Below, in pieces: positions 1 to 32,755 of a DNA stretch of 32,755 bases. Source of the stretch: a virus. Position 1 is the stretch's first letter. Each line of letters starts with the position of its first letter. The position numbers were made by a program, and so were the translations under genes. The notes beneath the pieces are model-generated. The model did not search any database. It was not told the DNA's origin and worked only from the letters and a program-made list of their open reading frames with translations. The stretch covers positions 1 through 32,755 of the IMG/VR virus record IMGVR_UViG_3300009183_000036. The stretch is one strand, 5' to 3'.

Positions 1-123
1 AAATGATTAAGTCTGCCGCAATCATCAAGACCAAGGCTCTTGCCCCGTGGAAAGAGTTGCGGCTGCAAAAGCGCAAACTTAAAAAGTCACAGGCCGTAGA
101 GCGCAAAGCAAGCAAGCAAGTGC
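1..123. repeat. Terminal direct repeat, left copy (circular contig)
   Basis: These bases are identical to the last 123 bases of the window. The repeat lies inside a coding gene and shows no palindrome or other terminus signature. P22-like phages package by headful mechanisms and have permuted ends, so this is best read as an assembly overlap of a circular map rather than a physical terminus. A true short terminal repeat is not excluded. Confidence 0.9.
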
Positions 124-350
124 GCCCATCGCCAATTGGCAGGCGCATTGTTGAAGTTGTAAAAGTTTCTGAAGTTGTTGAAGTTGTTGAAGTTTTCGAA
201 ATCCCTGTAGACGAAAGTCCAGCAACCCGTGAAGAGATGCTGCAACAGGCCGAGGCCATTGGGCTAAAGGTTGATAAACGCTGGTCAGATGCGACACTGC
301 TAAAACACATTGAGGAAATGCAATGGGCTACACCAAACGACAATTCATAA
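3..350 (+). CDS. Small basic protein with C-terminal HeH/SAP-like motif
   Basis: A 115-residue protein of unknown function. Residues 1-50 are strongly basic (many K and R). Residues 48-66 are a Val/Glu tandem repeat encoded by GTTGAA-type hexamers. The last 40 residues contain a pattern of the form TREEML-QAEAIGLKVDKRWSD-TLLKHI. This resembles the short helix-extended-helix (HeH/LEM/SAP) modules found at the ends of phage structural-region proteins; that is recognition from memory. The start overlaps the stop of the preceding gene as ATGA, visible in the repeated copy at 32635-32638. The end overlaps the gp4-like gene by 28 bases. It lies between the coat and adaptor genes, so a head-completion or nucleic-acid-contacting role is possible but not shown. 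Confidence 0.75.
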   Translation: MIKSAAIIKTKALAPWKELRLQKRKLKKSQAVERKASKQVRPSPIGRRIVEVVKVSEVVEVVEVFEIPVDESPATREEMLQQAEAIGLKVDKRWSDATLLKHIEEMQWATPNDNS

Positions 351-805
351 GCGCAGCCTTTGAAGAAATAGGGCTTGCTTCTTATGTGTTCGACCTCGGC
401 CCAGAGCAATTGCAATCAGCCCTGCGCCGCTTAGATGCAATGATGGCCGACTGGAATGCCAAGGGCATCCGCTTGGGTTACCCTTTGCCATCCAGCCCCC
501 AGGACAGCGACCTAGACGAAGAAACTAACGTTCCTGATTCGGCCTATGAAGCAATCATTTGCAGTCTAGGAATCAGACTAGCTCCGAGTTTTGGTAAGCA
601 AGTAATGATTGAAACCAAGACCACTGCAAAGCAGGGTTACGACATCTTGCTGCAAAGGGCCACATTCCCGCTTGAGAAACAACTACCAGCAACAACCCCA
701 TCGGGTGCTGGTAACAAGCCCTGGCGCGTCTACGACAACCCATTTGTCCGACCACCGGCCAACCCTGTTAATGCTGGCCCTGACGGGCCTCTTGAATATT
801 ACTAA
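323..805 (+). CDS. P22 gp4-like head-to-tail adaptor (tail accessory factor)
   Basis: This 160-residue protein matches the P22 gp4 family (about 166 residues) in size, position and opening pattern: YTKRQFI-AAFEEIG, then a helical stretch ending with ALRRLDAMMADWNAKGIRLGYPLP. In P22, gp4 forms a ring under the portal, closes the filled head and gives gp10 its docking surface. The conserved block VPDSAYEAI-CSLGIRLAPSFGK follows at about residues 70-94. The gene comes after the coat region and before the gp10-like gene, as in P22, although a fibre-like gene and three small genes intervene here. Its first 28 bases overlap the preceding gene. Identification is by pattern; function follows from the family. 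Confidence 0.85.
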   Translation: MGYTKRQFISAAFEEIGLASYVFDLGPEQLQSALRRLDAMMADWNAKGIRLGYPLPSSPQDSDLDEETNVPDSAYEAIICSLGIRLAPSFGKQVMIETKTTAKQGYDILLQRATFPLEKQLPATTPSGAGNKPWRVYDNPFVRPPANPVNAGPDGPLEYY

Positions 806-813
806 GGACAATC

Positions 814-1863
814 ATGCCTACGATCAATCAACTGCCCGTCCTAAACGTTATCTCCAGTGGAGACCAATTACCTGTTTATTCGCCGAACAACGGGGATGCA
901 CGGCGCACATCTATCGGTAGTTTGCTGACGTTTTTTCAGCAGAGTTTTGCATCGCCAACGTTGTCGGTGAATCTCTTTGTGCCTGGCAACGGCTTTAACA
1001 TTACTGTACCGACTCCGGTGAGCAATGACCAATGGATGTTATTGCAACCCGCTGGCACGCTTGCAACTGGTACGATTACACTGCCATTGAATACTGGCGT
1101 TCCTGATGGAACTACGGTACTGATTACCAGCACACAAGAGATTACTTCACTGACTATTGCTATAAATGGTGCATCTGCTATTTATGGGGCTGTAAGCACA
1201 CTTGGGGCAGGAACTGGAATAGCAATTAGGTTCTATCAGCCTACAAATAGTTGGTACAACATAAATTTAACGACCGTTTATGCGGCAGGGATTCAGTCGT
1301 GGTTGACAACCCCATCGAGCGCAAATCTACGGACTGCAATGACCGATGAGACCGGAACTGGTGTATTGGTATTTGCAACTAGCCCAACCCTGACAACTCC
1401 AACAATCACAAATCCTACAGTAACCACAGGAACATTCACAAGTCCTACATTAGTAACACCAGTTATCGGTGCAGCTACAGGAACAAGCCTATCAACCACT
1501 GGCAATCAAGTTATCAGCGGCACTGGTAAGCAGGGATATGCGACTGGTTCAGGCGGTGTTGTAACGCAACTTACTGATAAAACAACCGCAGTAACCTTAA
1601 GCAAATCCACTGGTCAAATTACATTGGCTGCTGCTGCATTAGCTGCCTCGACTACCGTTAGTTTCACTTTAACGAACACAGTCATTGAAGCTGGCGACAT
1701 TTTGCTAATGAACCATATCAGTGGCGGCACTGCTGGTTCTTACTTGCTTAATGCTCAGTCAGCCGCAGGGTCAGCAAGCATTAACGTGCGTAATATTTCC
1801 TTGGGTTCGCTATCTGAAGCCATTGTTATTGCTTTTGCAGTGATTAAGGCTGTGAGTGCGTAA
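814..1863 (+). CDS. Beta-rich virion/fibre-like protein
   Basis: A 349-residue protein rich in Thr, Ser, Ala, Val and Gly with almost no charged residues, typical of trimeric beta-structured phage fibre or decoration proteins. The N-terminus (INQLPVLNVISSGDQLPVYS) resembles a short anchor module; a similar opening occurs in the gene at 13386. Residues about 185-215 are short TP/TS repeats (SPTLTTPTITNPTVTTG). The last ~110 residues, from GYATGSGGVVTQ to the end, are clearly paralogous to the C-terminus of the 13386-14234 product. A gp4-gp10 gap normally holds no fibre gene in P22, so this is an insertion relative to that order. The start sits 8 bases after the gp4-like stop, with an AAGGA-type site upstream. 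Confidence 0.75.
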   Translation: MPTINQLPVLNVISSGDQLPVYSPNNGDARRTSIGSLLTFFQQSFASPTLSVNLFVPGNGFNITVPTPVSNDQWMLLQPAGTLATGTITLPLNTGVPDGTTVLITSTQEITSLTIAINGASAIYGAVSTLGAGTGIAIRFYQPTNSWYNINLTTVYAAGIQSWLTTPSSANLRTAMTDETGTGVLVFATSPTLTTPTITNPTVTTGTFTSPTLVTPVIGAATGTSLSTTGNQVISGTGKQGYATGSGGVVTQLTDKTTAVTLSKSTGQITLAAAALAASTTVSFTLTNTVIEAGDILLMNHISGGTAGSYLLNAQSAAGSASINVRNISLGSLSEAIVIAFAVIKAVSA

Positions 1864-2039
1864 TGGCTACCAAGTCCACAGTCAATGCGGCTGGCAACTA
1901 TACGAAGCCAACCATGCGGAAAGCCCTGTTTGAGAAAATCAAAGCAGGGACAAAGGGCGGCGACCCAGGCGAATGGTCAGCCCGAAAAGCACAACTGCTT
2001 GCGGTAGAGTACAAGAAAAAGGGTGGAGGCTACAAATGA
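1863..2039 (+). CDS. 58-residue protein, N-terminal part of a DUF5872-like pair
   Basis: A short basic protein whose second half reads ...RKALFEKIKAGTKGG, then DPGEWSARKAQLLAVEY and KKKGGGYK. From memory this WSARKAQL-A-EYKK-GGGYK block is the N-terminal half of a single small protein (DUF5872-like) common in aquatic phages; here it ends in a stop right after GGGYK. The next gene carries what looks like the other half. Start and stop are both coupled: ATG overlaps the preceding TAA (TAATG) and its TGA overlaps the next ATG (ATGA). Function unknown; small lysine-rich proteins in this position may bind DNA or RNA. Confidence 0.7.
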   Translation: MATKSTVNAAGNYTKPTMRKALFEKIKAGTKGGDPGEWSARKAQLLAVEYKKKGGGYK

Positions 2040-2269
2040 AAGCCCCGCAAAAAAGCCTGAAAGATTGGGGCGCTCAGAAGTGGCGCACCAAGTCAGGCAA
2101 GCCATCGTCTGAGACAGGAGAACGCTATCTGCCAGAGAAGGCCATCAAAGCCTTGTCATCGGCTGAATATGCGGCGACCACAAAGGCCAAGCGTGAGGCC
2201 ACCGCCAAGGGCCAACAATTTGCAAAGCAGCCCAAGAAGGTTGCCGAAAAGATCAAGGGGTTTAGATGA
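2036..2269 (+). CDS. 77-residue basic protein, C-terminal part of a DUF5872-like pair
   Basis: The product begins MKAPQKSLKDWGAQKW and continues RTKSGKPSSETGERYLPEKA, then AIKALSSAEYAATTKAKR, ending KQPKKVAEKIKGF. The W--Q-WRTKSGKPS...GERYLP...YAATT-AKR pattern is one I associate with the C-terminal half of the DUF5872-like family (from memory). The ATG at 2036 is chosen over an in-frame upstream ATG at 1973 because it overlaps the previous stop as ATGA, the arrangement used throughout this genome. The two halves are in different frames. Function unknown. Confidence 0.7.
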   Translation: MKAPQKSLKDWGAQKWRTKSGKPSSETGERYLPEKAIKALSSAEYAATTKAKREATAKGQQFAKQPKKVAEKIKGFR

Positions 2270-2559
2270 AAACTCCAGCCTACGCACGCAAGGAAGGCCA
2301 GAATCCCAAAGGTGGTTTAAATGCTAAAGGTCGTGCTGCGGCAAAGGCCGAAGGCATGAATCTGAAGCCTCCAGTCAAGTCTGGTGACAACCCCCGTAGA
2401 GCATCGTTTCTAGCCCGTATGGGTGGCAATCCTGGTCCTGAATACAAAGACGGTGAACCAACCCGCCTGCTGCTAAGTTTGAGGGCTTGGGGCGCATCCT
2501 CGAAAGCGGACGCGCAAGCCAAGGCAAAGAAAATATCTGCGCGGAATAAGGCGAAGTAA
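2266..2559 (+). CDS. Small basic phage protein (DUF6321-like)
   Basis: A 97-residue, Lys/Ala/Gly-rich protein beginning MKTPAYARKEGQNPKGGLN and carrying NAKGRAAAKAEG, SGDNPRRASFLARMGGNPGP and a C-terminal ...LLLSLRAWGASSKADAQAKAKK stretch. The KEGQNP-GGLNAKGR...RR-SF-ARM-G-PGP pattern is familiar from small proteins of aquatic phages and cyanophages (I associate it with DUF6321; not verified). It starts with an ATGA overlap to the previous gene and its TAA overlaps the ATG of the gp10-like gene. No function can be assigned. Confidence 0.7.
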   Translation: MKTPAYARKEGQNPKGGLNAKGRAAAKAEGMNLKPPVKSGDNPRRASFLARMGGNPGPEYKDGEPTRLLLSLRAWGASSKADAQAKAKKISARNKAK

Positions 2560-4001
2560 TGCAAATACCTATCCTTAACGGTATTTACGCCGATAACACT
2601 CCAGAACTGCGGACATCGTATCCGGTGAACTTCGTGCCTGTGCCAAAACAATCAGGCATCAGCAATGGCTTTCTGCGACCTGGTGATGGGATTGTTGCGA
2701 ACGGCACAGGCCCAGGCATTGACCGTGGCGGCATTAATTGGCAAGGCAGCTTGTATCGGGTGATGGGTACAAAACTTGTCGAGATTGACAGCGCAGGCAC
2801 TGTAACAATTTTGGGCGATGTTGGTGGGCCTACGACAGAATTAGTTACATTTGATTACAGCTTTGATGTGTTAGCAATTGCCTCCGGTGGTCGTTTGTAT
2901 TACTGGATTCCAGTCAATACAGTAGCAACATTGGTATGGAATCCAACAGCACCAATTCTGAGGCAAGTTACCGACCCTGACCTTGGGTTAGTGCTTGATG
3001 TGGTGTGGGTAGATGGTTTCTTTATGACCACCGATGGTGAGTCTTTAGTTGTTGCAGACTTGACAGACCCGATGGCCGTAAACCCCTTTAAGTACGGAAG
3101 CTCAGAGGTTGACCCTGACCCCGTGGTGGCTTTGCTAAAGCTGCGAAACGAGGTCTATGCGCTAAACAGGAACACAGTCGAGGTGTTTGACAATATTGGA
3201 GGCGATTTGTTTCCGTTCGCAAGGATTGACGGAGCGCAACTACAAAAGGGCGTTATCGGCACACAAGGATGCTGCGTCTTTATTGAGCGCATAGCATTTT
3301 TAGGCAGTGGTCGTAATGAAGCGCCTGGAATTTACATAGGCGCAGCGGCCACCACGCAAAAAGTCAGCACGCAAGAGATTGACAATATCCTTTTGCAGTA
3401 CAGCGAAGCACAATTAGCCTTGGTCAAGCTGGAGGCCAGAAACGACAAGGCGCACCAACATCTTTATGTGCATCTGCCTGACCAGACATTAGTTTATGAC
3501 GCAGCCGCATCCGAGGCTTTGCAAACCCCTGTCTGGTTTATTCTGGTAAGCACACTGTCTGGATTTGCTCAGTACCGCGCACAAAACATGGTGTGGGCTT
3601 ACGACAAGTGGATGGTGGGCGACCCTCAATCAAGCAATATCGGTTATCTAGTGCAGGACACCGGCCACCATTGGGGCCAGCAAGTGCGTTGGGAGTTTGG
3701 AACGCTCATTGTCTATAACGAGAGCAACGGCGCGATATTTAACCGCTTAGAGTTAGTCAGCCTGACTGGTAGCATTGCCATTGGCAAGAATCCGCAGATA
3801 AGCACTAGCTATAGCGTTGACGGGAAGACTTACAGCCAAGACCGCAGCATAAGCGTGGGGACTACCGGCAGCAACAAGCGCCTGGCCTGGTTCCAGCAAG
3901 GTCACATGATGAACTGGCGCATCCAGCGTTTCCGTGGCGACAGTGATGCTCATGTGTCCTTTATCAGACTTGAGGCTCAAATTGAGCCACTGGCGTACTG
4001 A
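2559..4001 (+). CDS. P22 gp10-like packaged-DNA stabilisation / tail hub protein
   Basis: A 480-residue protein close to P22 gp10 in length (about 472). Its opening IPILNGIYADNTPELRTSYP, followed by NFVPVPKQSGISNGFLRPGDG, is the hallmark of the family (Phage_stabilise). In P22, gp10 docks below gp4 and closes the portal vertex after packaging; later the needle and tailspikes attach to this part of the tail. The rest looks like a beta-propeller-type repeat protein: LYRVMGTKLVEID, LYYWIP, VVWVDGFFMTTDGESL, EVYALNRNTVEVFDN. The start overlaps the previous stop, and the stop overlaps the ATG of the next gene. Confidence 0.9.
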   Translation: MQIPILNGIYADNTPELRTSYPVNFVPVPKQSGISNGFLRPGDGIVANGTGPGIDRGGINWQGSLYRVMGTKLVEIDSAGTVTILGDVGGPTTELVTFDYSFDVLAIASGGRLYYWIPVNTVATLVWNPTAPILRQVTDPDLGLVLDVVWVDGFFMTTDGESLVVADLTDPMAVNPFKYGSSEVDPDPVVALLKLRNEVYALNRNTVEVFDNIGGDLFPFARIDGAQLQKGVIGTQGCCVFIERIAFLGSGRNEAPGIYIGAAATTQKVSTQEIDNILLQYSEAQLALVKLEARNDKAHQHLYVHLPDQTLVYDAAASEALQTPVWFILVSTLSGFAQYRAQNMVWAYDKWMVGDPQSSNIGYLVQDTGHHWGQQVRWEFGTLIVYNESNGAIFNRLELVSLTGSIAIGKNPQISTSYSVDGKTYSQDRSISVGTTGSNKRLAWFQQGHMMNWRIQRFRGDSDAHVSFIRLEAQIEPLAY

Positions 4002-5554
4002 TGGCAACCGCACCACAATCCCGACGACTGAATCTGACGCGAGATCAACTTGCGAATTTTCTTACCGACCAGCAACAAATTCGGCAGTTTGAATTATTGT
4101 TTTCAACGGTTGACCAACTACAAGTAATTGTAGGAACCGACTTTGAATATCAGGCAGACAATGCCGCAGCTACCGCAAACGAGGCATTAGCGCAGATTAG
4201 TGCGCTGGCACAAGATACAGCCGTTGATGATGCTGTGCTGAATGCCAAGGTGCAACAGGCCTTAGATTCAATACCTAGATTAGCCCAAGCAGTAGATTTT
4301 TTAATTCAACAACCCGCTGCAACTGGTGGCACGGTTACCAGTGTCGGGTTATCGTTACCCTCAATCATAGCGGTCACCAATTCGCCAGTTACGACTAGTG
4401 GAACTCTTGCCGGCACTTTGACTACTCAAGCAGTTAACTCTATTTTTGCTGGCCCATCCAGCGGGGCTGCGGCTGCACCAACTTTTAGGGCTTTAACAAC
4501 AGCAGATATTCCTGCGTTATCTTACGGTAATGTTGTTGGGCCTGCCAGTGCTACAGATAACGCCATTGCGCGCTTTGATGGCACTACAGGCAAGCTAATC
4601 CAAAACTCTGTTACCACCATTGATGACACTGGTGCGGCTACAGGCTTTACAACATTTTCGGCTTCTACTAGCGTTACTACGCCTATAGTTCAAGCAGCAA
4701 ACTCTGCTGGTTTATCGCTTAAAAATGCGTCAGGCACAACACAAATGAGTGTTGGTGCTGGCGGCGGCGACAATATGTCCATCAATGTTTCTACCAATTT
4801 AAATGGGGCAAACGCACAAATAGACCTTAGCCCTACTGGAACTGGTCATGTCCATATAAAACCTACAGGTGTTAATTCAGTTGAAATTGCGCCTACTTTT
4901 GTTGGTGAAATGGACAACATAACAATAGGCGCAACAACACCCAAAAATGGTAGTTTTGTTGACTTAAGCGTAACTGGAACAACAAGTTTTGACGGCAGCC
5001 AAGGTACAGTAGGGCAAGTTTTAACATCGGCGGGAACTGGCGCAACGCCTACTTGGACAACGCCCACAACTGGCACGGTCACTAGTGTGTCGGTAGTGAC
5101 TGCCAACGGCTTTGCCGGTACGGTAGCAACCGCCACAACCACCCCAGCAATTACCCTAACGACTAGCATTACTGGTGTTCTCAAAGGCAATGGCACGGCT
5201 ATTTCAGCGGCGGTTGTAAACACCGACTACTTTGCTCCATCTGCGCCGGTCACCAAGACTGCTAATTTCACCGTTGCCAATGGTGAGGTTTGGCTGATTA
5301 ACAACAAGACTGGCTCGACCTGCACAGTGACTTTACCCACCGCTTCAAGCTGGACAGGTCGGGTTTTGCGGTTTCAAAATTATCAAGCTCAAACTGTTGT
5401 TTCAGCATCATCAAATGTTGTGCCTTTAACTGGTGGTGCGGCAGCCACTTCTATTTTGTTGGCAAGTTCAGGGGATTCTGCGACACTTGTGTCAGACGGT
5501 TCTAATTGGCTGATAACACAATATGTGCCAAATAACATCCTTCTTTTGGAGTAA
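4001..5554 (+). CDS. Tail fibre or needle-position protein with GTVTSV repeats
   Basis: A 517-residue protein directly after the gp10-like gene, the position of the P22 tail needle gp26. The N-terminus (LTRDQLANFLTDQQQIRQFE, then LLFSTVDQLQ) is helical and probably a virion-anchoring and coiled-coil segment to about residue 105. From residue ~107 the protein is Thr/Ser/Gly-rich beta sequence with two GTVTSV modules (about 108 and 360), the second continuing VVTANGFAGTVATATTTPAI. Such modules are common in phage tail fibres. Needle, fibre or fibre-network protein are all possible. GC-poor stretches such as 4700-5000 contrast with the more balanced first 300 bases, hinting at modular exchange. 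Confidence 0.75.
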   Translation: MATAPQSRRLNLTRDQLANFLTDQQQIRQFELLFSTVDQLQVIVGTDFEYQADNAAATANEALAQISALAQDTAVDDAVLNAKVQQALDSIPRLAQAVDFLIQQPAATGGTVTSVGLSLPSIIAVTNSPVTTSGTLAGTLTTQAVNSIFAGPSSGAAAAPTFRALTTADIPALSYGNVVGPASATDNAIARFDGTTGKLIQNSVTTIDDTGAATGFTTFSASTSVTTPIVQAANSAGLSLKNASGTTQMSVGAGGGDNMSINVSTNLNGANAQIDLSPTGTGHVHIKPTGVNSVEIAPTFVGEMDNITIGATTPKNGSFVDLSVTGTTSFDGSQGTVGQVLTSAGTGATPTWTTPTTGTVTSVSVVTANGFAGTVATATTTPAITLTTSITGVLKGNGTAISAAVVNTDYFAPSAPVTKTANFTVANGEVWLINNKTGSTCTVTLPTASSWTGRVLRFQNYQAQTVVSASSNVVPLTGGAAATSILLASSGDSATLVSDGSNWLITQYVPNNILLLE

Positions 5555-5557
5555 AAA

Positions 5558-5893
5558 ATGACAGTCTCAGTAAAAGTTCTTATTCCAGCTAAACAAGCTG
5601 AAGGTGCGCAGACCACGCAATACACGGCGACTAACTGCAAGACCATTATTGACAAGTTTACGGCTACCAATACAACGGCGGGCAACGTAACTATTAGCGT
5701 CAACCTGGTGACCAGTGGCGGCACAGCAGGGGCATCAAACTTGATTGTGGATACCCGCAGCATTGCACCTGATGAAACTTACACTTTCCCAGAACTGGTA
5801 GGCCAAGCACTTGAGCCAAGTGGTTTTATCTCAACCATTGCGAGTGCAGCAACATCTTTAACCATCCGTGCCAGTGGCCGTGAAATAACTTAG
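5558..5893 (+). CDS. Beta-rich small virion protein
   Basis: An 111-residue protein, probably all-beta: alternating hydrophobic and polar residues (KTIIDKFTATNTTAGNVTIS, VNLVTSGGTAG, LIVDTRSIAPDETYTFPELV). Phages of this type often carry a short Ig-like or decoration-like protein here, but I cannot name a family. It has a good ribosome site (GGAG six bases before the ATG, within the last codons of the previous gene) and lies four bases after the fibre gene, so it belongs to the same structural transcript. A virion-surface accessory role is inferred from composition and position only. Confidence 0.7.
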   Translation: MTVSVKVLIPAKQAEGAQTTQYTATNCKTIIDKFTATNTTAGNVTISVNLVTSGGTAGASNLIVDTRSIAPDETYTFPELVGQALEPSGFISTIASAATSLTIRASGREIT

Positions 5894-5902
5894 GAGTAGA
5901 AA

Positions 5903-6301
5903 ATGAAAGAATTTATGATGATGCCCAAAGGATTTATGGGCCTGCCGATGGATGAGGGATTCGTTACTACAGCAGAAAACAAAAAGAATTACGCCATTGC
6001 GGTGCAGGATTGGAACTACGGCCCTGAAGTGCCTACCAATGAGCCAGGCGCAAACAAAGAGTTTTACGTGGGGCTGGCCGAGGCTATGCAGTGCGATGAG
6101 AAAGACGCAAGGCGCAAGCATTGCTCAAACTGCGAGTATTACGACAACAGCTTTATGACGCAAGTCAGGATTGAGCGCATCCCGCTGGCGACCTACGACA
6201 AGGGCGCAGGCTTTAGGGGTCATTGCGAAAAGCTAAACTTTATATGCAACGATATGCGGGTTTGTCAGGCGTGGGAAGAGCGCGAATCTGAGATGGATTG
6301 A
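5903..6301 (+). CDS. Cys-rich small protein, probable metal-binding
   Basis: A 132-residue protein of unknown function. Six cysteines lie in its second half (C64, C74, C77, C108, C115, C121), in the pattern HCSNCEYYDN ... GHCEKLNFICNDMRVCQAW. This spacing suggests a bound zinc or a small Fe-S site. The N-terminus is Met/Phe-rich (KEFMMMPKGFMGLP). I recognise it as a recurring hypothetical in podovirus structural regions but know no function. A GGAG site precedes the ATG. It lies between fibre-like genes and the ejection proteins, so it could be a minor virion component or an assembly factor. Confidence 0.7.
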   Translation: MKEFMMMPKGFMGLPMDEGFVTTAENKKNYAIAVQDWNYGPEVPTNEPGANKEFYVGLAEAMQCDEKDARRKHCSNCEYYDNSFMTQVRIERIPLATYDKGAGFRGHCEKLNFICNDMRVCQAWEERESEMD

Positions 6302-6329
6302 CGAAATGCCAAAATGTGCGAAAATTAAC

Positions 6330-6353
6330 CCGCTGAGTTACGGCATCCAGCGG
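6330..6353 (+). promoter_or_regulatory. Hairpin in the 75-base gap before the 6377 gene
   Basis: CCGCTG (6330-6335) pairs perfectly with CAGCGG (6348-6353) around a 12-base loop. No T-run follows, so it is not a standard terminator. It sits 11 bases upstream of the AAGGAG site at 6365-6370. A TTGACG at 6299-6304 could be a -35 element, but the matching -10 is poor. This is the first real gap in the structural operon and may be a processing or control point. Confidence 0.4.
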
Positions 6354-6376
6354 CCTTCCCCATTAAGGAGTTGTGC

Positions 6377-6820
6377 ATGACTGATTGGCTCAAAGAAAAC
6401 CTGCAAAGGGTTTTTATGCTGCCTGCGCCAGTCGTGGAATGGCTTGTTATGGTTTACGATGCCATTCAGGTGTTTGACGATATTGCCGATGGCGATACGA
6501 TAGAGCGCAAAGACCTGAATGCGACTATCTGGAACACACTGGTGGGCATCCACCAAAACCAGTTCTTTATAACCAATAGTCACCATTTAGTGCCTTTGCT
6601 AGCAACAGCAATCATGAAGTGGCAAGCCTCAGACCAAGCAGAGCGTGCAGGCCAAGCTGATGCTAGGTCATTCGTTTGGCGTGCAGGCTATTACGACCTG
6701 ATTTTGATGGCCGTATCGCTCACGCATGGGCCAGGCTTTGCTGCAAAAAATGCTCACTTGGTCATGGAGTTATATGGCGAGAAATTTGAAGATTACATGA
6801 AGGAGTTTGGCAATGCCTGA
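6377..6820 (+). CDS. Helical protein with a prenyl-synthase-like DDxxDxD motif
   Basis: A 147-residue, mostly alpha-helical protein of unknown function. I chose the ATG at 6377 over an in-frame TTG at 6371 because AAGGAG ends six bases before it. Residues about 30-45 read QVFDDIADGDTIERKDLNAT, which resembles the first aspartate-rich motif of trans-isoprenyl diphosphate synthases (DDxxDxDxxRRG). The rest is far shorter than that family (about 300 residues) and a clear second aspartate-rich motif is missing; the C-terminus has LYGEKFEDYMKEF. Either a reduced version of that fold or chance. It overlaps the ejection-protein gene by eight bases, so a role linked to virion assembly or ejection is equally plausible. 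Confidence 0.65.
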   Translation: MTDWLKENLQRVFMLPAPVVEWLVMVYDAIQVFDDIADGDTIERKDLNATIWNTLVGIHQNQFFITNSHHLVPLLATAIMKWQASDQAERAGQADARSFVWRAGYYDLILMAVSLTHGPGFAAKNAHLVMELYGEKFEDYMKEFGNA

Positions 6821-7457
6821 TCCAGTCACAGCCCTAGTAGTTGGTGGAAGCCAACTTATCGGCAGTTCAATGCAAGCCAGTGCCGCAGGAAGTGCAGCCG
6901 AAACGCAAGGCGCAGCCGCGCAAGCTGGAATCGAAGAACAGCGCAGGCAGTTTGATGCCATGCAAGCCTTGCTCAAGCCTTATACGGAGGCCGGTGTTCC
7001 AGCACTAGAAGCACAGCAAGCATTCTTGGGCCTACGAGGGCCAGAGGCAGAGGCTGCGGCTATCGAGCGAATTCGTGGTGGTGAGACATTCCAAGCACTT
7101 GCCGGACAAGGCGAGGAAGCATTACTCCAGCGTGCATCGGCCACTGGTGGCCTGCGTGGTGGGAATATTCAAGGCGCACTAGCCCAATTTCGGCCACAGT
7201 TACTGTCTAGCCTCATTGAGCAGCAATATGGCCGTTTGGGTGGAATGACGCAATTAGGTCAACGTTCTGCTGCCGGTGTTGGCGAGGCAGGAATGGCAAC
7301 TGGAACTAACATTGGTAATCTACTATCCCAACAAGGCGCGGCTAGTGCAGGCGGTCAACTTGGTGAGGCTAAAGCCTATGGTCAACTGTTTAACCTCCCT
7401 GCACAGTTTATCGGTGCGCAAATAGGCGCAGGAAGAACTCCAGGCTTTGGCTTTTGA
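6813..7457 (+). CDS. Ejection (DNA transfer) protein, P22 gp7-like
   Basis: A 214-residue protein very rich in Ala, Gly and Gln with a small hydrophobic N-terminus (DPVTALVVGGSQLIGSSMQA) followed by amphipathic helices. P22 gp7 has about 229 residues and comes first in the gp7-gp20-gp16 set of proteins carried in the head and injected with the DNA. Composition, size and place before two larger ejection-type proteins support this call more than any single motif. The ATG at 6813 lies seven bases after AAGGAG; an in-frame TTG at 6807 is less likely. The gene overlaps the preceding one by eight bases. Confidence 0.75.
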   Translation: MPDPVTALVVGGSQLIGSSMQASAAGSAAETQGAAAQAGIEEQRRQFDAMQALLKPYTEAGVPALEAQQAFLGLRGPEAEAAAIERIRGGETFQALAGQGEEALLQRASATGGLRGGNIQGALAQFRPQLLSSLIEQQYGRLGGMTQLGQRSAAGVGEAGMATGTNIGNLLSQQGAASAGGQLGEAKAYGQLFNLPAQFIGAQIGAGRTPGFGF

Positions 7458-7468
7458 TTGGATAAAAC

Positions 7469-8944
7469 ATGGCAACCATTAACCCATTCCAAGGCCCAAT
7501 CAATTATTCAGTTGATGTGCAAAGCCCGTTTGAGGCGGCACTTGGCGGCTTTAAGATTGGCGCTGCTGGAGCAGAAATACAAGCGCAACAGCAAAAGCGT
7601 GACCTTGAGATTCAAGCAGCACAGCAGGCACAACGACGGCAGACCGAACTTGCAGACCTGTTTAAAAACCCAAATGCAACAAGTGCAGATTATGAGCGTG
7701 TAGTTGCGTTTTTGCCAAAAGAACAAGCAGCAATTGTGACTGGAGGTTTTGAAAGAAAAACCAAAGAGCAACAAGATAATGATTTGCGAATGGGTGCGCA
7801 AGTTTATTCTGCCATCAAGTCAGGACAACCCAATATTGCAATGCAAATGCTGACAGACCAAGCCGCAGCTTTTCGCAATAGCGGTCGTGAAAATGAAGCC
7901 AAAGCAGCAGAAGCATCTGCCCAAGCGATTGAGCTAAATCCAACAATGGCACAAGCAACCGTTGGTCTTTACATGGCTAGATTGCCTGGTGGGGCAGGGT
8001 ATCTTGAGGCAGCAGATAAAGCACTTGCAACAATTAGAGCAGAGGCAAAAGCGCCATCAGAATTAGCAAAGTCTGTTGCAGATGCTGATAAAGCCGTTGC
8101 AGATGCTATTGCAGCACAGGCCACCGCTACAAATGCACCAGCTATGGCAAAAGCTGACGCAGATTTAAAAGCCGCGCAAGCCGTAAAAGAAGCAGTTGCA
8201 GCAAAGTACGCAGAGGAGATCACACTTGCAGACCTTAAAAAGAAAGCCGCTGACCTTGGATTAACAAATGCTCAAACTGGTTCAGCATTGGCTCAAACTA
8301 GAAAACTTGGTATTGAGACCAAAAAAGCGGTACTTGAATTAGAAGCGTTTAAAGCCTCTGGTGGAATTGACCCAGCCAAAGCATTTGACCAAGAAGAAAA
8401 ACTGCGTAAAGAATTTCAAGCAAGAACTAAGGTATATGGTGAATTAGGTACAACCTATCAAAACATTAAGTCATCATCCGAGGCTAAAAATGGCCCAGGT
8501 GACATTGCACTAATCACTGGATTCCAAAAAATGCTTGACCCAGGCTCAGTGGTGCGTGAGACAGAATTTGCAACAGGACGAGACACTGCTGGTCTTTACC
8601 AAAGGCTGCTTAATGAATCACAAAAACTGCAAAGCGGTCAACTCTTTGCGCTTGATTCAAAACAGCGCCAAGAGTATGTAAATCTGGCAAAACAATATCT
8701 TGAGTCTGCACAAAAGAAAGCAGGCGAAGATAAGAAAGCACTTGGCGTGGTAGTTAAGAACTACAAACTTAATCCTGAAAATGTCTTTGGCCCAGAGGTA
8801 ACTGGTGGTGGTGGTCGTGGCGTAGTAAATCCTCCAGTTCCGTCACCAAATAGTGTGATAGTTAACGGTCAGACTTTCAATCGTCCTGCAAACTTCACCG
8901 ATGCTCAGTGGGGCGCATACAAACAATCTATGGGGGTGCAATGA
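7469..8944 (+). CDS. Ejection (DNA transfer) protein, P22 gp20-like
   Basis: A 491-residue protein (P22 gp20 is about 471) beginning MATINPFQGPINYSVDVQSP, a start pattern I associate with gp20-type DNA transfer proteins. Residues 30-70 and 150-330 are long Ala/Gln/Lys/Glu helices, including AQAQ-rich coiled-coil segments. The C-terminus turns Pro/Gly-rich with NGQTFNRPANFTDAQW. In P22-like phages such proteins leave the virion through the tail and help build the DNA passage across the cell envelope. It is second of three consecutive ejection genes; its TGA overlaps the ATG of the next as ATGA. Confidence 0.75.
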   Translation: MATINPFQGPINYSVDVQSPFEAALGGFKIGAAGAEIQAQQQKRDLEIQAAQQAQRRQTELADLFKNPNATSADYERVVAFLPKEQAAIVTGGFERKTKEQQDNDLRMGAQVYSAIKSGQPNIAMQMLTDQAAAFRNSGRENEAKAAEASAQAIELNPTMAQATVGLYMARLPGGAGYLEAADKALATIRAEAKAPSELAKSVADADKAVADAIAAQATATNAPAMAKADADLKAAQAVKEAVAAKYAEEITLADLKKKAADLGLTNAQTGSALAQTRKLGIETKKAVLELEAFKASGGIDPAKAFDQEEKLRKEFQARTKVYGELGTTYQNIKSSSEAKNGPGDIALITGFQKMLDPGSVVRETEFATGRDTAGLYQRLLNESQKLQSGQLFALDSKQRQEYVNLAKQYLESAQKKAGEDKKALGVVVKNYKLNPENVFGPEVTGGGGRGVVNPPVPSPNSVIVNGQTFNRPANFTDAQWGAYKQSMGVQ

Positions 8945-11268
8945 GTCCGGAAGAATGGCTGGCATCCCAGACTAAGCAGGCTACGCAAGCAGTGCCTGCG
9001 ACTGCGGCCCCCATGTCGCCTGAACAATGGGCGGCATCACAGCGAAAGCCTATGGGATTTTTCGAAGGACTGGCAGAACAAGTAACTGGCCGACAACGCG
9101 CAACACCAGAGACTCAAGCCCTGCCGGAATGGGTAAATATGCCAGAACTCAATCAATTGAGCGTGGCCGGTTTTAAAACCGCACTCGGCACGCTGATGAG
9201 CGCCCCCGAGGAAACGGTACAAGTTTTGCAGGCTAACTTCCCTGGCGTTCAAGTTCGTAAGGACGCAAAAGGTAATTACCTAATGCGTTCGTCCCTTGAC
9301 CAAAAAGAGTATGCAATAACACCAGGATTAACGTTTGGCGATATTCCTCGCGTTGGTTCAGCACTTGCGGCATTTACACCGGCAGGCCGAGCAGTTACGA
9401 TTCCTGGAGCTATAGCCGGTGCAGGCGCAACGCAGGCAGTCATTGAAGCAAGCCAAGCCGCAACTGGTGGTGAATTCAACGCTAAAGAAGTTGCACTGGC
9501 GGCAGCTACAGGCCCAGCAGGACAGATTTTGCAGCGCGTAGTCCCTCCGGCTGTCCAAGCAGTCAAACGCATGACAGGCCCAGGACGCGCACCAACGCCA
9601 CCATCAGCGCCAGGCGCATCTATGGGCACAGCAATGGCCCCTGAAGCACCTCCTACAATGGCAATGCCAGAGGTTGCACCAGAGATTCCAGTAGTACCGG
9701 CAGCACCAGTTGTTCCACCAGTTACTGCGGTGGCCGAAGAGGAAGTTGGAAAGCTGGTAAAGCAAGCAGCAGGCACAGGCTTTGGCTCGGCTGGCGCACG
9801 TGACCGGCTGGCCGATCTTGCTCAAGTAAATATAGCGGCCAAAGAAGCAGCAGACCGGCTAGGCATTCAATTGCCTGCTGATGTCTTTAGCGACAATCCA
9901 CAAGTCCGCGCAGCCGCTGGCCTAACACGTTCTGTTGCTGGTGGTGAACCTGAAGCCGCATGGCGTAACACCGTCACTCAGGCAGTGGATAAGGCAGATG
10001 ATGTAATTAAGCAATTCGATGCAACCTTTGTTGAAGGTGCAGTTGCACCAGGCGTAGTATCGCAAAAGATTAAAGACTCGCTGACAAAGACACGTTCAGA
10101 CCTAAATACGGCGGCAGGCAAAGTTTACGATGATGTTGACGCAGTAGTGCCAAAAACATCCGTTGTTGATCTGCCAAAGCTAAAAGCAACGCTTGATGCT
10201 ATCAAGGCAGAAGTCACTGAAGAAGGTATGTCCGCAGCCGAGAAAAAATTGGTAAAAATGATTGAGCGCGGAGATGTTACATATGGACTACTTAAGCGCG
10301 AAAAATCATTAATTGGAAATGCCATTAATAAGGTAGAGTCTCCATATAGCAGCATGGCTGAAGGCGACTTAAAACGCCTTTATGCAGCATTGGCTGATGA
10401 CCAACTTACAAACGTAGGAAACATTGGCGGCGAGGAACTACGCCAACAGTTGCGTGCAGCTAACCTTCTTTACGCCAAAGAGCGTGCATTAGGTAATCGC
10501 ATTGTGAATGCGTTTGGTCAGGACATCGAGGGCAGCGTAGCCAATAAGATGCGCACAGCCATTACAGGTGCGGCCAAGGGCGATGCTGGCGAGTTCAATC
10601 GCCTGTTAAAGACTGTCCCAGAGGATTTGCGTAAAGAAACAATAGCCACTGCACTGGCATCCGTCACGCGCTCTGCTAGAGGCGCTGAAAAGGGTGGATT
10701 CGGATTCTCTGAGTTTGCAACCATTTATCCACAACTTCGTGCCAATCCACCAGTTTATAAAACCATTGTGGACACGCTTGGTAAAGAGTCTGCGGATGTG
10801 CTGCGCGACCTGTATGTGGTTTCTAAGCGCGTTACAGAGGCAAGGGCAAATGTGCTGACCACCGGCAAGGCAAATCAAGCATTGCTGCAAGGTATGCAGG
10901 CCGAAAGCCTAATTGGTAAAGTTATGGAAAGCACACTGTCCAAGGGCGCATTAACTGGCGCAGCGGCAATGGGTGGCCCTATTGCAGCCGCAGCAACATC
11001 AATAATCACCGGAGCTATGACCCAAGGAAACAAGGATTCACTAAAAGCAGCAGGGAAACTTTTTGCTGATGAAGGATTCCAAAAACTTGCAATTGAAGCT
11101 GCGACCAAGGGAACACCAAGCGAAGCTAGTATCCGTCAAGCAGCCATGTCACAATCCTTTCAGAATTTTGCAGACGCAGTTAAACTGCCGAAAGCGTTGG
11201 ATGCAAGAATTCAATGGTTGCAGGCAGCAACCCAAGCCGAGCGCCAATTCGACCAGGAGAACCAATAA
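8941..11268 (+). CDS. Large ejection (DNA transfer) protein, P22 gp16-like
   Basis: A 775-residue protein in the gp16 position, longer than P22 gp16 (about 609). The N-terminus has two copies of an MSPE-W-ASQ motif (residues 1-9 and about 24-32), then a helical region with Gly/Ala hydrophobic stretches (about 150-190, possibly membrane-active), a Pro/Ala-rich linker at about 225-275 (AP and VPAAP repeats), and a long helical body to the end. A second hydrophobic Gly/Ala stretch lies at about 675-700. I chose the ATG at 8941 because it overlaps the previous TGA as ATGA; an in-frame upstream start at 8908 would run deep into the preceding gene. Role from position and architecture. Confidence 0.75.
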   Translation: MSPEEWLASQTKQATQAVPATAAPMSPEQWAASQRKPMGFFEGLAEQVTGRQRATPETQALPEWVNMPELNQLSVAGFKTALGTLMSAPEETVQVLQANFPGVQVRKDAKGNYLMRSSLDQKEYAITPGLTFGDIPRVGSALAAFTPAGRAVTIPGAIAGAGATQAVIEASQAATGGEFNAKEVALAAATGPAGQILQRVVPPAVQAVKRMTGPGRAPTPPSAPGASMGTAMAPEAPPTMAMPEVAPEIPVVPAAPVVPPVTAVAEEEVGKLVKQAAGTGFGSAGARDRLADLAQVNIAAKEAADRLGIQLPADVFSDNPQVRAAAGLTRSVAGGEPEAAWRNTVTQAVDKADDVIKQFDATFVEGAVAPGVVSQKIKDSLTKTRSDLNTAAGKVYDDVDAVVPKTSVVDLPKLKATLDAIKAEVTEEGMSAAEKKLVKMIERGDVTYGLLKREKSLIGNAINKVESPYSSMAEGDLKRLYAALADDQLTNVGNIGGEELRQQLRAANLLYAKERALGNRIVNAFGQDIEGSVANKMRTAITGAAKGDAGEFNRLLKTVPEDLRKETIATALASVTRSARGAEKGGFGFSEFATIYPQLRANPPVYKTIVDTLGKESADVLRDLYVVSKRVTEARANVLTTGKANQALLQGMQAESLIGKVMESTLSKGALTGAAAMGGPIAAAATSIITGAMTQGNKDSLKAAGKLFADEGFQKLAIEAATKGTPSEASIRQAAMSQSFQNFADAVKLPKALDARIQWLQAATQAERQFDQENQ

Positions 11269-13377
11269 ATGTCCGCACTCTCGATTCAAGTCCCATTCCC
11301 AGTCTTTCAAGACCGTGATGGACAGCCTCTGGATAATGGTTATGTCTGGATTGGTACTGCTAACCTAAACCCTCAAACAAACCCTGTAGCGACCTTCTAT
11401 GACGCTGCGCTGACCATTCCAGCAGTGCAACCATTACGCACACTCAATGGCTTTATCTCACGCGCTGGAACACCGGCTCAGGTCTACGTTGACGGTGTGA
11501 ACTTCAGCATCTTGGTGCAGGACAGCAAAGGCACGATGGTTTACAACTTTCCAGACGGTACTGGTATCAGTCCAAACGCCTCGGGAATAATTTATGACCC
11601 TGCTGGCACTGGTGCTGTACCAACTACCGTTCAAGCCAAATTGCGCGAAACAGTAAGCGTAATGGACTTCGGCGCAACAGGTAATGGATTAACTGATGAC
11701 CGAGCCGCAATTGCGGCGGCTGTTGCTGCTTGTCGCGGTAAAAATCTATATTTTCCAAAAGGCCAATATCTTATTAATACGGATGGTGGTTCTATAACGT
11801 TGGAAGATATTACTTTAACTGGAGAAATGGTACTTGATGGTGCATCAACAGTTATTGACCAAGGCGCGGTACTTAGATTTACAGGAACAGCAAATAGTGC
11901 TTTTCGTATACGCCGTGGCGTAACATTAGATGGTCTTGGATTTTATTACCCAAATCAAACCGATAGCGCAACACCTACGGTTTACCCACCAACGCTAGAT
12001 TTTGACTTTAGTAACGGGCCGGTTCAATTCGTATATATTCAAAACAATGTTGTATACAACGCATATCGTTTTATAAATATGACTAGCGCCAACGGTGATG
12101 TTGGTCATGTTTGGGTTACAAATAACACAATATATGCAATTCTTACGTGTTTTGAAATTTCTCGAAACGTAGAAATTATAAAAATATTAGGTAATTCTTT
12201 TACCTTTGGGCATTGGTTGCCAGCAACTGAAGCCGGTTGCCGTGGATTTACTAGGGCAAATGGGTCAGTACTAGTTATTCCTTATACTGATGGCTTTGAA
12301 TTTTGCGATAATTTAATTTATGGATATTTGTACGGCCTTTATTTTCCTACAACAAACGTATGTCAATTAATTAACATAAATAGCAATTTGTTTGACCAAG
12401 TTCGCTACCCAATTAACGCGCTTGGTACGGGAAATATAAGCGGAGTTCAAATAACAGGGAATTCGTTCGTAGCGTTTAACAGCCAAAATACCGCGCTTCA
12501 AGGTAACGCAGTACGAATAACTACATCTGGAAGTTTAGTAACTGAAACATTAACTTTTAGCGGAAATACGTTTTCAACAACTACGGAAGATCATGTTATT
12601 GTAAGCGGCACTGCGGGTCGTAGCTTAACATTTTCTTCTAATTCGTTTGTAAATTGGGCAGCATTTAAATCATCCGGTACTTATGCCGCGCTAAACGTTA
12701 GCGGGGCTAATACATCTTTTGTTGTAGTCGGCAATCAAATTGTTTCGTCAAACAACTTTTCAACTGGCGTATTAGGTTCTTGTTCCGTGCTAACTTTAGT
12801 CGGGAACACAATAGGCCAATGCCAATCAGCTATAACTGCTGCGTATAATTTTTGTGTATCCGTAGGAAACCAATCATATTCAACAGTTAGCTCTGTGTCC
12901 GACACTATTGCCGCTACAAAGCTATATTCAGTTGGAAATTATTGGGATAAAGCAAGCGGTGGTACAACTAGAACCGCGCTTCTTGTCCGCAAAAATGCGT
13001 CCCAAACCACTTCTGGAACTACTCCGTTAACACAAAATTTTGCAACAACATCGTTTGACAAAGGGTCAAATTTTTCTGTAGATACATTTACCGCGCCGCA
13101 AGCAGGGAGGTATGCTTTTGATTTTGCAATACTTCACGATGCTAGCGGCACTGCTGGAGATCGTTTTTCTTTTGTGTTAACTGCAAGTTCGGGACAAGTG
13201 TTATCAGTAAGCTATAAAATGATTGCTGATTTAAACTCTATATCAAATAGCGGAGTGTTGGAACTAGCCGCAAGTGCGACAGTAACGCTTGTAATTACTA
13301 GAGTTTCTGGAACTGGAACGTTAACCACTGTTAATGACGGAAATTACAATTATTTTTGCGCTAGGCTAGTTGAGTAA
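11269..13377 (+). CDS. Tailspike with P22-type head-binding domain
   Basis: A 702-residue receptor-binding protein. Residues 1-115 match the P22 tailspike head-binding domain (PFPVFQDRDGQPLDNGYVWI, then NPVATFYDAALT and LSTLNGFISRAG-like sequence), which anchors the spike to the tail. Residues 129-150 (VSVMDFGATGNGLTDDRAAI) are the typical entry to a pectate-lyase-like right-handed beta-helix, which runs to about 560. The last 130 residues (from about 573) look like a separate C1q/TNF-like beta-sandwich trimerisation or binding module. The helix usually binds and cleaves surface polysaccharide, but I cannot name catalytic residues here. Base composition turns clearly AT-rich from about 11700, consistent with a horizontally exchanged host-range module. 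AGGAG precedes the ATG, which abuts the previous TAA. Confidence 0.88.
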   Translation: MSALSIQVPFPVFQDRDGQPLDNGYVWIGTANLNPQTNPVATFYDAALTIPAVQPLRTLNGFISRAGTPAQVYVDGVNFSILVQDSKGTMVYNFPDGTGISPNASGIIYDPAGTGAVPTTVQAKLRETVSVMDFGATGNGLTDDRAAIAAAVAACRGKNLYFPKGQYLINTDGGSITLEDITLTGEMVLDGASTVIDQGAVLRFTGTANSAFRIRRGVTLDGLGFYYPNQTDSATPTVYPPTLDFDFSNGPVQFVYIQNNVVYNAYRFINMTSANGDVGHVWVTNNTIYAILTCFEISRNVEIIKILGNSFTFGHWLPATEAGCRGFTRANGSVLVIPYTDGFEFCDNLIYGYLYGLYFPTTNVCQLININSNLFDQVRYPINALGTGNISGVQITGNSFVAFNSQNTALQGNAVRITTSGSLVTETLTFSGNTFSTTTEDHVIVSGTAGRSLTFSSNSFVNWAAFKSSGTYAALNVSGANTSFVVVGNQIVSSNNFSTGVLGSCSVLTLVGNTIGQCQSAITAAYNFCVSVGNQSYSTVSSVSDTIAATKLYSVGNYWDKASGGTTRTALLVRKNASQTTSGTTPLTQNFATTSFDKGSNFSVDTFTAPQAGRYAFDFAILHDASGTAGDRFSFVLTASSGQVLSVSYKMIADLNSISNSGVLELAASATVTLVITRVSGTGTLTTVNDGNYNYFCARLVE

Positions 13378-13385
13378 TTTTTATA

Positions 13386-14234
13386 ATGGCTAATACCAAA
13401 ATATCGGCTTTAACTTCTTCTACCACGCCTTTGGCGGGGACGGAAGTTTTGCCGATTGTGCAGTCAAGTGCCACAGTAAAAGTAGCGGTTTCCGATTTAA
13501 CGGCTGGACGTTCAGTAAGTATGTCTGCGGCTACTATTTCATCGGGTAATTTAACGTTTAGTTCTACCGCACAACGTATTACTGGTGATTTTAATAACGG
13601 CACAATAGCAAATCGTGTGGCTTTTCAAACAAGCACCGCTAATTCTGTAACAGTTCTTACAGTTATTCCAAACGGAAGTTCAAGTTCTTCCGCTTTATCT
13701 TTGGAGGGTGATAGCACTGTTGTAAACGGTACAACCCTACAATTTACGAATAATGTTGCTAGTGCAGGAACAGAGTCACGCATTACCGCTGGCATTCGCG
13801 GTGCTGGCGCGTATTTACCAATAACAACTTATGTTGGTGGTTTTGAAAATACTAGACAACCAACCTCGGGTGGTCTTACTATTTCTGCCGCTGCTGGTCT
13901 TGGCTACGGTACAGGCTCAGGTGGTACGGTTACGCAAGCAACAAGCAAATCAACTGGCGTAACGTTGAATAAGCCTACTGGTCAGATTACGATGAACAAC
14001 GCAGCTTTGTTACCAGCTACTAGCGTTATTTTTCTTTTAAGCAACTCATTGCTTGCAGCCGCAGATTCAATAATAGTGCAACCTAACTATGGTGCTAATT
14101 CGCAAGGTTATACGGCTGAAGTTACTTTTGTAGGTGCTGGAGGTGCATATATCCGAGTAACAAATATATCTGTTGGTTCGTTATCTGAAGCAGTAACACT
14201 TTCATTTGCAATCATCAAAGGGGCAACAGCATGA
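13386..14234 (+). CDS. Fibre-like protein sharing a C-terminal module with the 814 gene
   Basis: A 282-residue Ser/Thr/Ala-rich beta protein. The opening ANTKISALTSSTTPLAGTEV, then LPIVQSSATVKVAVSDL, is a recurring N-terminal anchor module of phage fibres and accessory virion proteins. The last ~110 residues (GYGTGSGGTVTQATSKSTGV onward, ending LSEAVTLSFAIIKGATA) are paralogous to the end of the 814-1863 product, where the matching parts read GYATGSGGVVTQ and LSEAIVIAFAVIKAVSA. No strong ribosome site precedes the ATG, so it may rely on translation coming from the tailspike gene eight bases upstream. Possibly a second receptor-binding or spike-associated protein. Confidence 0.75.
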   Translation: MANTKISALTSSTTPLAGTEVLPIVQSSATVKVAVSDLTAGRSVSMSAATISSGNLTFSSTAQRITGDFNNGTIANRVAFQTSTANSVTVLTVIPNGSSSSSALSLEGDSTVVNGTTLQFTNNVASAGTESRITAGIRGAGAYLPITTYVGGFENTRQPTSGGLTISAAAGLGYGTGSGGTVTQATSKSTGVTLNKPTGQITMNNAALLPATSVIFLLSNSLLAAADSIIVQPNYGANSQGYTAEVTFVGAGGAYIRVTNISVGSLSEAVTLSFAIIKGATA

Positions 14235-14416
14235 TTTATTTAGCCGCAATATGCCACGACATTAAATCTAACACTTTAGAGGCTACATGGCTAGAAAAAA
14301 CGGAAACGGAACTAAAGCGCGTAAAGTGCCAAAATTACAGCGCGGATCAAAAAAAAGAATTTCTTGCCGCTTGCGGTGCAGACGGCCAAAAATATACCGA
14401 TTTGGCGGGATGGTAA
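14231..14416 (+). CDS. 61-residue conserved phage protein
   Basis: A short protein starting MIYLAAICHDIKSNTLEATW and ending ...CGADGQKYTDLAGW. Small proteins of the pattern YLAAI-HDI--NTLEATW are common next to fibre genes in proteobacterial phages, with no assigned role that I know of. The start overlaps the fibre-like gene as ATGA, so the two are translationally coupled. A tail-fibre chaperone-like or accessory role would fit the position but is not shown. Confidence 0.7.
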   Translation: MIYLAAICHDIKSNTLEATWLEKTETELKRVKCQNYSADQKKEFLAACGADGQKYTDLAGW

Positions 14417-14446
14417 AAATTCCAGCATAATGCTAAAAATTTTTTT
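14415..14446 (+). promoter_or_regulatory. AT-rich hairpin with T-run before the 14459 gene
   Basis: In the 42-base gap, AGCA(TAA)TGCT forms a small core hairpin. The flanking A5TT and AATTTTT can extend it across a CC/AA mismatch, and seven T residues follow. This could be a weak intrinsic terminator or attenuator between tail and lysis genes. The same bases contain CATAAT (14426-14431), which could be a -10 element with TTGGCG 18 bases upstream, but that -35 is poor. A ribosome site (AAGGAA) follows at 14447-14452. Confidence 0.35.
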
Positions 14447-14458
14447 AAGGAAAAAATT

Positions 14459-14812
14459 ATGTCTACTAATTCACAAATTGCATTTGCACCTCTTGGCGAG
14501 ACCGTAGTAGTTGCTGCGACAACTAGTGCACCTACTGGCGTTCAGGCGCTTGTTAGCGGTCGGTTAGACGCACAGGGTACGGGTCAGTACAGAATCACTA
14601 ATGCAAGCGCATTAACAGTGTTTCTTGGCGTTGGAACGACTGCGGCATTGGCTACGGCAAACGCTGTTGCGCCAACCGCAGGAGACCCAAGTCCAGCGAT
14701 TGTGCTACTAGCAAATACAACAGCAATTCTGCGCTTTGCACGTACATCGTATTTCAGCGGTCTTGCATCGTCATCGGCTACTGTCTACATTGTGCAGGGC
14801 GAAGGCCTCTAA
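14459..14812 (+). CDS. Small beta-rich protein of unknown function
   Basis: A 117-residue Ala/Thr-rich, weakly charged protein: alternating beta-like sequence with QALVSGRLDAQGTGQYRITN, LTVFLGVGTTAALATANAVA and a hydrophobic C-terminal half. It resembles small virion accessory proteins with an Ig-like or jelly-roll fold found near fibre genes, but I know no family name. It follows a short gap with a possible control hairpin, has an AAGGAA ribosome site seven bases upstream, and its TAA overlaps the ATG of the next gene. Whether it belongs to the tail or to the lysis block is unclear; composition favours virion. Confidence 0.7.
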   Translation: MSTNSQIAFAPLGETVVVAATTSAPTGVQALVSGRLDAQGTGQYRITNASALTVFLGVGTTAALATANAVAPTAGDPSPAIVLLANTTAILRFARTSYFSGLASSSATVYIVQGEGL

Positions 14813-15033
14813 TGGAACAGCAAACCATCAATCTCATTCTTGGCGGCTGCATGGGTGTAGCAGGATGGTTTGCGCGTGAGTTGTGGACAGCGGTGCAAGA
14901 CCTTAAAAACGACTTGTCCAAGCTGCCAACAATTTACGTTGCCCGTCAAGATTACAAAGACGATATGCGTGAGATTAAAGAGATGCTAAGCAAGATTTTT
15001 GACCGTTTAGATAATAAGGCAGATAAAATTTAA
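14812..15033 (+). CDS. Small membrane protein with C-terminal helix (holin/antiholin candidate)
   Basis: A 73-residue protein with one predicted membrane helix near the N-terminus (INLILGGCMGVAGWFARELW, residues 6-25) followed by a charged amphipathic or coiled-coil helix (KNDLSKLPTIY...DDMREIKEMLSKIFDRLDNKADK). One membrane segment plus a charged cytoplasmic helix is typical of small phage proteins near lysis genes (XhlA-like or accessory holin), but no motif settles it. The start overlaps the previous stop as TAATG. Its last codons and stop form the 5' strand of the riboswitch basal stem, so translation termination here may influence RNA folding. Confidence 0.7.
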   Translation: MEQQTINLILGGCMGVAGWFARELWTAVQDLKNDLSKLPTIYVARQDYKDDMREIKEMLSKIFDRLDNKADKI

Positions 15034-15114
15034 TCACTGGCATACTTAGGCGAAAGCCAAGGACGCAAAGCCACCGGACTAAAGCGCAAGCAATGTCAGC
15101 GGGGTTGCTAAATT
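15027..15114 (+). promoter_or_regulatory. Cyclic di-GMP-I (GEMM-I) riboswitch
   Basis: The RNA carries the GEMM-I core in order: GGCATAC (15039-15045, consensus GGCAAAC); a hairpin CTTAGGC-GAAA-GCCAAG with a GNRA tetraloop (15045-15061); the invariant GGACGCAAAGCCACCGG (15061-15077); a second hairpin GAC-TAAA-GC-GCAA-GC-AAT-GTC (15077-15097) with a CTAAA tetraloop-receptor-like element; and CAGCGGGGTTGC (15097-15108). A basal stem pairs AATTTA (15027-15032) with TAAATT (15109-15114). The G at the position that separates c-di-GMP from cGAMP binders appears retained, by eye. The stem ends three bases before the AAGGA ribosome site (15118-15122) of the papain-like hydrolase gene, so translational control of that gene and the lysis genes behind it is likely. 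Direction (on or off) is not readable. Confidence 0.88.
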
Positions 15115-15127
15115 CATAAGGATGAAT

Positions 15128-15541
15128 ATGGTATACCTTGCATTGCGAAAAACAGATAGCCAAGGCTTTTTAAAAGGTTTATTTTCAAAATACACACGAT
15201 GGAGATTAAAAACCATTTACCCGCATTGCGGTATTGTTGTTGGTGGGCGTTTGTGTCATTCAACTTTTCAAAACAATTTGCATTGGTCAGAATTTAATAT
15301 TGATGAATTTGATTTATTTGAAATAGATGTTTCTGAAACAATTATTTATGAGCGTTTTGATCTGGTTAAAACAGAAAAATATGACTGGCTTGGCTTGTTG
15401 TCGTTTTTGTTCCCGTTTAAATTAGGGGATAAAAATTGGCTGTACTGTTACGAATGGGCTTGGTTTGCTTTAACAGGCAATTTGCCAGAGCAAAAAATTA
15501 CGCCAGAAATATTATTGGTGCAATCATGGCAGAAAAAATAA
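15128..15541 (+). CDS. Permuted papain-like (NlpC/P60-type) hydrolase
   Basis: A 137-residue protein with the layout of the permuted papain-like hydrolases common in phage lysis regions: an early histidine in IYPHCGIVVGGRLCHS (H33), a central YDWLGLLSFLFPFKLG, and a late cysteine in NWLYCYEW (C107, followed by E109), where homologues have W-CSE. Relatives are often mislabelled in databases; an amidase, peptidase or lipoprotein-type hydrolase is more likely. I use the ATG at 15128 because AAGGA ends five bases before it; the ATG at 15122 would overlap the ribosome site. The gene stands directly behind the c-di-GMP riboswitch and overlaps the next gene by 16 bases. It is noticeably AT-rich. Role in envelope degradation is inferred. 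Confidence 0.75.
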   Translation: MVYLALRKTDSQGFLKGLFSKYTRWRLKTIYPHCGIVVGGRLCHSTFQNNLHWSEFNIDEFDLFEIDVSETIIYERFDLVKTEKYDWLGLLSFLFPFKLGDKNWLYCYEWAWFALTGNLPEQKITPEILLVQSWQKK

Positions 15542-15825
15542 ACCCTTGGACTTGGTTTGTAGAAAAAATTTTGCCGCCTTTATTTGTAGCAATGGCGGTA
15601 GCGGTAGGCTCTGCTTCGGCGCTAATTTGGAAAAATGTAAATGATTTGTCTATATCGGTTTCGGTTCAAGAACGAGAAATCCAACTGTTAAAAGTTGGGT
15701 TAAAAGAACTGCAATTGCAATCGGTTAGTAGGTCTGAATTATTGGAAACAATGAAACGGGTAGAACAACAGTTAGAAATTATGATGCTTCGCAGTAAATT
15801 AACCGGCACAATTGAGGTACGTTAA
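15526..15825 (+). CDS. Membrane-anchored coiled-coil protein (lysis accessory)
   Basis: A 99-residue protein with one membrane helix (residues about 14-37: KILPPLFVAMAVAVGSASAL) and a C-terminal coiled coil (about 45-92: QEREIQLLKVGLKELQLQ ... LETMKRVEQQLEIMMLR). The layout recalls inner-membrane spanins of the Rz type or small holin partners, but no overlapping Rz1-like lipoprotein gene is visible, so I do not call it a spanin. The ATG at 15526 is preferred over an in-frame upstream start at 15436, which would lie deep in the hydrolase gene. Its TAA is one base from the ATG of the holin. Confidence 0.65.
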   Translation: MAEKINPWTWFVEKILPPLFVAMAVAVGSASALIWKNVNDLSISVSVQEREIQLLKVGLKELQLQSVSRSELLETMKRVEQQLEIMMLRSKLTGTIEVR

Positions 15826-15826
15826 T

Positions 15827-16312
15827 ATGATTGAATTACTCGGCGGCGGTATCTTTGGCTCCCTGCTTGGAGGCTTATTCCGGCTTGCTCCAGAAGTCCT
15901 TAAATGGCTTGACAAGAAAAACGAGCGCACGCATGAACTGCAAATGTTTACCCAGCAGTGCCAGCTTGAAACCCTGCGCGGTAATCAAAAACTAGCAGAA
16001 ATCGGGGCACAGCATGGCGCTGCGGTAGACGCTGGAGTTATGGATGCATTCAACAGCGCCATTGAACAACAAACCGAAATGGTTAAAGTTGCTGGCGGCT
16101 GGGCTGCAAGCCTGTCCGCTTCTGTGCGGCCTGTGGCGACCTACTGGATTTTAGTGTTGTGGAGCTTCGCGCATATTTGGTTTGCGTTGACGGTGAGCGC
16201 GCCGCCTGCGGATGTGTTTAAGCTAATCATGACCCCTGACTTTTCCGCGCTGGTATCTGGCACGCTTAATTACTGGTTCCTTGACCGTACATTGTCTAAG
16301 CGTGGGCTATGA
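15827..16312 (+). CDS. Holin of the three-transmembrane (GTA_holin_3TM-like) type
   Basis: A 161-residue protein. It has a Gly-rich hydrophobic N-terminus (IELLGGGIFGSLLGGLFRLA), the motif PEVLKWLDKKNERTHELQM, and after a charged middle the block SLSASVRPVATYWILVLW (about 95-112), followed by two more hydrophobic segments. R-PEVLKWLD-KNE--HEL and ASVRP--TYW together are characteristic of the 'holin of 3TMs' family as I remember it. It is followed by the endolysin with an ATGA overlap. It would permeabilise the inner membrane and release the endolysin, which lacks a signal peptide. Confidence 0.8.
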   Translation: MIELLGGGIFGSLLGGLFRLAPEVLKWLDKKNERTHELQMFTQQCQLETLRGNQKLAEIGAQHGAAVDAGVMDAFNSAIEQQTEMVKVAGGWAASLSASVRPVATYWILVLWSFAHIWFALTVSAPPADVFKLIMTPDFSALVSGTLNYWFLDRTLSKRGL

Positions 16313-16755
16313 AACTAGACATAGCCGCCGCGCTGTGCAAGCAATTTGAGGGCTACAGGTCTAAGCCATATTTGTGCCCTGCCGGTGTCCCTACGATAGG
16401 CTACGGCAGCACTTACTATGCTGACGGACGCAAGGTGGCTCTGACTGACCCGTCAATGTCTGAGCCGGATGCTGCTGCGTTGTTGTTACAAGAACTGCAC
16501 CACACCTACCTACCTGGCGTCCTGCGCCAGTGTCCTGTTTTGCTGACGGACGAGCGCAAGTGCAACGCCATTGTTGATTTTGTTTACAACCTTGGCACGG
16601 GCCGTTTGCAAACAAGCACACTCAAGCGCAAGATTAACGCGCAAGATTGGGACGGAGCCAAAGAACAATTAATGCTCTGGACTAAAGGCGGTGGTCGGGT
16701 GTTACCTGGGCTAGTCAAGCGTCGGGCTGCTGAAGTTGCCTTACTAGCTGCATAG
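16309..16755 (+). CDS. Endolysin, GH24 lysozyme (muramidase)
   Basis: A 148-residue T4/P22-type lysozyme that cleaves the MurNAc-GlcNAc bond of peptidoglycan. The catalytic stretch is FEGYRSKPYLCPAGVPTIGY: E14, then C23 where T4 lysozyme has Asp20, then T29. Spacing (8 and 5 residues between) fits the E-(D/C)-T triad exactly. Later family features are CNAIVDFVYNLGTGRLQTST and LPGLVKRRAAEVALL. There is no signal peptide or N-terminal membrane anchor, so export depends on the holin upstream. It is the last gene of the rightward structural/lysis transcript and faces the leftward operon across a 76-base gap with no clear terminator. Confidence 0.92.
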   Translation: MKLDIAAALCKQFEGYRSKPYLCPAGVPTIGYGSTYYADGRKVALTDPSMSEPDAAALLLQELHHTYLPGVLRQCPVLLTDERKCNAIVDFVYNLGTGRLQTSTLKRKINAQDWDGAKEQLMLWTKGGGRVLPGLVKRRAAEVALLAA

Positions 16756-16831
16756 GTGGGGGTACTCGCTGCACTGGTATTAATACGCCTTACGATTTAC
16801 GCAATCACAGCATCCGCTTTCCCCCCGTATT

Positions 16832-17059
16832 TTATGGTTTAGGGCAATCCTCTGGCACTTTTACGGCAATGTAAATTGGCGTTATCAGTCGCCTTTTCGG
16901 TTGCTCCCACCTATCAATATAAACATCTGGCATAGCATCTAGGCTTTTTTTGATTGACCTAGCATCTATCCCGCTGATGGTGCATATTTGGCTTTTATTT
17001 AAGCCATCTTCATGTGCTAGTAAAGTTTCACGGATTAAATGGTGTCTTGATTTTCTCAT
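16832..17059 (-). CDS. Small helix-turn-helix-like protein
   Basis: A 75-residue protein, last gene of the leftward operon. Residues 5-45 (HHLIRETLLAHEDGLNKSQI, then SGIDARSIKKSLDAMPDVYI) have the spacing of a winged helix: helix, helix-turn-helix with IDARSIKKSLDAM as the candidate recognition helix, then a wing around DRWEQPKRR. From memory this is a recurrent small phage protein with no named function. It could bind DNA. It overlaps the preceding gene as ATGA and shares its translation-start sequence with the 17056-17301 gene. Confidence 0.65.
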   Translation of the reverse strand: MRKSRHHLIRETLLAHEDGLNKSQICTISGIDARSIKKSLDAMPDVYIDRWEQPKRRLITPIYIAVKVPEDCPKP

Positions 17060-17301
17060 GTGTTCTTCTCCTTTGCGGGTGCGTAATACAAATTAACGTC
17101 ACCACTGCCTTTGGGTGGTGGGTTGTTTATTGTCCATGTGTGTGAGTCGCAGTGCATCACTACATCCGGCTCCTGCGCTGGCTGTGCCAAGGATTCTTTG
17201 ATAGCAATGATTTCTTTATCAAACTCACCCGCAAAAATTGAGTCCTCGTGGTTCATTCTTTCAAATGTGTCAAGCGCCAGCTTCAATGCTTCTTTAGTCA
17301 T
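17056..17301 (-). CDS. Small 'EALKLALDTFE' modular accessory protein
   Basis: An 81-residue protein: MTKEALKLALDTFERMNHED, an AI-AIKESLAQPAQEP block, and a Tyr/Pro-rich end. The head (ALKLAL-x-FE ... I-AIKE-LAQP-QEP) and the loose 'LYYAPA' tail are shared, in longer form, with the upstream gene and with many phage accessory proteins I recall; none has a known function. The last codons KEKNT-stop contain the AGGAG ribosome site of the next gene. The start overlaps the upstream gene as ATGA. Confidence 0.65.
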   Translation of the reverse strand: MTKEALKLALDTFERMNHEDSIFAGEFDKEIIAIKESLAQPAQEPDVVMHCDSHTWTINNPPPKGSGDVNLYYAPAKEKNT

Positions 17302-17951
17302 GTGTTCTTCTCCTTAAGTTTGGCTTCTGCAAAAAAAGCTCCCGCTATAAAGTCAGGGGTATTAGGCTTGCCAGAAAAATCAGGGTCTTTCAGCCCTACC
17401 CATGTGCGCTGTGCTGCGGGTGGGGTGGTGATGGGCGTGGTCTTAGCCGCATTCGCGCAAAAGTTGTAGCCACGCTTAATGCACAACTCACACAGCGTCC
17501 TGCACGCCACAGGCTCTTGCTCTGTGCGCTGTGCTGCTTCCAATCGCTCAATGTCGCCCTTGAGTCCGCGAATCACAATCTCATAAGCAGTGGACTCGCA
17601 ATGCCGGACGCATGGCGCTTGGCCTACTGGCTGTGCTGCTGGTGGGGTGGTGTAGAGGGGTATCCAACCAGTCCACGGGTTGCCTGTGCAAACCATTACA
17701 GTGCTGTGGTCACGAAATGCTGAGTCGTACCCTTCTTCGCTCGGGCGCATCCACGCTACAGGCTCCTGCTCTGGCTGTGCCAAGGCTTGCCCCATATCCG
17801 CGATGGCTTTCTGTGCATCAACCGACTCGGGTTCTTGCGAGTGATGTAGCGCATCAATGTCCTTCAGCGCCTCAAGCCACTGCTCAAGCTGTTCGCGGTC
17901 AACGGTTAGCTTGGCTTGCGCCATGTCCTTTTTGCTTTTGAATCCTGTCAT
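17298..17951 (-). CDS. Modular accessory protein with repeated QEPVA blocks
   Basis: A 217-residue protein starting MTGFKSKKDMAQAKLTVDRE. It is assembled from repeats: an N-terminal helix with LEQWLEALKDIDALHHSQEP, then AQPEQEPVAWMRPSEEGYDS ... WIPLYTTPPAAQ, then RTEQEPVACRTLCELCIKRG with closely spaced cysteines, and again TTPPAAQRTWVGL. The EPVAW...LYTTPP unit recurs in many phage early operons; function unknown. I place the start at 17951 because it overlaps the 24-residue gene's stop as ATGA; a longer in-frame start at 18014 would run through that small gene. The last codons KEKNT hold the ribosome site of the next gene. Confidence 0.65.
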   Translation of the reverse strand: MTGFKSKKDMAQAKLTVDREQLEQWLEALKDIDALHHSQEPESVDAQKAIADMGQALAQPEQEPVAWMRPSEEGYDSAFRDHSTVMVCTGNPWTGWIPLYTTPPAAQPVGQAPCVRHCESTAYEIVIRGLKGDIERLEAAQRTEQEPVACRTLCELCIKRGYNFCANAAKTTPITTPPAAQRTWVGLKDPDFSGKPNTPDFIAGAFFAEAKLKEKNT

Positions 17952-18022
17952 GTGTCCCCCCTTGTAACGCAAATAATTAAAAGAAATAAATACAACAACC
18001 CCCAAATTTGCCATGCGTTCAT
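17948..18022 (-). CDS. 24-residue single-pass membrane peptide
   Basis: A very small gene: residues 1-7 MNAWQIW, a hydrophobic helix GLLYLFLLIICV, then TRGDT and stop. It has a strong ribosome site (AAGGGG six bases upstream) and ATGA overlaps at both ends, with the broken gene upstream and the modular gene downstream. Those three features make it convincing despite its size. A one-helix peptide in an early operon could modulate host membrane proteins or exclude other phages; that is inference. Confidence 0.6.
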   Translation of the reverse strand: MNAWQIWGLLYLFLLIICVTRGDT

Positions 18023-18294
18023 GTTGTTCCCCTTGCTTTAATGGCCTCTATACAAGCTGCAACAGCATGACGCTCCTTGAAACTTGACAACGGCTGCCCT
18101 GTTGAATATTTAGAAGACAAAAATACTTTGATTAACTTTTTGCACTCCTTAACGCACGCTTCACGCTCATCAGCACGGACAAGCTCAGCAAAGGCTTCAA
18201 GGTCTGCTTAGCTACCGACTACACCATCAATACCCGGCGCTTGCTCTTGGTGTCGTTTAAGCCCCGCTTGCTTTGCTAGTTCAACGATGTTCAT
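18019..18294 (-). pseudogene. Early accessory gene interrupted by an in-frame TAA
   Basis: Reading leftward from the ATG at 18294, 28 codons give MNIVELAKQAGLKRHQEQAP and IDGVVGS, then TAA (18210-18208). In the same frame 62 further codons follow with no other stop: ADLEAFAELVRADEREACVK ... SSFKERHAVAACIEAIKARG-TT. The second half is the conserved core (LEAFA-LVRADEREAC, ending C--AI-A) of a small early-gene family that I recall as one piece with an N-terminal MN--ELAKQAG. No ATG or GTG start lies early in the second half. The final stop still overlaps the next gene as ATGA. So this is one gene with a nonsense mutation, or a read-through gene. Confidence 0.65.
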
Positions 18295-18446
18295 GCCAAA
18301 CCCCCAATATGGCCCAATACCGCAACACAAACCAAAGGCAGAATTACGTAGTAAGCCTTGAGACCAATTCTTAACCCCAAGAAAAAGCCGATTGCTAAAA
18401 CAATTAGCCAACCGTATGAAAAGAACCATTCCGAATAGGTGTTCAT
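18291..18446 (-). CDS. 51-residue two-helix membrane protein
   Basis: A small hydrophobic protein: MNTYSEWFFSYG, a first membrane helix WLIVLAIGFFLGLRI, a short GLKAYY loop and a second helix VILPLVCVAVLGHIGG. The ATG overlaps the preceding TGA by one base, with GGGGGAAG upstream; its own TGA overlaps the ATG of the broken gene as ATGA. Function unknown. It is one of four tiny membrane proteins expressed from the internal operator-controlled promoter. Confidence 0.65.
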   Translation of the reverse strand: MNTYSEWFFSYGWLIVLAIGFFLGLRIGLKAYYVILPLVCVAVLGHIGGLA

Positions 18447-18664
18447 CACTTCCCCCATACCCAAAATGCCAACAGCGTTACTGCTGCGGTCACAGCTATA
18501 AAAGCAAGCAGCGCCTTGAAAGTCGAGGTAACGTCATCGTATGGGTCGGTAACCTTACCCCAACCACCACTTAGGTACGCGTCATCGGCTTCTTTTATAC
18601 GCAACTTGCGTACAGGACAGTCCTTGCCTTGGTCGCATTTTCCCATGTCGTTACAGCAGTTCAT
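18446..18664 (-). CDS. 72-residue protein: Cys-rich N-terminus, C-terminal membrane helix
   Basis: The N-terminus MNCCNDMGKCDQGKDCPVRK holds four cysteines (C3, C4, C10, C16) in a compact pattern that recurs at the start of small phage early proteins (NC-QG-DCP-R). A polar middle follows, then a C-terminal membrane helix (about residues 50-70, KALLAFIAVTAAVTLLAFWV). The cysteines face the cytoplasm if the tail is anchored with its C-terminus outside, and could bind a metal. I use the ATG at 18664, which overlaps the upstream stop as ATGA, rather than the in-frame ATG at 18676. Function unknown. Confidence 0.65.
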   Translation of the reverse strand: MNCCNDMGKCDQGKDCPVRKLRIKEADDAYLSGGWGKVTDPYDDVTSTFKALLAFIAVTAAVTLLAFWVWGK

Positions 18665-18834
18665 ACCGACCACCATGCAACCAGCAGCGCAGCCATGCCA
18701 GCGCCGATAGCAAAAACCAAAAGATAGCCGCCAATTACGCTAAGTCGTGACTTTTTGTAACTGACGCTATATGCGCCGGTTGTCCAGGTGGCCTCACTCA
18801 TCATGCGAGGCGTTTGTGTGTAGCTTTGTTTCAT
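18661..18834 (-). CDS. 57-residue single-pass membrane protein
   Basis: The first gene behind the internal promoter copy: MKQSYTQTPRMMSEATWTTG, a basic turn SYKKSRL, then a membrane helix VIGGYLLVFAIGAGMAALLV ending AWWSV. AGGAG lies six bases before the ATG and belongs to the repeated leader element. The TGA overlaps the next ATG as ATGA. The Lys/Arg before the helix predicts a cytoplasmic N-terminus. Function unknown. Confidence 0.65.
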   Translation of the reverse strand: MKQSYTQTPRMMSEATWTTGAYSVSYKKSRLSVIGGYLLVFAIGAGMAALLVAWWSV

Positions 18835-18840
18835 TCCGTA

Positions 18841-18906
18841 CTCCTAAAAAGACCCCGAGAAGTTCAGGGCATGGATGCATCTTATCACAATTGTGAAGTG
18901 TTGCAG
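18841..18906 (-). promoter_or_regulatory. Internal leftward promoter with operator and hairpin leader (copy 2)
   Basis: On the minus strand: CTGCAA (-35, 18906-18901), a 16-base spacer holding the perfect palindrome TCACAATTGTGA (18885-18896), and TAAGAT (-10, 18884-18879). The transcript leader then forms CCCTGA/TCGGGG around a five-base loop (18868-18852), followed by TCTTTTTA and the AGGAG site. By my count 55 of 66 bases match the element at 20977-21042 without gaps. The operator lies between -35 and -10, so a bound repressor would block initiation. Confidence 0.7.
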
Positions 18907-18912
18907 GACTTT

Positions 18913-19203
18913 TTAATCAATATTTTTGATAAAACACCACTCGCGTTCTGCACGTCCAGCGATAGATTTAACAAATTTACCAGTTAATCCAACGAAGCCT
19001 TCTTTTTCCATTTCTGGCAATCTACGCGCAACTTGGGTTGCGTCTAATATTGCAAAATAAGCAATCCCATCCTTACCTAACGGGCCTTGCTCCATCAGCG
19101 TTTTAAGAATTAAAGCAGCATGGGCTTTGGCCAGGTCTTTTGCAGACGCAGCCGCTTGCCAGCTTGTAATCGGGTCGGTGTTTCTAGCGCGATAGTGTTC
19201 CAT
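18913..19203 (-). CDS. Winged-helix-like small protein
   Basis: A 96-residue protein: HYRARNTDPITSWQAAAS, ...AHAALILKTLMEQGPLGKDG, then IAYFAILDATQVARRLPEME and a C-terminal TGK...AGRAEREWCF. The RNTDP-TS--AA head and the GP-GKDGIA...QVARRLPE-E recognition-type helix are familiar from phage early proteins with a MarR-like winged-helix fold; none has a settled function that I know of. It may be a transcription factor. An AGGTGG ribosome site lies five bases upstream. The internal promoter copy begins just behind its stop. Confidence 0.7.
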   Translation of the reverse strand: MEHYRARNTDPITSWQAAASAKDLAKAHAALILKTLMEQGPLGKDGIAYFAILDATQVARRLPEMEKEGFVGLTGKFVKSIAGRAEREWCFIKNID

Positions 19204-19211
19204 ATTGCCAC

Positions 19212-19451
19212 CTAAAAAGGTACAGAATCAAAGTCATCTTTAGGAAAGCCCTCATCCTTTGGCTTTGGCTCATTGATGTAAGCCCAACCATTCCAGCCGC
19301 CTTCCATCAGCGGGGTTACGTCCAGCTTCAGCATATCGCCGCTTTTGGTTTCAATGATTGAGCCGATGCGGGTGTAGCGGTTTTTTGCTTGGCCTTGGGC
19401 ATTGGTGTATTTGCCGCTGATAACAGAGATTTCTTTTTTGATTTTTGACAT
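19212..19451 (-). CDS. Small protein with SSB-like acidic C-terminal tip
   Basis: A 79-residue protein next to the Erf gene. The body looks like a small beta barrel (KKEISVISGKYTNAQGQAKN, RYTRIGSIIETKSGDMLKLD, GGWNGWAYINEP). The tail is acidic and ends DDFDSVPF, close to the DDDIPF-type tip with which bacterial SSB recruits repair and replication proteins. Together with the neighbouring annealing protein this suggests a phage single-strand binding or SSB-mimic protein. I know no family name for it; the tail resemblance is seen, the function is inferred. It starts two bases after the Erf stop. Confidence 0.6.
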   Translation of the reverse strand: MSKIKKEISVISGKYTNAQGQAKNRYTRIGSIIETKSGDMLKLDVTPLMEGGWNGWAYINEPKPKDEGFPKDDFDSVPF

Positions 19452-19453
19452 GA

Positions 19454-20053
19454 TTAGCTTTTAAGTGATTCTGCGTGTTTCTTGATTGCACTACGGGTTT
19501 TGCTGTCAAGCATTCCCCAAAGCGCGGTTTTCTCTTCAATATCGGTGATGCCCTGGTATTCCTCCACAGCACCAACCAGATCATTTGCGCTCATGCGCTC
19601 GTTGATAGCTGCTGCAACATCGGCCAGGACAGACAAGCGATTTTGCGGCACAAGGTCAGTTTTTGTAGCCGACACTTTTACCCTGCTGGCTGCGTTACCG
19701 TCATCATCCTCTGGAGCAATACCGCAAGCCGCCATCAATGAATAGCGCCTAGCGTATGTCAGCGCCGAGCCGTACCCTTGCGGGTCTTGCTTGGCGGCTG
19801 GAACGTGCAGCTTTCCGCACTCCAGCATCTCGCCTGATTCGTGGACAAAGACCGTTTCTACGGTTACGCCTGTATCGTCCTGGCTAGTGCGCTGGATAAG
19901 GGCTATCCCTGCGGCATTTAAGCTATCTACAACAGCCTCCACGCATCCGGCAAGGTCAACGTACTTTGACCGAAAATGAGGGTTGGTAGACGTTTTCAAG
20001 GCCGGTGCAAAGCCACGTTGGGCCTTGACTAATGCTGATGCAATGTTTTTCAT
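19454..20053 (-). CDS. erf: Erf-family single-strand annealing recombinase
   Basis: A 199-residue protein with the ERF family core: NPHFRSKYVDLAGCVEAVVD near the N-terminus, a beta-rich middle (GVTVETVFVHESGEMLECG), and DPQGYGSALTYARRYSLMAA followed by CGIAPEDDDGNAAS at about 93-125. P22 Erf and relatives anneal complementary single strands and circularise injected, terminally redundant DNA, a step a headful-packaging phage needs. The C-terminus is helical and likely mediates protein contacts. GGAGGTGATT provides a strong ribosome site; the ATG overlaps the zinc-ribbon gene's stop as ATGA. Confidence 0.9.
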   Translation of the reverse strand: MKNIASALVKAQRGFAPALKTSTNPHFRSKYVDLAGCVEAVVDSLNAAGIALIQRTSQDDTGVTVETVFVHESGEMLECGKLHVPAAKQDPQGYGSALTYARRYSLMAACGIAPEDDDGNAASRVKVSATKTDLVPQNRLSVLADVAAAINERMSANDLVGAVEEYQGITDIEEKTALWGMLDSKTRSAIKKHAESLKS

Positions 20054-20199
20054 AAATCACCTCCAAAATCTAAACCACATTTTTCACAAGTAAAGTACCA
20101 AATCACTGCTATGTCGTCATAAGTGTGGCGCGTAAGGTCGCCACAATCCGCCCCACATTCGGGGCATTCGTGCTCTTCACGGTTAGGCTCGGTGTTCAT
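20050..20199 (-). CDS. 49-residue zinc-ribbon protein
   Basis: A tiny gene: MNTEPNREEHECPECGADCG, an intermediate stretch DLTRHTYDDIAVIWYFT, then CEKCGLDFGGDL. The pairs CPEC and CEKC, 30 residues apart and joined by beta-like sequence, form a textbook zinc ribbon. It overlaps genes at both ends as ATGA, and its last codons contain the GGAGGTG site of erf. It may bind nucleic acid or a host protein; no specific function can be given. Confidence 0.7.
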   Translation of the reverse strand: MNTEPNREEHECPECGADCGDLTRHTYDDIAVIWYFTCEKCGLDFGGDL

Positions 20200-20405
20200 T
20201 CTGATTCCTTTGAATGTTTGATTGCTATAAAAATGTCACAAGCGGCATCTTCCAAGTCCATAGACATATGCGTAAAAACTTCGTCAAAATCGTATTTAAG
20301 CGATCTGTCCATCTCGAAAATGATTAGCGACATATCAAGTGGTGGCACAAGGCCACGAATTAGGGCTTCTTTGAATTCTGCTATCAGGTGAGAAATTTCT
20401 TTCAT
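20196..20405 (-). CDS. 69-residue acidic helical protein, function unknown
   Basis: The product MKEISHLIAEFKEALIRGLV continues with PPLDMSLIIFEMDRSLKYDF and an acidic helical end (DLEDAACDIFIAIKHSKESE). It looks like a compact four-helix protein without signal, cysteines in pairs or known motif. Both ends overlap neighbours as ATGA. I do not recognise a family. Small acidic early proteins often act as inhibitors of host enzymes, but nothing here shows it. Confidence 0.6.
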   Translation of the reverse strand: MKEISHLIAEFKEALIRGLVPPLDMSLIIFEMDRSLKYDFDEVFTHMSMDLEDAACDIFIAIKHSKESE

Positions 20406-20683
20406 ACTGTGTACTCCAAGGCCTGTAACTTGCTGATGCGGTCGTTAATTTCCTTCACGGTGTCGTTGTAGTCGGACATTGCTTTTTGCTTTTGAGCCTC
20501 CAGCGCGGCAATCTTTTGGGCAGTGGGGTCATAACTGTCTGGAACTTCGATTTCGATTTCTCGCTCACCTACAAATGTTTGGTTTTCATCATCGTTATGT
20601 TTGTAGGCCATGACTAGGTAAATGCCTGCATCTTGCCAGTCGTACTTTTGGAAGTAGACGTAAATGGTGGTTTTGATTTTCAT
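20402..20683 (-). CDS. 93-residue protein with C-terminal coiled coil
   Basis: The first half is beta-like (KIKTTIYVYFQKYDWQDAGI, YLVMAYKHN, FVGEREIEIEVPDSYDPTA). The second half is a heptad-patterned helix (QKIAALEAQKQKAMSDYNDT, VKEINDRISKLQALEY). This two-part layout recurs in small phage early proteins I remember as hypothetical. It probably oligomerises through the coiled coil. An AAAGGA site precedes the ATG. Function unknown. Confidence 0.65.
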   Translation of the reverse strand: MKIKTTIYVYFQKYDWQDAGIYLVMAYKHNDDENQTFVGEREIEIEVPDSYDPTAQKIAALEAQKQKAMSDYNDTVKEINDRISKLQALEYTV

Positions 20684-20735
20684 GATGTTCCTTTAAAAGA
20701 CCCTTGCGGGATTGATGGGGCCGAAGTCCCGATGT

Positions 20736-20969
20736 TTAATGTGCCAACTTGATAGCCTGGGTAATGTTGTCGCAAAATACGCCTGCACTGTAATCACTCA
20801 TTAAATCGTCGCGGTCGTTTTGGTTGCGGACGTTTATGCAAGCAATATTTCCGGATTCATTAAAAAAACTAATAACGTGTTGATTGCCTTTGGCTATGCA
20901 GCGGTTGCCAGTTTGAATCACTTGAAAGCCCGATTTTTCAAGTTTTTTGATTGCGTTGATTGTTTGCAT
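20736..20969 (-). CDS. 77-residue first gene of the leftward operon, unknown
   Basis: The product begins MQTINAIKKLEKSGFQVIQT and continues with NRCIAKGNQHVISFFNESGN, IACINVRNQNDRDD, and ends DNITQAIKLAH. It looks like a small alpha/beta domain; I do not recognise a family. Its place directly behind the leftward early promoter suggests very early expression, where other phages keep anti-termination, superinfection or host-shutoff genes. The ATG at 20969 is used because the AGGAG of the repeated leader lies seven bases upstream; a longer in-frame start at 21008 would lie inside the leader hairpin. Confidence 0.65.
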   Translation of the reverse strand: MQTINAIKKLEKSGFQVIQTGNRCIAKGNQHVISFFNESGNIACINVRNQNDRDDLMSDYSAGVFCDNITQAIKLAH

Positions 20970-20976
20970 TTGCTTA

Positions 20977-21042
20977 CTCCTAAAAAGACCCCAAGGTGTT
21001 CGGGGCATGGCTGTATCTTATCACGTTTGTGAAGCCTTGCAA
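20977..21042 (-). promoter_or_regulatory. Early leftward promoter with operator and hairpin leader (copy 1)
   Basis: On the minus strand: TTGCAA (-35, 21042-21037), a 16-base spacer containing the operator TCACAAACGTGA (21032-21021), and TAAGAT (-10, 21020-21015). The leader contains CCCCGA/TTGGGG around a five-base loop (21004-20988), then TCTTTTTA and AGGAG. This is the main candidate promoter for the leftward operon. The hairpin plus U-run directly before the ribosome site looks like a weak terminator or a translational control element. Confidence 0.75.
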
Positions 21043-21108
21043 GCCTTTTGCAATAAAAATTTCTATTAGATTTGCTTTCTTAATAGCTTTTTTCTATAAC
21101 CTACACGC

Positions 21109-21126
21109 TCACAAACGTGATATGAT
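21109..21126 (+). promoter_or_regulatory. Rightward promoter -10 with operator, upstream of the Cro-like gene
   Basis: The palindrome TCACAAACGTGA (21109-21120), identical to the leftward operator, directly abuts TATGAT (21121-21126), a good -10. The -35 region (near 21097-21104) is weak, suggesting activation or a dependence on the extended bases. The expected start point, about seven bases after the -10, falls on or next to the ATG at 21133, so the transcript may be leaderless. The 65 AT-rich bases between the two operators hold no gene. Confidence 0.65.
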
Positions 21127-21132
21127 GCGCGA

Positions 21133-21312
21133 ATGGACATCTTAGAAATCGCAATCAAGGCATCAGGCGGCACAGGTCGCCTAGCTTATATCCTGGACGT
21201 AAAACAGAACGTGGTTAGCAACTGGCGGCAGCGTGGCGTGCCAAAGGGCTGGGAGCAAGTGCTGCGCTACAAGTTCAAGAAACAGATTGCCGAAGCTGGA
21301 AAAGTGGTATAG
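21133..21312 (+). CDS. Cro/YdaS-like DNA-binding regulator
   Basis: A 59-residue protein: MDILEIAIKASGGTGRLAYI, then LDVKQNVVSNWRQRGVPKGW. The helix-turn-helix (A-ASGG-GRLAYIL-V-QNVVSNWR-RGVP) is typical of the YdaS/Cro type of phage regulators, where NVVSNWRQR is the recognition helix. It follows the rightward operator and is the obvious candidate to bind the three TCAC-N4-GTGA sites. No ribosome site precedes the ATG, in keeping with a leaderless message. It sits opposite the leftward operon with no CI-like repressor gene between them, unlike lambda or P22. Confidence 0.82.
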   Translation: MDILEIAIKASGGTGRLAYILDVKQNVVSNWRQRGVPKGWEQVLRYKFKKQIAEAGKVV

Positions 21313-21364
21313 AATTTTTTGGACACTGGCTAGGGTGGACTAATTACCCACTTGAAAAGCGACA

Positions 21365-21410
21365 CACCCCCGCCTGCCAGATGTTTCTATCAGGGGTGAC
21401 ATTTGGGGTG
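21365..21410 (+). promoter_or_regulatory. Alternative hairpins covering the HNH gene's ribosome site
   Basis: CACCCC (21365-21370) can pair with GGGGTG at 21393-21398 or with an identical GGGGTG at 21405-21410. The second copy is the ribosome site of the HNH gene, five bases before its ATG. The two pairings exclude each other: one leaves the site free, the other hides it. A CCTG/CAGG pair (21373-21376, 21391-21394) could compete. This is visible complementarity only; which fold forms is unknown. Confidence 0.4.
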
Positions 21411-21415
21411 CAAAA

Positions 21416-21946
21416 ATGCGAAAGCCTATTGGCAAAAAGCTGCGTTTTGACGTGTTCAAACGCGATGATTTTACTTGTGCGTATTGTGGGTCAACGCCGC
21501 CTTCTGTGGTTTTGCAAGTAGATCACATCCATCCTGTTAGCCAGGGCGGGACAAACAGCGTTAATAATTTGATTACAAGTTGCCAGCCGTGCAACATTGG
21601 AAAGGGTGCGACATCTTTAAATGTTGTTCCTGCAACACTTAAGGAAAAGGCGGCGCTGATTGCTGAACAAGAGCAGCAGTTAAAGGGCTTTTATGCAATC
21701 ATGCAAGAAAAAGAGCAGCGCATTGAGGATGAAATGTGGGTCATTGGAGAAATTATTGACTCTGCTAGCGTAAAAGATGGAATACCAAGGGGTTTTGCTA
21801 GAAGCATTCAAAGATTTTTGGGAACGATTGGTTTTTATGAGGCCAAGGAAGCAGCAGAAGTTGCTCGAGAAAAATTCCCATGGGGAGGAAAAAAGGCATA
21901 TTTGTACTTTTGCGGCGTTTGCCACAGGAAAGCAAGGGGCAAATGA
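21416..21946 (+). CDS. HNH endonuclease
   Basis: A 176-residue protein. Residues about 10-65 are a classic HNH domain: RFDVFKRDDFTCAYCGSTPP, LQVDHIHPVSQGGTNSVNNL and SCQPCNIGKG. The H in VDHIHP and the N/H of the metal site are present and two CxxC pairs provide the structural zinc. The remaining 100 residues are a helical region ending in a further Cys pattern (YFCGVCHRKARGK). Here it could act in recombination or host-DNA attack, or be a free-standing homing-type nuclease. GGGGTG lies five bases before the ATG, within alternative hairpins. Its TGA overlaps the next start. Confidence 0.85.
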   Translation: MRKPIGKKLRFDVFKRDDFTCAYCGSTPPSVVLQVDHIHPVSQGGTNSVNNLITSCQPCNIGKGATSLNVVPATLKEKAALIAEQEQQLKGFYAIMQEKEQRIEDEMWVIGEIIDSASVKDGIPRGFARSIQRFLGTIGFYEAKEAAEVAREKFPWGGKKAYLYFCGVCHRKARGK

Positions 21947-22713
21947 TGGCAAGAATTAGAACAATTAAACCCGACTTTTGGCGGGACGAATCTTTGGCAA
22001 AAATTTCAACTGAGGCGTGCTTGCTGGCGATAGGGTTGCTAAATCATTGCGATGATGAAGGTTTTTTTAACGCCAATCCAAAATTGGTGGAATCCGACAT
22101 TTTTCCATTAAGGGAACTTTCTATTACCACTACCGTACTACTACAGGAGTTGTACCAAATAGGTTATGTTTTGATGTTTAAAGGTTCAGATGGCAAGACT
22201 TACGGCAAAGTTTCTAATTTTGAGAAGCATCAGGTCATAAATAAAAAAACTCCTAGCAAAATCAAAGACTTATGTGAACTAATGTCAGACTACCGTAGTA
22301 GTACGGTATCCCTACCTACTGGAATGGAAGGGAATGGAATGGAAAAGGAAAAGGAATGGAAAAAGGAAAAGAAGAATACAGTCGCCCCGCCTAACGGCGT
22401 GACGGATTCGGTTTGGCAGGATTGGATAAGTTTGCGTAAAGCTAAACGTGCAGCAGTCACCCAGACCGCTATTGACGGCATAGAGCGCGAAGCACGCAAA
22501 GCAGGGGTAAGCTTACAAGTGGCACTTGAGACTTGCTGTGCAAGGGGCTGGACAGGGTTTAAGGCCGATTGGCTGAAGGACAAAGGCGAACAGAAATCCT
22601 TTGCCGAAAAGGACTACGATTTCAAACGTGCGAGATGGGAAGCAATGACAGGCAGAACGCCAGGCCAAGAATTTAACCCCCTTTTGGAGATTGACAATGA
22701 CACAGCCCATTGA
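21946..22713 (+). CDS. Replication initiation protein (phage O-like)
   Basis: About 255 residues. The start MARIRTIKPDFWRDESLAKI is the standard opening of a phage replication-protein family with an N-terminal winged-helix region, continuing ACLLAIGLLNHCDDEGFF and NFEKHQVINKKTPSKIKDL. A Lys/Glu-rich linker follows at about 150-165. The C-terminal part (VWQDWISLRKAKRAAVTQTA, then IEREARKAGVSLQVALETCC and ARGWTGFKADWL) is shared with many phage initiators. I prefer the ATG at 21946 (TGATG overlap, AGGGG six bases upstream) to the adjacent one at 21943. It probably binds the origin; I see no iteron array inside the gene by eye. It precedes a P-like loader, as in lambdoid phages. Confidence 0.82.
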   Translation: MARIRTIKPDFWRDESLAKISTEACLLAIGLLNHCDDEGFFNANPKLVESDIFPLRELSITTTVLLQELYQIGYVLMFKGSDGKTYGKVSNFEKHQVINKKTPSKIKDLCELMSDYRSSTVSLPTGMEGNGMEKEKEWKKEKKNTVAPPNGVTDSVWQDWISLRKAKRAAVTQTAIDGIEREARKAGVSLQVALETCCARGWTGFKADWLKDKGEQKSFAEKDYDFKRARWEAMTGRTPGQEFNPLLEIDNDTAH

Positions 22714-23137
22714 TCGCCTTTTTGAACGACTTTCCCTGACATACGGGAACGCTTGGGACAATTCCATTGGTACAGCCCCGCTAAACGAAATAAAGTCTTT
22801 TTGGATGAATCAGCTTTCAGGCTTTATGCAAAGCAAAGAATCCATGATGTCAATTTCTTGGGCGCTTAACCATCTTCCCGAAAGGCCGCCGAACCTGGTG
22901 CAATTTAAAAACCTGTGCTACCAAGCGCCAGCGGTGGAAAAGCCGCAATTGCCAAGCCCACCGGCTGACCCCGAACGTGTAAAGCAAGAATTGGCAAAAC
23001 TTACGCCATTTCGAATGGGGCCAGGCGTAGACCCAAAGGCTTGGGCGCACAAAATCTTGAAAGAATATGCAGATGGAGTTAAAAGGCCGGTGGCAGTTGT
23101 TCAGATGGCGCGAGACGCATTGAGGGCATCGGCATGA
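22697..23137 (+). CDS. P-like replication protein (helicase-loader candidate)
   Basis: A 146-residue protein directly behind the initiator, overlapping it by 17 bases. The pattern DRLFERLSLTYGNAWDNSIG, EIKSFWMNQLSGF and ISWALNHLPERPPNLVQFKN resembles the short P-like proteins of proteobacterial phages that recruit the host helicase. The C-terminus has a Pro-rich linker and a helical end. I use the ATG at 22697, six bases after GGAGA. Lambda P is larger (233 residues), so this is a reduced version or only a functional analogue. Calling it a helicase loader rests mainly on position and the LPE-PPNL-QF pattern. Confidence 0.65.
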   Translation: MTQPIDRLFERLSLTYGNAWDNSIGTAPLNEIKSFWMNQLSGFMQSKESMMSISWALNHLPERPPNLVQFKNLCYQAPAVEKPQLPSPPADPERVKQELAKLTPFRMGPGVDPKAWAHKILKEYADGVKRPVAVVQMARDALRASA

Positions 23138-23916
23138 ACGACCCTTTTAAGATCACCGAGCCAACGTGCATATCGTTCAGCGGTGGGCGTACGTCAGCCT
23201 ATATGCTTTGGAGGGTACTGCAAAGCAATGGCGGGTTGCCAGCAGAGGCAATCGTTTGCTTTGCTAACACAGGAAAAGAGGACGAGGCAACCTTGAAATT
23301 TGTACAGGATTGCTCTGAGCAATGGGGTGTTCCGATTTCTTGGCTGGAATACAGGGCAGATGGTTATGTTGTTGTTGACTTTGCTACGGCTAGTCGCAAA
23401 GGTGAGCCATTTGATGCGCTGACAACCAAAAAATCATATCTTCCTAACCCTGTTGCTAGGTTTTGCACTCAAGAACTCAAAGTCAAACCTATTAAAAAAT
23501 TCAGCAACATTGAAGATGACGGGACTATGGTAGGTGTTCGAGCAGATGAGCCAAACAGAATCGTCAAGATGCGGAAAAGGGGAATGCTTATTCCCTTGGC
23601 AGACGCAAAAGTTACGCAAAGAACTGTCCAAGCCTTTTGGAAGGCGCAGCCGTTTGATTTGGGACTTGAATTTAGAAACGGAGTAACCGCAGATGGAAAT
23701 TGCGATCTGTGCTTTTTGAAAGGCCCGTATCAAGTCATCAGCTTAGTGTTGAATAGTCCAAATCGTGCTGTTTGGTGGGCTGACCAAGAAAAGAAAATTG
23801 GTGCAACCTTTCGGTCAGATAGACCAAGTTACGCATCAATGCTGCAATACAGCAAAGAACAGATAAATCTTTTTGACCCGAACGAAGAAGCAATATCCTG
23901 CTTTTGTGGCGATTAA
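23134..23916 (+). CDS. PAPS-reductase-family (adenine nucleotide alpha-hydrolase) protein
   Basis: A 260-residue protein with the PP-loop SGGRTS (residues 16-21) in CISFSGGRTSAYMLWRVL, the follow-up VCFANTGKEDEATLKFV, and ARFCTQELKVKPI at about 110. Cysteines GNCDLCFLKG and a C-terminal SCFCGD suggest an Fe-S or zinc site. The PP-loop binds and hydrolyses ATP between the alpha and beta phosphates. Phage relatives are numerous, usually labelled phosphoadenosine phosphosulfate reductase, but real sulfate assimilation is unlikely; thiolation or other modification of DNA, tRNA or protein is more plausible. It lies two genes before a DNA methyltransferase. ATGA overlap at the start; TAATG at the end. 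Confidence 0.82.
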   Translation: MNDPFKITEPTCISFSGGRTSAYMLWRVLQSNGGLPAEAIVCFANTGKEDEATLKFVQDCSEQWGVPISWLEYRADGYVVVDFATASRKGEPFDALTTKKSYLPNPVARFCTQELKVKPIKKFSNIEDDGTMVGVRADEPNRIVKMRKRGMLIPLADAKVTQRTVQAFWKAQPFDLGLEFRNGVTADGNCDLCFLKGPYQVISLVLNSPNRAVWWADQEKKIGATFRSDRPSYASMLQYSKEQINLFDPNEEAISCFCGD

Positions 23917-24086
23917 TGTTCAATGAATCTCGCCAGCGTATTTTTGACCACTACCTCATGCTTTGCAAAGAGCCAGGATGGAAAGATTACGCTTGGCAGC
24001 GGGTAAAAGAGTTAGACAAAGAGCCTGTTTACGCAGGAATAAAGGACTACATCATGGAGCAAATGAAACATGGAGCAATTAAATGA
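23916..24086 (+). CDS. 56-residue helical protein of unknown function
   Basis: The product MFNESRQRIFDHYLMLCKEP, GWKDYAWQRVKELDKEPVYA and GIKDYIMEQMKHGAIK is short, charged and helical, with no metal site or membrane segment. The ATG overlaps the TAA of the previous gene (TAATG), preferred to an in-frame upstream TTG at 23904. Its last 17 bases also encode the start of the methyltransferase in another frame, and its TGA overlaps the ATG of the overprinted second frame as ATGA. Similar short proteins recur in phage early regions; I know no function. Confidence 0.65.
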   Translation: MFNESRQRIFDHYLMLCKEPGWKDYAWQRVKELDKEPVYAGIKDYIMEQMKHGAIK

Positions 24087-24936
24087 GCTGGCTCTTTTCG
24101 CAGGCGCTGGCGGAGGCATACTTGCCGGAAAGCTGCTTGGATGGAGAACAGTCTGCGCTGTTGAGTGGGAGCCGTACCCAGCAAGCGTACTGTGCGCCCG
24201 ACAAAATGACGGATTTCTCGCGCCTTTCCCGATTTGGGATGACGTTCAAACCTTTGACGGGAAGCCGTGGCGAGGCATTGTTGACGTTGTATCTGGAGGG
24301 TTTCCATGCCAAGACATCAGCGCCGCAGGAAAAGGCGCAGGAATTGACGGAGAGCGAAGCGGGATGTGGGGAGAAATGGCACGCATCATTTGCGAAGTAC
24401 GACCCCGATTTGTCTTTGTGGAAAACTCCCCAATGCTCACTTCTAGGGGACTCGGAAGAGTTCTTGGAGACCTGGCCGCAATGGGGTTTGATGCGAGATG
24501 GGGAGTGCTGGGAGCAGCGGACGTTGGAGCAAACCATCAGAGGGACAGGATTTGGATTGTCGGGCAACAAAGCTATCGCGGACACCCCGTCGGGGAATTG
24601 GCCCACGCCAACTTGCGCGGACATTTACACGGACAAACTGAAATCAAGTCAACAAAAAGAAGGATCGATGCACTCGGTGAGTTTGGGGCAAGCAGTAAAA
24701 ATGTGGCCGACACCGACAGCGCACAACGCCAAGGAAACAAACGCACCAAGCGAATCAACAAGGAATACTCCAAGTTTGGCGGCTCAAGCTGGTGGCAGTC
24801 TGAACCCGACATGGGTAGAGTGGCTCATGGGGTGGCCGCTAGGGTGGACAGACTTAAAGCCATTGGAAACGGACAAGTTCCATTGTGTGCAGCATCAGCT
24901 TGGAGAATCTTAAATGCGTCGAGCAGCAAGGATTGA
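24070..24936 (+). CDS. C5-cytosine-specific DNA methyltransferase
   Basis: A 288-residue enzyme with the ordered motifs of DNA C5-methyltransferases: motif I LFAGAGGGILAG (9-20, SAM binding), motif IV GGFPCQ (76-81, catalytic C80), motif VI ENSP (118-121), motif VIII QRDRIW (157-162), a short target-recognition region (about 165-245), and motif X GNGQVP (266-271). It adds a methyl group to cytosine in a specific duplex sequence, probably to protect phage DNA from host restriction. The ATG overlaps the end of the preceding gene; the nearest GGAG is ten bases upstream, a poor distance. Almost the whole gene is overlapped by another open frame on the same strand (24083-24913), and its 3' end overlaps the next gene by 23 bases. 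No cognate restriction enzyme is recognised. Confidence 0.93.
   Translation: MEQLNELALFAGAGGGILAGKLLGWRTVCAVEWEPYPASVLCARQNDGFLAPFPIWDDVQTFDGKPWRGIVDVVSGGFPCQDISAAGKGAGIDGERSGMWGEMARIICEVRPRFVFVENSPMLTSRGLGRVLGDLAAMGFDARWGVLGAADVGANHQRDRIWIVGQQSYRGHPVGELAHANLRGHLHGQTEIKSTKRRIDALGEFGASSKNVADTDSAQRQGNKRTKRINKEYSKFGGSSWWQSEPDMGRVAHGVAARVDRLKAIGNGQVPLCAASAWRILNASSSKD
24083..24913 (+). CDS. Overprinted 276-residue protein in the +1 frame of the methyltransferase
   Basis: A second long frame lies entirely inside the methyltransferase gene. Its context is that of a real gene: GGAG seven bases before the ATG; ATGA overlap with the preceding stop; and a TAA immediately followed by the ATG of the next gene (TAAATG). 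The product is Trp/Thr/Ser/Pro-rich with recurring elements: DFSRLSRFGMTFKPL (about 44-58), WPQWGLMRDGECWE (131-144), WPTPT twice (173-177 and 208-212), and NPTWVEWLMGWPLGWTDL (241-258). I recall the LNPTWVEWLMG-P-GWTDL ending and RLSRFGMTF-PLT from phage proteins, some apparently not overprinted; this is memory, not a search. Function unknown. A role tied to the methyltransferase is only inferred from co-location. Confidence 0.65.
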   Translation: MSWLFSQALAEAYLPESCLDGEQSALLSGSRTQQAYCAPDKMTDFSRLSRFGMTFKPLTGSRGEALLTLYLEGFHAKTSAPQEKAQELTESEAGCGEKWHASFAKYDPDLSLWKTPQCSLLGDSEEFLETWPQWGLMRDGECWEQRTLEQTIRGTGFGLSGNKAIADTPSGNWPTPTCADIYTDKLKSSQQKEGSMHSVSLGQAVKMWPTPTAHNAKETNAPSESTRNTPSLAAQAGGSLNPTWVEWLMGWPLGWTDLKPLETDKFHCVQHQLGES

Positions 24937-25180
24937 CGCTAATCAAGAGGCGGTAGTAATTGCACTACGGGCGGCTAACGCTTACGTTTGGATTATTGGA
25001 CTACCCGTAGACCTACTCGTAGGATACAAAGGGCATACTTTTCTCGTAGAGATTAAAGATGGCCCTAAAAAGCGTTTAACGGCGCTTCAAGAGGCTTTTT
25101 TTGCAAAGTGGGCCGGAGGTACGCTAGTGCGTGTTGATGGCCCTGAAGCCGCTTTAAGAATGATTGGAGTGATTGAATGA
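24914..25180 (+). CDS. VRR-NUC-like PD-(D/E)xK nuclease
   Basis: An 88-residue protein, the minimal size for this fold. Residues fit the VRR-NUC pattern: NQEAVVIALRA (E12), GLPVDLLVGYKGHTFLVEIK with D33, E46 and K48 as the metal-binding D...ExK set, then LTALQEAFFAKWAGG (Q59) and a C-terminal beta strand. Members cut branched or single-strand/duplex-junction DNA; a stand-alone copy beside NinB suggests junction or flap processing during recombination. Its ATG directly abuts the stop of the overprinted frame and lies inside the end of the methyltransferase gene. It overlaps ninB as ATGA. Confidence 0.8.
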   Translation: MRRAARIDANQEAVVIALRAANAYVWIIGLPVDLLVGYKGHTFLVEIKDGPKKRLTALQEAFFAKWAGGTLVRVDGPEAALRMIGVIE

Positions 25181-25572
25181 AACTTGCAATCCAATGCTGG
25201 GAGCCAGTACAGGCCCATGCAGCAATGACAAAAACAATCTGGCCTCAGCTAAAAAGCGCACTGATGGCAGGGCATAAGATGGTACTGGAGATTAAACCGG
25301 CCACGCGCAGCCTTGAGCAAAATGCCCGTTTATGGTGTTTACTCGACGAAATAAGCAACCAAGTTGACTGGTACGGGCGAAAACTAACGCCAGAGGAATG
25401 GAAGCACGTATTCACAGCGGCACTTAAAAAACAGGACGTTGTGCCTGGCTTAGACGGTGGATTTGTCGTGCTAGGGCAGTCAACCAGCAAGATGACTAAG
25501 GCCGAAATGTGCGATTTGCAAAGCCTAATGGAAGCATTCGGGGCAGAAAAAAGCGTGAAATTTTCGGCATGA
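25177..25572 (+). CDS. ninB: NinB-like recombination protein
   Basis: A 131-residue protein with the NinB signature: ATRSLEQNARLWCLLDEISN in the first half, RKLTPEEWKHVFTAALKKQD in the middle, and a C-terminal STSKMTKAEMCDLQSLMEAF. Lambda NinB (Orf) acts in phage recombination by loading the annealing system onto SSB-coated single strands, replacing host RecFOR. It fits the presence of Erf and a protein with an SSB-like tail in the leftward operon. The start overlaps the nuclease gene as ATGA. Confidence 0.88.
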   Translation: MKLAIQCWEPVQAHAAMTKTIWPQLKSALMAGHKMVLEIKPATRSLEQNARLWCLLDEISNQVDWYGRKLTPEEWKHVFTAALKKQDVVPGLDGGFVVLGQSTSKMTKAEMCDLQSLMEAFGAEKSVKFSA

Positions 25573-25853
25573 TGTTCCCAAAAACAAAATATGTGCGGGA
25601 TAAAAAGCGCCTAGAAGCCTGCCGAGCATTACCCTGCCAGCACTGCGGGGCAGAGGATGGGACAGTAGTAGCAGCACACTCAAACGCTGGAGAACACGGC
25701 AAGGGACGGGGGATTAAAGCTAGCGATGAGTTTGTAGCCGCACTGTGCCAAAAATGCCATTATGAGGTTGACCAGGGCAAAATGAGTAAGGACGAAAAAT
25801 CACAAATGTGGCATAATGCCTTTGTCAGAACTAAAGTATTGTTAGGAACATGA
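25569..25853 (+). CDS. YbcO-like (DUF1364-type) putative nuclease
   Basis: A 94-residue protein: KTKYVRDKKRLEACRALPCQ, HCGAEDGTVVAAHSNAGEHG, KGRGIKASDEFVAALCQKCH and YEVDQGKMSK. Two Cys pairs (CQHCG, CQKCH) plus the histidine in AAHSN match the small HNH-like YbcO/DUF1364 fold that sits among nin-region genes of lambdoid phages. It may process recombination intermediates. The ATG at 25569 overlaps the ninB stop as ATGA; an adjacent ATG at 25572 is possible. Its TGA overlaps the start of the small terminase gene. Confidence 0.75.
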   Translation: MMFPKTKYVRDKKRLEACRALPCQHCGAEDGTVVAAHSNAGEHGKGRGIKASDEFVAALCQKCHYEVDQGKMSKDEKSQMWHNAFVRTKVLLGT

Positions 25854-26281
25854 CCAAAGTCAAAACGTCACGCACATCGCCTGGAAGTGATGAACGCTCC
25901 AAAGTCACTCAAATGGTGCTGGATGGAATGCGCAACGGCTTGAGTGCGTTTAAGGCGTGTCAGGTCGCTGGAGTGCCGCAAAGCACTTTTTCCCGTTGGT
26001 GCGACGATGATGCTACGCTTGCGGAAAGCTACGCACGCGCACGCGAGGACTTAATTGAGCGCATGGCAACCGAGATAATGGAGATTAGCGATCAAGACGT
26101 TGGCATAACCGATGGGAAAAAGGATTGGGCGGCAGTACAAAAACATAAACTGCAAGTAGACAGCCGAAAATGGCTATTGTCTAAACTAGCGCCAAAGAAA
26201 TACGGGGATAAGTTGGAATTGTCTGGGGATAACGAAAACCCGCTGGTTCACCGAATCGAGCGATTAATTGTCAAGGCATGA
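25850..26281 (+). CDS. Terminase small subunit
   Basis: A 143-residue DNA-recognition subunit of the packaging motor, close in size to Shigella phage Sf6 gp1 (about 140). The N-terminal helix-turn-helix reads GLSAFKACQVAGVPQSTFSR, then WCDDDATLAESYARAREDLI starts the helical oligomerisation part. A C-terminal KHKLQVDSRKWLLSKLAPKK pattern with YGDKLELSG is typical of this family. It binds the packaging start site on concatemeric DNA and hands it to the large subunit. ATGA overlaps at both ends. Confidence 0.9.
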   Translation: MTKVKTSRTSPGSDERSKVTQMVLDGMRNGLSAFKACQVAGVPQSTFSRWCDDDATLAESYARAREDLIERMATEIMEISDQDVGITDGKKDWAAVQKHKLQVDSRKWLLSKLAPKKYGDKLELSGDNENPLVHRIERLIVKA

Positions 26282-27501
26282 GCGTCCTGCAACTGCAAAC
26301 CCCTGAATGGGCGCTGCCCCTGTTGGAGCCTGCCCGATACAAAGGCGCATGGGGTGGCCGAGGCTCTGGGAAAAGCCATATGTTTGCCGAGTTAATGATT
26401 GAAGCGCACATCATTGACCAAAAGCGGCGAAGCGTTTGCGTCCGTGAGATTCAGAAATCCTTGAACCAGTCGGTTAAGCGGCTGCTAGAAACCAAGATTC
26501 AGGATATGAACGCTGGCGCTTACTTTGAGATACAGGATGCCGTTATTAAGTCCAGGAAGGGCGATGGCGCGATTATTTTCCAAGGTATGCAGAATCACAC
26601 CGCCGACAGCATTAAGTCGCTGGAAGGCTACGACTGCGCCTGGGTGGAGGAAGCGCAGAGCCTGAGTCAGACCAGCCTTGACCTACTGCGGCCAACAATC
26701 CGCAAGCCTAATTCAGAACTATGGTTTACGTGGAACCCCCGCCAGAACAGCGACCCCGTGGATTTTCTGCTGCGTGGGCCGGAGCCGCCAACCGATGCGA
26801 CAGTGATTAAGGTGAACTTTGGGGAAAACCCTTGGTTTCCTGACGTACTCAAAGAGGAAATGGAGTACGACAAGCGGCGCGACCCTGACAAATACCAGCA
26901 CGTCTGGATGGGTCAATACCTTAGCAACAGCAATAGCAGGGTATTTAGGAACTGGAAAATAGACGAGTTTGAAGCCCCGCTAGAGGCTATCCACCGGCTT
27001 GGCGCTGACTGGGGCTTTGCAGTAGACCCGACAGTATTGGTGCGCTGCCACATAATTGGGCGCACGCTTTACATTGACTACGAGGCCTATATGGTGGGCT
27101 GCGAGATTGTGAATACGCCCGAACTATTCATGCAAGTGCCGGAGGCTGAGAAATGGCCTATCGTGGCCGATTCAGCTAGGCCGGAGACCATCAGCCACAT
27201 GAAGCGCAACGGTTTCCCCAAGATAATGACAGCGGTCAAAGGGCCAAAGTCGGTAGAGGAAGGCATAGAGTTTCTAAAGAACTACGACATCGTGGTACAT
27301 CCTCGGTGTACACACACTATTGACGAACTCAGCCTTTACAGTTATAAATCAGACCCATTGACAGGGCGAATCCTGCCGCACCTTGAGGACAAAAAGAATC
27401 ATGTGATTGATGCCTTGAGATATGCCTGCGAGGGTATCAGGCGGGCAGTGGTCACAAAAGCGGCTACATTTACGCCATTGCCTAACGTCAAACGGTGGTA
27501 A
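26278..27501 (+). CDS. Terminase large subunit (Terminase_3 type)
   Basis: A 407-residue packaging ATPase-nuclease. Walker A GGRGSGKS is at 26-33 and Walker B with catalytic Glu in DCAWVEEA at 119-126. A coupling motif region lies around LWFTWNPRQNSDP (148-160). The RNase-H-like nuclease has acidic residues in GADWGFAVDPT (D244, D250), VADSA (D298) and KKNHVIDALRY (D378). It powers DNA translocation into the procapsid through the portal and makes the headful cut. It is somewhat shorter than P22 gp2. ATGA overlap with the small subunit. Confidence 0.93.
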   Translation: MSVLQLQTPEWALPLLEPARYKGAWGGRGSGKSHMFAELMIEAHIIDQKRRSVCVREIQKSLNQSVKRLLETKIQDMNAGAYFEIQDAVIKSRKGDGAIIFQGMQNHTADSIKSLEGYDCAWVEEAQSLSQTSLDLLRPTIRKPNSELWFTWNPRQNSDPVDFLLRGPEPPTDATVIKVNFGENPWFPDVLKEEMEYDKRRDPDKYQHVWMGQYLSNSNSRVFRNWKIDEFEAPLEAIHRLGADWGFAVDPTVLVRCHIIGRTLYIDYEAYMVGCEIVNTPELFMQVPEAEKWPIVADSARPETISHMKRNGFPKIMTAVKGPKSVEEGIEFLKNYDIVVHPRCTHTIDELSLYSYKSDPLTGRILPHLEDKKNHVIDALRYACEGIRRAVVTKAATFTPLPNVKRW

Positions 27502-27514
27502 TCAAAGGACACAC

Positions 27515-29572
27515 ATGGCACGAATACCCAACGACCAACGCCTAGCAAATCTGCACGCTGATGCACTGCGGCAGTTTAACGACATCCAAACGGCACTGCG
27601 AGATGAGCGCCTACAGTGCCTGCAAGACCGGCGTTTCTATTCCCTTTGCGGTGCGCAGTGGGAAGGCCCACTCTATGACCAGTACGAAAGCAAGCCAAAG
27701 TTTGAGGTCAATAAAATCATGCTGGCGGTCATCCGTATCGTCAACGAGTACCGCAATAACCGCATTACAGTCGATTATGTAAGCAAGGACGGGTCAGAGA
27801 ACGACAGGCTAGCCGAAGTCTGCGATGGCCTTTACCGCGCTGACGAACAAGCCTCAGTCGCTGACGAAGCCTACGATAACGCCTTTGAGGAAGCGGTAGG
27901 CGGCGGCATTGGAGCATGGCGGCTACGGACGGTCTATGAGGACGAAGAGGACGACGAGAACGATAAGCAGCGCATTCGATTCGAGCCAATCTACGATGCC
28001 GATAGTTCGGTATTCTTTGACCTGAACGCCAAGCGCCAGGACAAGTCAGACGCTAAATTCTGTTTTGTGGTCACAAGTATGACCCGCGACAGCTACATGG
28101 AAATCTATAACGATGACCCGACAGACTGGCCTAAGATCATTCACCAGTACGAGTTTGACTGGGCAACGCCCGATATTGTCTTTGTCGCTGAATACTACAA
28201 GCTAGAGGAAAAGGCCGAGACCATCCGCATATTCCAAGCAATTGACGGAACCGAGGAACGCTATACCGCTACCGACTTTGAGAACGACGAGACCCTAGAG
28301 GAAACCCTAATGGCTATCGGCACAAGGGAAGTAAGACAGAAACGGGTCAAGCGGATGCGTGTACGCAAGTACATCATGAGTGGCGGCAAAGTGCTGGAGG
28401 ATGCTGGATACATCGCTGGTAAGTGCATTCCAATCGTCGTTGTCTACGGTAAAAGATGGTTTGTGGACAATATCGAGCGATGCATGGGCGCGGTCAGGCT
28501 TGCCAAGGATGCGCAGCGCCTAAAGAATATGCAACTGTCCAAGCTGGGCGAGATAAGCGCATTGTCCAGCATTGAAAAGCCAATTATGACGCCCGAGCAA
28601 GTCGCAGGGCATCAAGTAATGTGGGCAGAGGATAACCTAAAGGATTACCCTTATCTACTGATTAACCCTGTAACTGGGCCAGACGGAAACACTCAAATCT
28701 CTGGGCCTGTTGCCTACACCCGCAGCGCAGCAATCCCACCGGCAATGGCTGCACTGTTGCAGATTACCGAACAGGATATGCAGGACATCTTGGGCAACCC
28801 GCAAGGGGCTGACAAGATTGTGTCTGGCGTATCCGGCAAAGCGGTAGAGATGATTCAAACCCGAGTGGATATGCAGACGTTTATCTACATGAGCAATTTT
28901 GCCAAGGGCATGAAACGCTGCGGTGAAATCTGGCTGAGCATGGCAAAGGAAATCTACACCGAGGACAAGCGCCGGATGAAAACCATCGCGCCAAGTGGTG
29001 AGGCTGGCATGGTCGAGTTAATGCAACCGATGATTGACCAGGACACGGGCGAGATAAAGATGGCAAACGACTTGAGCGATGCCACCTTTGACGTTATCGC
29101 AGATGTTGGCCCATCGTCCAGCAGTAAGAAGCAAGCTACTGTCCGTGCGCTGACTGGAATGCTCCAATTGACCCAAGACCCTGAGACAGCCCAAGTAATA
29201 ACCGCAATGGCGATGATGAATATGGAAGGCGAGGGACTGAGCGAGACAAACGCCTATTTCCGTAAAAAGCTATTGCGGATGGGCGCAGTCAAGCCTACGG
29301 ACGACGAAAGCAAAGAACTCATGGCCGAGATGCAAGGCCAGACGCAAGACCCGAACGCTATTTACTTGCAGGCAGCAGCCGAGGAAGCTACCGCTAAAGC
29401 AGCCCAGGCTCGCGCCAATACTGTTAAGACGGTGGCCGATGCAGAACTAAGCCGAGCTAAAACGGTAGAGACTTTGAGCAATGTGGACATGGATTCGCAA
29501 GATCATGCGCTGAAACTTTCCGAAGAAATCGGCGGGATTGTTCAGCAACAGGCAACCACCCAGCCTGTTTAA
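27515..29572 (+). CDS. Portal protein, P22 gp1-like
   Basis: A 685-residue protein (P22 gp1 about 725). Features: RRFYSLCGAQWEGPLYDQYE near the N-terminus, VNKIMLAVIRIVNEYRNNRI, ADEAYDNAFEEAVGGGIGAW, and FCFVVTSMTRDSYMEIY-like sequence in the wing. RFVDNIERCMG-like motifs follow, with a crown and a helical C-terminal barrel (ATAKAAQARANTVKTVADAE). Twelve copies form the DNA gate at one capsid vertex and the headful sensor. I use the ATG at 27515, seven bases after AAAGGA; an in-frame start at 27422 would lie inside the terminase gene. TAA overlaps the next start codon candidate. Confidence 0.92.
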   Translation: MARIPNDQRLANLHADALRQFNDIQTALRDERLQCLQDRRFYSLCGAQWEGPLYDQYESKPKFEVNKIMLAVIRIVNEYRNNRITVDYVSKDGSENDRLAEVCDGLYRADEQASVADEAYDNAFEEAVGGGIGAWRLRTVYEDEEDDENDKQRIRFEPIYDADSSVFFDLNAKRQDKSDAKFCFVVTSMTRDSYMEIYNDDPTDWPKIIHQYEFDWATPDIVFVAEYYKLEEKAETIRIFQAIDGTEERYTATDFENDETLEETLMAIGTREVRQKRVKRMRVRKYIMSGGKVLEDAGYIAGKCIPIVVVYGKRWFVDNIERCMGAVRLAKDAQRLKNMQLSKLGEISALSSIEKPIMTPEQVAGHQVMWAEDNLKDYPYLLINPVTGPDGNTQISGPVAYTRSAAIPPAMAALLQITEQDMQDILGNPQGADKIVSGVSGKAVEMIQTRVDMQTFIYMSNFAKGMKRCGEIWLSMAKEIYTEDKRRMKTIAPSGEAGMVELMQPMIDQDTGEIKMANDLSDATFDVIADVGPSSSSKKQATVRALTGMLQLTQDPETAQVITAMAMMNMEGEGLSETNAYFRKKLLRMGAVKPTDDESKELMAEMQGQTQDPNAIYLQAAAEEATAKAAQARANTVKTVADAELSRAKTVETLSNVDMDSQDHALKLSEEIGGIVQQQATTQPV

Positions 29573-29592
29573 TGGGTGAGATGGGGTTAAAG

Positions 29593-30390
29593 ATGAATGA
29601 TGAAATCGAGTTAGAGGAAAACGTAGAAATCAACGAAATCGTTGACAAAGAAGAGATTGAAGAGGAAGAGGTAGTTGTCAGCATTGGCGAGGAAGCACCA
29701 CCGCCCGAAGAGCATACCCAAGCGCCTGAATGGGTGCGTGAGTTGCGTAAGACGAACCGAGAACTGCAACGCCAAAATCGTGAGCTACAAGGAAAGCTGC
29801 AAGCCGCACCACCTGAGACCAAGCCAGTGGTGATAGGCACTAAGCCCAAACTGGAAGATCACGACTACGATGCTGATAAGTACGAAGAGGCGCTGACAAG
29901 CTGGTTTGACCGTAAACGGCAGGCCGATGAGTCAAACGCTAGACAGGAAGCCGAAGTTGTAAATCAACAGAAAGCATGGCAGTCCAGGCTGGACGGATAC
30001 GGCAAGGCAAAGGCCGAGTTAAGGGTAAAAGACTTTGAGGATGCTGAAGAGGCATTCCAGCAAGTTTCATCAATTACCCAACAAGGCGTAGTCCTGCAAG
30101 GTGCGGATAATCCTGCACTGGTTATATATGCCCTTGGCAAAAACCCGAAAAAGGCCAAGGAATTGTGCGATATTAAAGACCCCGTGAAGTTTGCATTTGC
30201 GGTTGCCAAACTGGAGAAAGAATTGAAAGTTACAAACCGCAAGCAAGCGCCAGCCCCAGAACGTGTCGTTACCGGCACTGGCCGATCATCCGGCGCGGTG
30301 GACTCCACACTCGAACGGCTACGGGAGGAAGCAGCCCGAACCGGCAATATGACCAAAGTTATTGCATACAAGCGCCAAAAAAAGGCATAA
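29593..30390 (+). CDS. Capsid scaffolding protein
   Basis: About 265 residues between portal and coat, the P22 gp8 position. The N-terminal 45 residues are extremely acidic (ELEENVEINEIVDKEEIEEE). A long helical body has the RELRKTNRELQRQNRELQGK coiled coil, and the C-terminus is basic (YKRQKKA), where P22 scaffolding contacts coat protein. It directs procapsid assembly and then leaves. Three in-frame starts are close (29572, 29581, 29593); I prefer 29593, with GGGG six bases upstream, but 29572 overlaps the portal stop as TAATG and remains possible. Confidence 0.82.
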   Translation: MNDEIELEENVEINEIVDKEEIEEEEVVVSIGEEAPPPEEHTQAPEWVRELRKTNRELQRQNRELQGKLQAAPPETKPVVIGTKPKLEDHDYDADKYEEALTSWFDRKRQADESNARQEAEVVNQQKAWQSRLDGYGKAKAELRVKDFEDAEEAFQQVSSITQQGVVLQGADNPALVIYALGKNPKKAKELCDIKDPVKFAFAVAKLEKELKVTNRKQAPAPERVVTGTGRSSGAVDSTLERLREEAARTGNMTKVIAYKRQKKA

Positions 30391-30391
30391 T
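30362..30391 (+). promoter_or_regulatory. Candidate sigma-70 promoter for the coat gene
   Basis: TTGCAT (30362-30367) and CATAAT (30386-30391) are 18 bases apart, at the end of the scaffold gene. The start point would be near 30398, giving a 110-base coat leader. This would allow extra transcription of coat relative to scaffold. Both boxes deviate from consensus and no experiment is implied. Confidence 0.35.
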
Positions 30392-30438
30392 GCGCAAAAC
30401 GGGTATCGCTAGCCCTAAATAGCAGTTGAATGGCCCCC

Positions 30439-30503
30439 GCCAGCCCATTGGTGAGTAGAGAAACCTGGCAGCAATGCCGAAATTTTTTATTCAACCAATG
30501 GAG
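30439..30503 (+). promoter_or_regulatory. Structured leader of the coat gene hiding the ribosome site
   Basis: The 118-base gap before the coat gene holds paired segments. CCATTGGT (30445-30452) pairs perfectly with ACCAATGG (30494-30501), whose GG is part of the ribosome site GGAG (30500-30503). GCCAG (30439-30443) pairs with CTGGC (30465-30469), interleaved so that both together make a pseudoknot. A small GGCA-GCAA-TGCC hairpin (30467-30478) with T6 shortly after competes with the latter. The arrangement suggests control of coat translation. Confidence 0.45.
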
Positions 30504-30508
30504 TTTTT

Positions 30509-31798
30509 ATGAGCAATTCATTCAGTAAGGAAGAGCGCGTAGCCTTTGAGGACATCCTCGAAGGCTTTAACGATGCTTTAGTTTTGTCCCGCAACGTGTC
30601 CATCTACAACACAGATGGCTCGATGATGGAACGCACCAATAACGTTATTTATCGTCCACAACCGTACATCGCGCAATCGTATGACGGCATGGATCAGACA
30701 AATAACTTCACTGCATACACGCAGCTTTCAGTGCCTGCGACACTTGGCTTTCAAAAGTCTGTGCCGTTCATTCTGGACGCTTTGGAATTGCGTGACGCAC
30801 TGCAAGAAGGTCGCCTGGGCGAAGCTGCAAAGCAGAAACTGGCATCCGACATCAACATCGCTATCATGAACGCTGCGGCCAATCTCGGTTCGCTGGTGGT
30901 TACTGTTAGCACTGCTGCCGGTGACTATGACGACATCGCTTTGTGCGACAGCATCATGAACGAGCAGGGCGTACAAGCCTTTGATCGTTACTTGGCACTG
31001 TCTAGCCGCGATTACAACGGCATCGCTGGCAATATTGCTGGTGGCGCTGGTGGTGCATCCGTATCGCGTAGCTTTGCTGGTAACAAGTCAAACAATGCGT
31101 TTGAGCGTTCTTATGTTGGTATGGTCGCAGGCTTTGAGACCTACAAACTTGACTACGCAAATCGTATTGCAGCGGCTACCGGCTCTGACCCAACGATGAG
31201 CACTTTGGCTGCGGCAAATAACTACTATGTGCCTGTTGCAACTTCTACTGCCGTGACTGGTGAGACTGCTAACGTGGACAATCGTTTCCAAACGATTACC
31301 GTGTCCAGCACCACCGACTTGCCAGCAGGAACTGCCATCGAGATCGAAGGCGTTGAGGCTGTGCATCACATCACTAAGCAAGGTACTGGATTCTCTAAGA
31401 CTTTCCGTGTGGTGAGCGTGACCAATTCGACCACTTGCGTAATCACACCTCCCATTATTTCCGCACAAGGTGGAACTGATGCCGAGTTGCAGTATCAAAA
31501 CTGTATCGTGACTGCTGCCTCTGGTCGCACTATCAACCGCTTGAATACCGATGCCGCACCTATCAACTGCTTCTGGCAGAAAGATGCGCTGGAGATTCTG
31601 CCTGGACGTTACGCTGTCCCCTCTGATGCTGGTGTCGCAGTGATGCGTGCCTCGACAGATCAGGGCATCGAATTGGTCATGCAAAAGCAATACGATGTGA
31701 ACACCATGAAAACCAAGTATCGTTTGGATACCTTGTTTGGCGTGGTCAACAAACAACCAGAGATGTCCGGCATCCTGTTGTTCAACCAAACACCTTAA
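30509..31798 (+). CDS. Major capsid (coat) protein, P22 gp5-like
   Basis: A 429-residue protein, nearly the length of P22 gp5 (430), with matching order of segments: an N-terminal arm (FSKEERVAFEDILEGFNDAL), then YRPQPYIAQSYDGMD, VPATLGFQKSVPFILDALEL, and a helical stretch DINIAIMNAAANLGSLVV. A beta-rich insertion-type region follows at about 255-345 (FQTITVSSTTDLPAGTAIEI), then ALEILPGRYAVPSDAGVAV and the C-terminal TKYRLDTLFGVVNKQPEMSG. This is the HK97-fold coat with a P22-style inserted domain. GGAG lies five bases before the ATG, partly within a leader stem. Confidence 0.93.
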   Translation: MSNSFSKEERVAFEDILEGFNDALVLSRNVSIYNTDGSMMERTNNVIYRPQPYIAQSYDGMDQTNNFTAYTQLSVPATLGFQKSVPFILDALELRDALQEGRLGEAAKQKLASDINIAIMNAAANLGSLVVTVSTAAGDYDDIALCDSIMNEQGVQAFDRYLALSSRDYNGIAGNIAGGAGGASVSRSFAGNKSNNAFERSYVGMVAGFETYKLDYANRIAAATGSDPTMSTLAAANNYYVPVATSTAVTGETANVDNRFQTITVSSTTDLPAGTAIEIEGVEAVHHITKQGTGFSKTFRVVSVTNSTTCVITPPIISAQGGTDAELQYQNCIVTAASGRTINRLNTDAAPINCFWQKDALEILPGRYAVPSDAGVAVMRASTDQGIELVMQKQYDVNTMKTKYRLDTLFGVVNKQPEMSGILLFNQTP

Positions 31799-31807
31799 GG
31801 AGTTATC

Positions 31808-32419
31808 ATGAGTTATCAAGTAATCTTTGCACAAGGCACTGGCACTGTTACCGTGCCAGCAGGCGAAAAAATCGCTGTTCAAGCCTTCTCGCCAGCAAGC
31901 GTGTTTCAAGAAGTTGGTTATCCCAATTTCCCTGAATCGCAAGACTTGCTGACCGTAGTCGAGAACACCACCTATGTGTCTGCCGCATTCACCAATGCCA
32001 CCAGCGTGACTATTCAAGCTGGCGCATCGGGCGCGTACTACTCTGTAGGTGTCGCTCCTGACATCAACAACAATGGCAACTGGCAACCTCAAGGTGCGCC
32101 TGCTGACATAGCTGATGGTGGCTCAATGATTGCTACGGCAGCAAATGTGCTGACTGGCATCGTTACATCTACGCTCACCCAGGCTCGCAACCTTCAATTG
32201 CCAACGGGTGCAAACCTTGATTTGGCAACTGAATGGGCAATCGGTGATTCGTTCGATGTTACGTTTATGACTTTGGGCGCATTTGTTATGACCATCACGG
32301 TCAACACAGGTGTGACCATCGTAGGTTCTGCTGTAACGGCTGCTACCGCTGGTTCTACTGCACGTTTTCGCTTACGCAAGACCGCAGCAGATACCTTCAT
32401 TGCTTATCGTTTGAGCTAA
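31808..32419 (+). CDS. Beta-rich head decoration or accessory virion protein
   Basis: A 203-residue protein right behind the coat gene. The first 80 residues look like an Ig- or jelly-roll-type domain (YQVIFAQGTGTVTVPAGEKI, YVSAAFTNATSVTIQAGASG). The last 100 residues form a second beta module (VLTGIVTSTLTQARNLQLPT, then DSFDVTFMTLGAFVMTITVN, ARFRLRKTAADTFIAYRLS) that I recall as a recurring C-terminal module of phage accessory proteins. A decoration or surface-adhesion role is likely from position; the exact family is not known to me. AAGGAG lies six bases upstream. Confidence 0.7.
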   Translation: MSYQVIFAQGTGTVTVPAGEKIAVQAFSPASVFQEVGYPNFPESQDLLTVVENTTYVSAAFTNATSVTIQAGASGAYYSVGVAPDINNNGNWQPQGAPADIADGGSMIATAANVLTGIVTSTLTQARNLQLPTGANLDLATEWAIGDSFDVTFMTLGAFVMTITVNTGVTIVGSAVTAATAGSTARFRLRKTAADTFIAYRLS

Positions 32420-32427
32420 TCAACCAG

Positions 32428-32453
32428 ACAGGCCAGCAGAGATGTTGGCCTGT
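32428..32453 (+). terminator. Strong hairpin behind the decoration gene (terminator-like)
   Basis: ACAGGCCAGC (32428-32437) pairs with GTTGGCCTGT (32444-32453) across a six-base loop AGAGAT: ten pairs, one of them G-T. The following TTCTACAT is a weak T-tract. It may be a partial terminator lowering expression downstream of the coat genes, or an RNA processing or stabilising element protecting the coat message from 3' decay. Confidence 0.5.
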
Positions 32454-32470
32454 TCTACATGGAGATAAAA

Positions 32471-32638
32471 ATGCCAATGAAACAAGGTTATTCTAAAAAG
32501 ACCATCGGCAAGAATATTGCAATGGAAATGAAATCAGGTAAACCCCAAAAGCAAGCCATTGCAATGTCTTTAGGCATGGCTGCTAAGTCAGCAAAAGCTG
32601 CTGGTAAGCCAAGCAAAGCCCCAATGAAAAAGAAATGA
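32471..32638 (+). CDS. 55-residue basic protein, recurrent in aquatic phages
   Basis: The product MPMKQGYSKKTIGKNIAMEM, KSGKPQKQAIAMSLGMAAKS, ending KAAGKPSKAPMKKK, is Lys/Ala/Met-rich. The pattern YSKKTI-KNI--EM-SGKPQKQA-A-- is one I recall from many small hypotheticals in aquatic phages, always without assigned function. GGAGA lies five bases upstream. The TGA overlaps the ATG of the gene that crosses the contig junction (ATGA at 32635-32638), showing that the junction is genuine sequence continuity. Confidence 0.7.
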   Translation: MPMKQGYSKKTIGKNIAMEMKSGKPQKQAIAMSLGMAAKSAKAAGKPSKAPMKKK

Positions 32639-32755
32639 TTAAGTCTGCCGCAATCATCAAGACCAAGGCTCTTGCCCCGTGGAAAGAGTTGCGGCTGCAA
32701 AAGCGCAAACTTAAAAAGTCACAGGCCGTAGAGCGCAAAGCAAGCAAGCAAGTGC
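32633..32755. repeat. Terminal direct repeat, right copy (circular contig)
   Basis: Identical to bases 1-123. The gene starting at position 3 begins again at 32635, so the last 121 bases are a duplicate of its 5' part and not a second gene. The unique genome length is 32632 bases. Confidence 0.9.

Follow-up and report, generated by a model that had tools for sequence, protein, structure and literature searches.

This locus raises the question of whether a phage carries a c-di-GMP riboswitch ahead of its lysis genes and, if so, what that riboswitch would control. A search against the whole of Rfam (cmscan) on both strands of the window, the complete 32,755-base IMG/VR stretch that was analyzed, gave a single match, to the c-di-GMP-I (GEMM-I) family RF01051. 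The match extends from 15029 to 15112 on the plus strand and covers model positions 1 to 87 of 87, with an E value of 3.9e-11 over all families and both strands, well outside what chance would give. Its score of 66.6 bits, against a gathering cutoff of 35 bits, confirms the GEMM-I identity claimed in an earlier sequence-only reading, which had suggested this Infernal/Rfam check. Judged from its sequence, 15029 to 15112 is a genuine c-di-GMP-I riboswitch, and it is probably functional in this P22-like phage.

Aptamer structure and ligand

All of the motifs listed in that reading were found, in order and in place. In the 5' part, these are GGCA at 15039 to 15042, the GAAA tetraloop at 15052 to 15055, and GGACGCAAAGCCACCGG starting at 15061; in the 3' part, they are CTAA at 15079 to 15082 and CAGCGGGGTTGC ending at 15108. 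All 20 of the 20 modeled base pairs are standard, and both the GAAA-capped P2 and P3 with the receptor region are present. P2 contains a bulged A, which could weaken tetraloop docking. P1 lies outside the RF01051 model. A possible distal P1, pairing AATTTA (15027 to 15032) with TAAATT (15109 to 15114), would extend the aptamer to 15027 to 15114 on the plus strand. Both strands of this closure, as proposed earlier, are present, but the helix is all A-U, six unpaired 5' bases lie between it and the pocket, and it is energetically weak: about 8 kcal/mol is needed to force it, and it was disfavored in folding. P1 is contiguous in the related contig L022 and broken in the window.

When the window was aligned with the model and with six further members, G15040 fell at the position of G20 and C15108 at that of C92. 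The A47 equivalent falls within the A run of ACGCAAAG (15067 to 15069), the exact A47 being assigned by homology. Departure from G at position 20 marks cGAMP-selective GEMM variants, and the window shows no such departure toward GEMM-Ib. G20 and C92 are the ligand contacts named for Vc2 (PMC4744006), and because the equivalents of both are kept, c-di-GMP rather than cGAMP is the expected ligand. A different cyclic dinucleotide as the ligand is highly improbable; one candidate would be 3',3'-cGAMP, perhaps as the messenger of CBASS antiphage defense. GEMM-Ib members from Geobacter do bind cGAMP (PMC6456294), and a phage might gain from sensing a defense signal, but the retained G argues against this, as does the family matched, RF01051, with no other clan member in the window.

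Gene neighborhood

The window encodes a P22-type portal (P22_portal, PF16510), coat protein (P22_CoatProtein, PF11651), and tail accessory protein (P22_Tail-4, PF11650), together with an Sf6-type small terminase, in agreement with the earlier assignment to a P22-like phage. At the end of the late genes, the order on the plus strand is U73, riboswitch, P139, M99, H161, and endolysin, so the description of the riboswitch as heading a tightly linked block with a terminal endolysin also stood. U73 (14812 to 15033) encodes a 73-amino-acid small membrane/coiled-coil protein (phrog_462; 5.8e-10). Its stop codon (15031 to 15033) falls within the 5' edge of the riboswitch, indicating that the riboswitch is intercistronic and does not mark an obvious start of an mRNA. 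In simple scans, promoter- or terminator-like sites were no more frequent than in shuffled sequence.

P139 (15128 to 15541, with a start perhaps at 15122; phrog_1128; 1.3e-14) is the first gene behind the riboswitch. ATG 15128 is the more likely start, since AAGG (15118 to 15121) and six bases precede it, whereas ATG 15122 abuts AAGG. His33 and Cys107 are invariant in the alignment of P139 with its relatives. A structure model (pLDDT 63) gave PPPDE and permuted Cys peptidases as its top structural matches, all with Z below 5 and the best with Z 4.8, to a DUF862/PPPDE protein; a Foldseek search against the PDB gave no significant match. P139 is probably a circularly permuted papain-like protein of the PPPDE/YiiX type. 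The PHROG/GenBank label "enoyl-CoA hydratase" given to the phrog_1128 family (15128 to 15541 in the window; also in L215) looks wrong, because the conserved His/Cys and the weak fold matches suggest a permuted papain-like protein. Distant relatives of P139 are located among the tail genes of Pasteurella and Moraxella phages.

M99 (15526 to 15825) encodes an N-terminal membrane helix followed by a coiled coil and is a candidate Rz-like inner membrane spanin. Its matches to spanin profiles are weak (at best phrog_739, 7e-4, in L205; phrog_89, 0.0017, in L022; and 0.1 in the window), and a simple motif search revealed no lipobox that would mark an outer membrane lipoprotein partner. The spanin assignment is a weak one. 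H161 (15827 to 16312; phrog_6637, a family of unknown function; 3.9e-29) is a membrane protein with a C-terminal hydrophobic segment, and a homologue adjoins a phage lysozyme in Acidithiobacillus phage AcaML1. Its position and single hydrophobic segment make it a holin candidate. The endolysin (16309 to 16755) belongs to the phage lysozyme family (Phage_lysozyme, PF00959; 3.7e-35). Of the gene names proposed earlier, that of the endolysin held firmly and that of the papain-like protein weakly; the membrane protein is weakly spanin-like, and the holin is a candidate.

The end of P139 overlaps M99 by 16 nt, a single base separates M99 from H161, and the H161 stop and endolysin start share ATGA. 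Because of these overlapping or abutting junctions, a gate on P139 may act on all four genes by coupling. No GGDEF motif, which was sought as a sign of a c-di-GMP enzyme of the phage's own, was seen, and the phage would therefore sense the c-di-GMP pool of its host.

Relatives with and without the riboswitch

Relatives were sought by scanning 2.9 million viral contigs with sequence patterns, and matches were confirmed with RF01051. The wide pattern scan gave 71 stretches, many of them by chance; 50 whole records were tested, and 8 of them contain RF01051. Within the phage group, the riboswitch is carried by L026/G053, L011, L017, L022, and L005/G101. The aptamer is identical to that of the window in the first three; L022 scores 79 bits and L005/G101 scores 64.6 bits. 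No convincing relative of the aptamer was detected by blastn in isolated-phage records, and cellular genomes contained neither a match to the clade-specific aptamer core nor a relative of P139.

The 126 nt from 15015 to 15140 are 100% identical between the window and L026, although identity in most of the flanking genes is about 91%. The aptamers of the window and L022 differ in 7 of 89 columns, none of them at an Rfam paired position, and one of these differences is the loss of a bulged A in P2. P139 is 96% identical between the two at the DNA level, while L022 has a GTA-type holin and an M15 peptidase in place of the genes behind M99. Given the identity with L026 and the replaced genes of L022, the riboswitch has stayed in place while genes behind it were exchanged. 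In the window and L026, holin-like and endolysin genes are directly behind the cassette. The contig that contains L026, 3300020042_004684 (also L094), carries a U73-led lysis region on each strand, and the two regions differ, which suggests that the assembly is chimeric or that the region was duplicated.

M99 lies downstream of the riboswitch in every riboswitch-bearing relative of the phage group. In G101, the riboswitch comes after P109 and directly precedes the M99 homologue; P139 is absent, and the distance to the holin and endolysin is 11 kb. Eight contigs (L205 to L212) carry P139 at 53 to 54% identity and M99 at 56 to 59% identity without the riboswitch, and none contains a degenerate copy above the RF01051 cutoff. 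A holin-like gene and a lysozyme follow P139-M99 in several of these contigs, the lysozyme being reached in L205 to L208. In the riboswitch-less relatives, P139 begins at an ATG that overlaps the stop codon of the preceding gene; in the window, the riboswitch takes the place of this coupling. L208 to L210 have a short open reading frame at the place corresponding to the riboswitch. Of the 50 whole records that contain a U73 relative, one has the riboswitch. The U73 relatives usually end in AAATGA, overlapping the next gene, and the junction after U73-type genes (AAATGA; L093 to L171) is a recombination hot spot for small membrane genes, holins, and endolysins.

On these comparisons of gene order (G101, L205 to L212, the single U73 record, and the swap-prone junction), M99 is the constant partner of the riboswitch, which is an optional regulator and in most cases, though not in all, sits within the lysis region. 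The sequence-only reading had named lysis as the regulated output, a claim weakened by the distant holin and endolysin of G101 and by the riboswitch-less cassette of L205 to L212. It had also stated that it would be refuted if close relatives retaining the flanking genes had lost the core motifs. L205 to L212 show this in part, which counts against an essential role; the identity of the RNA is unaffected, because these contigs are without the whole element and do not carry a decayed copy. Control of the spanin-like cassette is the better-supported minimum, and control of lysis by host c-di-GMP is possible.

Predicted expression platform

A hairpin is predicted at 15106 to 15133 on the plus strand (28 nt; -7.5 kcal/mol; z score of -3.5). 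In the predicted fold, AAGG is in the loop and the start codon at 15128 is in the lower stem, and the 5' arm captures C15108, the C92 equivalent, together with U15109 and A15110 of the P1 3' strand. L005/G101 also has a predicted hairpin, unrelated in sequence, that keeps this register to C92 and AUG (-8.7 kcal/mol; z score of -3.8). Shuffled sequences in which C92, the Shine-Dalgarno (SD) sequence, and AUG were fixed were as good as the native one in 38 of 5,000 cases for the window and 35 of 5,000 for G101, less than 1% each. The window and L022 have an identical platform, which leaves two independent examples.

The predicted cost of opening the SD-AUG region is 9.8 kcal/mol in the window and 10.0 kcal/mol in L022; with the aptamer formed and C92 held, it fell to 4.8 and 4.6 kcal/mol, respectively. 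In L005/G101, the relief was small, from 8.8 to 8.0 kcal/mol. These values come from folding that disregards pseudoknots, tertiary contacts, and co-transcriptional order. Control by an intrinsic terminator was rejected, there being no terminator 3' of the aptamer.

In the ligand-free state, C15108 and the P1 3' strand would pair with the start codon region of P139, and the ribosome site would be held in the small hairpin loop (OFF). When host c-di-GMP is bound, the aptamer would hold C15108 and the P1 3' strand and the lower stem would open, allowing more translation of P139 and of the coupled, spanin-like M99 (ON). The holin-like gene and endolysin of the window may also be raised through their overlapping or abutting starts. 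A translational ON switch without a terminator and with host c-di-GMP as the signal is favored by the folding models, because aptamer formation lowers the opening cost and the C92/AUG pairing recurs; we give it a probability of about 0.55. The ligand, the ON direction, the coupling, and the role of the target in lysis are inferred.

Alternative explanations

The opposite sign, in which c-di-GMP reduces expression, for example by stabilizing the upper ribosome-binding-site hairpin or by exposing a Rho-dependent termination site, is unlikely. The C. difficile class I riboswitch Cd1 is an off switch (PMC4744006), most such type I elements of C. difficile were reported to act negatively through termination (PMC7699646), and the upper stem with the AAGG loop persists in the modeled bound state. 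Against these stand the lack of an intrinsic terminator 3' of the aptamer and the competition between C92 and AUG in both independent platforms. Still less probable is a decaying passenger, a host-derived aptamer whose function has been lost. The weak P1, the bulged P2, the score below that of L022 (66.6 versus 79 bits), and the patchy distribution (present in 1 of the 50 records that have a U73 relative) would fit such decay, but the element scores above the cutoff in three lineages with mosaic neighbors, 126 nt are perfectly conserved with L026, and the platform register is preserved in L005/G101 despite unrelated sequence.

The regulated function may instead be that of P139-M99 as an accessory (moron-like) envelope cassette, with the proximity of the endolysin being incidental. 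We consider this a real possibility, though short of even odds, and it fits either switching direction. It is suggested by the riboswitch ahead of M99 alone in G101, by the tail gene setting of distant P139 relatives in Pasteurella and Moraxella phages, and by the cassette swapping at the junction after U73. A link to lysis is in turn indicated by the weak resemblance of M99 to an Rz-like spanin, by the holin(-like) and endolysin genes directly behind the cassette in the window, L026, and L022, and by the riboswitch-less cassette of L205 to L208, which likewise leads to a lysozyme.

Comparison with known systems

Like Vc1 and Vc2 of Vibrio cholerae, the window element keeps GGCA, ACGCAAAG, the GAAA tetraloop, the CUAA receptor region, and the ligand contact C. 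Expression of gbpA that depends on Vc1 falls when c-di-GMP is lowered, i.e., it is ON with ligand (PMC4744006). Unlike Vc1 and Vc2, the window element is phage borne, lies between late operon genes and over a stop codon, and has a ribosome-binding-site hairpin as its platform and a weak P1.

The sequence-only reading named a GEMM element in a Clostridioides phage but none in a lysis operon. However, lysis-region RF01051 elements occur in C. difficile prophages of the phiCD119 type and in L015. Cdi1_4 and Cdi1_5 of C. difficile 630 are in prophage regions that match the host cell lysis module of phiCD119 (PMC3649979). They precede antitoxin RNAs, the riboswitch on the antitoxin RNA transcript being a terminating one (PMC7699646). 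The window resembles them in having a c-di-GMP-I riboswitch in a phage lysis region; Cdi1_4 and Cdi1_5 differ in belonging to a Clostridioides prophage, in terminating, and in exerting no translational control of a protein. In L015 (3300042923_001810), a Clostridium-type viral contig, RF01051 at 6512 to 6594 (78.8 bits) heads a secreted protein with a Cu-amine-oxidase N domain (about 125 nt downstream), Phage_holin_4_1, and a choline-binding lysozyme. As in the window, RF01051 is ahead of a holin or holin-like gene and a lysozyme, but the phage is unrelated and the first gene is different.

The methylophage Melnitz carries a glutamine riboswitch, associated with tmRNA; a speculative link of this riboswitch to lysis control was proposed (PMC9004378). 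It shares with the window a phage-borne riboswitch and a proposed lysis link, but the ligand and family are different. Development of vibriophage VP882 depends on host c-di-GMP, with the effector unknown (PMC11315295); unlike in the window, the response is a lysogeny decision, and no riboswitch was described. The riboswitch class is already known; what is new is the P22-like phage, the predicted translational platform, and the intercistronic site, which spans a stop codon. Our literature search revealed no account of a c-di-GMP-I riboswitch in such a P22-like intercistronic setting, which does not prove that none exists.

Other RNA elements were met in the viral contigs. In Firmicutes-like contigs (L188 to L196; G041, G037, G046, G050, G042, G010, G014, and G031), RF01051 precedes genes for single-domain response regulators (MNTVLLADDSKFMR...) or other small genes; two copies occur in G042. 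Most of these matches head receiver domain or other small genes, not lysis genes, and the contigs may be prophage edges or host flanks. L217 has RF01051 (87.6 bits) and a pemK RNA within 1.4 kb (2237 to 2324 and 3601 to 3681), with recombinase genes also on the contig. Two viral contigs that surfaced only because of a chance pattern match carry Polynucleobacter-1 RNA (RF01718), at 3326 to 3470 of L006 and at 2406 to 2548 (minus strand) of L018.

Biological meaning

The lysis-region RF01051 elements of Clostridium-type phages and of an unrelated podophage suggest repeated recruitment of this riboswitch. For the P22-like phage, in which no integrase was recognized and whose host is probably Gram negative, we tentatively propose, as a rather doubtful extension of the ON switch, that the riboswitch gates outer membrane rupture and lysis on host c-di-GMP, which would favor release from high-c-di-GMP (sessile) cells. 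A phage-borne receptor in a lysis region provides a concrete case beside VP882, in which host c-di-GMP affects a phage decision (PMC11315295). If the proposal is true, a bacterial lifestyle messenger would be linked directly to the last step of the phage cycle, with the signal read by RNA alone.
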